From positions 1 to 64,000 of the forward strand of contig JAPOQA010000040.1 in assembly GCA_026710945.1 (NCBI GenBank): a DNA stretch of 64,000 bases. Reading direction: 5' to 3'. Below are positions 1 to 64,000 of this stretch, piece by piece. The notes beneath the pieces are model-generated. The model worked only from the letters and a program-made list of their open reading frames with translations. It ran no database searches and had not been told where the DNA came from. The translations under genes and the position numbers were made by a program. Source of the stretch: Chloroflexota bacterium (GTDB lineage: Bacteria > Chloroflexota > UBA11872 > VXOZ01). Position 1 is the first letter of the stretch. The number at the start of each line of letters is the position of its first letter.

Positions 1-180
1 GTCAAAGACGACGACTTCGTCAAAGACGACGACTTCGTCAAAGACGACGACTTCGTCAAAGACGACGACTTCGTCAAAGACGACGACTTCGTCAAAGACG
101 ACGACTTCGTCAAAGACGACGACTTCGTCAAATGCGGCAACCTCGTCGAAGACGACGACTTCGTCGAAGACAACAGCCTC
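1..180 (-). repeat. 18-bp tandem repeat encoding a hexapeptide tail
   Basis: Seven perfect copies of gtcaaagacgacgacttc (plus-strand reading) occupy 1-126, followed by three degenerate copies at 127-144, 145-162 and 163-180. The array continues beyond the left edge. Because 18 is a multiple of 3 it stays in frame with lepB on the minus strand, giving EVVVFD units. There are no spacers, so it is not CRISPR. Confidence 0.97.
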
Positions 181-771
181 CTTGCGGTCAATGGGATCCG
201 GCACGATGAGCTCGAAGTGTTCGATAACGCCGAAGTCCTCCAAAGGCCAATAGGCTACCCATACTTTGCCCACGATGAACTTGCGCGGCAAGAATCCCCA
301 CTCTCGAGAATCCCTGCTGCCGCGCCGATTGTCACCCATCACAAAGTAGGCATCCGCAGGAATTGTACGGCTCGAGAGTTCGTCCCGGTTGGCAAATCCA
401 GCGAGTTGAGACCCCTGACTGACGTATGGTTCAGTCACACTCTCTCCGTTTACATAAACTACGCCCTGGCGAATCTCAATCGTGTCGCCGGGAATGGCAA
501 TGATACGCTTGACAAACTGCTCTGAAGGATCAATGGGATAGTTAAAGACGATTATATCGCCATGCTGCGGCTCCGAGCGGACGTAGGCAAGCTTGTTTAC
601 CAAGACGAACTCACTGTGGTGGAGTGTGCCATACATGCTACTGCCTTCGACGCGATAGTTTTGTACCGCGAGACGTGTGCCAAAGAAGATGATGGCGGTG
701 AGTAGAAGCGTTTGCAGAACTTCCTTAGCGAATGATTTCGTGGCGATCTCCTCCCAGCCTAAGGTCGGCAT
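1..771 (-). CDS. lepB: Signal peptidase I with hexapeptide-repeat tail (partial, runs off left edge)
   Basis: Membrane serine protease that removes signal peptides from exported proteins. The reading frame is open for 257 codons from an ATG at 771 to the window edge, with no stop. It has an N-terminal membrane segment (about residues 18-36), the Ser-Met catalytic motif EGSSM (Ser45), the catalytic Lys in VKRIIAIPGD (Lys88) and the MGDNR box (about 145-149), all in family order. The normal protease fold should finish near residue 190. After that the protein continues as repeats of Glu-Val-Val-Val-Phe-Asp encoded by an 18-bp tandem DNA repeat, which is unusual for this family. The true C-terminus is outside the window. 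Family identity is secure; the role of the tail is unknown. Confidence 0.9.
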   Translation of the reverse strand, partial: MPTLGWEEIATKSFAKEVLQTLLLTAIIFFGTRLAVQNYRVEGSSMYGTLHHSEFVLVNKLAYVRSEPQHGDIIVFNYPIDPSEQFVKRIIAIPGDTIEIRQGVVYVNGESVTEPYVSQGSQLAGFANRDELSSRTIPADAYFVMGDNRRGSRDSREWGFLPRKFIVGKVWVAYWPLEDFGVIEHFELIVPDPIDRKEAVVFDEVVVFDEVAAFDEVVVFDEVVVFDEVVVFDEVVVFDEVVVFDEVVVFDEVVVFD

Positions 772-921
772 TCTTCCTATAGCATAACATTGTATACATG
801 CTGCAATGTCTCGTGCTGGAACCTGCAGGAAGTTACTATCCTGGAGCTTCTTGGCAACTTGCCCGATCACACGCCGCGTCTCAATCGCAGCTCAAAATGG
901 GTGTACCTATGTGGGTCCTTG
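772..921. other. Intergenic region, lepB start to radC end
   Basis: About 150 bases between the lepB start and the radC stop. No gene or clear hairpin was recognised. A short symmetric tgtatacatg lies about 20 bases upstream of lepB, where a promoter would be expected, but it is not a convincing promoter. Confidence 0.4.
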
Positions 922-1698
922 TCATGTCCGTTGCGGGCGCTTACGGGTAAAGCCAAGTCCTCTTTCCCGTAGTGAGAGTGCGCCGTCGCGTGTCATGATG
1001 ATGTGGTCGACAAGCTCAATCTCCAAGAGATCACCGACACTCTCCAAGCGGGCCGTGGTGGCAACGTCATCGGCGGAAGGGGTAGGGTCGCCACTCGGGT
1101 GGTTGTGCGCAACCAGCACGGCCGCGCAGTTGGCCCGCACGGCCTCGCGGAAGACCTCAGCGGGACGAACTGCCGTCTGGTTCAGCGTGCCGCGATACAA
1201 AGTTTCTTTGCCCACCACATGGTGTTTGGTGTCCAGCAATACTACGAGGAACTTTTCTTGCTCCTCGTCGACAAAGTCGGACAACAGGAAATTCTTCGCG
1301 TCGGTGGCCGAACGGATTACGGGTTGTACGGGCTGGGAGCTTGCGCTGGCTCTGCGGCCAAGCTCCAGCGCCGCCTTCAACTGGGCTACCTTTGCTTCGC
1401 CAACGCCGGGATACTGGGTAATCTGCCGAAAGCTCGCTTGGGCCAAGCCGCTGGCCCCACCATACTTATCAAGTAACCCTTGGGCGACGGCTACAACGGA
1501 ATTCTCGCGCGTGCCCGTACGCAGAATTATGGCGAGAAGCTCAGCAGTCGATAGGTGAGCAGGACCAAGGTCGCGCAAGCGCTCACGTGGTCTCTCCGCC
1601 GCCGGCCATTCGCGGACCGAAAGCCGGGAGTCGTCAGGCACATCGGAGGTCTCCGCCAACGTGCGGCTTTTAGTGTCTTGGCTGGCTGCGAGTGGCAC
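922..1698 (-). CDS. radC: RadC family JAB-domain protein
   Basis: Member of the RadC/JAB1 metalloprotease-fold family, historically annotated as a DNA repair protein but of unproven biochemical role. The N-terminal part carries the helix-hairpin-helix-like segment beginning RPRERL and LSTAELLAIILRTG. The C-terminal half has the JAMM zinc motif, seen as VAHNHPSGDPTPSADD, with an upstream Glu in the RPAEVFREA region. Its 258 residues are slightly longer than usual because of about 25 extra N-terminal residues before SVREWPAAERP, so a later start is possible. It lies between lepB and a small membrane protein on the same strand. Confidence 0.93.
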   Translation of the reverse strand: MPLAASQDTKSRTLAETSDVPDDSRLSVREWPAAERPRERLRDLGPAHLSTAELLAIILRTGTRENSVVAVAQGLLDKYGGASGLAQASFRQITQYPGVGEAKVAQLKAALELGRRASASSQPVQPVIRSATDAKNFLLSDFVDEEQEKFLVVLLDTKHHVVGKETLYRGTLNQTAVRPAEVFREAVRANCAAVLVAHNHPSGDPTPSADDVATTARLESVGDLLEIELVDHIIMTRDGALSLRERGLGFTRKRPQRT

Positions 1699-1794
1699 GG
1701 CAATCCTTAGGCGTGGAGGTGAGTTGCAGAGAGGGAAAGCAAAGAGTTGGTGAAGAGTATCGGCCTGAACTCACTAAGACTAGCCTTAGCGAGC

Positions 1795-2220
1795 TTAGTT
1801 GACCGGCGTCCCGCAGTAAGCGCAAGCACTCCACTGCAAGTCGGTGAGATTCCGGCAGCCGGTACAGCGCTTTCTGATTTCAAGCTGGCACATTGGACAA
1901 AGCTGGTAGTCGTTTTGCAATCGATAGTGGCAATTGGGGCATCGTGACAAGGATTCGCTTTCGGCCAAGAAGCTCTCCTCTTCTAACGCCAGTACGTTTG
2001 CCTCTGCCAGCGTCTCTTTGGGACGGAGGAACAAGTAAAGAATGAGGCCGAAAACATTGAAGGCCAGCACGAGAAGAATCGAGAAGAGCTGCACCAATAT
2101 GTCAGTGGTGCGAGTGCGAATGTCATAGAATGCCCAGATGGCAAGGGCTACCCACAACGCGAGAAAGTAGGCGATAAGAAACGCAAGGACATAGTTGAGA
2201 ACAGCAGCAATGGTCTCCAT
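1795..2220 (-). CDS. Small membrane protein with C-terminal zinc ribbons
   Basis: A 141-residue protein starting at METIAAVLNY; an AGAGG-like ribosome site precedes this ATG, so I prefer it to an upstream start at 2289. Two hydrophobic segments (about residues 5-30 and 45-70) are followed by a short acidic linker and a C-terminal zinc-ribbon region with four cysteine pairs: CPNC, CPMC, CTGC and CAYC. This is the layout of bacterial double-zinc-ribbon membrane proteins of unknown function. The ribbons should face the cytoplasm and could bind protein or nucleic acid, but nothing here identifies a partner. Confidence 0.75.
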   Translation of the reverse strand: METIAAVLNYVLAFLIAYFLALWVALAIWAFYDIRTRTTDILVQLFSILLVLAFNVFGLILYLFLRPKETLAEANVLALEEESFLAESESLSRCPNCHYRLQNDYQLCPMCQLEIRKRCTGCRNLTDLQWSACAYCGTPVN

Positions 2221-2353
2221 CAAGACAACCTCTGGTGGACAAAATTTGGCTGGTACACTCGTATTGTACCAGCCATTTGGAGGTGGCACTAGGAGCGTTC
2301 ACAAGCGGATTCGACGTGGGGGGCGGCGCACTAGAGTCTTCTACACAGGCGTA

Positions 2354-2375
2354 GCATGTAGCAGTTGCTACATGC
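2354..2375. repeat. 10-bp inverted repeat (hairpin or operator candidate)
   Basis: A perfect inverted repeat, GCATGTAGCA and TGCTACATGC, separated by 2 bases. It lies about 135 bases upstream of the zinc-ribbon membrane protein start and about 90 bases past the Gre-like gene stop. It could be an operator or part of the dispersed palindromes seen elsewhere, since it continues into caggttccgg, which resembles that family. No T-run follows, so an intrinsic terminator is less likely. Confidence 0.6.
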
Positions 2376-2466
2376 AGGTTCCGGCGGGTGGAATTGGGCC
2401 GCGGCGAAACAAGCCAGCAGACGGACTTTCGCGGTTCAGTTTCCGATTGGCGGTTGCTGCGAGTGG

Positions 2467-3300
2467 TTAGAACGAGTAGCTAAGAACCCGATAGGTCTCA
2501 CTTCCGGCAGGCGTTTCCACGGCAACGGTGTCGCCGGCGCGTTTGGCAAGGAGGCTTGCTCCAACGGGAGAGAGGTACGAAATCCGGCCTTCAAGGGGGT
2601 CGACCTCGGAAGGTCCAACCAATTGATAAGCAATGGTCTCACTGCCGTCAGTCAATTCCAGTTCAACGCGCATACCAATCTTGACGCCCTCGTCGGCGGC
2701 GTCACTACCGCCGTCTGCCTGATGCGCATCCTCTTCGGTAATCGTGCTTGTACGGAGCGTTTGCTCCAGTTCGCGAATGCGCGCTTCCAGCATGCCTTGC
2801 TGATACTTTGCCTCATCATAGGCCGCATTCTCACGCAGATCGCCATCCTTGATGGCCGCATGCAGATGCTTGCTGATGCGCTCGCGTCCTTCACTTTTGT
2901 GGATCTTCAATTCAGCACCTAATTCATCGTAGCGCTTGCGGCTGATGAAAGTGCCTCCGGCCTGAGCATCGGCGGCACGGGGATTGCTCTTAGTGGCTCG
3001 CTTGGTGATTCGCAAACCGGTGGCGGGGTTGTTCTCTACCCAGTCGGACTTCAGCGCATGGGAAAAGAACGTGCGCAAGGCGCTTGCACAGGGCTTTGGA
3101 TCGGCAGCGGTCGCTGTTACTTGATCGAGATAGGTCTGCAGTTGGTGGGGATAGATCGAGGTTATTCGGGAGTCCGGCCCGCACCAACTAACAAATCTGC
3201 GGAGGTGCCGGGCCTCTTCACCCTTCAGGTTTGCCACGCCCACTGTTTGCAAGTACTGCGTAAACAGAGGGCCCAACTGATTAGTTTCCTGTGTGCTCAT
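2467..3300 (-). CDS. GreA/GreB-type transcript cleavage factor with extra N-terminal SAM-like domain
   Basis: 277 residues; start chosen at MSTQETNQ because the family-like domain begins just after it and a purine-rich GGAAAG site precedes it; an in-frame start at 3336 is less likely. Residues about 118-277 are a Gre factor: the coiled-coil hallmark GDLRENAAYDEAK keeps the acidic Asp and Glu that act in the RNA polymerase secondary channel, followed by the C-terminal FKBP-like domain. Residues 1-105 are not part of normal GreA (about 158 residues). They resemble the all-helical core-binding domain of tyrosine recombinases (QYLQTVGV, HLRRFVSWC, NNPATGL), with no catalytic recombinase domain. 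Gre identity is sure; the N-terminal assignment is inferred. Confidence 0.85.
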   Translation of the reverse strand: MSTQETNQLGPLFTQYLQTVGVANLKGEEARHLRRFVSWCGPDSRITSIYPHQLQTYLDQVTATAADPKPCASALRTFFSHALKSDWVENNPATGLRITKRATKSNPRAADAQAGGTFISRKRYDELGAELKIHKSEGRERISKHLHAAIKDGDLRENAAYDEAKYQQGMLEARIRELEQTLRTSTITEEDAHQADGGSDAADEGVKIGMRVELELTDGSETIAYQLVGPSEVDPLEGRISYLSPVGASLLAKRAGDTVAVETPAGSETYRVLSYSF

Positions 3301-3356
3301 GGTCTTTCCAAACCTTTCTCTGATGGTTGGTCGCACGAGCCACCAGGCCTATGAGG

Positions 3357-3441
3357 TGCCGAAGGAGGGACTCGAACCCTCACGAGCGCAAGGCCCACTA
3401 CGCCCTGAACGTAGCGCGTCTTCCAATTCCGCCACTTCGGC
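3357..3441 (-). tRNA. tRNA-Leu (anticodon CAG)
   Basis: On the minus strand the 85-nt sequence opens with GCCGAAG and closes with CTTCGGC plus discriminator A, giving a perfect 7-bp acceptor stem. The T-arm reads AGGG TTCGAGT CCCT. The anticodon stem CTACG/CGTAG encloses TTCAGGG, so the anticodon is CAG (Leu, CTG codons). A long variable arm is present, as expected for class II tRNA-Leu. CCA is not encoded. It sits between the Gre-like gene and an MBL-fold hydrolase. Confidence 0.96.
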
Positions 3442-3527
3442 GATACTAGTCCCCAGCGGGATTCTATCACGGGACGTGGGGACGGGCAACCAATACGCGG
3501 CAGCAGCCAGCGCATTGGGGGGCGCCC

Positions 3528-4478
3528 CTAGCCACCATTTAGTTCCGTGAAGTGGGCAAAGAAGGTTGCGGGTAGGCCGGTGGGCAAGCCCGTGCGAGGA
3601 TCGACGGTGAAGGGTATCTCGGCAGCCAGCGCCTGTGTCGCGGCGAGCGCGACTGGCAGAAAGCCGGCGCCTGCATGGGATTCGAGCGCGTGCCGCACAG
3701 TTTGATCAATCAATCGGACAACGTTGATGCTGTCTTGCACCGTTTGTTCCGCGTCTTTGCCGGTGCGAATTGGGCCACGGGGTTCCTGTGACCATAGGTA
3801 TCGATGGGCGAGTGCGAGTGTCTCGATGTTGAGAGCAGCCAGCCGCAGCATGGATTGCTCGTAGCCTCTCGCCGTGTAATAGAGAGGGAACGTGCCCGGC
3901 TTGCTGCCAAGTCCTTGCACGGCGTCTCCCACGAACGCGATGCCCTTGGCTTCCCAGTGGTACGCAATGCTGCCCGGTGAGTGGCCGGGAAGGTGCACCA
4001 CCCGGAGCTGGATGTCATCACCGAGGTCGACAATTTCGCCGTCTTCCAGCCTGCGATGCACTGGTGAAGGGCCGCCTACCGTATGCAGAAACTGCGCCCG
4101 CCGCGCCGAGAGGTCGTAGCCGAGAACGTGCTTGTCTGCGTGCCAGATGTAATCCATATGCGCTTCAAGGTCTTCAACGAGGAATGCATCATCTTGATGC
4201 ATGTACACCTGTGCCTCAATCTCGCTGAGCAGCGCGTGATTGCCACCCATGTGGTCTTGGTGCCCGTGGGTATTGAGAATGACGTCGATGTCGTCGAGCG
4301 TCAGATCGAGTGACCGCAGCGCAGGCTCAATGTACTCTCGCGGCGTGTCAGATGCTCCCGTGTCTATGAGCGCCCGCGTGGGGCCGTTGATAAAGTAGAG
4401 TTCAACGATGCTGTCCCAATTCCAAATGGCCGTAATGCGGTAAATTCTTGGATCTTGGGCGAGTGTCGCAAGTGCCAT
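3528..4478 (-). CDS. MBL-fold metallo-hydrolase
   Basis: 316-residue metallo-beta-lactamase-fold hydrolase. The dinuclear metal motif is intact in NTHGHQDHMGGN (HxHxDH), with further ligands expected from HLPGHSPGS (His) and FVGDAVQGLG (Asp). The family includes glyoxalase II-like thiolesterases, lactonases and other hydrolases; the motifs give chemistry but not substrate. It has no partner on its strand: it is flanked by tRNA-Leu and a divergent aminotransferase. The start MALATLAQ at 4478 lies shortly before the conserved core. Confidence 0.88.
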   Translation of the reverse strand: MALATLAQDPRIYRITAIWNWDSIVELYFINGPTRALIDTGASDTPREYIEPALRSLDLTLDDIDVILNTHGHQDHMGGNHALLSEIEAQVYMHQDDAFLVEDLEAHMDYIWHADKHVLGYDLSARRAQFLHTVGGPSPVHRRLEDGEIVDLGDDIQLRVVHLPGHSPGSIAYHWEAKGIAFVGDAVQGLGSKPGTFPLYYTARGYEQSMLRLAALNIETLALAHRYLWSQEPRGPIRTGKDAEQTVQDSINVVRLIDQTVRHALESHAGAGFLPVALAATQALAAEIPFTVDPRTGLPTGLPATFFAHFTELNGG

Positions 4479-4599
4479 GAGCGGTTCCCAACTTTCGGAT
4501 TGTCCCTCGTTTGGTATGACGAGTGTAGCATAGTGTTGGCGGAGATTCTTGGAACCAGTACAATTGAATTAGTAATGCCTCTGGGAAAGGAGTGGACTG

Positions 4600-5790
4600 A
4601 TGGCTGTCCCGAACATAGCCGCGCGTACCGACCTATTGAAAGGCGAATCGGCGTTCGCGGTTCTTGCGCGCGCCCGGAAACTGGAAAGTGCCGGGAAAGA
4701 CATCATCCACCTGGAGATCGGCGAGCCGGACTTTCCTACTCCGGAAAACATCGTGGAGGCCGGCGTTCAGGCGTTGCAGGACGGACATACGCATTATGGC
4801 CCTACTCCCGGTCTATTGCCTTGCCGTGAGGCCATCGCGCGATACGTGCAGCAAGGGTGGGGTGTCGATGCCTCAGCCGAAAATGTGGTGGTAACGCCGG
4901 GAGCGAAGCCAATCGTCTTTGCCGGAATCTTGGCCACGGTTAATCCTGGAGATGAGGCGATCTACCCTGATCCGGGATTTCCCACATATGATTCTATGCT
5001 GCGCTTTGCCGGTGCCGCCAGGGTGCCGCTAACCCTCTACGAGGAGCGGCAGTTCCGCTGGGACCTGGATGAATTGCGCGACAGCATTACTGACAAGACG
5101 CGGCTCATTATCTTAAACGCACCCCACAACCCCACCGGCGGCGTGTTCACGGCGGAGGAGCTCGGGGAAATCGCCGATATGGTACGGGGCAAGCCGATTT
5201 GGGTGCTGAGCGATGAAATCTACAGCCGCATAGTCTACGATGGCAGCCACGCTTCCATTTTGGCACACCCTGGGATGCAGGAGCAGACTATTCTACTGGA
5301 CGGCCATTCGAAGACCTATGCCATGACGGGCTGGCGCCTGGGGTACGGCGTGATGCCGGTCCCTCTGGCAGAGAAGATCGGACTGATCTTGAATAACGCC
5401 ACGTCGTGCACGGCGAGCTTTACCCAGATGGCAGGCATCGAGGCACTTGAGGGCCCGCAAGATTCGGTAGTTGCTATGGTGGCGGAGTTTCGCCGCCGAC
5501 GCGATGCCTTCATCGGCGCGCTCAATGCCATAGACGGCCTCTCGTGTTTAGTGCCGCAAGGGGCGTTCTACGCCTTCTGCAACGTGAAGGAGCTTGGCGT
5601 GGGATCCGCGCGTTTGGAACGGTATTGGCTGGAGGAAGCGGGGGTAGCTTCGCTCTCCGGGACGGGGTTTGGCGCCGCCGGCGAAGGCTACGTGAGATTT
5701 TCTTTTGCCAACTCGCTGGAGAATCTCATGGCGGCGGCGGAGCGAATTGAGGCAGCCATGCCTGGGGTGGGTGCGTTGGCGGGGGAGTGA
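4600..5790 (+). CDS. PLP-dependent aminotransferase, class I/II
   Basis: 396-residue fold-type I aminotransferase related to aspartate aminotransferases. Visible motifs are LEIGEPDFPTPENI near the N-terminus, NAPHNPTGG (PLP-contacting Asn), LSDEIYSRIVYDG (Asp and Tyr) and the Schiff-base Lys in SKTYAMTGWRLGYG, followed by the C-terminal Arg region GEGYVRFSFAN. A strong GGAAAGGAG site lies a few bases before the ATG at 4600. It probably interconverts amino acids and 2-oxo acids; the exact amino donor is not evident. It is divergent from the MBL-fold gene. Confidence 0.93.
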   Translation: MAVPNIAARTDLLKGESAFAVLARARKLESAGKDIIHLEIGEPDFPTPENIVEAGVQALQDGHTHYGPTPGLLPCREAIARYVQQGWGVDASAENVVVTPGAKPIVFAGILATVNPGDEAIYPDPGFPTYDSMLRFAGAARVPLTLYEERQFRWDLDELRDSITDKTRLIILNAPHNPTGGVFTAEELGEIADMVRGKPIWVLSDEIYSRIVYDGSHASILAHPGMQEQTILLDGHSKTYAMTGWRLGYGVMPVPLAEKIGLILNNATSCTASFTQMAGIEALEGPQDSVVAMVAEFRRRRDAFIGALNAIDGLSCLVPQGAFYAFCNVKELGVGSARLERYWLEEAGVASLSGTGFGAAGEGYVRFSFANSLENLMAAAERIEAAMPGVGALAGE

Positions 5791-5885
5791 GCAGACCTCC
5801 TCGTGAGAATCTGCCCACAGATGGCGTTTACCAGCGATGTAGACGAATTTCCGCGGCGCACAAGCCGCTAGTTGAGGCTTCACTG

Positions 5886-5983
5886 GCGCAGGTAGCAAAC
5901 CTGCGCTACCGGAATGGGGTCGGAGGCAGAGCCGCAGTGCGGGTACGTTCGTGCGGACGCAGGTAGCAAACCTGCGCTACCGG
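5886..5983. repeat. Two dispersed palindromic elements (family P1)
   Basis: Copies at 5886-5912 and 5959-5983 share GCAGGTAGCAAACCTGC followed by GCTACCGG. Each can form a small 6-bp hairpin. The same element recurs at 18352, 28765, 42794, 43901 and at the right edge of the window. They lie between the convergent ends of the aminotransferase and the MDR dehydrogenase genes. Confidence 0.9.
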
Positions 5984-6010
5984 AGCGGAGGCGGCGGGAT
6001 TTACTTGCGG

Positions 6011-6988
6011 TTACGTCCACTCCAGAATTACACCCATGGCGTCATCAGGTCGTTCATAGAGTAGGTCAAAGGCTTCTTTTGCTTGATTGCCGGGGAAGCG
6101 GTGGGTGATCAGCGGCGTGGATTGAATGAGGCCGCTGGCTAGCGACCGCACCGCCGCATGGGCCATGGCCCCCACATCCGTGTCCGGCAGGTACCCGCCA
6201 ATAAGACGCTTGCGCTGTATTTTCCCCGCATCGAGCGGCAAGGGATCGTCGTGGTAGAGGCCGATGAGTTGCAGTAGGCCGCCCGCGACGAGCATGTCTT
6301 GCGCTTGCCGAAACGACTCTAAGCCGGCGCGCCCGCCTACGCAATCGATAACGATGTCGGCTCCATTGCCCTTAGTCCGTTCCAGGACGGCTCGCACCGG
6401 GTCGTGAGCAGTGCCGTCAATGATCTCGCCAATGTCCAATTGCCCAGCTAGCTGAAGCCGTAAAGGCAGCATGTCAATTCCGCAAAGCTGTGCAGGCAGA
6501 AAGCGGGTGGCGGCCTGCATCACCAGGTTTCCTACCAACCCAAGGCCGAGGATTATAACAGTGTGTTGCGGCAAAATCCCTGCGGTCGCGGTCCAGCCAA
6601 AGGCGCTGGTCGTTAGAGGCTGGAACGTGCCGCTCTCGAAGGGAAGGTCGTCGGGCAGCGGCGTCACGCGTTTACGAGCGGTGGAACTCACGTCACCTAT
6701 CGCAAACTCAGCGTGGGGCGCCGTGCATGCGACGCGGTCGCCGGGCGCGTATCCGGTGACATCGCTGCCAACTTGCACGATTGTGCCTGCCGTGGAATAC
6801 CCCATTGCGCCAGGGTCGACCGGACCGGGCATGACGTAGCGCCGCCAAAGTTCCGAGCCGCGGCTAATCAAGCTGGCGTGGACGCGCACGAGCACCTCAT
6901 GGGGCCCGAGGTCGGGTATGGGCACATGCTCCATCACAATGTTGCCTAAACCCTCATGCTTGGCGACTCGCCACATCATTTCAGCCAT
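6011..6988 (-). CDS. Medium-chain (MDR) zinc-binding-type dehydrogenase
   Basis: 325-residue MDR-superfamily NAD(P)-dependent oxidoreductase. It has the N-terminal GroES-like domain (GPHEVLVRVHASLISRGSE, GYSTAGTIVQVG, GDRVAC) and the Rossmann domain (ILGLGLVGNLVMQAA; NGADIVIDCVGG). The usual catalytic zinc Cys after the VxxSxIS segment is replaced by a Ser/Arg-containing RGSE sequence, and the four-Cys structural zinc lobe is absent. This fits the MDR subgroup that accompanies Gfo/Idh/MocA oxidoreductases in bacterial sugar and polyol loci. It is upstream-adjacent to three such genes on the same strand, so a role in sugar or polyol oxidation is inferred. Confidence 0.85.
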   Translation of the reverse strand: MAEMMWRVAKHEGLGNIVMEHVPIPDLGPHEVLVRVHASLISRGSELWRRYVMPGPVDPGAMGYSTAGTIVQVGSDVTGYAPGDRVACTAPHAEFAIGDVSSTARKRVTPLPDDLPFESGTFQPLTTSAFGWTATAGILPQHTVIILGLGLVGNLVMQAATRFLPAQLCGIDMLPLRLQLAGQLDIGEIIDGTAHDPVRAVLERTKGNGADIVIDCVGGRAGLESFRQAQDMLVAGGLLQLIGLYHDDPLPLDAGKIQRKRLIGGYLPDTDVGAMAHAAVRSLASGLIQSTPLITHRFPGNQAKEAFDLLYERPDDAMGVILEWT

Positions 6989-7289
6989 TTTGCTCTACGC
7001 CTTTCTCCACATGAAAATATCGGACTCTCCAATTGTTCGCACACATCGCTTAAGGGGACCAAGACAACGGCACCAAACAACTGTTTTGCCGTCAGTCCTA
7101 CGCAAGCGAGAATCAGTCTTGAATTGATGATTGATTGTGCGATTGCGCGGAGAGGCGACACTTCCAATCTATAGTCGCTCGCTATCCGTTGATGTTCGTG
7201 CCATGCTTAAGTGCAAGTGCGAGTGTCAGTACCTTAGCGGCTCTAGACTCCTCACTTCCAATCGGAATTACCTGCATTGCCGGTAGAAC
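6989..7289. other. Intergenic region, MDR gene to first Gfo/Idh/MocA gene
   Basis: About 300 bases with no convincing gene, RNA or strong hairpin. It must hold the promoter and leader of the MDR dehydrogenase and the 3' region of the downstream oxidoreductase; I see no clear -35/-10 pair. Confidence 0.5.
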
Positions 7290-8366
7290 CTAGCCGGGCG
7301 CGTACTTTGGTTGGCTTGCGACGTGGCCGTGGCGGATGAAGCGCAGATCGTGGTTGGTCAAGGGCAACTCGACCCGCGCGCCGCCCCGGCGGTGCGACTC
7401 GATCATACCGAAGATGATCTGGGTGTTCCAGTACGCCACCTCCGCGCCGCCGCGGGTCGGCTCGCCCGTGTCAAGCGCAGATACGATGTCCTCAACAAGG
7501 ATCAGGGTCGCACTCTTCTGTTCAAAGTCGAGATTTGGCCCGTCCTCCGACGAGTCCATGTCCTTGCTGCGCGTACGAAATTCCACGCCGTTATTCAACG
7601 CCGCAATCATACCTCTTTCGCATACCGCCTCGACCTCGGCACGTCTGGAACTGTCCAGCCCATAGCCGAGGACGCCGTTTTCGAACATTATGGTGCCTGT
7701 GCCCGCCGGGTCCTGCAGTATCTCGGTGCCCACTACGAGCTCATCAAATTGAAAGACAAAGGCCTGCACCCATCGCGGCGTCACGTCGTTGTTGAGAAAC
7801 ATGAATAGGTCGATGAAGTGACTAAATCCATTGAAGAATTGACCAGTTGAGTAGTTGACCAAAGTGCGTAAGTCGCCAAAGTCCCCGGAGTGAATCTTGG
7901 CATGCATTGCCGCGAACCCATAGTGCCAGCGTCGGTTGGTGCCCATGTTAAAGGCGACGTTGTTGGCGCGCACAGCATCACGGATGGCTTCAGCCTCCGC
8001 AACCGAGGCACAGAGCGGTTTCTCAACATAAAGCGCACGGATTCCCGCCTCGATGGCATGCAGAATTATCTCGCAACGCTGCTCCGGCTGCGTGGTGATA
8101 CTGAGGATGTCGGGCTGTTCGTTAGCAATTAACTCGCGGTAATTGGTGTACCAATGATCTGATCCCACGTTGTAGCGTTCGCCAAACTTCGCCAGCACTT
8201 CCGAACGAAGGTCGGCGCCCGCCACGAGATCGGTGCGTGGACAGGCCTCATAGCCGGCGGCGTGGGAATACGGCAGCGGAATCGAGGGTATGCCTTGGTG
8301 TTCATTGTCGATGAATGCTCCCATGCGGCTACAGCCGACAAGCGCAGCGCGGTATGTCTTTGCCAT
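7290..8366 (-). CDS. Gfo/Idh/MocA-family oxidoreductase (tandem copy 1)
   Basis: 358-residue NAD(P)-dependent oxidoreductase of the Gfo/Idh/MocA family, which acts on sugars, inositols and related polyols. The N-terminal Rossmann motif is ALVGCSRMGAFID and the catalytic Lys lies in YVEKPLCAS (about residue 97), followed by NMGTNRRWH. A GAGGGG ribosome site precedes the ATG. It is the same length as, and very similar along its whole length to, the next upstream gene at 8684-9760, including both termini (MAKTYRAAL at the start and HRRGGARVELPLTNHDLRF near the end), so the pair arose by tandem duplication. Substrate cannot be assigned. Confidence 0.9.
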   Translation of the reverse strand: MAKTYRAALVGCSRMGAFIDNEHQGIPSIPLPYSHAAGYEACPRTDLVAGADLRSEVLAKFGERYNVGSDHWYTNYRELIANEQPDILSITTQPEQRCEIILHAIEAGIRALYVEKPLCASVAEAEAIRDAVRANNVAFNMGTNRRWHYGFAAMHAKIHSGDFGDLRTLVNYSTGQFFNGFSHFIDLFMFLNNDVTPRWVQAFVFQFDELVVGTEILQDPAGTGTIMFENGVLGYGLDSSRRAEVEAVCERGMIAALNNGVEFRTRSKDMDSSEDGPNLDFEQKSATLILVEDIVSALDTGEPTRGGAEVAYWNTQIIFGMIESHRRGGARVELPLTNHDLRFIRHGHVASQPKYAPG

Positions 8367-8683
8367 AGTTGAAACCCCTCAGATGAAACGTTGCGCAGTG
8401 GCAGCAGTTATGGATGTCACGGCACTGGACTCTTGGCCATTGTATCTTCGCTGTTGAAGGACAGAAGAAGCCTGAGTCCGTTGTTACCACGAGGGCGGAA
8501 ACCCATCTTTATCGCTATGCCAGGTTGAGCTTGTACCATAGATTAGCACCCGTAAGCTAGATCTAGCGGGCCCACCTGAAAATCGCCTTTCATCCACGCC
8601 ACCATTTAGGATCCAGCGGCCTCTAGTTCGTCCAGCCAAGATCCCCACTGTCGCGGGTAATGACTGAGGCCGGTTGCATCGCT
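8367..8683. other. Intergenic region between the duplicated oxidoreductases
   Basis: About 317 bases without a recognisable gene or palindromic element. It separates two paralogous genes, so they are probably not a tightly coupled operon and copy 1 may have its own promoter here. Confidence 0.5.
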
Positions 8684-9760
8684 CTAGCCGGGTGCGTACT
8701 TCGGCTGGCGTGCCACGTGGTCGTGCCGGACGAATCGCAAGTCATGGTTAGTCAACGGGAGCTCGACTCGCGCGCCTCCACGCCGATGCGACTCGATGAA
8801 CCCGAAAATGATCTGGGTGTTCCAATAGGCCACGTCAGCCCCTCCACGAACCGGCTCACCCGTGTCCAGCGCGTGCACAAGATCGTTGACGAGGTTCAGC
8901 GTGCTGCTTGCCTCATCAAAATCTAAGTTTGGCCCGTCTGCCGACGAGTCCGGCGCCTGCGTGCGTGTGCGGATATCCGCGCCGTTGTTCAACGCCGTTA
9001 TTACCCCACTGCCGCACACTGCCTCGAACTCGGTGCGTCTTGAACCGTCTAGTGCATAGCCCAAGACTTCGTTCTCAAACATCATGATGCCCGTGCCCGC
9101 GGGATCGTCGCGCACTTCCGTGCCCACGACGAGCTCGTCAAAACGAAAGACGTAGGCCTGCACCCATTTGGGCGTGACATCGCTATTGAGATACAGCAGG
9201 AGATCGAAGAAGTGACTTGCCGTATTGAAGAAGTTCCCCGTAGAGAATATGGTAAGCGTGCGGAGATCGCCAAAGTCACCCGAGTCGATCTTGGCGCGCA
9301 TCGCCTCAAAGCCGTTGTGCCAGCGGCGATTGGTGCCCATGTTCAAGGCTACGTTGTTGGCACGGACAGCGTCGCGGATGGCTTCGGCCTCCGCTACCGA
9401 GGCGCAGAGCGGTTTTTCCACATAGAGCGCGCGGACGCCTTGCTCAATTGCATGAAGGATGATTTCACAGCGTTGCTCCGGTTGCGTGGCAATGCTGAGA
9501 ATGTCCGGCTGCTCATTGGCAATCAAGTCGCGGTAGTTCGTATACCAGTGGTCGGAACTCACATTGTAGCGGCTGCCAAACTGCTCCAACACGTCCTGCC
9601 GCAAATCAGCGCCGGCAATCAAATCGGTGCGCTCACATGCCTCATAGCCCGCAGCGTGAGAGTAGGGAAGCGTTATTGAGCGGCTTGATCTCACTTCGTT
9701 GTCTATGAAAGCTCCCATGCGGCTACAGCCGATAAGCGCTGCGCGGTAAGTCTTTGCCAT
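8684..9760 (-). CDS. Gfo/Idh/MocA-family oxidoreductase (tandem copy 2)
   Basis: 358 residues, collinear with the neighbour at 7290-8366. It keeps the Rossmann motif IGCSRMGAFIDNE and the catalytic segment LYVEKPLCASVAEAEA. The two proteins differ mostly in the substrate-facing C-terminal half (for example FSTGNFFNTASHFFDLLLYL here against YSTGQFFNGFSHFIDLFMFL), suggesting divergence in substrate choice after duplication. A GAGGAG ribosome site lies before the ATG at 9760. Confidence 0.9.
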   Translation of the reverse strand: MAKTYRAALIGCSRMGAFIDNEVRSSRSITLPYSHAAGYEACERTDLIAGADLRQDVLEQFGSRYNVSSDHWYTNYRDLIANEQPDILSIATQPEQRCEIILHAIEQGVRALYVEKPLCASVAEAEAIRDAVRANNVALNMGTNRRWHNGFEAMRAKIDSGDFGDLRTLTIFSTGNFFNTASHFFDLLLYLNSDVTPKWVQAYVFRFDELVVGTEVRDDPAGTGIMMFENEVLGYALDGSRRTEFEAVCGSGVITALNNGADIRTRTQAPDSSADGPNLDFDEASSTLNLVNDLVHALDTGEPVRGGADVAYWNTQIIFGFIESHRRGGARVELPLTNHDLRFVRHDHVARQPKYAPG

Positions 9761-10069
9761 CCTATCTACTCCTCATGCTTACGGGCCACCTAATGCCACT
9801 TAGTCTAGACTGCTCTTCTGACCGAAACTTCCGACGACATCTACACAATTTGTAGCTGAATTTAGTTACCGGATGCCGCCTCTAACTGTCATTCCCGCAA
9901 TAGCGGGAATCTATCTTCTCCTTGACTCTGGACCCCGGCCAAAGCCTGAGTGATAAACCATCGGCCGGAATGACAGGCAATCTACAATCGCGCCAAACCG
10001 TTTGCCTTGATTTCTCCAGTGCGGAGGTTTCCAATCGGCTGAAATTGTTGCGAGTTAATGCGCCGGACT
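9761..10069. other. Intergenic region with TCATTCCCGC-type palindrome (family P3)
   Basis: Holds a hairpin element at 9888-9911, gtcattcccg...cgggaatc, and about 50 bases later a half-copy, ccggaatgacag (about 9965-9976), in inverse orientation. This is the common environmental-bacterial repeat beginning GTCATTCCCGCG. No gene is visible. Confidence 0.7.
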
Positions 10070-11167
10070 CTAGCCGCCAGGAATATAAAGACTCCTATCA
10101 GCAACTGGCAGCGACACGCGCGCGCCTCCTTGCAACGAGGAATGCGCGACCCCAAACTGCGCTTCGACGGTCTGCATGACACGGTCGATGTTGCCGTCGG
10201 TCCGCTCGCCGGTCTCAATCTCGCGGATGAGATTGCGGATGTTCGTCACCGTCGGCCCATCGCCAATGGCATGGATGATCGTCTCTTCCAATTCATCGCC
10301 GCGTCGCAGCGGCCGCTGTATGCGCGTGTTGATGCCGTTGTCCAAGGCAAGCGCCCGCCCCTCCGTGCCACGTACTTCCACGTCAAACGGTCCCGGCGTG
10401 GGAATGAAGTAGCTCTCCTGGCCGGTCTCGTAGCCGATGCGGAAGAAATCCACCAAGGGATCGGCGATTTCCTGGCCCTGCTTTGGCACAAAAGCGTGTT
10501 TCTCAGCGTCATAGGGCGCGGACGCCCGTTCGTTGTTCCTAACGCGGGGATCGCTGGGATCGACCAAGCGTCCCTCGACCCATGTCGGCTTCGGGTCACC
10601 TAGCATCATGTTGGCAGCGTCTATGGTATGGGGGTGGTGCTTGATGATGTCCGTGGAAAAATACACAAACGCGTGCAGCGGTTTGCCGATGGCTCCATCC
10701 AGAATGGCGGCGCGCAGGCGCTTGTAGGCATCGTGATGACGCCGCTGCGTGCCCCAATTGAAGGCGACGTTGTTGCGCGTCACCGCCTCGTGGATGCGGT
10801 CCGCTTCTGCCAGCGAGGCGCACAGCCCTTTTTCGGAAAAGATGCCCCGCACCCCGTTCTCAGCGCAAAAAATGATCGGTTCGGCGCGCGCAAATGACGG
10901 CGTGGTAACACTGACGATGTCCGGCTTTTCCTTTGCAATCATCTCTCTGTAGTCGAGATAGCCGTTGGCAAAGTCAAAACGCTTGCAAAACCGTTCCAGC
11001 CGCTCCTTGCCGCGATTGGCAACGGCGACGACCGTCGTCTCCGGCATGGAATCATAGCCGGGATAATGGCCGTAAGGCGTCATGAACCCCCGGATGTCTT
11101 GCTCATCCTCGATAAGGCCGCCCATGCGGCCGGTTCCGATGATGGCAACCCGATACTGCTTGCTCAC
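10070..11167 (-). CDS. Gfo/Idh/MocA-family oxidoreductase with altered catalytic motif
   Basis: 365-residue family member with Rossmann motif IIGTGRMGGLIEDE. I chose a GTG start at 11167 because it overlaps the TGA of the upstream VOC gene as GTGA, with GGGGGTGG just upstream; the reading frame stays open a few codons further to 11185. The usual catalytic EKP is replaced by EKG (FSEKGLCAS); the Lys is retained but the Pro is lost. The later NWGTQRRHHDAY segment resembles the NMGTNRRWH of the two neighbouring paralogues. Translational coupling links it to the VOC protein, suggesting one pathway. Confidence 0.87.
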   Translation of the reverse strand: MSKQYRVAIIGTGRMGGLIEDEQDIRGFMTPYGHYPGYDSMPETTVVAVANRGKERLERFCKRFDFANGYLDYREMIAKEKPDIVSVTTPSFARAEPIIFCAENGVRGIFSEKGLCASLAEADRIHEAVTRNNVAFNWGTQRRHHDAYKRLRAAILDGAIGKPLHAFVYFSTDIIKHHPHTIDAANMMLGDPKPTWVEGRLVDPSDPRVRNNERASAPYDAEKHAFVPKQGQEIADPLVDFFRIGYETGQESYFIPTPGPFDVEVRGTEGRALALDNGINTRIQRPLRRGDELEETIIHAIGDGPTVTNIRNLIREIETGERTDGNIDRVMQTVEAQFGVAHSSLQGGARVSLPVADRSLYIPGG

Positions 11168-11580
11168 AGGTCCACCCCCGGCCACTGATCGCTGCTCGCA
11201 GTGACGTCCACCACGATACCGTCGGGGTCTTCCACTTTGAATGAGCCGGAAGGCGGTTTGGACGGATCGTACGAGTACTCTTGGCCTTCACTTACGCCTT
11301 CCCAGAAGATCTCGTACCCCATGTCGGCGAGCCGTGTGGCAGCCTCTGCCAAATCCGAAACTTTCACACCAATATGAAGATAGTCCAGCATACCGGACAC
11401 GTGCGCCGGACGGTCCGGCCCCTCGTGTTGAAAGACCCGAAAGTTGTGAAAGCCGTCACTGAGATCAAAGCCGTGGTGCAGTTCGTTGACTACTTCAAGA
11501 CCGAGCGCGTCACGCCAAAAGTGAATAGTCTTGTCAATGTCACTGGCGCGCACTCCTACGTGAACCAGAGTCGATGCCAT
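11164..11580 (-). CDS. VOC-family (glyoxalase/dioxygenase fold) protein
   Basis: 138-residue vicinal-oxygen-chelate protein, with two beta-alpha-beta-beta-beta modules: LVHVGVRASDIDKTIHFWRDALGLEV at the N-terminus and DYLHIGVKVSDLAEAATRLADMGYEI in the middle, ending in VEDPDGIVVDV. The His of each LVHVG/YLHIG and a Glu near VEDPDG are the expected metal ligands. The family covers glyoxalase I, extradiol dioxygenases, epimerases and isomerases, so the reaction is open. Ribosome site GGGAGGAAAAGG precedes the ATG. It is the first gene of a two-gene unit with the oxidoreductase at 10070. Confidence 0.87.
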   Translation of the reverse strand: MASTLVHVGVRASDIDKTIHFWRDALGLEVVNELHHGFDLSDGFHNFRVFQHEGPDRPAHVSGMLDYLHIGVKVSDLAEAATRLADMGYEIFWEGVSEGQEYSYDPSKPPSGSFKVEDPDGIVVDVTASSDQWPGVDL

Positions 11581-11831
11581 GGCCTTTTCCTCCCAAAGTG
11601 AGAATTGCTAATTTGAGCTTCGGTGCTACGCGGAATGACTATTGTCGTTAGTATAGCGTCACCTAGTGCCGGCTGCATCCAGATCGCGAGATTTGTGCAA
11701 CGGAAACACGTCCTTTAACCACATTAGTCGTAGAATACTCAGATTCCCAAAGTACCGGATACACGCAGGGGTAGCTATCGGCGTTTCTCAGTATGGTAGG
11801 AGAGACGAACTGTAAAGGCTTGGGTCTGGCA

Positions 11832-12662
11832 CTAAGGTCCTATGAAGCGGGCAAGCGAAGCATACACCTGATCGCACAGGCTGCGCTCGGATAATCCCGG
11901 GATTGCGGGTTGGTGCGAGGTCACATAGCCCTGATATGCAATAGCGGAAAGCCCGTCAAAGAAGCGCGGCAAGTCAATTCCCGCCGGGTCGCCAATTATC
12001 AGCCGTTCATAGCGTACCGTGCCGCGATTGGTCTCGACGGAGGAATCGCCGCGGTCTGTGACCCGCAAGTTCTGCACATAGACGTTGAAGACGGACGGAC
12101 CTACCGGAGCCAAGGCTGCCGCGCCATAGTCCTCTCCACAGAGCGCGAAGTTTGCAGGTTCGAGGATGAGACCGAAGTTGGCTCGGTTGATGCGTGCGAT
12201 AATCTCCTTGCAGCCTGCGGCGGTTTCAAACGGTGTGCCGGTGTGAGTCTGTTGGGCGAGCCGAATGCCATACTCGCGGGCTTGATCCGCCGCCCGCTGC
12301 GCCCACACTATGTCGTCCTCCGTCTTTACTCCCACGCGGATGAGGTCTGCCCCGAGAGCGTTGGCGCGCTCTAGGATTGGTGCGAGATCTCGCAGCGGGG
12401 CGCCTGAGTCAGGAACGCTACCTTCCCGTGGCACAAGAGAGTCCGCGGTGACCATCGAGGCCGCTAGTCCGTGACACTCGAGAATGGCACGCATTTCGCG
12501 CACGCGTTCAAGCGGAGTTTCACTTGTTAGATGTGTGGGCCGCACGCAAACGGCGTTGAAGCCGACACGGGCGGCAAGCTGCACCAAGCTGCCAAAGTCG
12601 AGAGAAGAGAAGTCCTTTATGTCCTCGGCTTCGGCGATTCTACCTGACAGGGAGAGTTTCAC
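11832..12662 (-). CDS. Sugar phosphate isomerase/epimerase-like TIM barrel
   Basis: 276-residue protein of the xylose-isomerase-like TIM-barrel family (AP endonuclease 2 superfamily). Typical pieces are MKLSLSGRIAE, LVQLAARVGFNAVCVRP, ADLIRVGVKTEDD, LAQQTHTGTPFETA and FGLILEPANFALCG. Such proteins isomerise or epimerise sugars or ketose-like acids and often accompany Gfo/Idh/MocA oxidoreductases, as here. The start codon is GTG at 12662 with only a weak ribosome site. Divergent from aconitase; the shared upstream region carries a 12-bp inverted motif. Confidence 0.82.
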   Translation of the reverse strand: MKLSLSGRIAEAEDIKDFSSLDFGSLVQLAARVGFNAVCVRPTHLTSETPLERVREMRAILECHGLAASMVTADSLVPREGSVPDSGAPLRDLAPILERANALGADLIRVGVKTEDDIVWAQRAADQAREYGIRLAQQTHTGTPFETAAGCKEIIARINRANFGLILEPANFALCGEDYGAAALAPVGPSVFNVYVQNLRVTDRGDSSVETNRGTVRYERLIIGDPAGIDLPRFFDGLSAIAYQGYVTSHQPAIPGLSERSLCDQVYASLARFIGP

Positions 12663-12708
12663 TGTGCATTTCTACCATGTCTCGGTGGTCTGGCGCCCAA
12701 TTGAGCTC

Positions 12709-12804
12709 ACTATACTCCGCAAACTCGCCTGCTACAAGAAGCACCGTGGGGAGGCAACAAGGTCCTTTAGCCCGTATCACGTGTTGAAATGAGCGGAGTA
12801 TAGT
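12709..12804. promoter_or_regulatory. Divergent promoter region with paired 12-bp motif
   Basis: ACTATACTCCGC at 12709-12720 is the exact reverse complement of GCGGAGTATAGT at 12793-12804. Each copy ends in TATAGT, which could serve as a -10 box for the gene it points to: the TIM-barrel gene leftward and aconitase rightward. Copies of one motif at both divergent promoters suggest a common regulator or common promoter class. No good -35 is visible, so the exact promoters are uncertain. Confidence 0.5.
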
Positions 12805-12877
12805 ATCCTCTACTCAGAACTCTGAGTGAGCCTCAGACTTGTATTGGAATTCTTTGGTACGTGATCCGAGGGAATGG

Positions 12878-15661
<2,784 letters not shown>

Positions 15662-15698
15662 AAGCTAAGTGGGTAGTCGCAGGAATCATTTGCGCCCT

Positions 15699-15719
15699 GA
15701 ACCTGCCATGGGGCAGTTC
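15699..15719 (+). terminator. Possible hairpin terminator after aconitase
   Basis: GAAC-C-TGCC and GGCA-GTTC form an imperfect 8-bp stem with a 1-base bulge, about 40 bases after the stop. Only attgttc follows, so the T-run is weak. Confidence 0.35.
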
Positions 15720-15891
15720 ATTGTTCGACAGGGTCTTGGCTGAATCCGCCTTGACATAAAGAAATTGATCGACTTTGCAAATGCCCTATTTTCCATTGGT
15801 AAAGCGGTGTCGGCCCGTGCGCTAAAGTGTTGATCCCGCGAGGGCCGCAAGGTCTGGTGATTAGAATCTTCCTAGGGAGCTAGAACAAGAC

Positions 15892-16860
15892 ATGCGAATT
15901 GCGATCCTGGAGATCAGCCACTGGCACGTACCGCTCTACTTACCTGCATTTGACGCGCTAGGCATTTCGCCGGTGGCGGTATCTGACGAGCAGCCCGGCT
16001 ATGCTGAGCGGTTCTCAAGGCAGTACGCAGGCTGTACGCCGTATACGGACTATGTGGAACTCCTGGAGAGAGAGAAGCCCGACTTCGTCTTTTCGTTTGG
16101 GCGCTACCGGTTGCAACCGGAGATCGCCACCCAACTGATCGAGCGGCACATTCCATTCGTAATTGAAAAGCCGCTCGGCACCGACGCCAGCCAATTCGAA
16201 CGGTTGATCGCACTTGCTAAGCAAAATGATGTCTTTGTCGCTATTCCGCTCACGAATCGCGCGGCGCCTTTTTCTCAAGCCGTGAAGGAGTTGCGCGACA
16301 ATGGGCGCATGGGGCAGATTCAGCATGCGCATTTTCGCTATGCCGGCGGACCGGTACAACGGTACGTGGATTCGGGGTGTCCTTGGATGCTAAAGGCGGA
16401 AGAATCCGGCGGCGGGGCCTTGCGCAATCTCGGCGTGCACTACGCTGATCTTTTCTCTTGGTTCACCGGCAGCCGTGAGGTACGCATTGGGTCCGTCCAA
16501 CTGCAGCGCATTACGCCGGGGGTCCCGGTTGAAGAGTACGCCAACGTCACATTCTGCGGCGATGACAATGCTTTTGCAGTGGTTGAGGTAGCATATACGT
16601 ACCCGGCGGATGCCGCAGACGTGGTGTGGAACGTGAGCGACGGATCAACTTACGTTACCTATCGCGACGGCGCTACCAGCATCGTTACAGACAAAGGTAT
16701 TGAGGAGCACGGCGGCCACTCTGTACCTGGACTTTACCAGGATTTTGTGAAGAGTACGCTGCAGGCGTACCGTGAAGGACATGCACCTCTGGCTAGTCTT
16801 GAAGACATGCATCGCGCTATGGTGCTGGTGGATGCCTGCTATGCTCTTGCGGCAAGGTAA
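15892..16860 (+). CDS. Gfo/Idh/MocA-family oxidoreductase
   Basis: 322-residue family member. The N-terminus (MRIAILEISHWHVPLYLPAF) lacks the classic GxGxxG and has a diverged nucleotide-binding loop ISHWHV. The catalytic segment is FVIEKPLGTD (Lys about residue 92) and the barrel-domain motif GGGALRNLGVHYADLFSW with the usual His is present. The weak GxGxxG hints at a subgroup with altered cofactor binding. It may be followed in one transcript by the SDR gene at 17057. Confidence 0.85.
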   Translation: MRIAILEISHWHVPLYLPAFDALGISPVAVSDEQPGYAERFSRQYAGCTPYTDYVELLEREKPDFVFSFGRYRLQPEIATQLIERHIPFVIEKPLGTDASQFERLIALAKQNDVFVAIPLTNRAAPFSQAVKELRDNGRMGQIQHAHFRYAGGPVQRYVDSGCPWMLKAEESGGGALRNLGVHYADLFSWFTGSREVRIGSVQLQRITPGVPVEEYANVTFCGDDNAFAVVEVAYTYPADAADVVWNVSDGSTYVTYRDGATSIVTDKGIEEHGGHSVPGLYQDFVKSTLQAYREGHAPLASLEDMHRAMVLVDACYALAAR

Positions 16861-17056
16861 GCCTAATTCGCGGCAAGTTGCTTGGGCGACATCTCTGCTA
16901 ATAGTCAAGAGCGTCTAGCGTCCTTACGGGAATCCTCAACCGGAAAACGTGCGAGGGTGAAATCGGTGAACGTTCACGTGCGAGTGTGACTGCGCACACA
17001 GCTTGCGATCTCTTGTGAGGGGAGAGTATTGCGCGGGCTTGGAAGAAAGGTGCCCT

Positions 17057-17764
17057 ATGGAAGCTCGAACAATTCTTATCGGGAGTGCAACTGCCCGGAC
17101 AGGTGAAGCCGTAATCTCGGCATTTCTCGATGCCGGTTACCAGGTGGCCACGACGGCACGCAATCGTGACCGCCTGCAGGCTGCGCTGAGCCGGATTCCA
17201 CATGGGGATACGGTGCTGGGAATAGAGGCGGATCTCGCAGAGGCGGATCAAGCCATTTCCGCAGTAGAGCAGACCTGCGCCGCGTTTGGGCACTTGGATG
17301 CGGCGACGCTCCTCTCCGGCAGCTTCGATCAACGCGAGGTAACAGAGACGACCTTGGCGGACTTGCAACATCAGATCGAGGCGAACCTCTACACGAGCTA
17401 CAATCTTGTGCGCGCGGTTCTGCCGGCGATGCTGGCGCAGGGGCATGGGCATATCATCACGATTGCCGGGGGCAGCGCCTTTGATCCGGCCCCGGGACGC
17501 GCGCTATTCGGCGCGAGCAAGGCCGCGGTGGTCACGTTCACCAAAGGTGTGGCGCGCGACTACAAGCAGCGCGGCATTGTACCCACGTGCCTTGTGGCGG
17601 GCACGATCGCAACCGTGGAGGCGGAACAATACCTCGATGAAGAAGACATGCGCAACGCCGTGAGCCTCGACGAATTTGCCAACGCCTTGGTGTTTCTTGC
17701 TTCACCGGAGGCCACCGGCTTCGCGGGCAGCATTCTGGAACTCTACGCGCGGGAGGTAGACTAG
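17057..17764 (+). CDS. Short-chain dehydrogenase/reductase
   Basis: 235-residue SDR-fold protein starting at MEARTILIGSAT; GAAAGG precedes this ATG. The cofactor loop is degenerate (IGSATARTGEAVI instead of TGxxxGIG). The catalytic Tyr-xxx-Lys motif is not intact: the expected region reads PGRALFGASKAAVVTF, with Phe in place of Tyr and the Lys retained. The structural core (YNLVRAVLPAMLAQGHGHIITIAGG) is clear. It may be a non-classical or catalytically altered SDR. Context with a Gfo/Idh/MocA gene suggests carbohydrate metabolism, unproven. Confidence 0.82.
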   Translation: MEARTILIGSATARTGEAVISAFLDAGYQVATTARNRDRLQAALSRIPHGDTVLGIEADLAEADQAISAVEQTCAAFGHLDAATLLSGSFDQREVTETTLADLQHQIEANLYTSYNLVRAVLPAMLAQGHGHIITIAGGSAFDPAPGRALFGASKAAVVTFTKGVARDYKQRGIVPTCLVAGTIATVEAEQYLDEEDMRNAVSLDEFANALVFLASPEATGFAGSILELYAREVD

Positions 17765-17846
17765 CCCAACATTGCCGGGTCGCGCTTGCGGTTGTTACTA
17801 TGGTCCATAGAGGCACGACAAAGATCGGAGCCAGGAGAAAAAATTC

Positions 17847-18158
17847 ATGGCTATTGTTGCTGAAGACGTAATTCGAGAAGGCCTAAAGGAAGTCATCGAT
17901 CCTGAACTGGGCGTCAACATTGTTGATTTGGGGTTAATCTACGAGATCAACACCACTGACGATGACAACAACGTTGAGATCAAGATGACACTCACATTCC
18001 CCGGTTGTCCGGCGGGACCGTATATCATTGCCCAGGTCAATCAAGTTGTCGAAGACCTTGAAGGCGTAGAGGAAGTGGACGTGGAAATCGTCTGGGACCC
18101 GGCGTGGTCGCCGGAAATGATGTCCGAAGAGATCCGCATGGAGTATGGGTACATGTAG
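17847..18158 (+). CDS. MIP18/DUF59-family iron-sulfur assembly protein (SufT/PaaD-like)
   Basis: 103-residue single-domain protein of the MIP18 (DUF59) family, involved in Fe-S cluster maturation or carrier functions. Hallmarks are EVIDPELGVNIVDLGLIYEI and MTLTFPGCPAGPYI with the conserved Cys, plus the acidic VDVEIVWDPAWSPEMMSEE tail. AGGAGA precedes the ATG. It stands alone after the SDR gene, not in a suf operon, so its client is unknown; nearby Fe-S enzymes in the window include aconitase and succinate dehydrogenase. Confidence 0.9.
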   Translation: MAIVAEDVIREGLKEVIDPELGVNIVDLGLIYEINTTDDDNNVEIKMTLTFPGCPAGPYIIAQVNQVVEDLEGVEEVDVEIVWDPAWSPEMMSEEIRMEYGYM

Positions 18159-18602
18159 GGTCATTGCCTTTGCGTGAAGATACATTGGCGATGCGATTCT
18201 CGATTGCCGCTGGATGAGTACTTTGGTAATTCATCTGGCGGCTGTTTGTGTGTGGCACACGCGCACAGGTGGCGGGACTTTACGTGAGTAGGGCCGGACT
18301 CTTGCCAAGAGTAGGTCTGCGATCCGGCGAGAGTCACGCTGCTGCATGAGCCCAGGTTGCAAACCTGCGCTACCGCAAGGGTTGGACAATCCTCACGATG
18401 GGTTGTCCGCGTTTGGCGTAGTTCGCGATTGCATGAGAGTTGTATGCCAAAGCGGCACAAATTGCGGCACGAGACTCGCGTCACAATCTCGGTGTGGCAG
18501 GTGAAGAGTTCGGCCACTGCTCGTAATTCGGCGTGCGATCTGCAATAATGCCCAGCCATCCTGTGGCAGCCGCCAACACAACGCAGCGGAAGTGATTTGC
18601 GT
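18159..18602. other. Intergenic region with a P1 palindrome
   Basis: About 444 bases. It carries a P1 element at 18352-18375 (CAGGTTGCAAACCTGC then GCTACCG), about 200 bases after the DUF59 gene. No credible gene is seen on either strand. Confidence 0.65.
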
Positions 18603-19736
18603 ATGGCTGACGACGTCGGTCTCGTACTCTTTGCCGGCAAGGAAGGCGCCACCGCGCTGGAGCAATTGGTCTTTGATAGCCATCTTGCCATTGCTCAAGA
18701 CATAATTGCCAAGGCTCTGACGGCCGGGGGATTTGCGCCAATCATCCTTGCAACTTCGCGGGCGGAGGCGTGCAGGGGCATTGCGCCGGAGGTCATCATC
18801 GAGCCAACCGCGGAGGCGCAGTGCTTTCACTTTGGCAATACCCTCGCGGGAATCGTCGCGCGACACTGCATATCGCGCGTCCTCTACATCGGCGGAGGCA
18901 GCGGTCCCCTGCTTTCCGTTGGCGAATTGGCAGCCCTACGCGACGCGGTTGCGCTCCTGGACCATGGTCTGATTGCGAACAACTTCTTTTCGGCAGACTT
19001 CATCGGATTTCATCCTGCGAATGCCCTTACTGCTGTCGATCTGCCGCGCACGCGTGATAACGGCCTGGCGCGGCAACTGGTCCAGGAAGCAAGTCTGCGC
19101 CATGAACCGCTGGAACCCGCAATTGCCGCAATGTTCGATATCGACACCCCTACTGATCTTGCCATGCTCGGGCTTCATCCTCTTTGCGGTCAAGCGGCAC
19201 GTGCCTATGTTTCACAGCAAGCTGTTAGCCGGCCATTGCTCTCCTTAAGCTCGCGTTTGCGGGATGCAATGCCCACCTTCGTGCGGCCGCATGAAGAGGT
19301 AGTCTTGGCCGGGCGCGTCAGTGCCCGGCTTTGGCCGTTGCTCAGGCGGGACATGGCGTGCCGCATCCGCGTCTTTTCCGAAGAACGGGGCATGAGCACA
19401 AGCACACGGCCGGTACGCTCATTGCTTGGGTTTTACTTAGAGGAAGTAGGGCCTAGGGCTTTCTTTGACGCGTTCTCACAAATGGGAGACGCCCTCTTTC
19501 TAGACTCGCGGGTGCTGTTTGCGCACGGCGGAGGGCAGGTCAACGGACATGATAGGTTTGCTGCCGACATGGGACTGGTTAGCGAGATTGAGGATGAATC
19601 GACACAAGAATTTGCCGGCGCAGCGTGGGACGCAGGCTATCCTGTGGTGCTGGGCGGCAATGCGGCGGTAAGCGGCGGCCTCTGGGCGCTCGTTGATGCT
19701 GCGTGGCGGTTGCATGACGAGGGAGCATTGCTGTGA
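18603..19736 (+). CDS. Unrecognised protein, possible nucleotidyltransferase-fold N-terminal half
   Basis: 377 residues from ATG 18603 (GGAAGTGA upstream). The first half resembles MobA/CofC-type nucleotidyltransferases: it ends in FDIDTPTDLAML, the signature that closes the active site in those enzymes, and contains ILATSRAEACRGIAPEVIIEP and VLYIGGGSGPLLS. The canonical N-terminal GG-S-RMG-K nucleotide loop is not seen, so activity is doubtful. The second half (residues about 200-377) includes a His-Gly-Gly-Gly turn (VLFAHGGGQVNGHDRF) and shows no family I recognise. It may be a domain found mainly in this bacterial group. Confidence 0.6.
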   Translation: MADDVGLVLFAGKEGATALEQLVFDSHLAIAQDIIAKALTAGGFAPIILATSRAEACRGIAPEVIIEPTAEAQCFHFGNTLAGIVARHCISRVLYIGGGSGPLLSVGELAALRDAVALLDHGLIANNFFSADFIGFHPANALTAVDLPRTRDNGLARQLVQEASLRHEPLEPAIAAMFDIDTPTDLAMLGLHPLCGQAARAYVSQQAVSRPLLSLSSRLRDAMPTFVRPHEEVVLAGRVSARLWPLLRRDMACRIRVFSEERGMSTSTRPVRSLLGFYLEEVGPRAFFDAFSQMGDALFLDSRVLFAHGGGQVNGHDRFAADMGLVSEIEDESTQEFAGAAWDAGYPVVLGGNAAVSGGLWALVDAAWRLHDEGALL

Positions 19737-19847
19737 TCAAGACAAAACCTTGAGGCTTCTCAACTCGAGTTCCGTCAATTGCGTTATGATGGGGTCGTGG
19801 TTTGCCGGAGGAGGCATGGCGGCGCGGAGTACAAAGGAAGCCAGCCG

Positions 19848-20204
19848 ATGGCAAGTAAGTTTCGGCCGCAGGATCCCGCGGAAACAGCCCGGCTGAAAGA
19901 TGAGCTGAGGTCTACAGTGGCGACCCGCCGCGAGCTGGGCGAGCACTATGACGATCACATCGTGGCGGCGCTCATGGAGCGCATTGATTCCCACATCAAC
20001 GAGCGCATCGAGGTTGCTATGATCCAGGCACGCACGCAGGCAAAGTCGGACGCGGAGGCCTTTCTCAAAGTGGCGATGCCCGTGTTGGGCTTTGGCGTGC
20101 CGCTGGTGATCGTCGGCGCGATCGTGGCTGGCGCAAACGGCTTCTATGCCGTCTTGGGAATGGTCTTCTTCATCAACGTTCTCTGGCTGTGGCGCTCACG
20201 TTAG
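19848..20204 (+). CDS. Hypothetical protein with charged N-terminus and two C-terminal membrane segments
   Basis: 118 residues starting MASKFRPQD (AAAGGAAG upstream). The first 75 residues are charged and helical (ETARLKDELRSTVATRRELGEHYDDHIVAALMERIDSHINERIE). Two hydrophobic stretches follow: VAMPVLGFGVPLVIVGAIVAG and FYAVLGMVFFINVLWLW. It probably sits in the membrane with a cytoplasmic coiled region. No known family. The gene before it ends about 110 bases upstream on the same strand. Confidence 0.7.
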   Translation: MASKFRPQDPAETARLKDELRSTVATRRELGEHYDDHIVAALMERIDSHINERIEVAMIQARTQAKSDAEAFLKVAMPVLGFGVPLVIVGAIVAGANGFYAVLGMVFFINVLWLWRSR

Positions 20205-20334
20205 TCAAGCCCTGCTACTGGCCCGCTGAACGAGAGAGTAATTTCGTACTGGCTGGCGTCTGCAATTCTTCATGCACGAGCGTACGAAACGCGAGTTTCA
20301 CAACGAGAAGGGCTAGCGCCGGGTGAGGGCGCTA

Positions 20335-21222
20335 TCAGGTCTGGCGATCCTGCACCCATAGCTTGTACAGAATCCCCGCTCCGACTACGAGCAAAACAAC
20401 GCCTGCGAGTGTGAACCACCACGGCTGGTGAGTCTGCACCCCTTCTTCCCAGGCATTGAAACCTTGAATCTCCACACTTAACACGTCGACCGTAATGACG
20501 ACCATGCCGTTGTTCATAGCGTGGCCGAGGATCGCCGGCAGAATAGACCGCGTCTCCAGCGTCCACCACCCAAACGCAAGCCCCAGGAAAAAAGCGCCTA
20601 CGAATTGCCAGGGATTCATGTGAATAGCACCAAATAGGAAAGCGGTAACTATCACCGCCCACCACGCACCGTAGTTGCGCGTGAAGCCATGGAGCAGGAT
20701 GCCGCGGAACAGTGGTTCTTCGGTGATTGGCGCGACAACAACCAGCACAATGAAGGTGCCAAGCATGAAGCCCTCGCCAAGACCAAGCTCGCCAAGCATC
20801 TCTATGAGCCAGTCCGGTATCGGTAGGAAGCGTTGGAGGACGTTATCGAGTTCCGATACGACAATGATGAGGCCAAGCATCATCACGAACATCGGCAGGA
20901 TCAGCATGGGGGAGAATCCCCGCAGATAGAAGAGTTGGCGGGCCGAAACGCGAGACCATGCCGTACCTAAAATTACGACGGCGCCAAAGGTGGAAAGGTT
21001 CACCATTGCAAGCACCGTGGACAACTCCTGCATCGGAATCGACTGAAGGGAAAGATAGAAGCCTACAACCACAGTCACGCCCAACTGCAGAATCAAAAGC
21101 AGGCCGAGTAAAACCAGGGCCTGCAAGACGTTGGGAAAGGCGCGAGTCTTAGGTTGGTTGGTCTCGGGGGTTGGCTCAGACGTAGCCAAGGGATGGGGGT
21201 CCTCTCGATTCAGATCGTGCAA
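20335..21222 (-). CDS. CPBP-family intramembrane metalloprotease
   Basis: 295-residue multi-pass membrane protein of the CPBP (CAAX protease/bacteriocin-processing, Abi) family. All three motifs are present: EEPLFRGIL (EExxxR), FLFGAIHMNPW (FxxxH) and LGHAMNNGM (HxxxN). About seven hydrophobic segments surround them. Members process prenylated proteins or peptides, act in immunity to bacteriocins, or are uncharacterised. The start codon appears to be TTG at 21222 without a strong ribosome site; the first 30 residues are polar and a later start is possible. Confidence 0.88.
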   Translation of the reverse strand: MHDLNREDPHPLATSEPTPETNQPKTRAFPNVLQALVLLGLLLILQLGVTVVVGFYLSLQSIPMQELSTVLAMVNLSTFGAVVILGTAWSRVSARQLFYLRGFSPMLILPMFVMMLGLIIVVSELDNVLQRFLPIPDWLIEMLGELGLGEGFMLGTFIVLVVVAPITEEPLFRGILLHGFTRNYGAWWAVIVTAFLFGAIHMNPWQFVGAFFLGLAFGWWTLETRSILPAILGHAMNNGMVVITVDVLSVEIQGFNAWEEGVQTHQPWWFTLAGVVLLVVGAGILYKLWVQDRQT

Positions 21223-21704
21223 GCGGAGAGCCAGGCCGTAAACCTTGAATCCAGTTCTTGCCTGCTACACCTACCAGACAAACAAGCAGTCTTTGGCACA
21301 GTTTTTGAGAATCGTTTCTTAGCACTCTCGTCGGCTCAAGTATAGCACTGGCGTACACGTCCAGGCCGCAAGGGGGATGCACGCTGCGATTTATCCACAG
21401 TGCCTTCTACACTCAAGTGTCGAATCGTCTGTGCGGCTTGAAGTGTAACCGCAAGGGAGGCGAGGGGGGCACGTTCAGTGGCAGGGCGACTGGGAAGGGA
21501 TTGAAATAGGAGACTGGCCGGAAGCACTCGCGCCCCCGGCGCGTAAACGCTACAATAGTGTGAGTGTGTGTGCTTTTTCTCAAGAAGAATAAGCCTCCTG
21601 ACCCGGAAGTATACCAACGCGCATTGGACGCGGATGGTTCTACGCCGGGAACACGACGTCAGAGTGAAGGTAGCAGAAGGATTTTCAAGGCAGTGGGCGT
21701 ATCG
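21223..21704. other. Intergenic region between CPBP protease and split transketolase
   Basis: About 480 bases upstream of both divergent genes, presumably holding both promoters. No gene, palindrome family member or RNA was recognised. Confidence 0.5.
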
Positions 21705-22529
21705 ATGAAGATGTCAATCGAAGATCTAGAAGAACAAGCACGACTAATCCGCCGCGACATCATCACCTGCACGACAATAGCAGGGTCAGGGCACCCGTCA
21801 AGCTCGCTCTCCGGCGTAGAGATCATGGCTGCATTGTATTTCGGCGGCATCATGCAATATGATCCCGCAAAGCCGCAATGGCATGATCGTGATCGCTTGA
21901 TTATGAGTAAAGGCCACGCGAGCCCGTTGCTCTATGTTGTCTTGGCACAGGCCGGGTATTTCTCAACGGACCTGCTGGCAACCCTTAGGCAGATTGGCAG
22001 CCCGCTCGAGGGGCATCCCAACATGACCCGCCTGCCCGGTGTAGAAGCCAGTACCGGATCTCTGGGTCAGGGACTCTCGCTTGGCTTGGGACATGCCTTC
22101 GCAGCCCGCATCGAGAATAGAGATTTCCACGTATTCGTCATATTGGGTGATGGGGAACAGGACGAAGGGCAGATTTGGGAAGCTGCCATGACTGCGGCTC
22201 ACTACAAGCTCGACAATGTGACCGCCATTGTGGACCACAACAAAGCCCAGCAGACCGGCTGGGTGAGAGACGTGCTCGACTACTCGCCGCTGACGGAAAA
22301 GTGGCGGGCCTTTCAATGGGATGTTCAGGAAATTGACGGTCACGACACATCCGCCGTGGTGCAAGCGTTGCAGCGAGCCAAGTCCACCGAGGGACGCCCA
22401 TCATGCATTGTCGCCCATACGGTCAAGGGCAAAGGCGTCTCTTTCGTTGAGGCAGACTATTCATATCATGGCAAATCACTTACCAAGGAAGAAGAGCAGC
22501 GTGCCTTGGAGGAACTCGGATGGCAGTAG
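21705..22529 (+). CDS. Transketolase, N-terminal subunit
   Basis: 274-residue TPP-binding half of a split transketolase. It has the family start region with GSGHPSSSLSGVEIMAALYF, SKGHASPLLYVVL, GSLGQGLSLGLGHA and the TPP motif GDGEQDEGQIWEA...DHNKAQQTG. ATG 21705 is chosen; a second ATG two codons later is equally possible. The last 10 bases overlap the start of the C-terminal subunit gene, so the two are translationally coupled and form a heteromer. It transfers two-carbon units between sugar phosphates in the pentose phosphate pathway or a dedicated sugar pathway. Confidence 0.93.
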   Translation: MKMSIEDLEEQARLIRRDIITCTTIAGSGHPSSSLSGVEIMAALYFGGIMQYDPAKPQWHDRDRLIMSKGHASPLLYVVLAQAGYFSTDLLATLRQIGSPLEGHPNMTRLPGVEASTGSLGQGLSLGLGHAFAARIENRDFHVFVILGDGEQDEGQIWEAAMTAAHYKLDNVTAIVDHNKAQQTGWVRDVLDYSPLTEKWRAFQWDVQEIDGHDTSAVVQALQRAKSTEGRPSCIVAHTVKGKGVSFVEADYSYHGKSLTKEEEQRALEELGWQ

Positions 22530-23473
22530 AACCAAAAGTTAATCTCAAGATGGGCAAGGCGACTCGCGATGCGTTTGGCGCCGCGTTGCGGGAGGCCGGC
22601 AGGACTAATCCCGATATTGTCGTCGTGGACGGCGACGTCAATAATTCCACGCGTACCGAGTGGTTCGCGCAGGAGTTTCCCGAACGCTTCATCAATGTCG
22701 GCATCGCGGAATCGAACCTGGTAGGTATCGGCGCCGGATTGGCAGCGTGTGGAAAACTGCCGGTGATTGCCAGCTTCGCCTGCTTTATCATGTGCAACGG
22801 GTACGACCAGTTGCGCATGTCGATTGCTTTCCCGAATCTCAATGTAAAAGTCGTCGGCAGCCATGCGGGAATTAGCATCGGTGAAGACGGCCCGTCGCAG
22901 ATGGCTATCGAAGATGTCGCTCTGGCGTTGGGTTTGCCGACGTTTACCGTGATCGTACCCGCCGATGAGCCCTCCACCCATAAGGCGGTTGCGGCGATGT
23001 TGAGCGCAGAGGGTCCCGCTTACATGCGCGTGGGCCGGCCGGACGTGCCCGTCATTTACGGGGACAATCCTGATTTCACGCTGGGAAAGGCAAACGAATT
23101 GCGCAGCGGCGGGGACATTACGCTCATTAGTAACGGCATCATGGTTGCTGCCGCGTTGGAGGCAGCACAGACATTAGCCGCGGAGGGTGTCCAGGCTCGT
23201 GTGCTCGACATGCACACGGTGCGACCGCTGGACGTGGCAGCCGTGACGAAAGCGGCGCGCGAAACAGGCAAGATCGTAGTTGCTGAGGAACATCTGGTGC
23301 AGTGCGGTCTCGGTAGCGTGGTGGCAATGGCGGTTGTCGAGCATGCCCCCTGCGCAATGGCATTCGTCGGAGTTGAGAACACCTACGCTGAGTCCGGAGA
23401 TGCGTCTGCGCTCCTGCAGAAGTATGGCTTGACCGCTCAACACATTGTGGCAAAAGCCCGGTCCTTGCTGTAG
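22520..23473 (+). CDS. Transketolase, C-terminal subunit
   Basis: 317 residues; pyrimidine-binding and C-terminal domains of a split transketolase (DXS/transketolase C-terminal type). Visible are NVGIAESNLVGIGAGLAACG (catalytic Glu), FACFIMCNGYDQLR, GEDGPSQMAIED and the C-terminal regulatory-type domain GGDITLISNGIMVAAAL to VVAEEHLVQCGLGS. It starts inside the end of the N-terminal subunit gene. Split transketolases are typical of several bacterial and archaeal lineages, and this copy need not be the main pentose phosphate enzyme. Confidence 0.93.
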   Translation: MAVEPKVNLKMGKATRDAFGAALREAGRTNPDIVVVDGDVNNSTRTEWFAQEFPERFINVGIAESNLVGIGAGLAACGKLPVIASFACFIMCNGYDQLRMSIAFPNLNVKVVGSHAGISIGEDGPSQMAIEDVALALGLPTFTVIVPADEPSTHKAVAAMLSAEGPAYMRVGRPDVPVIYGDNPDFTLGKANELRSGGDITLISNGIMVAAALEAAQTLAAEGVQARVLDMHTVRPLDVAAVTKAARETGKIVVAEEHLVQCGLGSVVAMAVVEHAPCAMAFVGVENTYAESGDASALLQKYGLTAQHIVAKARSLL

Positions 23474-23720
23474 GGCCGTCTTGCGCCGGATTCTGCGGTT
23501 GGCTTGTAATGTGCAGCCATTCCAGGCATCATATATATAGCTCTCTGATTCGTCAGTCCCACAGAGCGTCTGTTTAGTAGTTTTGTATCCACCACCTGCC
23601 CTGGTCTCAGCGTGGCTTAGGTTGGTGGATGATTCTCACAAAGTCAGTCCGGAGGGATGTTCTCACTTTGCACCTTTCGGGCCGTGGTGTAGGTAGCTTG
23701 CGAGAAGAGGAGTGTCGCCA

Positions 23721-24548
23721 GTGAAAGTGCCCATTAAGTTTCTCCGGGTCATGCTTTTGTTGCTGGGACTTGCGGTTATAGCAACCGCTTGCGTCCCATT
23801 TGTGGGGAACGGCCCCGATGAAGAGACGCCCACTCCTGAAGTCATCCCAACGGTCATTCGCCCGACGCAAGCAACCTCCGAGGCGCCTGCTGCCTCGCCG
23901 GTGCCAACATTAGTGCCATTGCCGACTCGGGCTCCGCAGGCCGCGACCGCCCCGCCATCTTGCACACCACGTACCGATTGGCCGACCTACACCGTACAAT
24001 CGGGTGACACGCTCTATAGCATCGCCCAGCGCAGTGATTCCACACAGGCAATTGTCCAGGCGGCGAACTGCCTCGCTGATCCGAATAAGATATTTGAAGG
24101 GCAGTCACTGCGCGTACCGAAACAACCGGCCCCGCGGGAACCTGCGGCCACTCCCGGGCCTGCAGCGACCCCGCAACCAGGCTTCTTCCAAGCAACGGTC
24201 ACACCCGGCGCGCCCACTGCAACTGGGGAGGTTGAGTTTACGATTATTGTACAAGACAACACAGCCATCCCAGGCTCACCAGGATCTTACCAGGCGCGGA
24301 CTGCGGACGGCGCCGTAAAGCTTGGTGTTTCGGTTACCAATGTGACGAGTTTCGAGATTGTGCGTGCGGACGGTTACGTCTTAGATAGAGAGCAAGCTGC
24401 TTCCGGCAGTACGACCGCAGGGGGTAATTTCAGCTATACTAAATTGAACCGGGCAGAGGGCAGCAACCATCTAATCTTCACCATAAAGGTTATAAAGCCG
24501 GATGGTACTGAAGATGAGAGCACTCCCTATTACATTCAGTGGCCGTAA
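23721..24548 (+). CDS. LysM-domain lipoprotein
   Basis: 275 residues from a GTG at 23721; GAGGAG lies about 8 bases before it, better placed than for the GTG at 23712. The N-terminus is a lipoprotein signal (hydrophobic LLLLGLAVIATAC, Cys about residue 24). A Pro/Thr-rich linker leads to one LysM domain (YTVQSGDTLYSIAQRSDST to IFEGQSLRVPK), which binds peptidoglycan-type glycans. Another Pro-rich linker precedes a C-terminal beta-rich domain of about 110 residues with no recognised name. It should be a surface or periplasmic wall-binding protein. Confidence 0.82.
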   Translation: MKVPIKFLRVMLLLLGLAVIATACVPFVGNGPDEETPTPEVIPTVIRPTQATSEAPAASPVPTLVPLPTRAPQAATAPPSCTPRTDWPTYTVQSGDTLYSIAQRSDSTQAIVQAANCLADPNKIFEGQSLRVPKQPAPREPAATPGPAATPQPGFFQATVTPGAPTATGEVEFTIIVQDNTAIPGSPGSYQARTADGAVKLGVSVTNVTSFEIVRADGYVLDREQAASGSTTAGGNFSYTKLNRAEGSNHLIFTIKVIKPDGTEDESTPYYIQWP

Positions 24549-24672
24549 CAGTGATGGCGACTTCGTTGGAATCTCGGTGGTAATTGACCATGCTAATAGC
24601 ACGCGTTTGGTGATCGGCTGATTCGTTGACGAACGCCGCCACGTAGCCGGCACTATTGCAATAGAGAAAAAT

Positions 24673-24713
24673 GCATAGCCCCGGGGAGCGAATCTGGCTG
24701 CCCGGGGCTATGC
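24673..24713 (-). terminator. Intrinsic terminator for the minus-strand oxidoreductase gene
   Basis: A perfect 13-bp stem, GCATAGCCCCGGG and CCCGGGGCTATGC, with a 15-base loop. Read on the minus strand it is followed by ATTTTTCTC, the expected T-run, and lies 20 bases after the stop of the gene at 24733. It may also stop plus-strand transcripts from the LysM gene. Confidence 0.8.
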
Positions 24714-24732
24714 GATTTCCCGATTGCCCTGG

Positions 24733-25866
24733 TTATGAGTGTGCTACGCTAGACGACCCTGCGGACAATGGATGCGTCCGCTCGGCGAGGGGAATGCTGA
24801 CACGTTGTCCGCTCAGGTGCGAGGTATACATAGCCATCACCATCTCCAGGTTATAGCGGCCCGCCTCGCCGCTGCAGGGGTGTTCACTGCCAGTCTCGAT
24901 GGACTTGATTAGCTCTTGCAGGATTGGGGTAATGCTGTGCTCGCCAAGTCGCGGGTCGAGCTCTTCCGGCACCGCTATGTGCTGCCATTGCGGCGCATCC
25001 TGCAGGTCAGCAGGATAGAACGCCGGCACGGGCAGGTGGAAGAGATCGCTGTTGCCCCGCCGGGTGCCGGTGCCACGCAGCGACAGTTGGCCCTTGGTAC
25101 CGAGCACATCCACGCTGTAGAGTCTACTGTCAGTCTTCTCATAGCCCAGAAATTGGCATTCACCCACCGGTGCGCGCGACATGCCGAAGAGAGCGTACGC
25201 CCGCTCGCCGAGCACCAAGCCGGAGGCGCGGTCTCTAGGACTCATTTCCTGAGAATCCATGGCGTCATCAATTGTGGCGGCTCTTCCCTCCCAGGTAAGG
25301 TGGGCTAGGCACCAGGTCGGCGCGCCGCCTAAGAACTGCATGCGGTCGAAGACGTGCGTGCCCATCTCCATGAGTTCGTTACCGGCCTTGCGCCCGCTCT
25401 TGTTGTTACCGCGCACCAAGATTACGTCACCAATGTCCCCATTTTCGATCATGGACCGCATGCGTTGCAGTGACGGACGCACCGTGGCTTGATGGTTAAT
25501 GGCAAGCTTCACGCCGGCCTGGTCGCATGCCTCCACCATCTGATCGGCCTCAACAAGGTCGAGGGCCATGGGCTTTTCACAAAGCACGTGTACGCCATGC
25601 TCTGCCGCCGCTACCGTAGCGGCGCAGTGTTGGGGTCCTTGCGTAGCAATGGCGACAATGTCCAGCTTCTCCGCTGCGAACATGGCGTGGTAGTCGGTGT
25701 AGCGGTTTGCCACGTTGAACGCGTCGCCAACTGCATGCAGACGGCCCTCGTCTATGTCGCAGACGGCAACGACGTCTATCTCAGCAACTTCGTGAAGCGC
25801 GGGAAGGTGCGACTTGCTCATCCCCCCGCAGCCGATCAGTGCCGCCCGGTATCGTTTCGACCCCAT
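24733..25866 (-). CDS. Gfo/Idh/MocA-family oxidoreductase
   Basis: 377-residue family member with Rossmann motif ALIGCGGMSKSHLPALHE, NAD(P)-contacting IATQGPQHCAATVAAAEHG and catalytic LCEKPMALDLVEADQM (Lys about residue 95). The C-terminal barrel contains MGTHVFDRMQFLGGAPTWC. It resembles the family branch acting on inositol-like or amino-sugar substrates, but this is not decisive. It heads a run of minus-strand catabolic genes. Confidence 0.9.
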   Translation of the reverse strand: MGSKRYRAALIGCGGMSKSHLPALHEVAEIDVVAVCDIDEGRLHAVGDAFNVANRYTDYHAMFAAEKLDIVAIATQGPQHCAATVAAAEHGVHVLCEKPMALDLVEADQMVEACDQAGVKLAINHQATVRPSLQRMRSMIENGDIGDVILVRGNNKSGRKAGNELMEMGTHVFDRMQFLGGAPTWCLAHLTWEGRAATIDDAMDSQEMSPRDRASGLVLGERAYALFGMSRAPVGECQFLGYEKTDSRLYSVDVLGTKGQLSLRGTGTRRGNSDLFHLPVPAFYPADLQDAPQWQHIAVPEELDPRLGEHSITPILQELIKSIETGSEHPCSGEAGRYNLEMVMAMYTSHLSGQRVSIPLAERTHPLSAGSSSVAHS

Positions 25867-25905
25867 AGTCCCTTTCTTTCTTTAGAGAGAAAATCGAATT
25901 ACTCC

Positions 25906-25930
25906 GTCATTCCGGCGAAAGCCGGAATCC
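25906..25930. repeat. P3 palindromic element
   Basis: GTCATTCCGGCGAAAGCC followed by GGAATCC, forming a compact hairpin. It lies upstream of the oxidoreductase at 24733-25866, between two genes on the same strand. Confidence 0.85.
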
Positions 25931-26057
25931 AGACGTGGCCGACAGTGTGCGGATGCCGGCGTAGATTTTCTAGTATCATGCCCCCGCCCCGCATCGAAAC
26001 GAGAATGGGTCCGTGCCTTTCTGTTGGGAAGCTACCTGCAATCTCTTACGGGGTTTC

Positions 26058-27116
26058 TCACTCAATCCGCTGGGTCTGGCCGGTTTCCGCAGCGCGGTAA
26101 ATGGCGTGGACGACCTTGAGTACGTGCAGGGCCTCCGCCGTGGCGACCGGATGTGCTTCCAGTCCCAAGGCGCCGCGCACCGCCGCCCGCACCAATCCGT
26201 AGTACGTGGGCGCGGCGTCGTCTGTCGGGGCATCGTACCGGATGGTGCGGTAGGGCGCGGAGCGTTCGGCGGAATGTGTGCTATACCACTCCAGGCTCTC
26301 CCAATCGTTGGGCCTTCCCCGCAGCCAGCCATCGGAACCCCAGAGATGGAGATGCGACTGCTTGTTGCGGTCCACGTAGTAGGCCGAGGTCAGCGTACCG
26401 ACCATGCCGTCCTCGAAACGCAGCACCGCGACGGCAGCGTCCTCAGTATCGATAGGCGCGCCGCCGACGACAGCGGTGAGCCCGGCGACTTCGACAATGC
26501 GTTGCCCGGTAAGGTGGTGCAGCAGATCGACATAATGAATACCCAGCCACATGAGGTGCCCGCCGCCGGCGTAGGCTTTCTGCGAAAACCAGGATGCTTG
26601 CCATTCAGCTTGCTGCACGCGTGTCTGGTCGGCGATGAAATATGTGTCGACGCCGTAGAGCTTGCCGAGCCGGCCGTTCGAAACCTGGCGTCGCGCATCT
26701 TGTAAGAAGGGAAAACCCCGCGCGGCAAAGGCGAGGCCGATATTGCGTTGCTGCGCATCAGCCAGAGCAGCGAGTTCCCCAAACTCTTCCCACTGCAGAC
26801 AGGCGGGTTTCTCGGCAAGCACGTGGCTGCCCTGGCGGACACAGGCAGCAATGACAGGAGGCGCGGTGCGTGGTTCCAAACTAACAATGGCGAGGTCCGG
26901 TTGGAAGGCGGCATACAGTGAATCCGTATCTGCGAACGTGCCGACAAGCCGCGCGCCAAGGTGCGCCTGCGCATGCGCCTCAATGTCGTCGGCGCCGTCC
27001 GTCACCAACGCCACCTCCGCCACTTCGGGAAGCGCTGCAAGGATTTCCAAGAAGCCGCTGACATGCATTGTGCCCGTGGGAGACGTGATGACGGCAACCT
27101 GTGCGAGCTCGCCCAT
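26058..27116 (-). CDS. Gfo/Idh/MocA-family oxidoreductase
   Basis: 352-residue family member with a diverged cofactor loop (VAVITSPTGTMHVSGFLEIL) but a clear catalytic LAEKPACLQWEEFGEL (Lys about residue 94) and a C-terminal substrate segment GGGHLMWLGIHYVDLLHHLTG. It starts 3 bases after the stop of the upstream MetE-like gene (27120), so the two are almost certainly co-transcribed and translationally linked. That pairing is uncommon and suggests the oxidoreductase acts on a product or precursor of a methylated or C1 compound, an inference only. Confidence 0.87.
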   Translation of the reverse strand: MGELAQVAVITSPTGTMHVSGFLEILAALPEVAEVALVTDGADDIEAHAQAHLGARLVGTFADTDSLYAAFQPDLAIVSLEPRTAPPVIAACVRQGSHVLAEKPACLQWEEFGELAALADAQQRNIGLAFAARGFPFLQDARRQVSNGRLGKLYGVDTYFIADQTRVQQAEWQASWFSQKAYAGGGHLMWLGIHYVDLLHHLTGQRIVEVAGLTAVVGGAPIDTEDAAVAVLRFEDGMVGTLTSAYYVDRNKQSHLHLWGSDGWLRGRPNDWESLEWYSTHSAERSAPYRTIRYDAPTDDAAPTYYGLVRAAVRGALGLEAHPVATAEALHVLKVVHAIYRAAETGQTQRIE

Positions 27117-27119
27117 TGG

Positions 27120-28202
27120 TCACTCCTTTGTGCTGTTTTGTCCGAGAAAGAGATCGCGGCCTTTGACCAGCGCAGCCATCTTCTGATCGGCGACTATGCG
27201 GGAGAGCATCCAGAAGCCGCAGTCGGGATGCACCCATTTGATGCGATCTGCGCCCAATACCGTTACAACGCGTTCAATGCGGCGGGCGATGAGGTCCGGT
27301 GTCTCCACGGCGTTGTCCTTGATATCAACGACGCCGATTCCCAAGGCTACATCAGGTCTGAGATCCTGAAACACTGGCAGTTCCGCGTCGCCCGGACGCG
27401 AAAACTCCAGCAGAAGGTGATCGCACTCCAACCGGTTGAAGAAAGGAAGGAGATCCTTAAACAACCCTTGCTGGACGGTCTGCCCGCCGTAATTGCCAAA
27501 GCAGAGATGCACGCCCTTCTGCCCGTTGAACCCGGCAAACACGTGGTTGAGAACGTCAGCCGCCCACTCGCCGTCAGACGGCGAACCGACCAGATTTGCC
27601 TCATCGATTTGCAAGGCTGCCGCGTTAAGGTCAGCCGCCTGTTTGCAAAAGACATCGGCAATGGCGAAAGCAAGTGAGCGAATATCGCGATAGTGGAGGT
27701 CCAGCAGGGACTTGGCAAGCATATAAGGGCTCGTGAGCGTAAATTTATAGGGGCGTGTGGTGAGCGAGCCACCGGTCGCGGCGGACGGCAGGTCGAGCGT
27801 TCCCTCACCTATGGCATCTCGCACGACTCCCGCAGGCTGCTTGCGAAACTGCATACCGGATTGCTGGCGAAAGGCGGCAACTTCAGCTCGACTGAAAGTC
27901 GTGTCTATCCCGCCTAAGGGAGAGACAAAGTATTCGATCATGCCCTGGGTTTCCGGATGGTTGACGTCGAATCGAGAGAGTTCGCCATCCGTCACCACAT
28001 CGATGCCGGCAAGCTCCTGAGTCTTGAACACTGCGAGCATGGCGTCGCGCAGCGCGGGCCTGCTGGGCATCGCCAGCAGCCAGGCAGGCGCGGGATAACT
28101 CCCCACCACGGTGGTCAGGATTGGGGGTTCTTTGTGATCCCCTGCGGTGTTGGGTGCTGGGTCAGATGAGGGTACAGGCACGAGTGTGTGTCCTAATGGC
28201 AC
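27120..28202 (-). CDS. MetE C-terminal-domain-like protein (cobalamin-independent methionine synthase family)
   Basis: About 360 residues resembling only the C-terminal catalytic barrel of MetE (UROD/MetE-like superfamily), not the full two-barrel enzyme of about 750 residues. It has TTVVGSYPAPAWL at the N-terminus, DGELSRFD, LQIDEANLVG, the zinc-type segment GVHLCFGNYGG and the final Cys motif HPDCGFW. These could bind zinc and transfer a methyl group. Similar stand-alone proteins use diverse methyl donors or thiols. The start is uncertain: GTG at 28202 is open, but a GTG at 28181 has AGGA upstream. Confidence 0.8.
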   Translation of the reverse strand: MPLGHTLVPVPSSDPAPNTAGDHKEPPILTTVVGSYPAPAWLLAMPSRPALRDAMLAVFKTQELAGIDVVTDGELSRFDVNHPETQGMIEYFVSPLGGIDTTFSRAEVAAFRQQSGMQFRKQPAGVVRDAIGEGTLDLPSAATGGSLTTRPYKFTLTSPYMLAKSLLDLHYRDIRSLAFAIADVFCKQAADLNAAALQIDEANLVGSPSDGEWAADVLNHVFAGFNGQKGVHLCFGNYGGQTVQQGLFKDLLPFFNRLECDHLLLEFSRPGDAELPVFQDLRPDVALGIGVVDIKDNAVETPDLIARRIERVVTVLGADRIKWVHPDCGFWMLSRIVADQKMAALVKGRDLFLGQNSTKE

Positions 28203-29082
28203 TGACGGTCAATGGGATTTCGCGTCAAGTGTACTCAAAGTCTGGAGTGACTACGCAAACATTAGCCTCACTTTAAACGCTCTTGGGAGGAGATACAAGC
28301 GAGAGCGATGCGAAGCTGCATGCGTTGAGTTGAGGTGTGTCGAAGAAATATCGCATCGCCAAGCACAGGTAATTCGCGGTAAGCCCTGCCGTTCGCACTG
28401 AGCTTGTCGAAGTGTGGACGGCAGAGGGGGAATTCGCGTCCACCCTCTTTTTCCGATATTCAACTAAGTGATTGGAATTCAGCGTGCCCAATGGGATCAT
28501 GCTTTCGGGGCACGGCGAAACGGGCGGCTGATCCAAGCAAGCAGACTGCGCACCGGCTTGGCGAACACCTTCCCGCGCACTGCTGCGTTGACACTAGCAA
28601 GATCTAGCTCGTTCCCATGATAGCGGACAGAAAAGGTATCGTTTTTAGGGTTGAAACTAGTCTCTTGGACGCCCGGGAGTGACTCAAGGCCCTCCTGTGT
28701 ACGCCGCGCTCATATGCTCGTGCAGGCGAGACCGGCGACGTGGACTTCAAGCTCGCGTGTTGGTGCAGGTTGCAGACCTGCGCTACCGAAGTCGTCGCCC
28801 GTGGTTTCATCCCGTCGGAGCACGACGTAGGGATCGATGAAGAGATTTAAGAGTCGTGGCATCGTGACTCATCCTTAATTTTAGGCGACTGCAGGGTCTG
28901 CCGGGATATCGCTTGTGGTGAGGTGGCTACGCAGCATTACTAAAGACGCCACTTCCAAGGCACATAATTGTCGGAATGCCCTTCGACAAGCTCAGGGCGA
29001 ACGGCAGCACTGCTGTCTAATTGAGTCTGAAAGGACATTGCTTTCGATTGATTTCCAGTGCGGCGCGCAAGGCGGAAACTCC
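28203..29082. other. 880-base intergenic region rich in repeats
   Basis: The largest unannotated gap before the array at 59 kb. It contains family P4 elements at 28389-28412 (ccgttcgcactgagcttg...) and 28979-29004 (inverse orientation, ttcgacaagctcagggcg), and a P1 element at 28765-28788. No gene, decayed gene or RNA family was recognised. It marks the break between the MetE-like gene and the hydrolase gene, both on the minus strand. Confidence 0.65.
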
Positions 29083-30228
29083 TCACACAGCCTTCAGCCA
29101 GCGGTCGAGAAACGCCACGGCTTGGATATCCGTGATCTCCGCTTCCGGCTCCGTTTCATGGCCTTGTTCGTGAATGCGAATGCCGCACTTCTCCGGTATG
29201 CCGAGATTCCTATATATCTCTTCAACCAGCTTGAATTCCTGAACGGCATTCGGCCACCACACGGCGCCGTCGTGCTTGCCGTCCTCCACGAAGAAGGCGC
29301 GCGGGCAGATGAGAGAGGCAATGTCGGCGTCGCCAAACTCATGGAAGAGACCTGGGATGAATTGGAATTCGGATGAAGTCTCAATGAAGGAACCGACTTT
29401 GATGATTTCCGGCTGCAGCATCTTGCTGAACCGCTCGTTGAACCAGGCCGATGAGACCACCGCCTGCAATCGTTGCTCCAGGGCACCCAGCCAAAGGGCG
29501 GCACGGCCGCCGCGCGAAAGGCCGTAGAGGCCGATTCTGCTATTGTCAACTTCCGGCAGCGTCTCCAGATAGTCCACGGCACGGGAGAGCGTGAAGTACT
29601 CCAGCGCCTGGATGGTTTGGCCGATGAGGATGGCCTTGCGGTGAATCTGGTTCTGCGCGCGGCCCTGCTCGTGCTTGCGCAGCGAGGGAATGTTGGGCAC
29701 GTTGAAGCGGTCTTCGCCGTAGCCGCCAATCATGCGTGGCGCTATGACCACGTAGCCATGCTTGGCGAGGCGCACACCAATCTCGTGATAGGCGGCACTG
29801 TGTTCCGGGTCGCAGAACCCGCAAATCTGCTCCGGCGTGTGATTGACGCCGTGCTGGGCGAGCACCGCCGGAAACGGCCCCGGGCCATGAGGGCGAATGA
29901 GAATGGCATCCACGCGCACGTCGTCAAATGACGTATACCAAACGCGTGAGGCCGTGTAGGTATCGGTAGCGGCGATTTCCTCGATGCGCGGCTCCAGTGG
30001 TCCGCGCTCCCACGGCCAGCCGCCGATCATGGCGAGCAGGCGCTCGCGATTTGGTTCAATTGACTTCAGATACGCATTCTGATTTGAGTAGTCCCGCTGC
30101 CAGTTTTCGCCGCGCGCGTCGTAATGTTCGCGGCATTGGCGCATGAGCCAGTTGTCATACGCCTCAAAGAGTCGCTGCCGCAGCGGGTCTACGTCGGCTC
30201 CGGTGAGTCTAGGATCCTCGCCAATCAC
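29083..30228 (-). CDS. Alpha/beta hydrolase (dienelactone hydrolase or acetyl-xylan-esterase-like)
   Basis: 381-residue alpha/beta hydrolase with the nucleophile elbow GLYGLSRGGRAAL (Ser), the oxyanion-hole region VLAQHGVNH, and a C-terminal Asp/His region around AFFVEDGKHDGAVW and IHEQGHETEPE. No signal peptide is seen, so it acts in the cytoplasm. Architecture resembles the large plant-polysaccharide and pectin-linked esterases (family of uncharacterised glucuronoyl or acetyl esterases). It is downstream of the solute-binding protein gene and separated from it by a strong hairpin. AAAGGTG precedes the ATG. Confidence 0.83.
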   Translation of the reverse strand: MIGEDPRLTGADVDPLRQRLFEAYDNWLMRQCREHYDARGENWQRDYSNQNAYLKSIEPNRERLLAMIGGWPWERGPLEPRIEEIAATDTYTASRVWYTSFDDVRVDAILIRPHGPGPFPAVLAQHGVNHTPEQICGFCDPEHSAAYHEIGVRLAKHGYVVIAPRMIGGYGEDRFNVPNIPSLRKHEQGRAQNQIHRKAILIGQTIQALEYFTLSRAVDYLETLPEVDNSRIGLYGLSRGGRAALWLGALEQRLQAVVSSAWFNERFSKMLQPEIIKVGSFIETSSEFQFIPGLFHEFGDADIASLICPRAFFVEDGKHDGAVWWPNAVQEFKLVEEIYRNLGIPEKCGIRIHEQGHETEPEAEITDIQAVAFLDRWLKAV

Positions 30229-30250
30229 GAGACACCTTTCGTTGAAGTGC

Positions 30251-30282
30251 GGAAGGAGGAGGCCGCGTGACCTCCTCCTTCC
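30251..30282 (-). terminator. Strong intercistronic hairpin between binding-protein and hydrolase genes
   Basis: GGAAGGAGGAGG and CCTCCTCCTTCC form a perfect 12-bp stem with an 8-base loop, lying in the 84-base gap between two minus-strand genes. On the minus strand it is followed by gcacttcaac, with no T-run, so it may be an mRNA-stabilising or partial-attenuation structure rather than a simple terminator. The CCTCC arm also opposes purine-rich ribosome-like sequence. Confidence 0.55.
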
Positions 30283-30312
30283 CCGTTGACGCTACGAGTT
30301 GATGGGCAGGAC

Positions 30313-31698
30313 CTACCGCGTTTCGCCGTGTTCAGCCAGGAAGTCGTCGAGGATTGTCTGGACCTGCTCTTCGGCTTCCTTGAGGGCTTCGGGAATTGTG
30401 CGGTTACCCGCCATAACGTCAGGCACGAAACCGTTGACAAACGAGAGAACCTGGGGCGCGCCCGGCAAGGGTATGACAAATTTGCGGTGCTGCATCATGT
30501 TAGCCGCGAAGAGCACGAATTCGTCGCCCTGATGATATTCCTCGTCATTGGCCACGTCAGCGCGAATCGGCAAACGATCGAAGTGCTGCGCCCACCGGAC
30601 ATTTACACCCGCACTGCCAAAGTGCTCGAGGAACTTCCAACCCTTTTCCGGATCCGGCGAGTCAACGGTCAGGAACCAGGTATGGCAACCGCCGTAGCCG
30701 GCCTGGCGACCGCCTTCAGGGACAGGATACGGGCCAAAGCTGAATTCAAAGTCAGGACTGTTCGGCCAAATCTGGGTGGCTCGCTCAGAATTGGTCAGGT
30801 GCATATTGCCGACCACGCCCTGGAAGAACGGTTGGAAGTAAGCCGGATAGCGGGCTGCTTCTCCCCAAAAATCCAACACCTGGTTGTAGCCGCCCTGGGC
30901 ATCGTAGATATTGCGCTTCTGCCAGTTCAGGGCCTCTTCGGCCTCGGGCGTGTCAAGAGTCACGAGTCCCTCGGGGGAAGTAGTATCACCGCCCAATTGC
31001 CACATGGGAACCATCCAAAGGTGGTTGCCGCCGGTGCCGCGCAAGGGGTCGAACCCCAGTTTCTCAATCTTGTCACCGCTCACGGTGTAGAGCGTCGAGA
31101 TTGCGTCTTCAAGATCAGTCCACGATGCTGGTGGATTCTCGGGGTCTAATCCCGCGTCGAGGTAGGCTTTATTACCGACGTAGAGGAAGCGGATGTCGGG
31201 GCCGAAGGGCATGCCATGCACAACACCTTTCCACTCCAGGTCGCCGCGGAGCGATTCCCAAATCTCCTCTTTCTTGATGACGTCTGAGGCCGCCATGTAA
31301 GAGTCGAGGCCATGCGGTACCTTGAGCACGGCCAATGTCTGGGACTGCCACGAACCCGCTTGGCCGACATCGAGGCCAAAACCGGCGGCGACGGCCGTCA
31401 CCATCTTGTCCATGCGGTTGCCGGACTCTGCCGTGGCGTTTACGGTGATGCCGGGGTTCGCTTCTTCCAATTCCTGCACAACCTCTAGCCCAATGCCCTG
31501 GCTGAGGTCCCATGTAGCCGTTGTAAAGACCCGGATTTCGTAGGTCTCAGGAGCGGCAGGCTGCTCTTCCGCTTTAGCCTCCGTCTCTTCTGCGGCTGCC
31601 GGCGCCTCATCGGTCATCGTGGTGGCTGTACCGCAGGCCGCCAAGAGCGCCAAACTTGCGCCGGAACCAAGTCCGAGTAGCATTTTACGTCGTGTCAT
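30313..31698 (-). CDS. ABC transporter solute-binding lipoprotein (sugar type)
   Basis: 461 residues from ATG 31698 (AAAGGAG upstream). MTRRKMLLGLGSGASLALLAACG is a signal with a twin-arginine-like RR and a lipobox LAAC, so it should be exported and lipid-anchored. A Glu/Ala-rich linker leads to a family 1 extracellular solute-binding fold (maltose/sn-glycerol-3-phosphate class): YEIRVFTTATWDLSQGIGLEVVQELEEANPGI, then FFQGVVGNMHLTNS and GGCHTWFLTVDSPDPEKGWKFLEHF. No permease or ATPase gene is present in the window, so the partner transporter must be elsewhere. Confidence 0.88.
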   Translation of the reverse strand: MTRRKMLLGLGSGASLALLAACGTATTMTDEAPAAAEETEAKAEEQPAAPETYEIRVFTTATWDLSQGIGLEVVQELEEANPGITVNATAESGNRMDKMVTAVAAGFGLDVGQAGSWQSQTLAVLKVPHGLDSYMAASDVIKKEEIWESLRGDLEWKGVVHGMPFGPDIRFLYVGNKAYLDAGLDPENPPASWTDLEDAISTLYTVSGDKIEKLGFDPLRGTGGNHLWMVPMWQLGGDTTSPEGLVTLDTPEAEEALNWQKRNIYDAQGGYNQVLDFWGEAARYPAYFQPFFQGVVGNMHLTNSERATQIWPNSPDFEFSFGPYPVPEGGRQAGYGGCHTWFLTVDSPDPEKGWKFLEHFGSAGVNVRWAQHFDRLPIRADVANDEEYHQGDEFVLFAANMMQHRKFVIPLPGAPQVLSFVNGFVPDVMAGNRTIPEALKEAEEQVQTILDDFLAEHGETR

Positions 31699-32019
31699 TT
31701 GAAAGCTCCTTTGTGGATGCTCCAACCAACCGGATGGTTGCAGATTAGCAGCGCATTTGCCGAGTGTCAAGCAGGCTTGAAGCGAAGTACTGTGCCAAAG
31801 CGCGTTGCTTGGCGGCGCGACGGGATGGGAGTGCCGGCTCAATTGAGTGTGCAGGGCAACGATGGTTCAGACCGAGACTCTTACATGCATACAGACTGGT
31901 AGGGGAGACTCTCTATGCGCGGAAGAGATGGATTCCCGTTTTCACTGGAGTGACGGGCAAGTCAGATCGTTCTATCGATTCCTGGTCGGCACCTATAGAA
32001 AGTAACGTGGAGCGGACCT
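31699..32019. other. Intergenic region with a degenerate P3 element
   Basis: About 320 bases, presumed promoter region of the solute-binding protein. It holds a decayed P3 element at 31931-31955 (gattcccgttttcactggag...). A real gene was not found. Confidence 0.5.
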
Positions 32020-32682
32020 TCACGCCGAAGTGCGTTGACCGGTGACTGCCTGCGCGACCTGCGCGGAGGTAGCTAACGTCGCCCAGCGTGTGCCCACCAG
32101 CGGTGTAATCATGTCTTGATCAAGGGCCGAGGCGTGGAGAATGGCGTCACTGGGCCAGTAGTTGGTGAAGCCGTATTCTCGGCTCTGGATGAGGCTGTAA
32201 AACACACAGGCACCACCATACTGTCCGGTGAGGACCACATTCTTAATGCCCGCGTTGTTGAGCATGTAGTCAAGACCCGTGCCGGTGAAAGCAGAGCTTG
32301 TCAATTTCCTGACAACGATTTCATCTCTTTGAGGTGCGAGTTCGTCGGTTACGGACATGGCGTGGGAATCGAAGTAGTCGTAGTCGCGGCCGCGCTGGTA
32401 AGGCACGGCCTCGCGCGCTTCCGCAGTCCATTTGGCATTGACCACGTGGACCACGAGGCCGCCGGAGGCGCGAAAGGCATCCAGGATCGAGCGCAGGTTG
32501 GGGATCACAGTCTGCAATTCCGCCGTAAACCACTGCTCGCTCTCTTTGCTGCCGCTTCCCAGCCAGGTCGGATCGCAGAAGCGCCGCATCATGTCCACGA
32601 TGATGAGCGCGGTCTGCTCGGGTGGAAGCACGGCGTCGTCGGCGAGGTGTTTGGTCTTGAATTGTGCGGTGTCGATGAGCAT
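32020..32682 (-). CDS. Isochorismatase-family cysteine hydrolase
   Basis: 220 residues from ATG 32682 (AAAGGAA upstream). The fold signature is TALIIVDMMRRFCDPTW (catalytic Asp), VVRKLTSSAFTGTGLDYML (Lys) and VVLTGQYGGACVFYSLIQSREYGF (nucleophile Cys). The family includes nicotinamidases, ureidoacrylate hydrolases and N-carbamoyl amidases; the substrate is not evident. It sits downstream of the FabG-like gene on the same strand. Confidence 0.87.
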   Translation of the reverse strand: MLIDTAQFKTKHLADDAVLPPEQTALIIVDMMRRFCDPTWLGSGSKESEQWFTAELQTVIPNLRSILDAFRASGGLVVHVVNAKWTAEAREAVPYQRGRDYDYFDSHAMSVTDELAPQRDEIVVRKLTSSAFTGTGLDYMLNNAGIKNVVLTGQYGGACVFYSLIQSREYGFTNYWPSDAILHASALDQDMITPLVGTRWATLATSAQVAQAVTGQRTSA

Positions 32683-32695
32683 CGGACGTTTCCTT

Positions 32696-32936
32696 TCGAG
32701 CCTAGAGTTTGTGTTCTCGAACAGCGCGGGGGACAAGCCCCCGCGCTACGTCGGAGAGGAATCGGAAAACTGGATATTACATATACCAGCCGCCGTTCAC
32801 GCTCAGCACCTCGCCGGTGATGTAGCGGGCCTCATCCGAAACAAGGAAGAGAATCGCGGCGGCGATGTCATCCGCTCGAGCCTAGAGTTTGTGTTCTCGA
32901 ACAGAGCGGGGGACAAGCCCCCGCGCTACGTCGGAG
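32696..32936. repeat. 180-bp offset duplication carrying a P2 palindrome
   Basis: The 60-base block 32696-32755 recurs at 32876-32935 with a single difference. It includes the P2 hairpin CGCGGGGGACAAGCCCCCGCG (stem of 8 bp). Coding sequence flanking the second copy matches that after the first at the same 180-base offset but is more diverged. P2 elements also occur at 43980 (inverted) and 59762. Confidence 0.85.
32777..32878 (-). pseudogene. 3' remnant of a second FabG-like gene
   Basis: A minus-strand stretch encodes the last 33 residues of an SDR, from RADDIAAAILFLV to VNGGWYM and a TAA stop. It matches the end of the intact gene at 32957 in 28 of 33 positions, with conservative changes (for example AEDV to ADDI). 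No upstream body exists: the reading frame is cut by the 60-base repeat at 32876. It is a truncated paralogue, not expressed as an SDR. Confidence 0.82.
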
Positions 32937-32956
32937 CCAGACCCCATGATTTATTC

Positions 32957-33715
32957 TCACATATACCAGCCGCCATTGACGCTTAGCACCTCACCGGTGA
33001 TGTAGCGAGCATCTTCGGAGGCCAGGAAGAGGATGGCGGCGGCCACGTCCTCCGCCCTGCCAAAGTGCCCAAGTGGGATCTGCTGGCGGACCTGCTCCCT
33101 AATCTCGTCGTCGATGGCGCGCGTCATATCGGTATCCATGAATCCAGGCGCTACGGCATTGACCCGCACGTGATACCGCGCCAATTCTCTGGCCAGTGAC
33201 TTCGTAAAGCCAATGGCGCCGGCTTTGGCTGCCGCATAGTTGGTCTGGCCGATATTGCCCATGAGAGCGATAACTGATGCCACGTTCACGATGCTGCCTG
33301 TCTCGCGCTCGCGCATATGGATGGCTGCGGGCTTGGAGCAATTGAACATGCTGCCGAGATTTACGTCGAGCACCTCGTCCCAATGCTCGCGGCTTAAGTT
33401 GCGCAGAGTGGCGTCGCGCAGGATGCCGGCGTTGTTCACCAGTATGTCGAGGCAGCCAAACTCCTGAATGGTCTGCTCGACCATCGCAGTACTTGGTTGT
33501 TCTTGTGCCACGTCTGCGCCGACCACGAGGGCACGGCGTCCCATGTTCACCACTTCCGCTGCCACTGCCTCTGCATTTTGCCGGTGCACACCTTCCGCGT
33601 CGGGGTAGTGATTAATTGCTACGTCGGCGCCTTCGCGGGCGAGCATGAGAGCTGTGGTGCGCCCGATACCCTGGGAGGCGCCGGTGATGAGCGCGTGCTT
33701 TCCTTCTAGTCTCAT
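32957..33715 (-). CDS. FabG-like 3-oxoacyl reductase (SDR)
   Basis: 252 residues from ATG 33715, with GAGAGGTG upstream inside the end of the thiolase gene. Classical SDR: cofactor motif TGASQGIGRTTA, NNAG, catalytic Ser in NVASVIALMGNIGQ, and YAAAKAGAIGF with Tyr-xxx-Lys; C-terminus ITGEVLSVNGGWYM. It reduces 3-oxoacyl-CoA or -ACP with NADPH. It begins 4 bases after the thiolase stop, so thiolase and reductase are co-translated, as in acetoacetyl-CoA to 3-hydroxybutyryl-CoA pathways (polyhydroxybutyrate or butyrate-type metabolism), though no PHA synthase is present. Confidence 0.93.
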   Translation of the reverse strand: MRLEGKHALITGASQGIGRTTALMLAREGADVAINHYPDAEGVHRQNAEAVAAEVVNMGRRALVVGADVAQEQPSTAMVEQTIQEFGCLDILVNNAGILRDATLRNLSREHWDEVLDVNLGSMFNCSKPAAIHMRERETGSIVNVASVIALMGNIGQTNYAAAKAGAIGFTKSLARELARYHVRVNAVAPGFMDTDMTRAIDDEIREQVRQQIPLGHFGRAEDVAAAILFLASEDARYITGEVLSVNGGWYM

Positions 33716-33719
33716 GAAG

Positions 33720-34913
33720 CTAGTGCACCTCTCGTTCCACCAAGGCGGCGATGCCCATGCCGCCGCCAGCGCACAGCGCGGCAATGCCCCGCCGCACGTT
33801 GCGTCGCTCCATTTCGAAGATGAGCGTGCCCAAAATGCGGGCGCCGCTGGCGCCGACCGGGTGACCGACGGCAATGGCACCACCGTTTACGTTCACGCGT
33901 GAGCGGTCCCAATTGAGCTCGGCTTCGACTGAGAGCACTTGCGCGGCGAAGGCTTCGTTGATCTCGAGAAGGTCAATGTCGTCGAGGCTAAGACCGGTCT
34001 TTTCAAGGAGGAGACGGGTTGCTTTGGCCGGCCCGATACCCATGCGTACCGGCGCAACACCGGTGGTCGTGACCGCGCTGAGGGTGGCAAGCGGCTGCCG
34101 ATTGTGCGCTTGCGCCCACTCTGCGGATGCCACCACGATGGCGGCAGCGCCGTCGTTAATGCCGGAGGCGTTGCCGGCGGTGATGGTCGTAACGTCTTTG
34201 AAAGCCGGACGGAGCGAGGCCAACGCGTCTCGGTCTGTATCCGGCCGGGGGTATTCATCATCGTCTATGACTCTTGGTGCACCGCGGCGCTGGGGCACTG
34301 AAACAGGAACAATCTCGGCAGAAAGGAAGCAGGCCCGCCGCGCGGCAGCGTAGCGTTGCTGGCTCTCCAGCGCATACTCGTCTTGCGCTTCCCGCGAAAT
34401 GCCATATTCCTGCGCGAGAGTATCTGCGGTGGTCGCCATGTGGCAGTCGGCAAAGGCATCCCAGAGGCCGTCGCCAAGGAGTGTATCCACGACTTTGGCA
34501 TGTCCCAGCTTGCTGCCCCACCGTGCATCGGGTAACACATAGGGGGCTCGGCTCATACTTTCCATGCCGCCGGCTAAGGCCACGTCGATTTCCCCCAGGC
34601 GAATGTACTGGGCGGCAAGCCCAACGGCTTGCAGTCCCGATGCGCAGACCTGGTTTATGGTCATGGCCGGCGACCCTTCAGGCACGCCGGCGCGAATGCC
34701 TACCTGTCGCGCCGGATTCATGCCGCTGCCGCCCTGGTAAACTTGACCGAAAATCGAAACCTGTACTTCATCGGGCGCGATCTCTGCCCGCGCCAATGCC
34801 GCCTGTGAGGCAACTACACCTAATTCAGGAGCCGCGAGTTCACTCAGCGCGCCGCCGAATTTCCCAATCGGCGTGCGGGCAGCGGCCAGGATTACCGGCT
34901 GTTGACTGTTCAT
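33720..34913 (-). CDS. Acetyl-CoA acetyltransferase (thiolase)
   Basis: 397-residue thiolase. The acylated Cys is in NQVCASGLQAVGLAAQ; the second half has NVNGGAIAVGHPVGASGAR (His) and AALCAGGGMGIA (Cys proton donor). It condenses two acetyl-CoA or cleaves 3-oxoacyl-CoA. It is followed in the same strand by FabG-like, and a CoA-transferase is 1.5 kb upstream, together fitting acetoacetate or short 3-hydroxyacid use. GGAGG precedes the ATG at 34913. Confidence 0.93.
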   Translation of the reverse strand: MNSQQPVILAAARTPIGKFGGALSELAAPELGVVASQAALARAEIAPDEVQVSIFGQVYQGGSGMNPARQVGIRAGVPEGSPAMTINQVCASGLQAVGLAAQYIRLGEIDVALAGGMESMSRAPYVLPDARWGSKLGHAKVVDTLLGDGLWDAFADCHMATTADTLAQEYGISREAQDEYALESQQRYAAARRACFLSAEIVPVSVPQRRGAPRVIDDDEYPRPDTDRDALASLRPAFKDVTTITAGNASGINDGAAAIVVASAEWAQAHNRQPLATLSAVTTTGVAPVRMGIGPAKATRLLLEKTGLSLDDIDLLEINEAFAAQVLSVEAELNWDRSRVNVNGGAIAVGHPVGASGARILGTLIFEMERRNVRRGIAALCAGGGMGIAALVEREVH

Positions 34914-35611
34914 ATTCCCTTCTTTCCTCCGAGGGTTGGTGAAAGCGATGGGCTGGTTGGACTACTTTTGACGCTCTTTTGCATGTGTCGAGAGCATGGC
35001 CCGAAATTGGCTTCCTTCGCATTCCATCATCATTTCGACGATAGTCTTGCCATAGTGTGCGTCCCTGGGTAAATATCTAAAGACATCCCCTCACCCCAAC
35101 CCTCTCCCCAGGGAGAGGGGGTTTCCTCGCCAACAGGTTTGGGTATTGCGGAGGACTTCCCAGGGAGAGTGAGTATGAATCTTGCCTCTGGTCGGAATCA
35201 CGCATGGTCTCCCCGGGGAGTGAGAACATTAATCCTAAGTGTGTGCCCCATGTATGCGATATTCAAGACACCCTCTATGCAAAGGATCAGTTTTCAAGTA
35301 AGTAGAACTTGACTTACACCGTGCGAACTTGCGAAACGCCGCACAGGTGCACGCCCGACGCAGTACGACAAGCTGTCATTCTGAGGAGCGCAGCGACGAA
35401 GAATCTAGGGTGCGAGGACTTCGAGATTCCGCAAACTCTGTTCGTCGCTGCGCTCGGCATAACACAAAATGTAGCCTTACGATTCTATCAAGTCAGGGTC
35501 TGCTAGTTCTGAGTTGTTTGCTTGTTGCCTCTCTGGGATCCATGGTCTGCTTGCAAGGATTCCTGTTGAAAGGAGGCCATGTGCTTGCGGCGGTGCGCGC
35601 TTGCGCACTCT
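34914..35611. other. Intergenic region with two further repeat types
   Basis: About 700 bases with no gene I can support. It contains a hairpin CCCTCTCCCCAGGGAGAGGG (about 35099-35119) preceded by cctcaccccaa, and an element at 35374-35405 running from gtcattctgagg to gaagaatc, with an inverse partial copy near 35420-35460. These are repeats widespread in environmental bacterial genomes. Upstream half presumably holds the thiolase promoter. Confidence 0.6.
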
Positions 35612-36436
35612 TCATCGTGCAATCTCAGCAAGAAGCGGTGGCACGTCGGCGATGGAATCTACAATCAGATCGGGCTTGACGGCGGAGCACGCCAGAGTCT
35701 CATCAGAATACTTTCCCGTGCGGACCAGCACACTCAGCGCGCCTAGCGCACGTGCTCCAACGATGTCAGTAGTCACGTCATCTCCCACAACCACGATTTC
35801 CTCGGGAGAGCATCTAACCTGCGCTGCTGCCATTCTGAAGAAGTCCGGCGATGGTTTCCCAAGGACTCTGGCAGTTTTGCCGGAGCCATACTCCAAGAGC
35901 TGCACAAAGGCTCCCGTATCCAGGTTGTTACCTTCAGTGTTCACGAAGTACCTACCCTTTTGTAGAGCTATGATCTCAGCGCCTTCCATGACATAGCGGA
36001 AGGCCGTGTTGAGGACTTCGTAACTTACGGAATCTCGAAAGTCTCCGACAACAACATAGTCTACGGCACCCTCATCGGCAAGAAAAGGTGCAAACTCGGC
36101 GGCCAATTCGTTTGAGACCAGACAATAGCTGCGTTTTCCAGGGTGCTGCATCAGGAAGCGCACTCCAGCGCTGGCGGCACTGAATACCGTCTCCTCCTCA
36201 ATTGTCAAGCCCATTGCAGCTAACTCGCGATGGACGGTACTCGCGGTTTTGGAGTCGGTATTGGTAAGGAAACACACCCGAATTCCCATCTCTCTCAGCG
36301 CAACGAGAGCCTGGTCGGCGCGCGGAATCTGCACACCTTTGAAGTAGAGCGTACCGTCCAGGTCGAGCAAGAGCGCCTTGATGTGCTTTCCCTGTAGAAG
36401 AGCTTTATCGGCCTCGAGACCCAAGAGATTCCCCAT
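35612..36436 (-). CDS. HAD-IIA (NagD/LHPP-like) phosphatase
   Basis: 274 residues from ATG 36436, 23 bases after the CoA-transferase stop, so probably in its operon. HAD motifs: LLLDLDGTLYFKG (DxD nucleophile), FLTNTDSKT, LGKPSPDFFRMA (Lys) and VVGDDVTTDIVGARALGALSVLV (acidic motif IV). Type IIA cap region matches NagD-like enzymes acting on small phosphates. The frame is open upstream to 36523 but the start there would overlap the previous gene. Confidence 0.88.
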   Translation of the reverse strand: MGNLLGLEADKALLQGKHIKALLLDLDGTLYFKGVQIPRADQALVALREMGIRVCFLTNTDSKTASTVHRELAAMGLTIEEETVFSAASAGVRFLMQHPGKRSYCLVSNELAAEFAPFLADEGAVDYVVVGDFRDSVSYEVLNTAFRYVMEGAEIIALQKGRYFVNTEGNNLDTGAFVQLLEYGSGKTARVLGKPSPDFFRMAAAQVRCSPEEIVVVGDDVTTDIVGARALGALSVLVRTGKYSDETLACSAVKPDLIVDSIADVPPLLAEIAR

Positions 36437-36459
36437 GACTGCAACAAGACGACTGCAGG

Positions 36460-38019
36460 CTATCTGAACTTCTCGGCCAGGCCCATGGGCTCTACGCGGA
36501 AGAGGCGCAAATCCATAGGGCACAGATCGGGAGCGATATGAGGCCGAAAAGCCATGTGTGCAAGCAGGTCTCTTTCCAGATCCACGCCGGGTGCAATCTC
36601 CGTGAGTGTAAGTCCCTGATCTGTGAGAGTAAAGACTGCACGCTCGGTAACGTACGTAATGACGCGCCCCAGCGAGCGTGCGTAGGCACCGTTGAAGGTG
36701 ACTTGCTCGACCGCTTGCACCAGCTTTGGGTGTTTGCCTTCGCGGGCGATTTGCAGTTCGTCGTCTTGAATCATGACCTCCAGACCGCCAGCCGTGAACG
36801 TGCCGCAGAATACGATGCGTTTGGCATTGTGGCTTATGTTCACAAAGCCGCCTGCGCCTGGGATGACGCCCCCAAAACGGCTGACGTTTACGTTGCCGGC
36901 GGCATCGATCTGCGCTGCGCCTAAGCAGGCGATATCCAGCCCCCCGCCGTCATAGAAGTCGAACATGTATGGCGTGTCGATCAGCGCCGTGGGCATAAAC
37001 GAAGCTCCAAAAGAGAGACCGCCGGCCGGGATGCCGCCAATGGCGCCGCTTTCTACGGTCATCACCAGGTCAGCGATGATGCTCTCTTCCGCCGCGACCG
37101 CTGCCACACTCTCCGGCAAGCCAATGCCAAGGTTTACAATGTCTCCCTTTTGCAGCTCCAATGCGGCGCGGCGGGCGATAATCTTGCGTTCATCGAGGAC
37201 ATGCGGCGGGAAGTCCGGCGCCTCACCGCGAGTCTCTGAGACGTACGCTGGATTGAAGTCTTCACTAAACGTCTGCCAGTGCTCAGCGGGGTCGGCCACC
37301 GCTACGACATCTACCAGAATGCCGGGAATCTTAATCTGCCGTGTGGGTAATGGAGTGGAAATCGTCCTTTCAACTTGTGCGATCACGGTGCCGCCACAGT
37401 TATGCACAGCCTGAGCCACACTGAGCATCTCGCCGTACACGGCTTCGCGTTCCATGCTGATGTTGCCGTCGGGATCGGCAGTGGTGCCCCGTATGAAACC
37501 GACGTCAAGTTGAATGCGCGGATAGAAGAGGTGCTCTTTTCCGTTCAATTCTATGAGTTGCACCAATTGGTCGGGTGTGGAGGCCGGGTTGACCCGACCC
37601 CCTTCCAGACGCGGGTCTACGAACGTGTGAAGGCCAACGTGTGTGATCGTGCCGGGCTTGCCCGCGGCGGTGTCGCGAAAGAGATGAATGATGACACCCT
37701 GGGGAAAATTGTAGCCTTCGATCTTGCCGTCGAGGACGAGCTGGCACAACTTCGGCGCCAGACCCCAGTGACCGCCGATAATACGCTTGACAAGCCCCTC
37801 ATGGCCAAAGTGATTGAGGCCGCGCGTCTCGCGGTCACCCTGCCCGGCGCCATACATGAGCGTCAAATTTCGTGGTTCTCCGGTCTGCAAGAAGCGCCGC
37901 TCTACTGCCGCGGAAAGCGCCTCCGGATGTCCGATACCGACGAATCCGCCCACGCCAATGGCAGCGCCATCCTGGATGAGCCATACCGCCTGATCGATTG
38001 AGAGAAACTTGCCTCCCAT
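36460..38019 (-). CDS. Fused alpha-beta acyl-CoA:acetate CoA-transferase
   Basis: 519 residues from ATG 38019; AGGGAGGA lies just upstream. Both CoA-transferase family I subunits are in one chain: N-terminal half (DGAAIGVGGFVGIGHPEALSAAVE, GGHWGLAPKL) and C-terminal half with the catalytic Glu in MTVESGAIGGIPAGG and the GGFVNISHNAKRIVFCGTFTAGG region. This is the propionate/acetoacetate CoA-transferase (YdiF-type) architecture. With the thiolase and FabG it could activate short acids as CoA esters. The HAD phosphatase gene follows. Confidence 0.9.
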   Translation of the reverse strand: MGGKFLSIDQAVWLIQDGAAIGVGGFVGIGHPEALSAAVERRFLQTGEPRNLTLMYGAGQGDRETRGLNHFGHEGLVKRIIGGHWGLAPKLCQLVLDGKIEGYNFPQGVIIHLFRDTAAGKPGTITHVGLHTFVDPRLEGGRVNPASTPDQLVQLIELNGKEHLFYPRIQLDVGFIRGTTADPDGNISMEREAVYGEMLSVAQAVHNCGGTVIAQVERTISTPLPTRQIKIPGILVDVVAVADPAEHWQTFSEDFNPAYVSETRGEAPDFPPHVLDERKIIARRAALELQKGDIVNLGIGLPESVAAVAAEESIIADLVMTVESGAIGGIPAGGLSFGASFMPTALIDTPYMFDFYDGGGLDIACLGAAQIDAAGNVNVSRFGGVIPGAGGFVNISHNAKRIVFCGTFTAGGLEVMIQDDELQIAREGKHPKLVQAVEQVTFNGAYARSLGRVITYVTERAVFTLTDQGLTLTEIAPGVDLERDLLAHMAFRPHIAPDLCPMDLRLFRVEPMGLAEKFR

Positions 38020-38378
38020 CCATCCTCCCTGCGTGTCGCTATGTACTCGGGCGGAATGCCCGATCGAAGATTCTGAACTCATGCCGCACCCGATCTGCGA
38101 GGGTGAGGGAAATTACCCTTGTGTCCAGCTGTGCATCTTGTAGCCAAGTTGCTGACCTTTATGATAGCGATTCTCAGATGGGATGTCTTTGCGGCCTCGC
38201 TGGGTAGTGTTTACCATTGAGATGCTGGTGTGCAGCGCGCTCGAGCGCTGGAAGGTGGAAGAGTTCGCAGTGCAGGCACGCCCCCGTCGCACCGGCCCGG
38301 CGCAGTCACATTTACATAATGGCCTGAATAGGTGCAAAGTTTCAGATTCTCTTGCTTACGGAAAATGAAGGAAAGCAC
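38020..38378. other. Divergent intergenic region, CoA-transferase and metallophosphoesterase
   Basis: About 360 bases. Nothing recognisable beyond the two ribosome sites at its edges; no repeats of the P families. Confidence 0.45.
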
Positions 38379-39455
38379 ATGCCAGTGGAGACATTTTCAG
38401 TTTGGGCTACCGGCTGCGCGCATGTAGGCACAGACAAGAGGTTTGGCCGCGAGAGCTTGGCCGAAGCGATTCGGCAGTCGGAGTTTGGCGGAGCTGAAGG
38501 AGGGCCGACGTTTCAGTGGGACATCATGCTTCATCTCGGCGACCTCTCCGGCAATCAGGGCTCGCCTGACGATGCGGAAGGTGAGGAAGTTGTGCGCCAG
38601 TTCGGCGCGGCGCAACACCACCGACGCGAGCACTTTTACAACCTGGTGGGCAACCATGATGCTACGTTCCATACGGAACCGACTCAATGGTGGTTCCGCA
38701 AATGGGTTGACCCCACGGGTGAAAGTCGTCAGTTCTCCGGGGTGAATGCGGCGCAGCGACCGTATCCCATCGAGGGATCGTGGGAGCGGTATGCAATTCG
38801 TGTCGGCAACATGTTCATTCTCATGATGGGCGACCGCAACGATTTGCCGCCACCGGTGGGACGCAATCCAAGCGGCGGCGGCTACCCATCGGGTGCGGTG
38901 ACTGGCGAGACTTCCGCCTGGTGGCGTGAAATTGTAGAGTCAAATCCAGATTGCATCATAGCTTCCGCACATCACCACATGCTCAAGGAAACTACGGTGG
39001 CTTCAGGGCCCTGGGAAGGTTACCGCAAGGATGAGAGCGGCGCATGGCGCGGGCACTACCACGGCTACTTTGCCGATGGCGGGCCGGCAGGGGCTTCGTA
39101 CTTGTACTTCTTGGATGAACACCCGGACTCCCAGGCATTCGAGCGATACCTGGCAGAGCGGCCGGGGGCGATCGACCTTTGGCTCGGCGGCCATACGCAC
39201 ACCCATCCTGACGACCGGCATGGCGGACGGTCGCACATTGAACGGAAATGGGACGTGAACTTCATCAACTGCGCCGCACTTGCCCGCCACCATGCCGGAC
39301 GTACAACGCTGCCGATGAGCCGGCTTCTCACCTTTACCGCGGGCAGTGATGAAGTGCGCGTGCAGTGCTACCTACACACGTCCGACTTTGCTCCCCAAGG
39401 CTGGTACGCACGAGCGGAACGCGTCATCCGGCTGGGGAAGCCGTTCCAACCGTAG
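38379..39455 (+). CDS. Calcineurin-like metallophosphoesterase with altered first motif
   Basis: 358 residues from ATG 38379 (AAGGAAAG upstream). Conserved pieces: LHLGDLSGNQ (GD), LVGNHDATF (GNHD), ASAHHHM and LWLGGHTHTHPD (GHxH). The first motif, normally Asp-x-His, reads GCAHVG: the Asp that bridges one metal is Cys. This could alter metal use or activity. The protein lacks a signal peptide. Next gene is a VOC protein. Confidence 0.83.
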   Translation: MPVETFSVWATGCAHVGTDKRFGRESLAEAIRQSEFGGAEGGPTFQWDIMLHLGDLSGNQGSPDDAEGEEVVRQFGAAQHHRREHFYNLVGNHDATFHTEPTQWWFRKWVDPTGESRQFSGVNAAQRPYPIEGSWERYAIRVGNMFILMMGDRNDLPPPVGRNPSGGGYPSGAVTGETSAWWREIVESNPDCIIASAHHHMLKETTVASGPWEGYRKDESGAWRGHYHGYFADGGPAGASYLYFLDEHPDSQAFERYLAERPGAIDLWLGGHTHTHPDDRHGGRSHIERKWDVNFINCAALARHHAGRTTLPMSRLLTFTAGSDEVRVQCYLHTSDFAPQGWYARAERVIRLGKPFQP

Positions 39456-39509
39456 CGGGTACCATAGAGCTGGGCGTGTCGATCCAGCCAAGAACTCCAA
39501 GGAAATCCA

Positions 39510-39932
39510 ATGAAATCTCCCATCGATGCAGAGAGATATCACTTCTATGGCATCCAGCCAGTGCTAGAAGTTGCAGATGTTGAAGCAACCGCGTCGTGGT
39601 ACTGCGAGATTCTAGGCTTTACGCTCGATTTTGTGGATATGGCGCGTGGGGGTCATGCTCGAGTCTCAATAGGCGGCGGGGGAGGCAAGAGCGTGCAACG
39701 TATGCGTTTCACCGGCTACCGCCGCCGCCACGGCACTGAACCGACTACGGCTGGATACACATACATTCACTGTGTGCTGATCGATGAACTGTTCGCAGAG
39801 TACTGGCGGAGAGGAGTCACGATCAGACCGGAGTACGAGGACGGTCCGGTCAAGAAGCCATGGGGGCTGCGCGAATTCGAAGTCGAAGACTGCAACGGGC
39901 ACATCCTGCTCTTTGCTCAAGAAGGGGGCTAG
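39510..39932 (+). CDS. VOC-family protein
   Basis: 140-residue vicinal-oxygen-chelate protein of the bleomycin-resistance/glyoxalase type: GIQPVLEVADVEATASWYCEILGFTLDFV at the N-terminus, then YIHCVLIDELFAEYWRRGVTI and a C-terminal EFEVEDCNGHILLFAQ, where the Glu is the usual metal ligand. The first metal His seems absent (IQPVLEV), suggesting a binding or resistance role instead of catalysis. It is separated by about 55 bases from the metallophosphoesterase. Confidence 0.85.
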   Translation: MKSPIDAERYHFYGIQPVLEVADVEATASWYCEILGFTLDFVDMARGGHARVSIGGGGGKSVQRMRFTGYRRRHGTEPTTAGYTYIHCVLIDELFAEYWRRGVTIRPEYEDGPVKKPWGLREFEVEDCNGHILLFAQEGG

Positions 39933-39963
39933 CGGCCGGATACCGACAATTCTCAACGCCGGC

Positions 39964-41415
39964 TCAGTCTTCCAAGGAATCTACGTTCCATTCGTCCAGA
40001 GGTGTGAACTGTGTCGTATCGAGGTCAAAGCCGTACCCGAACGGCGCGTCCACGATACTCGATACGTCCACCCGACCGTCGCGCACGTCGAGCGCCGGAA
40101 ACCCCTCGTCGTGACGGCGATAAATCGTGCCGTGGTTTGCCAGCACCTGCGCCTGGACGCGCTGCGGATACATGCTGAGCCCCGCAAAATAGTGATGTCC
40201 GTTGCGTTCCGCGTGGTCGATTCCCAGGTTCGCTGCCACAGTGAGGTCTTGGATCATGGCAACCGGACCCACACTGCAAAGGTCCTCGCTGCTTAAGATG
40301 TAGGCCTGCTTGGGATTGTGCTGCCGGTTGTGCTCGAGCAGGCAGGCATTCGCGATCCCGCGAAAAACACCCTTGCAATTCTTGTGACTGCCGCCGGCAT
40401 AGCCGCAAACCAGCGCAGCGGCGATACTGTTCAACTCTCCATCTGACTCATCGATGATCAATGGGGGCCGACCGTGCCACCGCTGGAGATCCAAACGTAC
40501 ACAATCACTTAGAGCTACGTCTCGATGGAACGGCTGCTCCACGAAGAGCGCACGATCTAGGAAGGAGCGGAGCGTAGACTCGGACTGAATCGTCTCCCAG
40601 AATCGTTGAAACGGACCCACTTCCGTATAAAACTCGTTGCCGTCCAAAGTATGGGCAAAGCCTGCGGACGCGTGGGTTTCCATAATCCGGGCAATGCGCT
40701 GCAAGCGCTCGACATCAACATCGGTGTTGCCCGATAGCTTGATCTTGAGATGGGTAAGACCGTAGAACTGCACGCTTGCCTCTAACGATTGCGGCAAGCC
40801 GTCGGTCAGGCGCTCATCTTGCGGGACCTCGCTGTCGGTTAGCGGATCGGCCAAGCCGACTGTATGCCGAATAATCATCGTGCGATTGGCATGTTTTGGC
40901 AGTAGGTCAGCAGGTTCGTAACCGCTGAGTTCTCCATGAAGGGCGTCGAGGCGGACCCCGAGTGAGTTGTCTCGCATGGCCCGCGCAAGAGTTCTCCCGG
41001 TAGCGCGGCAGAAGGCGTCGATCAATGCCCGCTCTACCATGCTTACGCCAAACCCCCATAGGAGGGGTGGATAGCTCGTGTCGGCTGCCCAGGTCGATTG
41101 GTGCTGGTAAATCCCTTGCCACAGGTCGAATGGGCTACTCGTCGCTGGTGAATCCAGCGCAAACTTCACCGCTTGCCGGATCACCGTCAGCATCTCGTCG
41201 AGGTCTTCCGCGAAGGTCGTATCGGGGTTCTTGGTAAACCATTTCGGCGGCAGGCCTTCCGCTGAGACACCCATAGCCGTTGCACCGTCAATTTCTGCCG
41301 TCACGCGCAGGAAGAGGTGAGGGACAGACTCTAAAGAAGCTATACCGTAGCGAAACGGCATACGCGTCTTCATGTTGAGGACGTTGAGGTCGATGTGCTG
41401 TATGGAAATAGTCAC
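39964..41415 (-). CDS. Enolase-superfamily (mandelate racemase/muconate lactonizing-like) enzyme
   Basis: 483 residues, longer than the usual 360-400. The barrel shows KIKLSGN (general-base Lys region), LDGNEFYTEV (Asp metal ligand), ALFVEQPFHRD (Glu) and LIIDESDGE (Asp-Glu metal ligand). The N-terminal capping domain begins LNMKTRMPFRYGIASLESVPHLFLRV. An extended C-terminal portion (SLEDLCSVGPVAMIQDL onward) is atypical. It should abstract a proton alpha to a carboxylate; the substrate is not evident. Orientation is opposite to the VOC gene, which ends 31 bases away. Confidence 0.85.
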   Translation of the reverse strand: MTISIQHIDLNVLNMKTRMPFRYGIASLESVPHLFLRVTAEIDGATAMGVSAEGLPPKWFTKNPDTTFAEDLDEMLTVIRQAVKFALDSPATSSPFDLWQGIYQHQSTWAADTSYPPLLWGFGVSMVERALIDAFCRATGRTLARAMRDNSLGVRLDALHGELSGYEPADLLPKHANRTMIIRHTVGLADPLTDSEVPQDERLTDGLPQSLEASVQFYGLTHLKIKLSGNTDVDVERLQRIARIMETHASAGFAHTLDGNEFYTEVGPFQRFWETIQSESTLRSFLDRALFVEQPFHRDVALSDCVRLDLQRWHGRPPLIIDESDGELNSIAAALVCGYAGGSHKNCKGVFRGIANACLLEHNRQHNPKQAYILSSEDLCSVGPVAMIQDLTVAANLGIDHAERNGHHYFAGLSMYPQRVQAQVLANHGTIYRRHDEGFPALDVRDGRVDVSSIVDAPFGYGFDLDTTQFTPLDEWNVDSLED

Positions 41416-41731
41416 TCTGGAGATCCTGGTAACCTTTTACTTGCATAATCATACTCCGAGCCACGTGCAGTTTCATCTTTGCACGCTCCGAAGTGGAGAA
41501 AGGCCAATTGGTGCACATGATACATGTGTGCTAGGCTTGCCAAGCGCCATCGATACGTCACATCGGGGCAGTCTGCGCGGGCTTGTGTTCGGGCGGGCGC
41601 TATCCCGCATTTACTCGTTGGTGAAGATGCGGGCGCGGATTGCTGAATACTCATACAGCCTTCACTTTCTTGGGTCATGATAGAGAAAGTGACTCGTATC
41701 ACCGGCAGAGAGCGTAGGAGGTAGTCAGCGG
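41416..41731. other. Divergent intergenic region before the LCP gene
   Basis: About 316 bases containing presumed promoters of the enolase-superfamily and LCP genes. A GGAGG site lies about 10 bases before the LCP ATG. No repeats or genes recognised. Confidence 0.45.
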
Positions 41732-42691
41732 ATGAAGCGAACGCGGACGGCACGCTGGTTGAAAGTGCTTAGCCTCTGCTTATTCGCCGGCATGCTGGCG
41801 GGGTGCTCGATAGTAGCCAGCGTATCCAAATCCGATCAAGCGGTGGAGCCAATTGATGAGCGTGCTGAGGTGAGCCCTCAGGTTGTAAACATCCTTCTCC
41901 TTGGCGTAGATTCGTGGGACGCGCTGTCGGGGCGCAGCGATGCCATTGCCATGCTCAGCATCGACGTGGACCACAAGCGCGTGCTGCTGACGTCTGTGCC
42001 GCGGGATCTGCGCGTGAGCCTGGAGGGGCTTCCGCAGCCGCAGCGCATCAACGCTGCCTACGCGCATGGCGGCGCCGAACTTGCACGCGCCAAACTTGAG
42101 CACGTCCTCGGTGTGAACATTCCCTACTATGCGGTGGTGAACTTTTCCGGTTTTGCGCGCATCGTCGATACGCTCGGCGGTGTCTCCATTGATGTGCCAG
42201 CCGACATTGCTGACATGCAGTTTCCGGCGGCGGACGGCATCAACTACGAACCGTTCGTGCTCAAGGCCGGTGTGCAGCACCTCGATGGTGAAACTGCATT
42301 GAAGTATGCGCGGACGCGTAAGTCCAGTCCTACCGGCGACTTCGGGCGTATGTACCGGCAGCAGCAGGTAATGTACGCGCTCAAGGCACAGGCGCTGACG
42401 CCGCGTACCTTGCTGCGTTTACCCGCGCTCTACAATGACTTCCGCCACGCGGTGAACACCAACATCTCGCTACAGACGTTAGTGCTCCTGGCCAGGTTTG
42501 CCAGGAACGTGGATGCCGACAGTATAGACACCTACGCGATCGATGAGGCGTCCGGACTGGTAACCGCCCAGTACGTGAATGGGATGTTTGTCCTCGAACC
42601 GGATCTGGTTGGCATACAGGCGGACTTGCGTGAGCGTATCGCCTCGCTTGCTGAAGAAGCGCCGCAAGTTGCTCGGTCGGCATCGCCTTAG
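41732..42691 (+). CDS. LytR-CpsA-Psr (LCP) family protein
   Basis: 319-residue LCP phosphotransferase, which attaches lipid-linked polymers to cell-wall or cell-surface glycans. N-terminal anchor with a lipobox-like LAGC (LSLCLFAGMLAGC). LCP core: VNILLLGVDSWDALSGRSDAIAML, VLLTSVPRDLRVSL, the Arg-rich LKYARTRKSSPTGDFGRMYRQQQVM and the C-terminal YDF segment. All expected Asp and Arg residues for pyrophosphate and metal are visible. No other wall-polymer genes are nearby. Confidence 0.9.
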   Translation: MKRTRTARWLKVLSLCLFAGMLAGCSIVASVSKSDQAVEPIDERAEVSPQVVNILLLGVDSWDALSGRSDAIAMLSIDVDHKRVLLTSVPRDLRVSLEGLPQPQRINAAYAHGGAELARAKLEHVLGVNIPYYAVVNFSGFARIVDTLGGVSIDVPADIADMQFPAADGINYEPFVLKAGVQHLDGETALKYARTRKSSPTGDFGRMYRQQQVMYALKAQALTPRTLLRLPALYNDFRHAVNTNISLQTLVLLARFARNVDADSIDTYAIDEASGLVTAQYVNGMFVLEPDLVGIQADLRERIASLAEEAPQVARSASP

Positions 42692-42793
42692 TCTGCCTAG
42701 GCCCGCGACACCAATCCGGTCCGGATTTGGTCTGCTTGCCTCGTTCGGTCGCAGTAGAGGGACGGCACGCACGTGCCGACTTGTGCCAGGTAT

Positions 42794-42820
42794 GCGCAGG
42801 TTGCAAACCTGCGCTACCGG
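42794..42820. repeat. P1 palindromic element
   Basis: GCAGGTTGCAAACCTGC followed by GCTACCGG: 7-bp stem, 3-base loop. It lies between the convergent LCP and malate dehydrogenase genes. Confidence 0.9.
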
Positions 42821-42881
42821 AGACTGTGGAGGGTACGAAGAGCTGTGATCTCCATGCGAGAGTTGGTGCGAAAGTAGCCGC

Positions 42882-43808
42882 TTAAATGCCCATTACGTCC
42901 ACTAACTCGCGTACAGCGTCCGCGGATTGGTTGAGCATGGCGCATTCGTCTGCGGTGAGATCGAGCTCCACGATGCTCTCTACGCCACCGGCGCCAAGTT
43001 GTATGAGAACGCCGACGTAGACGCCGCTAATGCCGTACTCCCCCTCGAGGTACGCCGCGCACGGCAATACCCGCTTTTGGTCGAGCAGAATGGCGTCGAT
43101 CATCTCCACCAGCGCGGCCCCCGGCGCTTCATAGGCGCTGCCAATCTTGAGGAGGTTTACAATTTCGGCGCCGCCGTCGCGCGTGCGTTGGATTATTTCT
43201 TCCAGTCTATCGGGTGCGATGAAGTCTGAAACCGGCTTGCCGGAGACACTCGTGTAGCGCGGCAATGGGACCATTTGGTCGCCGTGGCCGCCGAGCACGT
43301 AGCCGGTGATGTCGCGCATAGATACGCCGAGTTCCTGAGCGAGAAACGTGCGATACCGTGCCGAGTCGAGCACGCCGCCCTGCCCTACGACGCGGTTTGT
43401 GGGAAAGCCGCTAACTTTCCACGCGAGGTGAGTCATGGCGTCAACCGGATTGGTCACGACGATGATGGTGCAGCCGGGCGAGTGCTTGACGATCTCCCCT
43501 GTGACGGCAGTGATCACTTTTTGATTGACGGCCAGCAGGTCGTCGCGGCTCATACCGGGTTTGCGCGGGCTGCCGCTTGTAATGACAACAACATCTGATC
43601 CTGCGGTGTCGGCGTAGTCATTGGTTCCGACAACCTTCGAGTCATAGTTGACGATGGGCGCTGCCTGCAGGATGTCGAGGGCTTTGCCTTGTGGCAACCC
43701 TTCTACGATGTCAATGAGTACGATGTCCGCATAGTCGCGCTCGGCAAGCCGCCGAGCGCAAGAGCCGCCCACTTGACCGGCGCCAACGATCGTCACTTTC
43801 TTACGCAT
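42882..43808 (-). CDS. mdh: Malate dehydrogenase (LDH-like type)
   Basis: 308-residue LDH/MDH-superfamily enzyme oxidising malate to oxaloacetate. The dinucleotide motif is VTIVGAGQVGGSCARRL, catalytic His in LGGHGDQMVPLPRY, and the substrate loop SGSPRKPGMSRDDLL carries the extra Arg that marks malate rather than lactate specificity. Conserved VTNPVDAMT and VLDSARYRTFLA follow. It ends the TCA-cycle block on this strand; the sdh genes are immediately upstream. Confidence 0.95.
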   Translation of the reverse strand: MRKKVTIVGAGQVGGSCARRLAERDYADIVLIDIVEGLPQGKALDILQAAPIVNYDSKVVGTNDYADTAGSDVVVITSGSPRKPGMSRDDLLAVNQKVITAVTGEIVKHSPGCTIIVVTNPVDAMTHLAWKVSGFPTNRVVGQGGVLDSARYRTFLAQELGVSMRDITGYVLGGHGDQMVPLPRYTSVSGKPVSDFIAPDRLEEIIQRTRDGGAEIVNLLKIGSAYEAPGAALVEMIDAILLDQKRVLPCAAYLEGEYGISGVYVGVLIQLGAGGVESIVELDLTADECAMLNQSADAVRELVDVMGI

Positions 43809-43900
43809 CTATGGAAAGCCTCCAAGTTCATTCTTTCTTGCCCAGGCCGAATGGCCGGTGCATTGCTTTGATGATTGTAAGCAGGGCGCATGAAAACGGC

Positions 43901-44003
43901 GCAGGTTACAAACCTACGCTACCCGATGAAGGGCGGCATCTGTGTCCTCGTCACGTGCCGGCACACCGCCAGTCAAACCGTAGCGCGGGGGCTTGTCCCC
44001 CGC
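43901..44003. repeat. P1 and inverted P2 elements
   Basis: P1 at 43901-43924 (GCAGGTTACAAACCTACGCT, then ACCC) and an inverted P2 copy at 43980-44003 (GTAGCGCGGGGGCTTGTCCC, then CCGC). They lie in the 250-base gap between mdh and the succinate dehydrogenase operon. Their stems differ from other copies by compensating changes. Confidence 0.85.
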
Positions 44004-44058
44004 CTCTGCGCCCTGTGCTGCCGTTACTCTCACTCATCAATACAAACGTGTTGAGTTG

Positions 44059-44949
44059 CTAGGCTAGCGGCAGCGCATGGAGCCGCTCGCGCACCGGATT
44101 GGTGGAGACGACGTGGCGATTGAGGCCAAGGTCCGCATCGTCGAGGCCCAGTGCCATGCCGATGAGTTGTGAAAGGTGCAATATCGGTAAGTTGAGGGGT
44201 GTTTGTACAACTCTGGCGGCGTCAGGCTGCTGTGCGTCCAGGTTCAAGTGACACAGCGGGCAGGGCGTGACCATGAAGTCGGCGCCCTTTTCCGATGCTT
44301 CACCGACGTGATTGCCCGCCATCTTGAGCGAATTCGTGCGGTTCATAGTGATAATGGGGAAACCACAGCACTTCTTCTTGCCGGAGTAGTCCACCGGCGT
44401 CGCGCCGCATGCCTCGATGATCATCTCAAGGTAAACTCCGCGCTGAGGAAAGTCATGGTAACCCAGGATGTCGGTCGGGCGTGAAATGTAGCAGCCATAG
44501 AAGGGAGCGACATTCAGTTCCGATAGAGGTCGCTTCACGAGCTTGCGCAGATTATCCAGGCCGAAGTCTTCCACCAGCACCCACATGAAGTTGCGTGGTT
44601 CAGCTCTGCCGGAATACGACAAGCCCTCTTCCGCGAGCATCTCATTGATCTCTGCCAGGTACTCCGGTCGGGCCTTGAGTCGCTCATTGACACTACTCAT
44701 CACGCCCTGGCACGTGCTGCAAATGTTCATGAGCGGCAAACCGGTCTGTTCCGCCAAGGCAAAGTTGCGGGCATTCAAGGCGTCGGCCAGTTTCTGATTG
44801 CGCTCGCTGATGACGCCGGCGCCGGTGCACGAAGCGGTCTCCATGAGTTCCAGTTCCATGCCGATGTGTGCCGCCACTGCCGTGAGAGATTGCATGAGCT
44901 CCGGGCATGCGCCCCGAGAGACACAACCGGGAAAGAAGGCGTACTTCAC
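44059..44949 (-). CDS. sdhE: Succinate dehydrogenase HdrB-like CCG-domain subunit
   Basis: 296 residues with two cysteine-rich modules like heterodisulfide reductase subunit B and the SdhE (HdrB-type) subunit of non-classical succinate:quinone reductases. The first module has FFPGCVSRGACP, then SCTGAG and CSTCQG, so the CCG has become CTG. The second has FYGCYISR, KKCCGFP and CPLCHLN, complete. It starts four bases inside the end of sdhB (ATGA), after sdhA, so it is the third gene of that operon. It would carry Fe-S clusters and contact the quinone or membrane. No transmembrane segment is seen. The E. coli assembly factor called SdhE is unrelated. Confidence 0.85.
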   Translation of the reverse strand: MKYAFFPGCVSRGACPELMQSLTAVAAHIGMELELMETASCTGAGVISERNQKLADALNARNFALAEQTGLPLMNICSTCQGVMSSVNERLKARPEYLAEINEMLAEEGLSYSGRAEPRNFMWVLVEDFGLDNLRKLVKRPLSELNVAPFYGCYISRPTDILGYHDFPQRGVYLEMIIEACGATPVDYSGKKKCCGFPIITMNRTNSLKMAGNHVGEASEKGADFMVTPCPLCHLNLDAQQPDAARVVQTPLNLPILHLSQLIGMALGLDDADLGLNRHVVSTNPVRERLHALPLA

Positions 44950-45905
44950 TGGGAAGACTCCACTTTTTCAAAGAGGCGTTGTACATTGCCATGGCCCGGA
45001 ATCTTGTGATGAAACGGGCCTGAAGCCAACGGCAGTTTACCTGCGCGCAAGAGGCGCACGCCGCCGGGCACGTTTTTCATTTGCTCCACCGGATTCATGC
45101 CGATCGAGCGCAGTAAGAGCATCGGCTCATCCAGGATGCCGCTGTCTCGGATGATTCCTTCAAAGGCTTTTGCATGGCGGGTACCGGCATTATTCGTGAC
45201 ACCCGCGGATTGGGCACGCTCGCGTATCTCCACGATGCGCTCCAGCGGCGCGACACCTTTCGGACAGACTTCTACACAGAAGAAGCAATGCGTGCAGTCG
45301 TACACGCCGCCGGAGTCGCTGAGTTCTACCAGCCGCTCTTGCCTGGTATCGTCGCGGGGGTCGTCAACGAACCGGTACGCCTTCGCCAGGGCCGCCGGCC
45401 CGAGGAAATTCTTATCGACTTCCAGGGAGGTACAGTCGGAAACGCAGGCACCGCACATGATGCAGTTCATGGCCACGGTGAGATCGAGGATGGTCTCATT
45501 GGGCACCAGGTATTCGCGCTCAGGAACCGGCTGAACCGGCTCCAGCCAAGGTTTGACCTGGCGGATCTTGTTCCAAAACACATCCATGTCCACGATCAAA
45601 TCCTTGAGCACCGGCATGTTGCCGCCCGGCTCAACCGTGATCGCATCGCCGCTGGCCTGCATGTCTTTCGCTTTAGTGGCGCAAGCCAGGCGCGCCTGGC
45701 CGTTGACGCGCATCATGCACGATCCGCAGATGGCCGACCGGCACGAGCAGCGCACGGCTAGCGTACCGTCGACGTACTCCCGAATGTGGATAAGACAGTC
45801 GAGAACCGTAGCATTCTCAGGCACATCCACGTCGTACTCACGCCAGTATGGAGCGGGATTCTCTGCCTCAGGATCAAAGCGTCTAACGGTGAGCCTGAAT
45901 TGCAT
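44946..45905 (-). CDS. sdhB: Succinate dehydrogenase iron-sulfur subunit
   Basis: 319-residue electron-transfer subunit. A plant-type [2Fe-2S] motif is VRCSCRSAICGSC with a later Cys (ARLAC). The first bacterial ferredoxin motif is CIMCGACVSDC, and the second is CTHCFFCVEVCPKG. In classical SdhB the second motif lacks one Cys and binds [3Fe-4S]; here the extra Cys at the fourth position suggests a second [4Fe-4S]. Start at 45905 immediately follows the sdhA stop. Confidence 0.93.
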   Translation of the reverse strand: MQFRLTVRRFDPEAENPAPYWREYDVDVPENATVLDCLIHIREYVDGTLAVRCSCRSAICGSCMMRVNGQARLACATKAKDMQASGDAITVEPGGNMPVLKDLIVDMDVFWNKIRQVKPWLEPVQPVPEREYLVPNETILDLTVAMNCIMCGACVSDCTSLEVDKNFLGPAALAKAYRFVDDPRDDTRQERLVELSDSGGVYDCTHCFFCVEVCPKGVAPLERIVEIRERAQSAGVTNNAGTRHAKAFEGIIRDSGILDEPMLLLRSIGMNPVEQMKNVPGGVRLLRAGKLPLASGPFHHKIPGHGNVQRLFEKVESSQ

Positions 45906-47582
45906 TTAGTACGTTCTCCTCGCTGGTTGCCACTGGGTAATCGTGACGGGCAGCGTTTCTAAGCGCGGGCCGCTGTCACCGTGAAACACCAAGGTATGCT
46001 TCAGCCAGTCATCATCATTGCGCTCCGGGTAGTCGGTACGGTAGTGGGCGCCTCTACTTTCGGTGCGAAACAGCGCGCCTGCCACGATGGCTTCCGCGAC
46101 ATCGAGCATCAGGCCGACTTCCAACGCAAAGAGCAGATCGGTGTTGAATATCTTGCCCCTGTCATCGACACGAACGTTTCGAAAACGTTCCTTCAGGTTA
46201 GCTACAATGGCTTGCGCTTCAACCAGGCCATTGTGGGTGCGGAAGACGCCGACATGCCGATGCATGGTCTCACCCATGGTTAGCCGCAGCGCTGCGGCGC
46301 GTTCCCCGCTGTCTCTGTCTTGAGCGAGAATGCCGTTAATGTGCTCCTGGTCTTCCTGCAAGCGCGAGTCCGGGATGTCCGGAGAGTCAATGCTATCTGC
46401 ATAGAGGACGGCGGACGTGCCCGCCCGTTTGCCAAACACAAGTGTATCGAGAAGCGAGTTGGCACCCAGGCGATTGCCGCCATGTACGGAGACGCACGCC
46501 GATTCTCCGGCGGCGTAGAGACCCTTGACGAACGTGGCTCCTTCGATGTCCGTCTTGATGCCGCCCATCATGTAATGCATGCCGGGCCGTACGGGACAGG
46601 GCTCTTCAATAATGTCGACACCTTCATATTCGAGACCAAGCTCGCGAATCTGGCTGAGCTTCTGCAGAATCGTGTTGCGATCAAGGTGCCGAACATCGAG
46701 GAGAACACAGCCATTAATGTCCCGACCTTCATTGATCTCAGTCTGCTCCGCCCGCGAAACCACGTCTCGCGAGGCCAGTTCCATCATGTTTGGCGCGTAG
46801 CGCTTCATGAAACGCTCACCGTCTGCATTGATGAGATACGCCCCCTCGCCGCGTGCCCCTTCGGTCATGAGCGCGCCGTTGCCTGGCAGTGTCGTGGGGT
46901 GGTACTGCACCATTTCCATGTCCATAAGGGGCGCGCCCACGCGATAGGCCTGTGCGTAGCCGTCGCCGGTGCAGATGAGGGCGTTGCTGCTGGGTTCGTA
47001 CACGCGCCCGGAGCCGCCGGTGCAAAGGATTACGGCTTTCGCTTTGATGAGTTGGAGTTCACCCGTACACAGATCCATGGCAATTACACCGCAGACCGCG
47101 TCATTCTGACGGACGAGCGATGTCACAAACCACTCTTCATAGACCGTGGTTCCGGCCTTCATCAGTTGCTCGTAAATGACGTGGAGTAAGACCTGGCCGG
47201 TAATGTCGGACACGTAGCAGGTGCGCTTGCGTGCCTGGCCGCCGAAGGCGCGCAGGTCTATCTGGCCGCGAGAGCCTCGGTTGAAGATGACCCCCATGTG
47301 CTCAAGCTCGATGATCGTTTCCGGAGCTTCACTGCACAACACCTCGATGGCGTCTTGGTCTCCCAGGTAGTCGCTGCCTTTAACCGTATCGTAGGCGTGG
47401 TCTTCCCAGGGATCGTCCTCTTCCATAGCAGCATTGATGCCGCCCTGCGCGGCGTTTGAATGGCTGCGCACGGGGTGTACCTTCGTGAGAATGGCAACGC
47501 TTACGCCCTGGCGTGCCGCGTGCAGCGCAGCTTGCATGCCGGCAAGACCGGCGCCTACCACTACGACGTCATGCTCCAGCAC
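45906..47582 (-). CDS. sdhA: Succinate dehydrogenase flavoprotein subunit
   Basis: 558-residue flavoprotein oxidising succinate to fumarate (or the reverse). The FAD motif is VVVGAGLAGMQAALHAARQGV; HPVRSHSNAAQGGINAA holds the His that covalently binds FAD; catalytic region QYHPTTLPGNGALMTEG, RGEGAYLINADGERFM and HYMMGGIKTD follow, with GGNRLGANSLLDTLVFGKRAG near the C-terminal. Start is GTG at 47582 with GGGAG upstream. The succinate dehydrogenase operon is sdhA-sdhB-sdhE; no membrane anchor gene is adjacent. Confidence 0.95.
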   Translation of the reverse strand: MLEHDVVVVGAGLAGMQAALHAARQGVSVAILTKVHPVRSHSNAAQGGINAAMEEDDPWEDHAYDTVKGSDYLGDQDAIEVLCSEAPETIIELEHMGVIFNRGSRGQIDLRAFGGQARKRTCYVSDITGQVLLHVIYEQLMKAGTTVYEEWFVTSLVRQNDAVCGVIAMDLCTGELQLIKAKAVILCTGGSGRVYEPSSNALICTGDGYAQAYRVGAPLMDMEMVQYHPTTLPGNGALMTEGARGEGAYLINADGERFMKRYAPNMMELASRDVVSRAEQTEINEGRDINGCVLLDVRHLDRNTILQKLSQIRELGLEYEGVDIIEEPCPVRPGMHYMMGGIKTDIEGATFVKGLYAAGESACVSVHGGNRLGANSLLDTLVFGKRAGTSAVLYADSIDSPDIPDSRLQEDQEHINGILAQDRDSGERAAALRLTMGETMHRHVGVFRTHNGLVEAQAIVANLKERFRNVRVDDRGKIFNTDLLFALEVGLMLDVAEAIVAGALFRTESRGAHYRTDYPERNDDDWLKHTLVFHGDSGPRLETLPVTITQWQPARRTY

Positions 47583-47778
47583 GGTACGGTACTCCCACGA
47601 AAATGAATATCAAAGTCGGTGCATTGGCACCGAAAACGTATCTACTATTACTGCAAAATAGGCTGGATAATTGTCTCGCCACCTACAGCGAAGTACACGC
47701 TTCAGACGTGGCGAATTTCCAGCCCTCAGCCACTAGTATACAGTCCTGGCGGCATGAATGTTAAGCAAAGCTCCGAGG

Positions 47779-47832
47779 CTCGCAAGCAGGCGCATAAAAG
47801 CGAACTCCAGCTTTATGGAGTCCGCTTGCGAG
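47779..47832 (-). terminator. Nested inverted repeats between korB and sdhA
   Basis: Outer 9-bp arms CTCGCAAGC (47779-47787) and GCTTGCGAG (47824-47832) surround an inner 6-bp stem ACTCCA/TGGAGT (47804-47809, 47816-47821) that competes with CATAAAAGC/GCTTTATG. On the minus strand the inner stem is followed by tcgcttttatg, so it could terminate korB transcripts and reduce read-through into sdhA. It could also act as an attenuator. Confidence 0.5.
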
Positions 47833-47862
47833 ACTTCTCTAGAGAGTAGCAATGACCAACTA

Positions 47863-48729
47863 CTAGCTCATCTGTTCGAACAGATTCTCCACCACGGTCA
47901 TGGGACTGCTTGTTTCTTCCGGCCGGTTGCTTAGGATGCGATCCTCGAAGGTAGGCTGTTCATCTTGGTAAAAGAGACCCAAATAGAGCGGGTCTTCACT
48001 GGCGGCAAATTGCAAGGCGGTGTTGAAATTCGTAGGATCGAAGTCGACGGGAAGATCTTCTGTGGCATCCCGATAGTATTTGAAGGTGTTGACCGTATTG
48101 AACGTCGGGCAGGGGCTGTACGTATCTATGAAGGCAAACCCCTGATGCGCGATGCCGCGGGCGATGAGGTCGGCCAGTTCCTTGGGCTTGCTGGAAAAGC
48201 CGCGAGCGACATACGTGCAACCGGTGGCGAGAGCAAGGAGAAGCGGATTTACGGCCGGGTCGCTGGCGCCTTGCGGCGTTGCTTTGGTCGCCAGGCCGCG
48301 CTCGGCGGTGGGAGAAGTCTGCCCTTTGGTAAGGCCGTACACCGCGTTATCCATCACCACGTAGCAAATGTTCAGGTTGCGTCGGATGGCGTGAATGAGA
48401 TGTCCCACACCTATGGCGAAGGCATCGCCGTCACCACCCATGGCCAAGACCGGCATTTCCGGCCGTACCGCGCGAATCCCGGCGGCAACCGGCATCGCAC
48501 GCCCGTGAACCGTGTGAAAACCATAGGCATCAGTAAAGAAGGGCAGGCGGCTAGAGCAACCGATACCGGAAACGATGATCACATCTTTGGGATCGAAGTT
48601 GTGCTCGCTTAACGCCTTGAAGACAGCGTTGAGGACGCCAAAGTCACCACAACCGGGGCACCACGTCGGGCGTTCATCGCCCTTGTAATCGGCTACCTTC
48701 CGCTTCTCTGCGGTTATAACACTAGACAT
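47863..48729 (-). CDS. korB: 2-oxoglutarate:ferredoxin oxidoreductase, beta subunit
   Basis: 288 residues; TPP- and [4Fe-4S]-binding subunit. Cys ligands TWCPGCGDFGV, GIGCSSRLP and the later CTYV Cys are visible; TPP motif GGDGDAFAIGVGHLIHAIRRNLN and VYGLTKGQTSPT are typical of 2-oxoacid:ferredoxin oxidoreductases. Its start overlaps the last 8 bases of korA. It likely converts 2-oxoglutarate to succinyl-CoA with ferredoxin as acceptor. Substrate inferred from sucCD and sdh context; branched 2-oxoacid oxidation is an alternative. Confidence 0.9.
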   Translation of the reverse strand: MSSVITAEKRKVADYKGDERPTWCPGCGDFGVLNAVFKALSEHNFDPKDVIIVSGIGCSSRLPFFTDAYGFHTVHGRAMPVAAGIRAVRPEMPVLAMGGDGDAFAIGVGHLIHAIRRNLNICYVVMDNAVYGLTKGQTSPTAERGLATKATPQGASDPAVNPLLLALATGCTYVARGFSSKPKELADLIARGIAHQGFAFIDTYSPCPTFNTVNTFKYYRDATEDLPVDFDPTNFNTALQFAASEDPLYLGLFYQDEQPTFEDRILSNRPEETSSPMTVVENLFEQMS

Positions 48730-50488
48730 GCTGTGCCACTTCCTCTCTTATCTGTTCCAGGAGCCAGTCGACGCGGAACGGCATGCCGCCGAAAATGTTG
48801 ATCCGCACGTAATCGCGCGGGTACTGGCTCGTGACCATGTTGGCGAATTGACCGACGTAATTTACTTCCGGGACTATGATCACGCGCTTGCTTTCGATGA
48901 AGGGCCGCAACTCATGGTCCGGAAGCGGCATGAGCATTCTTGGCGCCAACATATCGAGCTTTAGGCCTTCTTCCTCAGCTTGGCGAATTACCTCGATGAC
49001 GGAGCCCACAGTAGAGCCCCACGTGAGAATGCCGATTTCAGCGCTCGGGTCGCCGAACCGGTCTGCCTCAGGCGCCTCAAGAGCTGCGCGCTCGAGTTTG
49101 CGAAAGCGTTTCTGGGTCATGATTGTATGCGTTGCCTCGTCATAGCGATGGAGGCCTTCTTCGTTATGCTCAAGGCCGGTGGCAATATACTGCCCGCCTG
49201 CTTGACCTGGGACGGCCATGGGTGAGACTCCGTTCTCCGTGAGCACGTAGCGATGATACTCACCGTTCATGCTACCGCCCTCGTCAACGACGCCGACGCC
49301 GTTGCCGTTCTCAGAGAACAACAGACGGTCTATTACTGCGACTTCGTTCAAGTCAGGACGGGGAATGCTCTCTGAGCGTACATTTAGCAGCGTATCGCCA
49401 AGCAGGATGACGGGAGTCTGATATTTCTCAGCGAGATTGAAAGCATTAACCGTTTGGTAGAAACAGTCTCTTACCGATGTGGGCGCCAACACTATGCGGG
49501 GGCACTCGCCATGTCCCGCAAAGGCGGCCTGGTAGAGATCGCCCTGCTCATGGCGGGTCGGCATGCCGGTTGAAGGCCCGGCCCGCTGCGCGTCCACGAT
49601 GACGCAGGGGAGTTCCGCCATCGCTGCAAGTCCAAGCATCTCGATCATCAAGCTAAAACCGGGGCCGGAGGTCGCCGTCATCGCTTTTGATCCCGCGAAC
49701 GATGCCCCGAGCACCATGCCGATGGCGGCAAGTTCGTCTTCCGCTTGCAGCGCGTGGCCGCCAGTTTTTGGCAAGTGTACCTCTAGGAATTCTTTGATGT
49801 CGCTGGCAGGTGTAATTGGATAGCCCGCCATAAAGCCGCATCCGGCGGCAATTGCACCAAGGCCGATTGCTTCACTGCCGCTCACCATGATTTCACCGGC
49901 ATGAGATTTCTCAGGGTAGAGGGCAAAGTTCTCTCGCTGCGGGACGTTTGCAATGACATAGTCAATTCCCGCGCGCAGTGCGTCCAAATTCTTCTGGACT
50001 ACCGCTTCGCCTTTCCGCAACCATCGTTCTTCGATGAGGGAATCAAGGTGCTTTGTCGGCAAGCCAAAGAGCTCCGCCAGCGCGCCAACCGCCACAACAT
50101 TCTTGGCGATGGGAAATTTGAGCTGATTCTTGGCGATATCGTTGAGCGGGAATTCTACTTGTACGAAGTGACTATCTGCTGACGGCGTCACCTCTGAAGG
50201 GTCATAGACCAATAAGCCGTCATCTTTCGTTTCGGCTGCGTTGCGGTCGTATGCTTCCTGATTGAAGGCGAGAAGAATATCTACGGAATCGCCTTTACTA
50301 TAGGAGCGGTACGCATTGAGCCTGATTTGATAGAACGCATGCCCGCCCTTGATCTCGGACGGCGGCTGTGAGTAGGTGAGAACGTGGAATCCGCCCCGCA
50401 GTGCCGCTTGGGTGAGCAGTTGGCCGGTTGAAACTATCCCTTCGCCAGCCTCACCAGCGACGCGGATGACTAGGTCGTTTCTCGTCAT
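48722..50488 (-). CDS. korA: 2-oxoglutarate:ferredoxin oxidoreductase, fused gamma-alpha subunit
   Basis: 588-residue chain. Residues about 1-190 are the gamma domain (RVAGEAGEGIVSTGQLL, YSQPPSEIKGGHAFYQIRL); residues about 195-588 are the alpha domain (SGSEAIGLGAIAAGCGFMAGYPITPAS, ATSGPGFSLM, MPTRHEQGDL). Fused gamma-alpha chains are typical of Chloroflexota, actinobacterial and related Kor enzymes. It is coupled with korB by overlap, giving an alpha2-beta2-type complex. Together with sucCD it replaces the lipoamide 2-oxoglutarate dehydrogenase. Confidence 0.92.
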   Translation of the reverse strand: MTRNDLVIRVAGEAGEGIVSTGQLLTQAALRGGFHVLTYSQPPSEIKGGHAFYQIRLNAYRSYSKGDSVDILLAFNQEAYDRNAAETKDDGLLVYDPSEVTPSADSHFVQVEFPLNDIAKNQLKFPIAKNVVAVGALAELFGLPTKHLDSLIEERWLRKGEAVVQKNLDALRAGIDYVIANVPQRENFALYPEKSHAGEIMVSGSEAIGLGAIAAGCGFMAGYPITPASDIKEFLEVHLPKTGGHALQAEDELAAIGMVLGASFAGSKAMTATSGPGFSLMIEMLGLAAMAELPCVIVDAQRAGPSTGMPTRHEQGDLYQAAFAGHGECPRIVLAPTSVRDCFYQTVNAFNLAEKYQTPVILLGDTLLNVRSESIPRPDLNEVAVIDRLLFSENGNGVGVVDEGGSMNGEYHRYVLTENGVSPMAVPGQAGGQYIATGLEHNEEGLHRYDEATHTIMTQKRFRKLERAALEAPEADRFGDPSAEIGILTWGSTVGSVIEVIRQAEEEGLKLDMLAPRMLMPLPDHELRPFIESKRVIIVPEVNYVGQFANMVTSQYPRDYVRINIFGGMPFRVDWLLEQIREEVAQHV

Positions 50489-50726
50489 TATCCGTGTACT
50501 TTACTTCCTGCAATAGTCGACTGTTAGTGCTCTTGCGCTTGCCCCGTCAAAGGATATGCTTCCTCAAACGCAATTCAATAGCGCAAAGCAAGTATAGTGT
50601 ATTCCTCTTCAATTATAAACCAGCGGAGCCTATCATTACAGCAGCGTGCTGCGGCGAGGGTGCGCTCGTGCAAACATTACGCCGGCAAGAGGGCGCAAGC
50701 AGCGGCGGCAACGGTCTCCATCTGTG

Positions 50727-52040
50727 TTATGTCCCAGCCATCGTACGCTGCAGGTCGAGGGCCGCGCGGACGAGTTGCTCGCCGGAGCCCGGCAGTACGC
50801 GGCTGGATGTCGGCTCATATGCCCCTTGCGGATATGCCGCTTCCGTACAGATGTACCCAAGGTTGCCGTTTGCCAGCTCTGCCAGCAGGTTGTGCTCGAA
50901 TGGCGAGTGCTCCTTGATGGCGAGTCCAAGTTCGACGAACATCTCACCGGGGAGGGCCGTAATCGCGACGTTGCCAACGGCCAATACCTGGACTTCCGTG
51001 TCGAAGTGCTGCTTGTTCAACTCCTGAAGTGCCAGATTGCGATGTGCCTTCACCAGGTCGTCTCGTCCCGGGCCGCCGCCCATCGGTGAGGTAGCCACCG
51101 CTTCCCGCGCCCAGGCAATGTCTTCCGCGGTTGGAACAACCGCGGGCAGCGCTTCGATGCGCTGGGCCGCATGGACGATTCCGCCCTGTAGTGGTTCCAA
51201 GTGAGATAACGCCTGGGTGGCACTCTCAGCGAGCGAGCGGCCGATGCGCTCGGACTCTGCAAACCCCTTGAGTTGGTCTGGATCGTTCACGTTGACGTGG
51301 TTAATGTCGCCGCAATAGCCGTTGGCGTAGAGCAGGACGGCATCATCTAACTCCGGCGACATATTCTTGAAGTGCTTCTCCATCCATCCGGAATAGTCGG
51401 CCGAAATCTGGTCGCCGCCGGTTGTGTCGGCGTGGAGCGAGTAATTAACGAGCACACCAATAGGATCGCCTCGGCTGGTTTCCGCGAGCAGCACGTAAAC
51501 GTCGGGATCGATAGGACCGACCGGCTCAATGACATCGGGATTGTTCTTGCCTGGGTTTGTTTTGACACTGCCGTCACGCATGTGGAAGCGGCGGTTGAAA
51601 GCAATGCGGGTCTCTTGCGACTTGCCGATGCGCAATGTGCCTTGCGTTCGAGAAACCCATGCTTCCTGCACGGCCCCGGCGATCTGCGCTTCCAGGTTCG
51701 CCATGTACGATTCGCTCATGCTGCCAAAAGTGGCTGAGCTACGGTCGCCGCGCGTAATGGGGCCGGTGTGCGTATGAGTGCAGCAGATAAGCACGTTGCC
51801 GCCGGGAATGTCGGTGGCTGCTGCGATCTGCTGCCTAGCGTTGACAACGCTTTCTTCACGAATAGAGACTAGATCGCAAGTTACCAGCGCAATTGCTGTG
51901 TCGCCGTCGTCGATGACGAGCGCCCTGGCAAAGAGATCATCATGCACGGCGCTGGCTGGCCGTACGTGGTAATACCCCGCCATGTGCGTGCCCAATGGGG
52001 GCGAAATGTTGCGTTGTGCGGCGCCAAGTAAGAGTGCCAT
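50727..52040 (-). CDS. Neutral/alkaline ceramidase-like protein
   Basis: 437 residues matching the N-terminal catalytic domain type of neutral ceramidases: LGAAQRNISPPLGTHMAGYYH, DLFARALVIDDGDTAIALVTCDL, a His-containing CTHTHTGPI, and NYSLHADTTGG. These supply zinc ligands and the catalytic Ser region. No signal peptide is seen, unlike secreted ceramidases, so it may be cytosolic and act on another amide. It interrupts the TCA block between sucD and korA. Confidence 0.8.
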   Translation of the reverse strand: MALLLGAAQRNISPPLGTHMAGYYHVRPASAVHDDLFARALVIDDGDTAIALVTCDLVSIREESVVNARQQIAAATDIPGGNVLICCTHTHTGPITRGDRSSATFGSMSESYMANLEAQIAGAVQEAWVSRTQGTLRIGKSQETRIAFNRRFHMRDGSVKTNPGKNNPDVIEPVGPIDPDVYVLLAETSRGDPIGVLVNYSLHADTTGGDQISADYSGWMEKHFKNMSPELDDAVLLYANGYCGDINHVNVNDPDQLKGFAESERIGRSLAESATQALSHLEPLQGGIVHAAQRIEALPAVVPTAEDIAWAREAVATSPMGGGPGRDDLVKAHRNLALQELNKQHFDTEVQVLAVGNVAITALPGEMFVELGLAIKEHSPFEHNLLAELANGNLGYICTEAAYPQGAYEPTSSRVLPGSGEQLVRAALDLQRTMAGT

Positions 52041-52081
52041 AGGTTCCCTGCCCTCCCCATAGATGAAAGCTTTTCCAGCAG

Positions 52082-52954
52082 TTATCCCTTGATTCGATCG
52101 GCTGCCAGCAGCGCCGCATCGCGGGGGAAATCTGCCACATCCACGCCTGCGGCCTGGAGCGCGTTGATTTTTGATTCCGCCGTGCCAATGCCGCCCGAGA
52201 CGATTGCGCCGGCGTGTCCCATGCGTTTCTCCGGTGGGGCGGTGCGACCGGCAATAAAGCCAACGACGGGCTTGGTCATGTGTGCCTCGATGTAAGCGGC
52301 TGCCTCCTCCTCATCGGTGCCGCCGATCTCGCCGATCATGACCACCGCTTCAGTTTCCGGATCACCTTCAAACATGCGCAGGACGTCGATGAAGCCGGTG
52401 CCAATCACCGGATCGCCGCCAATGCCGACGACGGTGGACTGCCCGACGTTCTCGCCAGTGAGATGAGAGACCACCTCATATGTAAGGGTGCCGGAGCGGC
52501 TGACGACGCCCACGGGACCGGGCATGTGGATGTCACCTGCCATAATGCCCACTTTGGCCTTACCCGGTGATATGAGGCCAGGGCAGTTTGGCCCTTGTAA
52601 GCGTGCGCCCTTGAGATTTACATAATGATAGACGCGCAGCATGTCTTGGACGGGAATGTGCTCGCTGATGCAGACCACGAAGGATACACCGGCATCCACC
52701 GCTTCTAAGATGGCGTCCGGCGCAAAAGGACCGGGCACAAAAATTATCGAGACGTTTGCGCCCGTCTCGCGGACCGCCTGGGAAACCGTATTGTAGACCG
52801 GCACGCCGCATGCCTCCTGGCCCCCGCGGCCCGGAGTAACACCAGCCACAACCTGCGTACCGTACTGCACCATCTGCTCCGTATGGAACGTGCCCTCACG
52901 ACCGGTGATGCCCTGTACGAGCAGGCGGGTTTGCTCATCGACTAGTATGCTCAT
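52082..52954 (-). CDS. sucD: Succinyl-CoA synthetase, alpha subunit
   Basis: 290 residues from ATG 52954, which overlaps the sucC stop as ATGA. CoA-binding N-terminal domain ([23 protein letters not shown]), [16 protein letters not shown], and the phosphorylated His in [11 protein letters not shown]. With SucC it interconverts succinyl-CoA and succinate with NTP formation. The reading frame is open far upstream to 53170, but that part overlaps sucC. Confidence 0.96.
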
Positions 52955-54117
52955 GCGCCCGTCGCCTTCGGCGCAGTCGCCTGTGGCAAAGCCGCCACTC
53001 TCACTACTTCCTGCGCAGCGGCATGCATGGTTTCGGCAGCCACGAGCCCGGCCTCTTGCAAGATTGCGCGACCCTCTGCCTGGTTGGTGCCCACCAGGCG
53101 CACCACCATCGGCACCTGACGGGATAGCGACGGCAGGGCGCTTACAATCCCCCGCGCTACCTCGTCGCACCGGGTAATGCCGCCAAAGATGTTGAAGAGG
53201 ATGGCGTTTACGTTTTCGTCATCGAGGATGATGCGCAGGGCATTGGCGACGCTTTCGGCACGGGCGCCGCCGCCGATATCGAGGAAATTGGCCGGGCTCC
53301 CGCCGCTTAGCTTGATCGTGTCCATGGTCGCCATGGCGAGTCCGGCGCCGTTGACAACGCAGCCGATGGTGCCGTCCAACTTGACGAATGACAGTCCTGC
53401 TTCGCGGGCCGCGCGTTCCGCGGGCTCTTCCTCATCGTGGTCGCGCAGGTCCGCGAGAGACTTGTGGCGGAAGAGGGCGTTGTCGTCCAGGTTGATCTTG
53501 GCATCGATGCACTGAATGGTACCTTCTGCGGTGATGACCAGCGGGTTGATTTCAACCAGCTCGCCGTCGTTCTCGGTGAGCGCCTGCACGAGAGTCTTGA
53601 CGATGCGTGCAAAATCCCTGCTCAGGTCGGACGGAATGCCAATGTCGAACGCCAGTTGGCGGCCTTGGTAGTCGGCGAATCCGGCGAGGGGGTGCACGTG
53701 CACGCGATGAATTTTTTCCGGCGTCTCCCGCGCGACCTCCTCGATCTCCACGCCGCCCTCCGCGCTTGCCATGATAGTAATGGCCTTCGTCGTGCGGTCG
53801 AGGATCACCCCGAGATATATCTCGGTAGCGATGTCTACGGCCTGCGCTACCAAGACCCGCTGTACGGTGATGCCCTTGATGTCCATGCCCAGGATGTCCG
53901 CTGCCTTCTCCGCGGCCTCATCCGGTGTGGCGGCTAGCTTTACGCCGCCCGCTTTTCCTCGTCCACCGACAAGCACCTGAGCTTTAACGACCACAGTACC
54001 GCCAATCTCGGCCGCCGCCTCCCGCGCCTCTTCCGGCGTGGTCGCCACATGCCCGGGCGGAATCGGCAACCCGTACTGCGCCAGAATGTCTTTCGCTTGA
54101 AATTCGTGAATCTTCAT
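52951..54117 (-). CDS. sucC: Succinyl-CoA synthetase, beta subunit
   Basis: 388-residue ATP-grasp subunit: [65 protein letters not shown] and [19 protein letters not shown]. It is the first gene of the TCA block on this strand and is followed by sucD with a 4-base overlap. Confidence 0.96.
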
Positions 54118-54242
54118 GAATTGAAAACTAAACCTTTGCCGGTTTTGAGGAATGTCAGCAACAGAATACCGGAATTCCTAGCCACGTGTCGAATGAGAAT
54201 TACTGCCGATTCCAGGAAAAAACTGTGGACTGCCCAGTTGGC

Positions 54243-54268
54243 TGTCACTCCGGCGCATGCCGGAGTCC
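54243..54268. repeat. P3 palindromic element
   Basis: TGTCACTCCGGCGCATGCC followed by GGAGTCC: compact hairpin in the gap between the SIR2 gene end and sucC start. It contains compensating changes relative to other P3 copies (CACTCCGG/CCGGAGT). Confidence 0.85.
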
Positions 54269-54361
54269 AGGAGAAGGGGAAAGGGAGATTCTTAGCTGCA
54301 CCAGCTAATCAGCGGGATTCCATCTTCAATGGCAGAAATGGATGCGCTCGCATTGGCACGG

Positions 54362-57300
54362 TCACTCTTCGAGTCCCTGCCTGGCCATAAGCTCCCTAAG
54401 ATTGTGCTTTGTGTCGTTGGAGATGCTCGATTCTAGAAGATTCTTAAGAAGATCTTTTGCTCCCCACCAGTGGTCCTGCACACCGATTTTGTCCAAATGA
54501 AGCAAGAAGCGCGCGAGTTCATTTGGAAATCGCTGGGGGAGATTGCCTTTCTGAAGACTGTATAGAAGGTTGCCAAACTCCGATGTGTTCTCTCCCATCC
54601 TCATTGCAAGCGCGACGGCCTCGGGAAATACGGCTGTTAGTTGCGCAGGCCAATGAAGCATCTGTGCGACTTCTTTGGGCGTGAGAGCGTACGGTACTCC
54701 CTCAAGACGGTTTTCCCAGTAGTCCTTCAACCAACGATGCCACCACTCCCGTTGTGTGGCTTCGTCCATCTCCCACAGGTAATTCTCATTGAGATTGGAG
54801 GTGAAGACCTCCCCAATGTCTGCACCTCCATCATTGAATAGCTTGGGTATCCACGTGTTCAAAGGATCCTCGACAAAGTAGGCGATCATGTAGATATAGC
54901 GTTCAATGAACTGGTCGCGTAGGTATTCGCCCTTTGTGCTAAACCATTGGACAGCTTCAAGGAACGCCTCTTCCAAGAGTTCCGCCACACTAGGATTGGG
55001 AATTATCCGAGCTAAAGCCTCCCGTGCCACTTCCCAGTTTTTGCTGTCGGGATCGAATGATGGGAGCAAGTTCTCTAACGTCCACGCTCTATCGACTGTC
55101 AATAGAAACGCGAATTCGCTGGCAAGGACGGAAATGCTCAATTTGCCGGGCAGTGTGGAGTCGTTGACAACTGTTGACAGAAGTACGCGATATTCATCGA
55201 TCATAAACTCGGGCGTGGACTCTTGGGCATTGTGCCAGACTGAAAGTCCATGCAGCCAAAACTCAGTCAGCCTTCCTGCCGTGTGCTCGTGGGCTCTTTC
55301 AAACCAGTCGTCTAGGTGTTGATCTGTCTCTTCCCATTTAAGGTCTTGCCAAAGAGCGGAAGCGATGCTATTGGCGACCGAGAGTAGCTTTAGCGCATAG
55401 GGTTTGCCCCTGTTTTGCACCAATGAGAACAGTACATTGGCAATTTCATAGGCATACTTGGCATCTATGCCACTGTTAGCTAGGCATGAAATCACGCTAC
55501 GGTACTGTTCCTCGTCTAAGTCCATAGCCATCCAGGCATTCAGCAAAGAGGTCCAAAGGTCAGTTTCCAGATTTCCACTCTGTGCCAATGATTCAGCAAG
55601 TTCGAACCCCCAGTCAAAACTCTGCTTTGCCGCTTCGGTTAAGACACTCAACAACCCATTGCGGTTTAGCATGTAGTGTTCACTCGGATCGAATGCAAGT
55701 AGCTCCTCTCGCCAAGTGGCTGCTGGTCTATCCAATAACTCTTCAACAGTCCAAGGGCTTCGCGGACCTAACGAAAGTTCTGAGTAAATGAGGAAGTCTG
55801 GATGTTCTCGCGGTCTGAATTCTGGAAGGAGTCTTGAAGTCTCATCACGGGCTTGCTTCGCTATTGGGCAATCCAAATCATTTGAAATGAGCCAATGAAA
55901 CCAGTCGAGTTTGTGCCGTGCTTCAATCTGCCTAGGTGTCAAGGTTGTGTCTTGCTTTCCCTCCCAGCGGAACTCTAGAATTGCCGAGACTAGTGCTCTC
56001 TTGGTCCTTTTGTTGGCATTCGGATAAGCATGTGCCGCTAAGCGGAATACTTCGTGGTGGATTTCGTGATCATGAATATTGACGTTTGTCAGTAGCCATT
56101 CGATCTTCTCATGCGAAGCAGGCTCTCTTTGAGCGCAAATAGTGTTCAAAGCAAGGCGACGTAAGATGGGAGCGTCCGAAGTAGCTAAACAATTCCGCCA
56201 CCTCGTTGCTGCACTCGCCCGATTCTCCGCTAGCCATTCAAGTGAATCCCGCGCTATATTAACTAAGATAGTCGACAATCCGGTTGACCTATTCTGTTCG
56301 TGCTCCTCAATGGCAGGACGTTCCCAGTTTTCGCTCGTTCCCCAGATGCGAAGGACGCTGTCCCTTTCTTCCAAGCGCTTAGTGGCAATGCTAATCACAG
56401 ATTCTACGACCTGGTCGATTGTAGGTCTGAGGCTGTCCTCCCACAAACCTCTGAGTGCATAAGTTGCGCCAGTAAATCTTAATCCCGCTCTGATTGGCGT
56501 CTTTTCATCGTTTTCAAGGTCGTACCCTTGCTTCAGGGTTAGACGGCTTGCCGTCATCGCATCAAACAACTGAATCAAGCTCTTCAACAGTCCTTGTTGC
56601 GCGCACAGCCTAGCCAGTGAGGACAAGATATGGTGAGAATTCGTATCCTGCGGAATATCCGCGATCAATACAGATATCCAGCGTGACAAGGCCGTTTCAT
56701 TTATCTCGGCCTCACTCTTCGAGACATGGTGGCCTGTCTTCCACCAAAGATTCGGGTGCAGGCGCAGGTTGTGTCTCCCTATCAGGAGAAAGAGCCTATC
56801 GGGGTGTTGGCACGCGAATTGGCTACTAAGCCACCAAGAGAGGATGCCCTCTATCCCGTTAAGTTCCCCGAATTCAAACAGTGAATCTAGGTAACTGCGC
56901 TCGTCCAGCCACTCAATCCATTCAGGTGACGTGGCGTGCTCGGCAAAGAACCTGGTCTTGACCTCATCTCTAAGCGCTTCCTCGATGACGTCAGCCTCTT
57001 CCCTGCCGCGCGGTGGTGGTTGCTGCGCAATGTCCTTGATAAGGCGCTGCCAACCCAATATGCCGAGGCGAACATGATTCGCCAGGCGTTCGATTCCTAA
57101 GTCGAGTGCGCCGTGATCGTTCTTGGTTGGTATTGGATAGAGAATTGGTTCAATACCAAGGGTTTTCCAGCGCTGAAATTTCTCACTTTCATTCCCCACT
57201 TCGTCGCCAATTAGAGCGTAGCGCTTTGCTTCGTTCACTGGCAATGCACGCGCCAAGTAGTGCATGTCAGTGTCTCTGTGGCTATAGCCTACAAAGAGGA

Positions 57301-57877
57301 CCGTGTATTCGCGGAAGAGGGATACAAGAAAGCGACGCGCCCAGCCCTCGGTCAGATACGCCTTGCCAAAGTCTTTGTCAGTAAGCACCATATTGTGGGG
57401 GCAGCTTACCGCGCCGTGAACGTGGACGATGCCGCTGAAGTCATCGCCCAAGGGCAAGGCGGGCGCTCGGAACTGCTCGGGTTTAGTATCAAACATATCT
57501 TCAATTTCGGCCGCCTGCTCGAACAGTTCGTCGAAGTTGGTCGTTACGAGGCGAACGCTCTGATCTCTTGTAAAGAGCCGCAGGAGATTGAAATGTAGAG
57601 CGTTTGGCTTCAGGCCATCCCGCGTAAGGGCTTTGGCGGCAAGGGCATGGACATCTGTCCTATTCTCTTGCTGGAGTCGGCCCAGAAAGCGATCTTCGGT
57701 TTCGCCCTTCTGCGATTCAACGCCAGTCCCACTTGCGATCTCGCAAGCCAACTGTTTGAAATCTGGTAGACGAGCCGGTTCCCCCTTAGAAACACCTGCT
57801 CCAGCGAAGACAGCAAGCGTGTTGTCGCGTAAGGCATCCATTACTTCCCGGGGGAAATCTATGTCTGCAATTCTCAT
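54362..57877 (-). CDS. Large SIR2-domain protein, candidate defence NADase
   Basis: 1171 residues from ATG 57877, preceded by GGTGA; the frame is open further to 57982. Residues about 1-300 are a SIR2 (sirtuin-like NAD-binding) domain: VFAGAGVS (23-30), VTTNFDELFE (111-120), VHVHGAV with catalytic His (151-157), and VLFVGYSHRDTDMHYLARA (193-211). The remaining 850 residues are Trp-rich and helical, with no zinc, helicase or nuclease motif, and look like a long repeat scaffold. This is the architecture of defence-associated sirtuins (DSR1/DSR2-like, SIR2 with DUF4020-type C-terminal), which deplete NAD on phage infection. GC of sampled lines is about 43-53% against 67% in sucC, consistent with transfer. 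No partner gene is adjacent. Confidence 0.8.
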   Translation of the reverse strand: MRIADIDFPREVMDALRDNTLAVFAGAGVSKGEPARLPDFKQLACEIASGTGVESQKGETEDRFLGRLQQENRTDVHALAAKALTRDGLKPNALHFNLLRLFTRDQSVRLVTTNFDELFEQAAEIEDMFDTKPEQFRAPALPLGDDFSGIVHVHGAVSCPHNMVLTDKDFGKAYLTEGWARRFLVSLFREYTVLFVGYSHRDTDMHYLARALPVNEAKRYALIGDEVGNESEKFQRWKTLGIEPILYPIPTKNDHGALDLGIERLANHVRLGILGWQRLIKDIAQQPPPRGREEADVIEEALRDEVKTRFFAEHATSPEWIEWLDERSYLDSLFEFGELNGIEGILSWWLSSQFACQHPDRLFLLIGRHNLRLHPNLWWKTGHHVSKSEAEINETALSRWISVLIADIPQDTNSHHILSSLARLCAQQGLLKSLIQLFDAMTASRLTLKQGYDLENDEKTPIRAGLRFTGATYALRGLWEDSLRPTIDQVVESVISIATKRLEERDSVLRIWGTSENWERPAIEEHEQNRSTGLSTILVNIARDSLEWLAENRASAATRWRNCLATSDAPILRRLALNTICAQREPASHEKIEWLLTNVNIHDHEIHHEVFRLAAHAYPNANKRTKRALVSAILEFRWEGKQDTTLTPRQIEARHKLDWFHWLISNDLDCPIAKQARDETSRLLPEFRPREHPDFLIYSELSLGPRSPWTVEELLDRPAATWREELLAFDPSEHYMLNRNGLLSVLTEAAKQSFDWGFELAESLAQSGNLETDLWTSLLNAWMAMDLDEEQYRSVISCLANSGIDAKYAYEIANVLFSLVQNRGKPYALKLLSVANSIASALWQDLKWEETDQHLDDWFERAHEHTAGRLTEFWLHGLSVWHNAQESTPEFMIDEYRVLLSTVVNDSTLPGKLSISVLASEFAFLLTVDRAWTLENLLPSFDPDSKNWEVAREALARIIPNPSVAELLEEAFLEAVQWFSTKGEYLRDQFIERYIYMIAYFVEDPLNTWIPKLFNDGGADIGEVFTSNLNENYLWEMDEATQREWWHRWLKDYWENRLEGVPYALTPKEVAQMLHWPAQLTAVFPEAVALAMRMGENTSEFGNLLYSLQKGNLPQRFPNELARFLLHLDKIGVQDHWWGAKDLLKNLLESSISNDTKHNLRELMARQGLEE

Positions 57878-57929
57878 CTGTGAAGTCACCAATGCATGCG
57901 GTAGCCACACCTGAGTCTCTACACCTATC

Positions 57930-57935
57930 ATTATA
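57930..57935 (-). promoter_or_regulatory. Possible -10 box upstream of the SIR2 gene
   Basis: Perfect TATAAT on the minus strand, about 55 bases before the chosen start at 57877. A -35 is not clear. If used, transcription would begin between this box and the ATG, which supports the start at 57877 over the ones further upstream. Confidence 0.4.
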
Positions 57936-58060
57936 CTTTGTAAACTTGCGTGGGTTGACTGCGGACTTGATTCGCATTGCAATGCTAGTAGATGCTTGGA
58001 GTCTGTCTAAGGAATTTAGGGCCAGCTTTAGTAGCAATACCTTGTTAAGGAGACTGGAGA

Positions 58061-59020
58061 ATGCAATTACGTACGTTGGGAAGAACCGGCATACGCATCT
58101 CGGAGGTGGGGTTGGGGACGTGGGGGATGGGCGGCGATCGTTATGGGCGGGCGGACGACGCGGAGTCGCGGGGCGCGATCTTGCGCGCCTTGGAGCTTGG
58201 CATTAATCACATCGATACCGCTCCCATATATGGCAACGGCCGCAGTGAAGAGGTGATCGGCGATGCCATTGCGGGGCGACGTCACGAGGTGGTGCTGGCC
58301 AGCAAGGTGGGCATGTTTCCCGGCGGGCGGCAGAACTTTGACTACTCAGGTCCAAGGGTTATGCGCGAAGTCGAGCAGAGCCTGCGCCGCCTGCGTACGG
58401 ACTACCTGGACATCTTCTATCTCCATAGCCCGGATGAGGATCTCTTTCGTGACGATGGCCTGGAAGCGCTCGTCCGCCTGAAGGAGCAGGGCAAAATCAG
58501 AGCCACAGGCTTCTCCGTCATGTCGGTAGATGAGGGTATTCCACTGGCGATGCGTCTCATCGACCAGGGACAGGTGGATGTCATCCAGCAGGCATATCGT
58601 CTCTTATACACCTTGCCCGCCACGGAGCTCTTCCCAATGGCTGAGGCAAGAAACGTAGGTGTAATCGCGCGAGAAAACTTCTACTTTGGGTTCCTCACCG
58701 GCGCCATTACGCGCAAGACGGTCTTCGACGATTATGACGACCGGCGCAAATTCAGGGCGGACTTCATCGATGCCGTGCTGGCGCGCGTAGAGAAGCTGGA
58801 CTTTCTCACGAACGGGCGCACGATGACGCAGGCCGCGCTGCAGTTCGTGCTTGCCACACCGGGCGTGCATGGCGTGATTCCCGGGGCGATGACGGTTGCC
58901 GAAGTCGAGGACAACGTACGGGCCTCGGGTGGCAAGACGGTTACAACTGAGGAAATGGCACAGGTCTTGGATCTGGAGGCGCGCGACTACGATCTGCCGC
59001 CTATTCCGCCGCCGGTGTGA
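58061..59020 (+). CDS. Aldo/keto reductase
   Basis: 319-residue AKR barrel. Catalytic tetrad: Asp in NHIDTAPIYGNG (with Tyr), Lys in VVLASKVGMFPG, His in DIFYLHSPDEDL. Later ITRKTVFDDYDD and the NADP site ATPGVHGVIPGAMTVAEV. AGGAG precedes the ATG. The last residues YDLPPIPPPV have been copied several times into the downstream tandem array. Confidence 0.93.
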   Translation: MQLRTLGRTGIRISEVGLGTWGMGGDRYGRADDAESRGAILRALELGINHIDTAPIYGNGRSEEVIGDAIAGRRHEVVLASKVGMFPGGRQNFDYSGPRVMREVEQSLRRLRTDYLDIFYLHSPDEDLFRDDGLEALVRLKEQGKIRATGFSVMSVDEGIPLAMRLIDQGQVDVIQQAYRLLYTLPATELFPMAEARNVGVIARENFYFGFLTGAITRKTVFDDYDDRRKFRADFIDAVLARVEKLDFLTNGRTMTQAALQFVLATPGVHGVIPGAMTVAEVEDNVRASGGKTVTTEEMAQVLDLEARDYDLPPIPPPV

Positions 59021-59660
59021 GGAAAAAGCGACGAGCTTTTCGAAGCTTCATTAGTCGGTCTCGTTGGATTGGGTATTCTAGCGCTTCGCTCCGTCCATGC
59101 TTCGACAAGCTCAGCACGAACGGAGCAATGGCCTTGGAGGCGCGATTTTGACTTGCCGCCGATACCGTCGCTGGTGTGAGGAAATATTGATGAGTCTTGC
59201 AGGGCGTCGCAAGGCAGTCTCGTTGGCCTGAGAATTCTAGCGCTTTGCTCCGTCCATGCTTCGACAAGCTCAGCACGAACGGAGCATTGGCCTTGGCAGT
59301 GCGCGATTACGACTTGCCGCCGATATCGCCGCCGGTGTGAGGAAAAAGCGATGAGCTTTTCAAAGCTTCATTAGTCGGTCTCGTTGGATTGAGAATTCTC
59401 GCGCTTTGCTCAGTCCATGCTTCGACAAGCTCAGCACGAACGGAGCATTGGCCTTGGAGGCGCGCGATTACGACTTGCCGCCGATACTGCCGCTGGTGTG
59501 AGGAAATATTGATGAGTCTTGCAGGGCGTCGCAAGGCAGTCTCGTTGGCCTGAGTATTCTAGCGCTTTGCTCCGTCCATGCTTCGACAAGCTCAGCACGA
59601 ACGGAGCATTGGCCTTGGAAGTGCGATTTTGACTTGCCGCCGATACCGCCGCCGGTTTGA
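59021..59660 (+). repeat. A-B-A-B tandem array derived from the aldo/keto reductase 3' end
   Basis: Four units of 159, 161, 161 and 159 bases (59021-59179, 59180-59340, 59341-59501, 59502-59660). Each carries a P4 repeat (ttcgacaagctcagcacgaa) at 59101, 59260, 59421 and 59582, and ends with a copy of the gene terminal codons (cgattacgacttgccgccga to ggtgtga). Units 1 and 3 share one left segment (rich in aaaaagcg...gagctttt), and units 2 and 4 another (aatattgatgagtcttgc), so the array is a duplicated 320-base A-B pair. Confidence 0.95.
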
Positions 59661-59823
59661 GCTCTAAGCACTAATCACTAAGCTCTAAGCAGTTGAGGCT
59701 ACGCAGGTATTCTGATCATGATTGGCCTCGGCGCTGGCGTGCCTGAGGAAGAGAAGGAAGAGGGGGGGGGGGCAAGCCCCCGCGCTACAGCTCATGTAAG
59801 CTCAGCTAGTACAAAGCTGAGAC
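59661..59823. other. Intergenic tail with poly-G P2 element
   Basis: Contains a run of 11 G (59762-59772) beginning a P2-like element (gggcaagcccccgcgctac). No gene recognised. The poly-G tract may be slippage-prone. Confidence 0.6.
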
Positions 59824-60879
59824 TTACAGCGCAATGACCTGTCCCGCAGCTTGGGTGTAACCAAGATACATGCGAATGACATCATGGGCGTCCTCGAGCG
59901 TTGCCGTCTGTGGCGGCGTATTCTCGAGCACGCTCTCGGCAAAGGCGATGATTTCGGGGGCGTAGCCCAGGAGGAAGAGCCCCTTGTTGGCAAGACGTCC
60001 GTGGGAGAAGTCTGGCAGCCAGCGGCGGGGAGCGGCGGCATCATCGCTGACGAATGACTCCCTGGAGCGCGGCTGTCCCGGCGGATAGTACGTAAGGTCA
60101 ACGCCATTCTCAACCACTATGGAAGCACCTTCGCCATTCACCTCCACACGGTCCCATGGCGCGTTTTCCCCTTTGCCTGCGGCTTGGTGCAGGCAGCCGA
60201 TGCTGCCGTTGGTAAACGCGAATACGCCCAGCGAACTGCCGCTACGCGTTTCGTCGGCAAAGTAAAGTGTCCTTGCCGAGCCGAGCAAGAATTGCAGAAT
60301 CGAGAGTGGATGACAGCCGATCTGGAGGAAGCGCATCATCTCGGGACTGTGGGGTCGCCCCTCGACCGGCGGCAAGTCTACGGCGTAGTGGACATACGCC
60401 GACGTTGGTGCGCCGAATTCCGGTTGGGACATTAATTCCTTGGCGTGCTGGATGGCTGGATAGAAGGGTTTCTTAAAACCGACCTGAACGAAGCGCTGCG
60501 CTTGGTCACGCGCCGCTTGCATCTCCTCGATTTCGGCCAGCGTCGATGCCGGCGGCTTCTCGATCCAAACGTGGACTCCCGCCCGCAGCACATCAATCGC
60601 CACCGGCGCGTACTGCGGTCGCCCTTGTATGTCGTGATTGAGCACTACAAAGACTGCGTCAAGCTCCTCCTGATCAAGCATTTCGGCATAGTCGGTGTAC
60701 CAGCGCAAGGCGCCAAACTGCCGTGCACTAAACCGGGCGCGTTCCTCAATGAGATCGCAGACCGCCACCAACTCCACCGGAGCATACTGCAAGCTGGGCA
60801 GAATACTCTGAAAGGCATGCTTGCCGCAACCGATGAATCCTGCGCGTATGCGCCGATCGTACTCATAGTTGAAGGGCAT
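59824..60879 (-). CDS. Gfo/Idh/MocA-family oxidoreductase
   Basis: 351-residue family member with Rossmann motif AGFIGCGKHAFQSILPSLQ, VAVCDLIEERARFSARQFG and catalytic VWIEKPPASTLAEIEEM (Lys about residue 95). The C-terminal barrel has MRFLQIGCHPLSILQFLLG with the conserved His. It is one of seven such genes in the window. It may be linked with herA only by position. Confidence 0.9.
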   Translation of the reverse strand: MPFNYEYDRRIRAGFIGCGKHAFQSILPSLQYAPVELVAVCDLIEERARFSARQFGALRWYTDYAEMLDQEELDAVFVVLNHDIQGRPQYAPVAIDVLRAGVHVWIEKPPASTLAEIEEMQAARDQAQRFVQVGFKKPFYPAIQHAKELMSQPEFGAPTSAYVHYAVDLPPVEGRPHSPEMMRFLQIGCHPLSILQFLLGSARTLYFADETRSGSSLGVFAFTNGSIGCLHQAAGKGENAPWDRVEVNGEGASIVVENGVDLTYYPPGQPRSRESFVSDDAAAPRRWLPDFSHGRLANKGLFLLGYAPEIIAFAESVLENTPPQTATLEDAHDVIRMYLGYTQAAGQVIAL

Positions 60880-60971
60880 CTGGATAGTCCTCTATATGGG
60901 CAAAGAATGACTGCATGTGAACGTGACCGGTCTTACTGCCCAGCGCACATAGGTAGCCGGCTCGGGTCTCA

Positions 60972-62846
60972 TTAGCGACGGTCGCTGCTCTTGCGCAGAA
61001 TGTTGCTGCGCCCGCGCGGCGGTCCTTCCGGCAGCCCGGAGGCGTCCACTTCGCGTCGGCGGCGCGTCTCGTCCGAGAAGTACTTGGCCCACTCGGCGGG
61101 CGCATCGGGTTCTATGCCCCCGTGGCGCGTGATCCGCTGCCTGACTCGAATGGAAAGCGGCGTATTGACGGCGGCTCCGGCCACAATCGCCTGCCCCTTG
61201 GAGAGCGCCGGCAATTCCGCCAATAGGTCATGGCTCGCGCTCTCGACGGCCGCGGCCACGCTGCTCTGGTCATACTCGTTGACGATGCGCAGCAGGAATT
61301 GCGTCATACACTGCGAGAGCACGTCGGAATCAAGCTTGCCGGGGCGTTGGCTGATGAGGCCCACGCCTACCCCAAACTTGCGCCCCTCGGCCAGGACGGT
61401 CTTGAGGATATTCGTGGTGACCACGTCTTCATTTGCCGGGGCAAAGTGATGGGCCTCTTCGAGCAGAACGAAGACTGGATAATCAAGTCGGTCCTTCGGG
61501 CCGCCGATTCCCTTAGCCGCATTCATGCGGGCTTTCCAAATCATGCGCAAGAGCACGGCCACGATTACTTGCTGCTGACGGCGATCAATTTCGTTGAGCT
61601 GCAGCACGGAACAGAGGCCGGGACGGAAGAGCTGGTGCAGATCAATGGTTTCAATGTTGTCGAAGTTCGGTGACTCGGCAAAGAGGCTTTTGAGGCGCCA
61701 ATGCAACGCTCGTGCACTGCCGCGCATTTGCAGATCCGGCTTGGCGCGACTGCTTTGCTGTTCCATTCCGCCAGCGTCGTCAAGCCAGTCAAGGTTGCCG
61801 TCGTCTGAAGATTGATTCCCACTTTCGCGGGAATGACGAGACTGTGCCGCAGCCTGCTCTTCCTCTCCGCTCTGCATGTGTTCCAAGGTTCCAATGAGGT
61901 CACCCGTTGTCCATGGGGTCTTGTCTTTGCGATCGCCCTCCACGCGATCCAACGCCAATCGCAGTGCGTATTCCATGGGTCCGGAGAGGCCGAATTGCGC
62001 GCCGAGAAGGAAGCGCATGTCGTAGAACGTAAGGTCAGACACACGAATCTTCACCTGGTCCTGGGGGACGGTCCTTACCTCTGCCTTGTAACCGTCGTCG
62101 GCACTGAAGTCGGCGGCATTTCGAATTTCCTCCAGCGTATCGTACTCCCCATGAGGGTCTACAACGAGAATACTGGCGCGGTTGATGGACTTCATCATCT
62201 CTTCGATCAAGACGGAGGCAAGATAACTTTTGCCTGCGCCGGTACCGGCGATAATTGCCATGTGCGTTGCCGTAATGGAACGGACATCCAATACCACCGG
62301 GACTCCCTCGGTGAAATCTGCTTTGGGGTTAAAGGCGGGACGGGAGAGTAAAGACCCGACAAATGCACCGCCTCGCTCTGCTTCGCCAATATTTCGGTCA
62401 AACGCGACTCGATTCAACACCGCTGCGAGCGCGTCGTCCGGGGCCAGGTAGATTTTCCAGCCTATGCGCGGCGGGATGCGTGGATTGACGAAGGCGCTCA
62501 ACTGCGCATCGTGGTAGCCCATGATGCTGACGTGGATTTCGAATAGTTCGTCAGAGGCAGTATCGGGTCCAGCCGTGCCATTCGGGGACAGCTCGGAAGA
62601 ACTGTGGTAGCCGACGAGCGCTGCCATTTGCGCCGGGTCAACTTCCGGATGGGCGAGGAAGGAATCCGGATAGAGCCGCAGCGGAACGCGCCGTATCACA
62701 CGTCCGAGTATTTGACGCTGCGTGCCGTCAACCTCGGCTTCGTAATAGACGACCTCGCTCGTCTTTCCCCGCCGCTCGGTATCGGGGGTGACGAATGTAT
62801 ACTCGTTCGGTGTTTCGCCGGGTCCCTTGGCAATGCCAATAATCAT
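60972..62846 (-). CDS. HerA-like ATPase
   Basis: 624 residues. N-terminal HAS-barrel-like domain (GIAKGPGETPNEYTFVTPD), then Walker A MAIIAGTGAGKSYLASVL (about residue 220), Walker B VFVLLEEAHHFAP and GLISQRPGKLDSDVLSQC; C-terminal ATPase lobe ends VGAAVNTPLSIRV. HerA pumps DNA with the nuclease NurA or in defence pairs; no NurA gene is adjacent. A 40-residue insertion between the ATPase segments contains HSRESGNQSSD, the translation of a P3 palindrome (61813-61837). Confidence 0.88.
   Translation of the reverse strand: MIIGIAKGPGETPNEYTFVTPDTERRGKTSEVVYYEAEVDGTQRQILGRVIRRVPLRLYPDSFLAHPEVDPAQMAALVGYHSSSELSPNGTAGPDTASDELFEIHVSIMGYHDAQLSAFVNPRIPPRIGWKIYLAPDDALAAVLNRVAFDRNIGEAERGGAFVGSLLSRPAFNPKADFTEGVPVVLDVRSITATHMAIIAGTGAGKSYLASVLIEEMMKSINRASILVVDPHGEYDTLEEIRNAADFSADDGYKAEVRTVPQDQVKIRVSDLTFYDMRFLLGAQFGLSGPMEYALRLALDRVEGDRKDKTPWTTGDLIGTLEHMQSGEEEQAAAQSRHSRESGNQSSDDGNLDWLDDAGGMEQQSSRAKPDLQMRGSARALHWRLKSLFAESPNFDNIETIDLHQLFRPGLCSVLQLNEIDRRQQQVIVAVLLRMIWKARMNAAKGIGGPKDRLDYPVFVLLEEAHHFAPANEDVVTTNILKTVLAEGRKFGVGVGLISQRPGKLDSDVLSQCMTQFLLRIVNEYDQSSVAAAVESASHDLLAELPALSKGQAIVAGAAVNTPLSIRVRQRITRHGGIEPDAPAEWAKYFSDETRRRREVDASGLPEGPPRGRSNILRKSSDRR
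61813..61837 (-). repeat. P3 palindrome inserted in frame in herA-like gene
   Basis: GATTCCCACTTTCGCGGGAA then TGACG on the plus strand; on the minus strand it reads in frame as RHSRESGNQ. It belongs to the same repeat family as 9888 and 25906. The insertion falls in a low-complexity acidic stretch, so the core of the ATPase should tolerate it. Confidence 0.9.
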
Positions 62847-62926
62847 CGGTCTGCGCTCTTGGTTGTGACGCTCCCTGACCCATTCCAGGGTTGGCCGTAG
62901 CGGCAGCTACTAAAGTGCCTTGTCGC

Positions 62927-63700
62927 CTATTGCTCCCGCCGGATAATGTCCAGTTCATCGGTTGCGCCCTTGATGAGAAGCCGCTGGTCGTTGGCGAGGC
63001 CCATGTAGCGGAAGCCTTGCTCGAGCCGCATGTTCAGCGCTTGGCCGGAGCTGGTATGAATACCGGGAGCCACGCCGTACTTTTGAGCTACCGATACGAC
63101 CTGGCCAATGGCAGCTTCGAAGTCCGGATGATGGCTATCGGTGCTGGGCGGCAGGCCCAAAGAGGCACAGAGATCGTTCGGCCCGATGAAAGCGGCGTCG
63201 ATGCCGGGGACGCTGAGGATTTCGTCGAGCCGCCGTATGGCATCGGCATGCTCGATCTGAATGACTACGAGCAACTGATCGTTGGCATGTTCCAGATACG
63301 CGGCTTGTGTTGTGCGGAAGGCATAGTGATTGCGCCCGCTGCCGATGCTGCGCATGCCGGCAGGAGGATAGTGGCATGCCGCAACGGCTCGCTCAGCCTC
63401 ATCGCGCGTGCGCACCATCGGCACTACGACGCCGTATGCGCCGGCATCGAGCACACGCTTAATCCACACGTGGTCGTTCCAGGGCACGCGAGCGGTTGGC
63501 ACGACATCAGTTGTATTGATGACCTGAAACAGGGCGCGGGTTTCACGCACGTCAATGGAACCGTGCTCCATATCGACGTTGAGCCAGTCAAATGCCATGT
63601 GCGCCAGAGATTCCGTCGCCAGCGGGTCGCCTAGGGTGAGCCAGGTGCCGATTGCGGGTTTCCCCGCGCTAAGAAGCTGCTTGACCGGGTTTTCGCGCAT
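62927..63700 (-). CDS. HpcH/HpaI-family aldolase
   Basis: 257-residue class II aldolase of the HpaI type (2-keto-3-deoxy acid aldolase). Typical parts are GTWLTLGDPLATESLAHMAFDWLNVDMEHG, VPTARVPWNDHVWIKRVLDAGAYGVVVPMV (Arg), VVIQIEHADAIRRLDEI (Glu metal ligand) and AFIGPNDLCASLGLP (Asp). The usual retro-aldol reaction gives pyruvate or glyoxylate plus an aldehyde from a sugar acid. It fits with the sugar-oxidation genes in this window. Confidence 0.9.
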   Translation of the reverse strand: MRENPVKQLLSAGKPAIGTWLTLGDPLATESLAHMAFDWLNVDMEHGSIDVRETRALFQVINTTDVVPTARVPWNDHVWIKRVLDAGAYGVVVPMVRTRDEAERAVAACHYPPAGMRSIGSGRNHYAFRTTQAAYLEHANDQLLVVIQIEHADAIRRLDEILSVPGIDAAFIGPNDLCASLGLPPSTDSHHPDFEAAIGQVVSVAQKYGVAPGIHTSSGQALNMRLEQGFRYMGLANDQRLLIKGATDELDIIRREQ

Positions 63701-64000
63701 GCGCCAATCACCTTATGTTCTCTGAAGGAAGGGAACAAAAATTCTACCTAAGTGTACCAGAGCTAGCGTACTGCAAAAGGAATGTATGAACCGTCCCAGG
63801 CATTCCTGCTCGATACGCCCTCTATGCATAGGGACTGCCGGCAAAGTCATCACTCCCGCAAGCGTGCGCCGGGGCTTGTCCAGCGCCCCCGCTTCCCCTA
63901 TTTCAATGTCCCCGGACAGGCTTTGCGCTGGCATAGCGGCGGTGGCCGCAGGTTTGAAACATTCGCTACCGGAGCCGCAGATTCTAAATCTGCGCTACCG
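63701..64000. other. Right-edge intergenic region with two P1 palindromes
   Basis: Contains a degenerate P2-like hairpin near 63867-63893 and two consecutive P1 elements at 63948-63972 and 63977-64000, the last running to the edge. A gene is not visible. Confidence 0.7.

Follow-up and report, generated by a model that had tools for sequence, protein, structure and literature searches.

Defence-associated sirtuins and a few other NAD-directed proteins are the closest described systems to the gene reported here. According to a review, DSR1 inhibits the replication of phages but does not kill the cell (PMC10952713). DSR2 is triggered by the phage tail tube protein, which leads to the destruction of NAD+ (PMC10973363, PMC11087589), and its catalytic mutant is N133A/H171A (PMC10973363). 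DUF4062 proteins are reported to act against phages as NADases and to form assemblies with the phage portal (PMC13174449). Our literature search found neither a trigger for DSR1 nor a TIR protein with a DSR1 tail, and nothing on DUF4020; a sequence search found no solved structure of DSR1.

The DNA analysed is a 64,000-nucleotide stretch of contig JAPOQA010000040.1 from a Chloroflexota bacterium, hereafter the window. A first-pass annotation, made from the letters alone, had pointed to a lone 1171-residue SIR2 protein in it as a candidate for phage defence. We consider it very likely that this gene forms by itself a phage-defence system of the DSR1 lineage, in which the tail of the protein senses a phage component and the SIR2 head hydrolyses NAD+. 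The features of the gene and its product are as follows.

54362..57877, minus strand: complete SIR2-DUF4020 gene for a probable DSR1-lineage defence sirtuin (intact ORF, ATG start, 1171 aa)
57068..57877, minus strand: N-terminal SIR2 NADase-type domain, residues 1-270 (Pfam SIR2_2; Foldseek)
57536..57538, minus strand: codon of Asn114 (TTNFD), equivalent to catalytic N133 of DSR2 (alignment to DSR2 chains)
57416..57418, minus strand: codon of His154 (HVHG), counterpart of the catalytic His in SIR2 domains of the ThsA type (ThsA and KomC alignments)
54365..57010, minus strand: C-terminal HEAT-like helical solenoid, residues 290-1171, putative sensor (AlphaFold2, Foldseek, hhalign)
55682..56350, minus strand: putative core sensor module, residues 510-732 (alignment A7, profile controls, survey)
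54518..54772, minus strand: DUF4020 match, residues 1036-1120 (Pfam)

The open reading frame was intact as claimed, with 1171 codons from an ATG and no internal stop, and since relatives open with the same M[KR]I..[IL][DE]FP segment, translation probably starts from this ATG, at 57877. All four NAD-binding motifs named in the first-pass annotation were located, VFAGAGVS at residues 23-30, TTNFDE at 112-117, HVHG at 152-155 and VGYSHRD at 196-202. Two Pfam domains were found in the expected order and above their gathering scores: SIR2_2 (PF13289) at residues 110-245 (2e-22, 80.3 bits against a cut-off of 24.5) and DUF4020 (PF13212) at residues 1036-1120 (1.3e-6, 28.7 bits against 22.7), the latter being present in 36 of 41 relatives. 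In the PDB, the relatives of the SIR2 domain are ThsA, KomC and DSR2. The core module carries the motifs AIEPHxQN, RD, RRLA, HHE and EHPDF, which are common to DSR1 and to the TIR- and DUF4062-headed proteins described below.

The AlphaFold2 model of the protein (mean pLDDT 88.2, pTM 0.71) consists of a Rossmann-type SIR2 head followed by a long chain of helix pairs, which bears out the helical C-terminal part proposed earlier. A structural comparison with DSR2 had also been proposed; in the Foldseek ranking against the PDB the DSR2 complexes came best (E 1.9e-9), ahead of ThsA, KomC, karyopherins and HEAT subunits of condensin, and the global TM-scores against DSR2 were low, about 0.2, so that the predicted model does not establish the detailed geometry. 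Low TM-scores in long alignments are expected, because solenoids are flexible. The top rank of DSR2 may simply mark it as the nearest solved structure, given that no solved DSR1 was found.

To place the tail, we relied on profile comparisons. A profile of the window family (46 sequences) aligned end to end with five annotated DSR1 proteins by hhalign over 1137 columns (E 3.6e-91, about 20% identity), and the tail alone aligned with the DSR1 tail at Prob 100 (E 1.7e-50, 808 columns), whereas head-versus-tail cross-domain controls stayed below Prob 2. Scored with the tail HMM, the annotated DSR1 proteins reached 167-192 bits, and no reversed, shuffled or unrelated protein exceeded 5 bits. By tblastn, the window protein and annotated DSR1 had the SIR2 domain alone in common. 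The first-pass annotation had further suggested a domain search with DUF4020 and DSR models: DUF4020 was above its cut-off, and NCBIfam Dsr1 (NF041818) was matched at 267 bits, far below the equivalog cut-off of 1400 bits. NF041818 was matched by all 41 relatives (best E 1.7e-100), far under the 1400-bit score. From the tail homology, the sub-cut-off score and the lack of a DUF4020 match in the annotated DSR1 proteins tested we conclude that the protein is a divergent variant of the DSR1 lineage and not DSR1 in the strict sense. The layout of a defence-associated sirtuin claimed earlier therefore stands in a refined form, as SIR2_2 with a DSR1-type tail that by sequence is not detectably of the DSR2 type; homology was to the DSR1 lineage and not to a non-defence family.

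The best Foldseek matches and the related SIR2 domains would fit a sirtuin of the DSR2 type that recognises the phage tail tube protein in just the way DSR2 of B. subtilis does, but the tails tell otherwise: against two DSR2-like Chloroflexota proteins the window tail reached only Prob 1.1 by hhalign, with HMM scores below zero, compared with Prob 100 against DSR1, and NCBIfam Dsr2 (NF041819) matched just 4 of the 41 relatives, with a best E of 5.8e-6. Membership in the DSR2 family was rejected on the tail comparison, and we regard this explanation as improbable. The tail tube protein is nevertheless a possible trigger of the window protein.

A profile search of 400 Chloroflexota genomes was used to find relatives of the tail alone, and it recovered the tail on other heads. 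The 1104-aa protein at L128:4094-7405 (minus strand) joins a TIR_2 head (5.7e-11) to a DSR1 tail, which matched the PADLOC Dsr1 model at 3.3e-215 over residues 147-1103; judged by its sequence, it is an effector-swapped DSR1. The 1480-aa protein at L129:3849-8288 (minus strand) has a DUF4062 head (1.5e-22), an NTPase-like (AAA_16-like) middle part and a DSR1 tail (2.7e-83), and directly downstream of it lies a separate 507-aa SIR2_2 protein (L129:2278-3798, minus strand). Five further proteins carry the tail module with no recognised catalytic head (L130:2338-5914, plus strand; L150:3977-7418, L131:2870-6166, L151:4401-7100 and L152:3992-7468, all minus strand); their N-termini are helical, or they have small partner genes, and Pfam assigned neither to a clear family. 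Two of these headless genes follow a gene of 227-240 aa, likewise with no clear Pfam match, which possibly encodes a separate effector.

TIR, SIR2 and DUF4062 are all NADase-type domains. The presence of the same tail on all three heads supports a design of sensor plus NAD-depleting effector, and among the computational lines of evidence this exchange of heads on one tail is the strongest for that design. On balance we favour the view, with some reserve, that the DSR1 tail is a widely used phage-sensing cassette, a HEAT-like module combined with a SIR2 head, a TIR head or a DUF4062 head plus STAND-like NTPase, and possibly with helical heads or partners that are not NADases, of which the window protein would be one branch. 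If this is true, a swap of heads would keep the trigger and a swap of tails would keep the mode of killing. The shared tail makes sensing testable across proteins that are expected to recognise the same kind of phage component.

Relatives of the whole protein were sought by scanning 84,980 species genomes, which yielded 73 loci, mostly full-length and scattered across many phyla; 46 full-length sequences were aligned. Asn114, His154, the GAGxS loop and GY..D were invariant in all 46, so the loss of the catalytic His or Asn that would have spoken against the first-pass reading was not seen. Conservation peaked at head residues 151-200 and was lower along the tail, a profile that fits a constant enzyme with a variable sensor. 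The existence of full-length relatives with invariant motifs in many phyla, together with the purifying selection described below, excludes chance as the origin of the frame. Phylum labels were mixed in the tree (18 changes against a minimum of 12), which suggests transfer, the ranks being those in the titles of metagenome-assembled genomes. The branch of the window protein is a mixture of Chloroflexota, Acidobacteriota, Latescibacterota, Poribacteria and other bins. To judge from their names, bin prefixes such as RHO, IRC, APA and COS correspond to the sponge species sampled in a metagenome study that also reports an enrichment of defence genes, as well as lateral transfer among the symbionts of sponges (PMC8163846).

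We also compared the neighbours of these genes with the window. In a set of 117 ORFs flanking 20 relatives, the PADLOC matches reaching at least 1e-10 included BrxC, PglX, DpdJ, AriA, AbiLi, AbiEii, Ppl, type I S, type IIG and TniQ, whereas among the 43 other ORFs of the window the HerA-like ATPase alone gave a match. These matches were counted per family and not per protein, and the two ORF sets were not matched for genome, so the defence-rich neighbourhoods are supportive and do not amount to a formal enrichment test. In the window genome no second defence system adjoins the gene. Beside the relative in genome G013, terminase-like and RhuM/Fic-type ORFs (L032:5291-8043), judged by eye, suggest a phage-derived neighbourhood. 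The window protein itself had no match in 50,697 phage records, viral contigs held one relative, and BFVD gave low-TM matches only; a phage-borne origin was rejected as unsupported by these searches.

The gene is the only copy in the genome and stands alone between sucC (52951-54117) and an aldo/keto reductase gene (58061-59020), with no partner among the adjacent genes; both its solitary state and its position at the edge of a core metabolic block had been noted in the first-pass annotation. Comparison with congeners delimited two features at the site.

54199..58050: presence/absence segment in the sucC-aldo/keto reductase interval (blastn against G037, G038 and G040; boundary sequences)
54247..54266: inverted repeat ACTCCGGCGCATGCCGGAGT between the SIR2 stop and sucC (sequence)

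The segment contains the SIR2-DUF4020 gene alone. G037, G038 and G040, which are further species of the genus, lack it at the same site: their conserved sucC and reductase flanks lie about 130-250 bases apart with no gene between, and no SIR2 match was found anywhere in these three genomes. The fourth congener, G039, has a homologue with 59% identity at the same site (L031:10177-13887). In both carriers the left boundary falls just past a conserved sucC leader ending in ..TGTCGAATGAGA and the right boundary in the ribosome-binding region of the reductase gene. The congener copy has an element similar to the inverted repeat in the corresponding position; the repeat may be a terminator or a REP-type element. 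A search for direct repeats as footprints of insertion gave chance-like pairs only. The apparent extra stretch of about 50 residues in the congener copy is not a real insert but comes from an assembly gap, a run of N whose edge is duplicated.

In the tree, the copies of the two carriers group as sisters. Synonymous differences between them (pS 0.71) are slightly above those of the flanking genes (0.49-0.66), the divergence of the proteins is much higher than in the flanking genes, and dN/dS is 0.135, which indicates purifying selection. Taken with the patchy presence, these values describe a gene that is selectively kept, evolves fast and is often absent; full-length genes were found in 4 of the 41 genomes of the class. 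The site pattern may have arisen from a single ancient gain followed by losses, or the gene may have entered the same site more than once. The lower GC on which the first-pass annotation had based an acquisition was confirmed (about 0.50-0.52 against 0.55-0.61 in the surroundings; third-position GC 0.55 against 0.64-0.75 in the neighbours), but the congener copy is equally low (third-position GC 0.52), so that GC alone gives no date of acquisition. Closely related genomes that either have or lack the gene at this site provide a clean view of the turnover of a single-gene defence in sponge-type symbionts. Elsewhere in the window, two adjacent 358-aa Gfo/Idh-type oxidoreductase genes (7290-8366 and 8684-9760, minus strand) have the look of a tandem duplication.

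These data bear on three further explanations. That the protein is a metabolic or regulatory sirtuin of the host, a protein deacylase with no part in defence, is very unlikely: it has weak matches to NAD-dependent deacylase models and metabolic genes as neighbours, but its Pfam family is SIR2_2 and not SIR2, its N-terminal domain has two Cys only (44 and 159), which rules out a four-Cys zinc site, the gene is missing from three of the four congeners with a good genome, and the tail is of the DSR1 type, with heads exchanged for TIR and DUF4062. We give equally little credence to a relic of foreign origin that is in decay and no longer has a function, which would explain the low GC and patchy presence but is at odds with the intact 3.5-kb frame, the dN/dS value against the congener copy and the retained catalytic residues. 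Least probable of all is the effector half of a Sir2-HerA pair, with the HerA/DUF87 ATPase 3 kb away in the window (60972-62846) as partner, a pairing we rejected because congeners that lack the SIR2 gene retain the ATPase gene in this position with 82-86% identity; two other genes lie between the SIR2 and ATPase genes, the ATPase scores far below the cut-offs of anti-phage HerA models, and the SIR2 protein has a DSR1-type tail of its own. This HerA-like DUF87 ATPase gene (minus strand) was present in all congeners checked, and its coding sequence contains an RHSRESGN-type stretch resembling a palindromic repeat inserted in frame, seen also in G037 and G040.

The domains, the homology of the tail to DSR1, the patchy distribution, the presence and absence at one site, the defence neighbourhoods and the exchange of effectors all indicate that the window protein is a defence-associated sirtuin. 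The first-pass annotation was correct in what it observed and, broadly, in how it interpreted it. In the mechanism that we propose, the C-terminal HEAT-like solenoid would bind a phage component directly, most likely a structural protein of the virion made late in infection. Binding would rearrange the protein, probably as an oligomer by analogy with DSR2, and activate the SIR2 domain, which would then hydrolyse NAD+ by means of Asn114 and His154 and so stop phage production. We infer a protein with NADase activity that oligomerises, responds to a triggering phage protein and confers protection. Abortive infection should not be assumed for it, as DSR1 acts without killing the cell (PMC10952713).

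Compared with known systems, the protein shares a SIR2_2-type catalytic domain with the SIR2 NADases ThsA (Thoeris) and KomC, but has a long solenoid tail in place of a SLOG domain or partner gene; Pfam gave no SLOG match, and the neighbours are sucC and the aldo/keto reductase gene, with no ThsB TIR gene beside it. With Swarozyc and the DUF4062 TIR-like NADases the link is the DUF4062-headed Chloroflexota protein that carries the same tail module, whereas the catalytic head differs from SIR2; the likeness of the tail is known from that one protein. DSR2 of B. subtilis (PDB 8WKN and others) resembles it in the SIR2 head, in N114 as the counterpart of N133 and in the helical-solenoid tail, but the tails, compared through the two DSR2-like Chloroflexota proteins, have no detectable sequence homology. 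DSR1 is the nearest: both are single-gene systems in which a SIR2 head precedes a long helical tail, the proteins are collinear throughout, and they have the same catalytic Asn and His and the tail motifs AIEPHxQN and RRLA in common. The window protein differs from DSR1 in its length (1171 aa against about 1265 aa), in a tail that matches the Pfam model DUF4020, unlike the tails of those annotated DSR1 proteins that were tested, and in belonging to a separate clade with 100% SH-aLRT. The DSR1 lineage is thereby extended to a large and widely scattered clade that has no name in the standard models.
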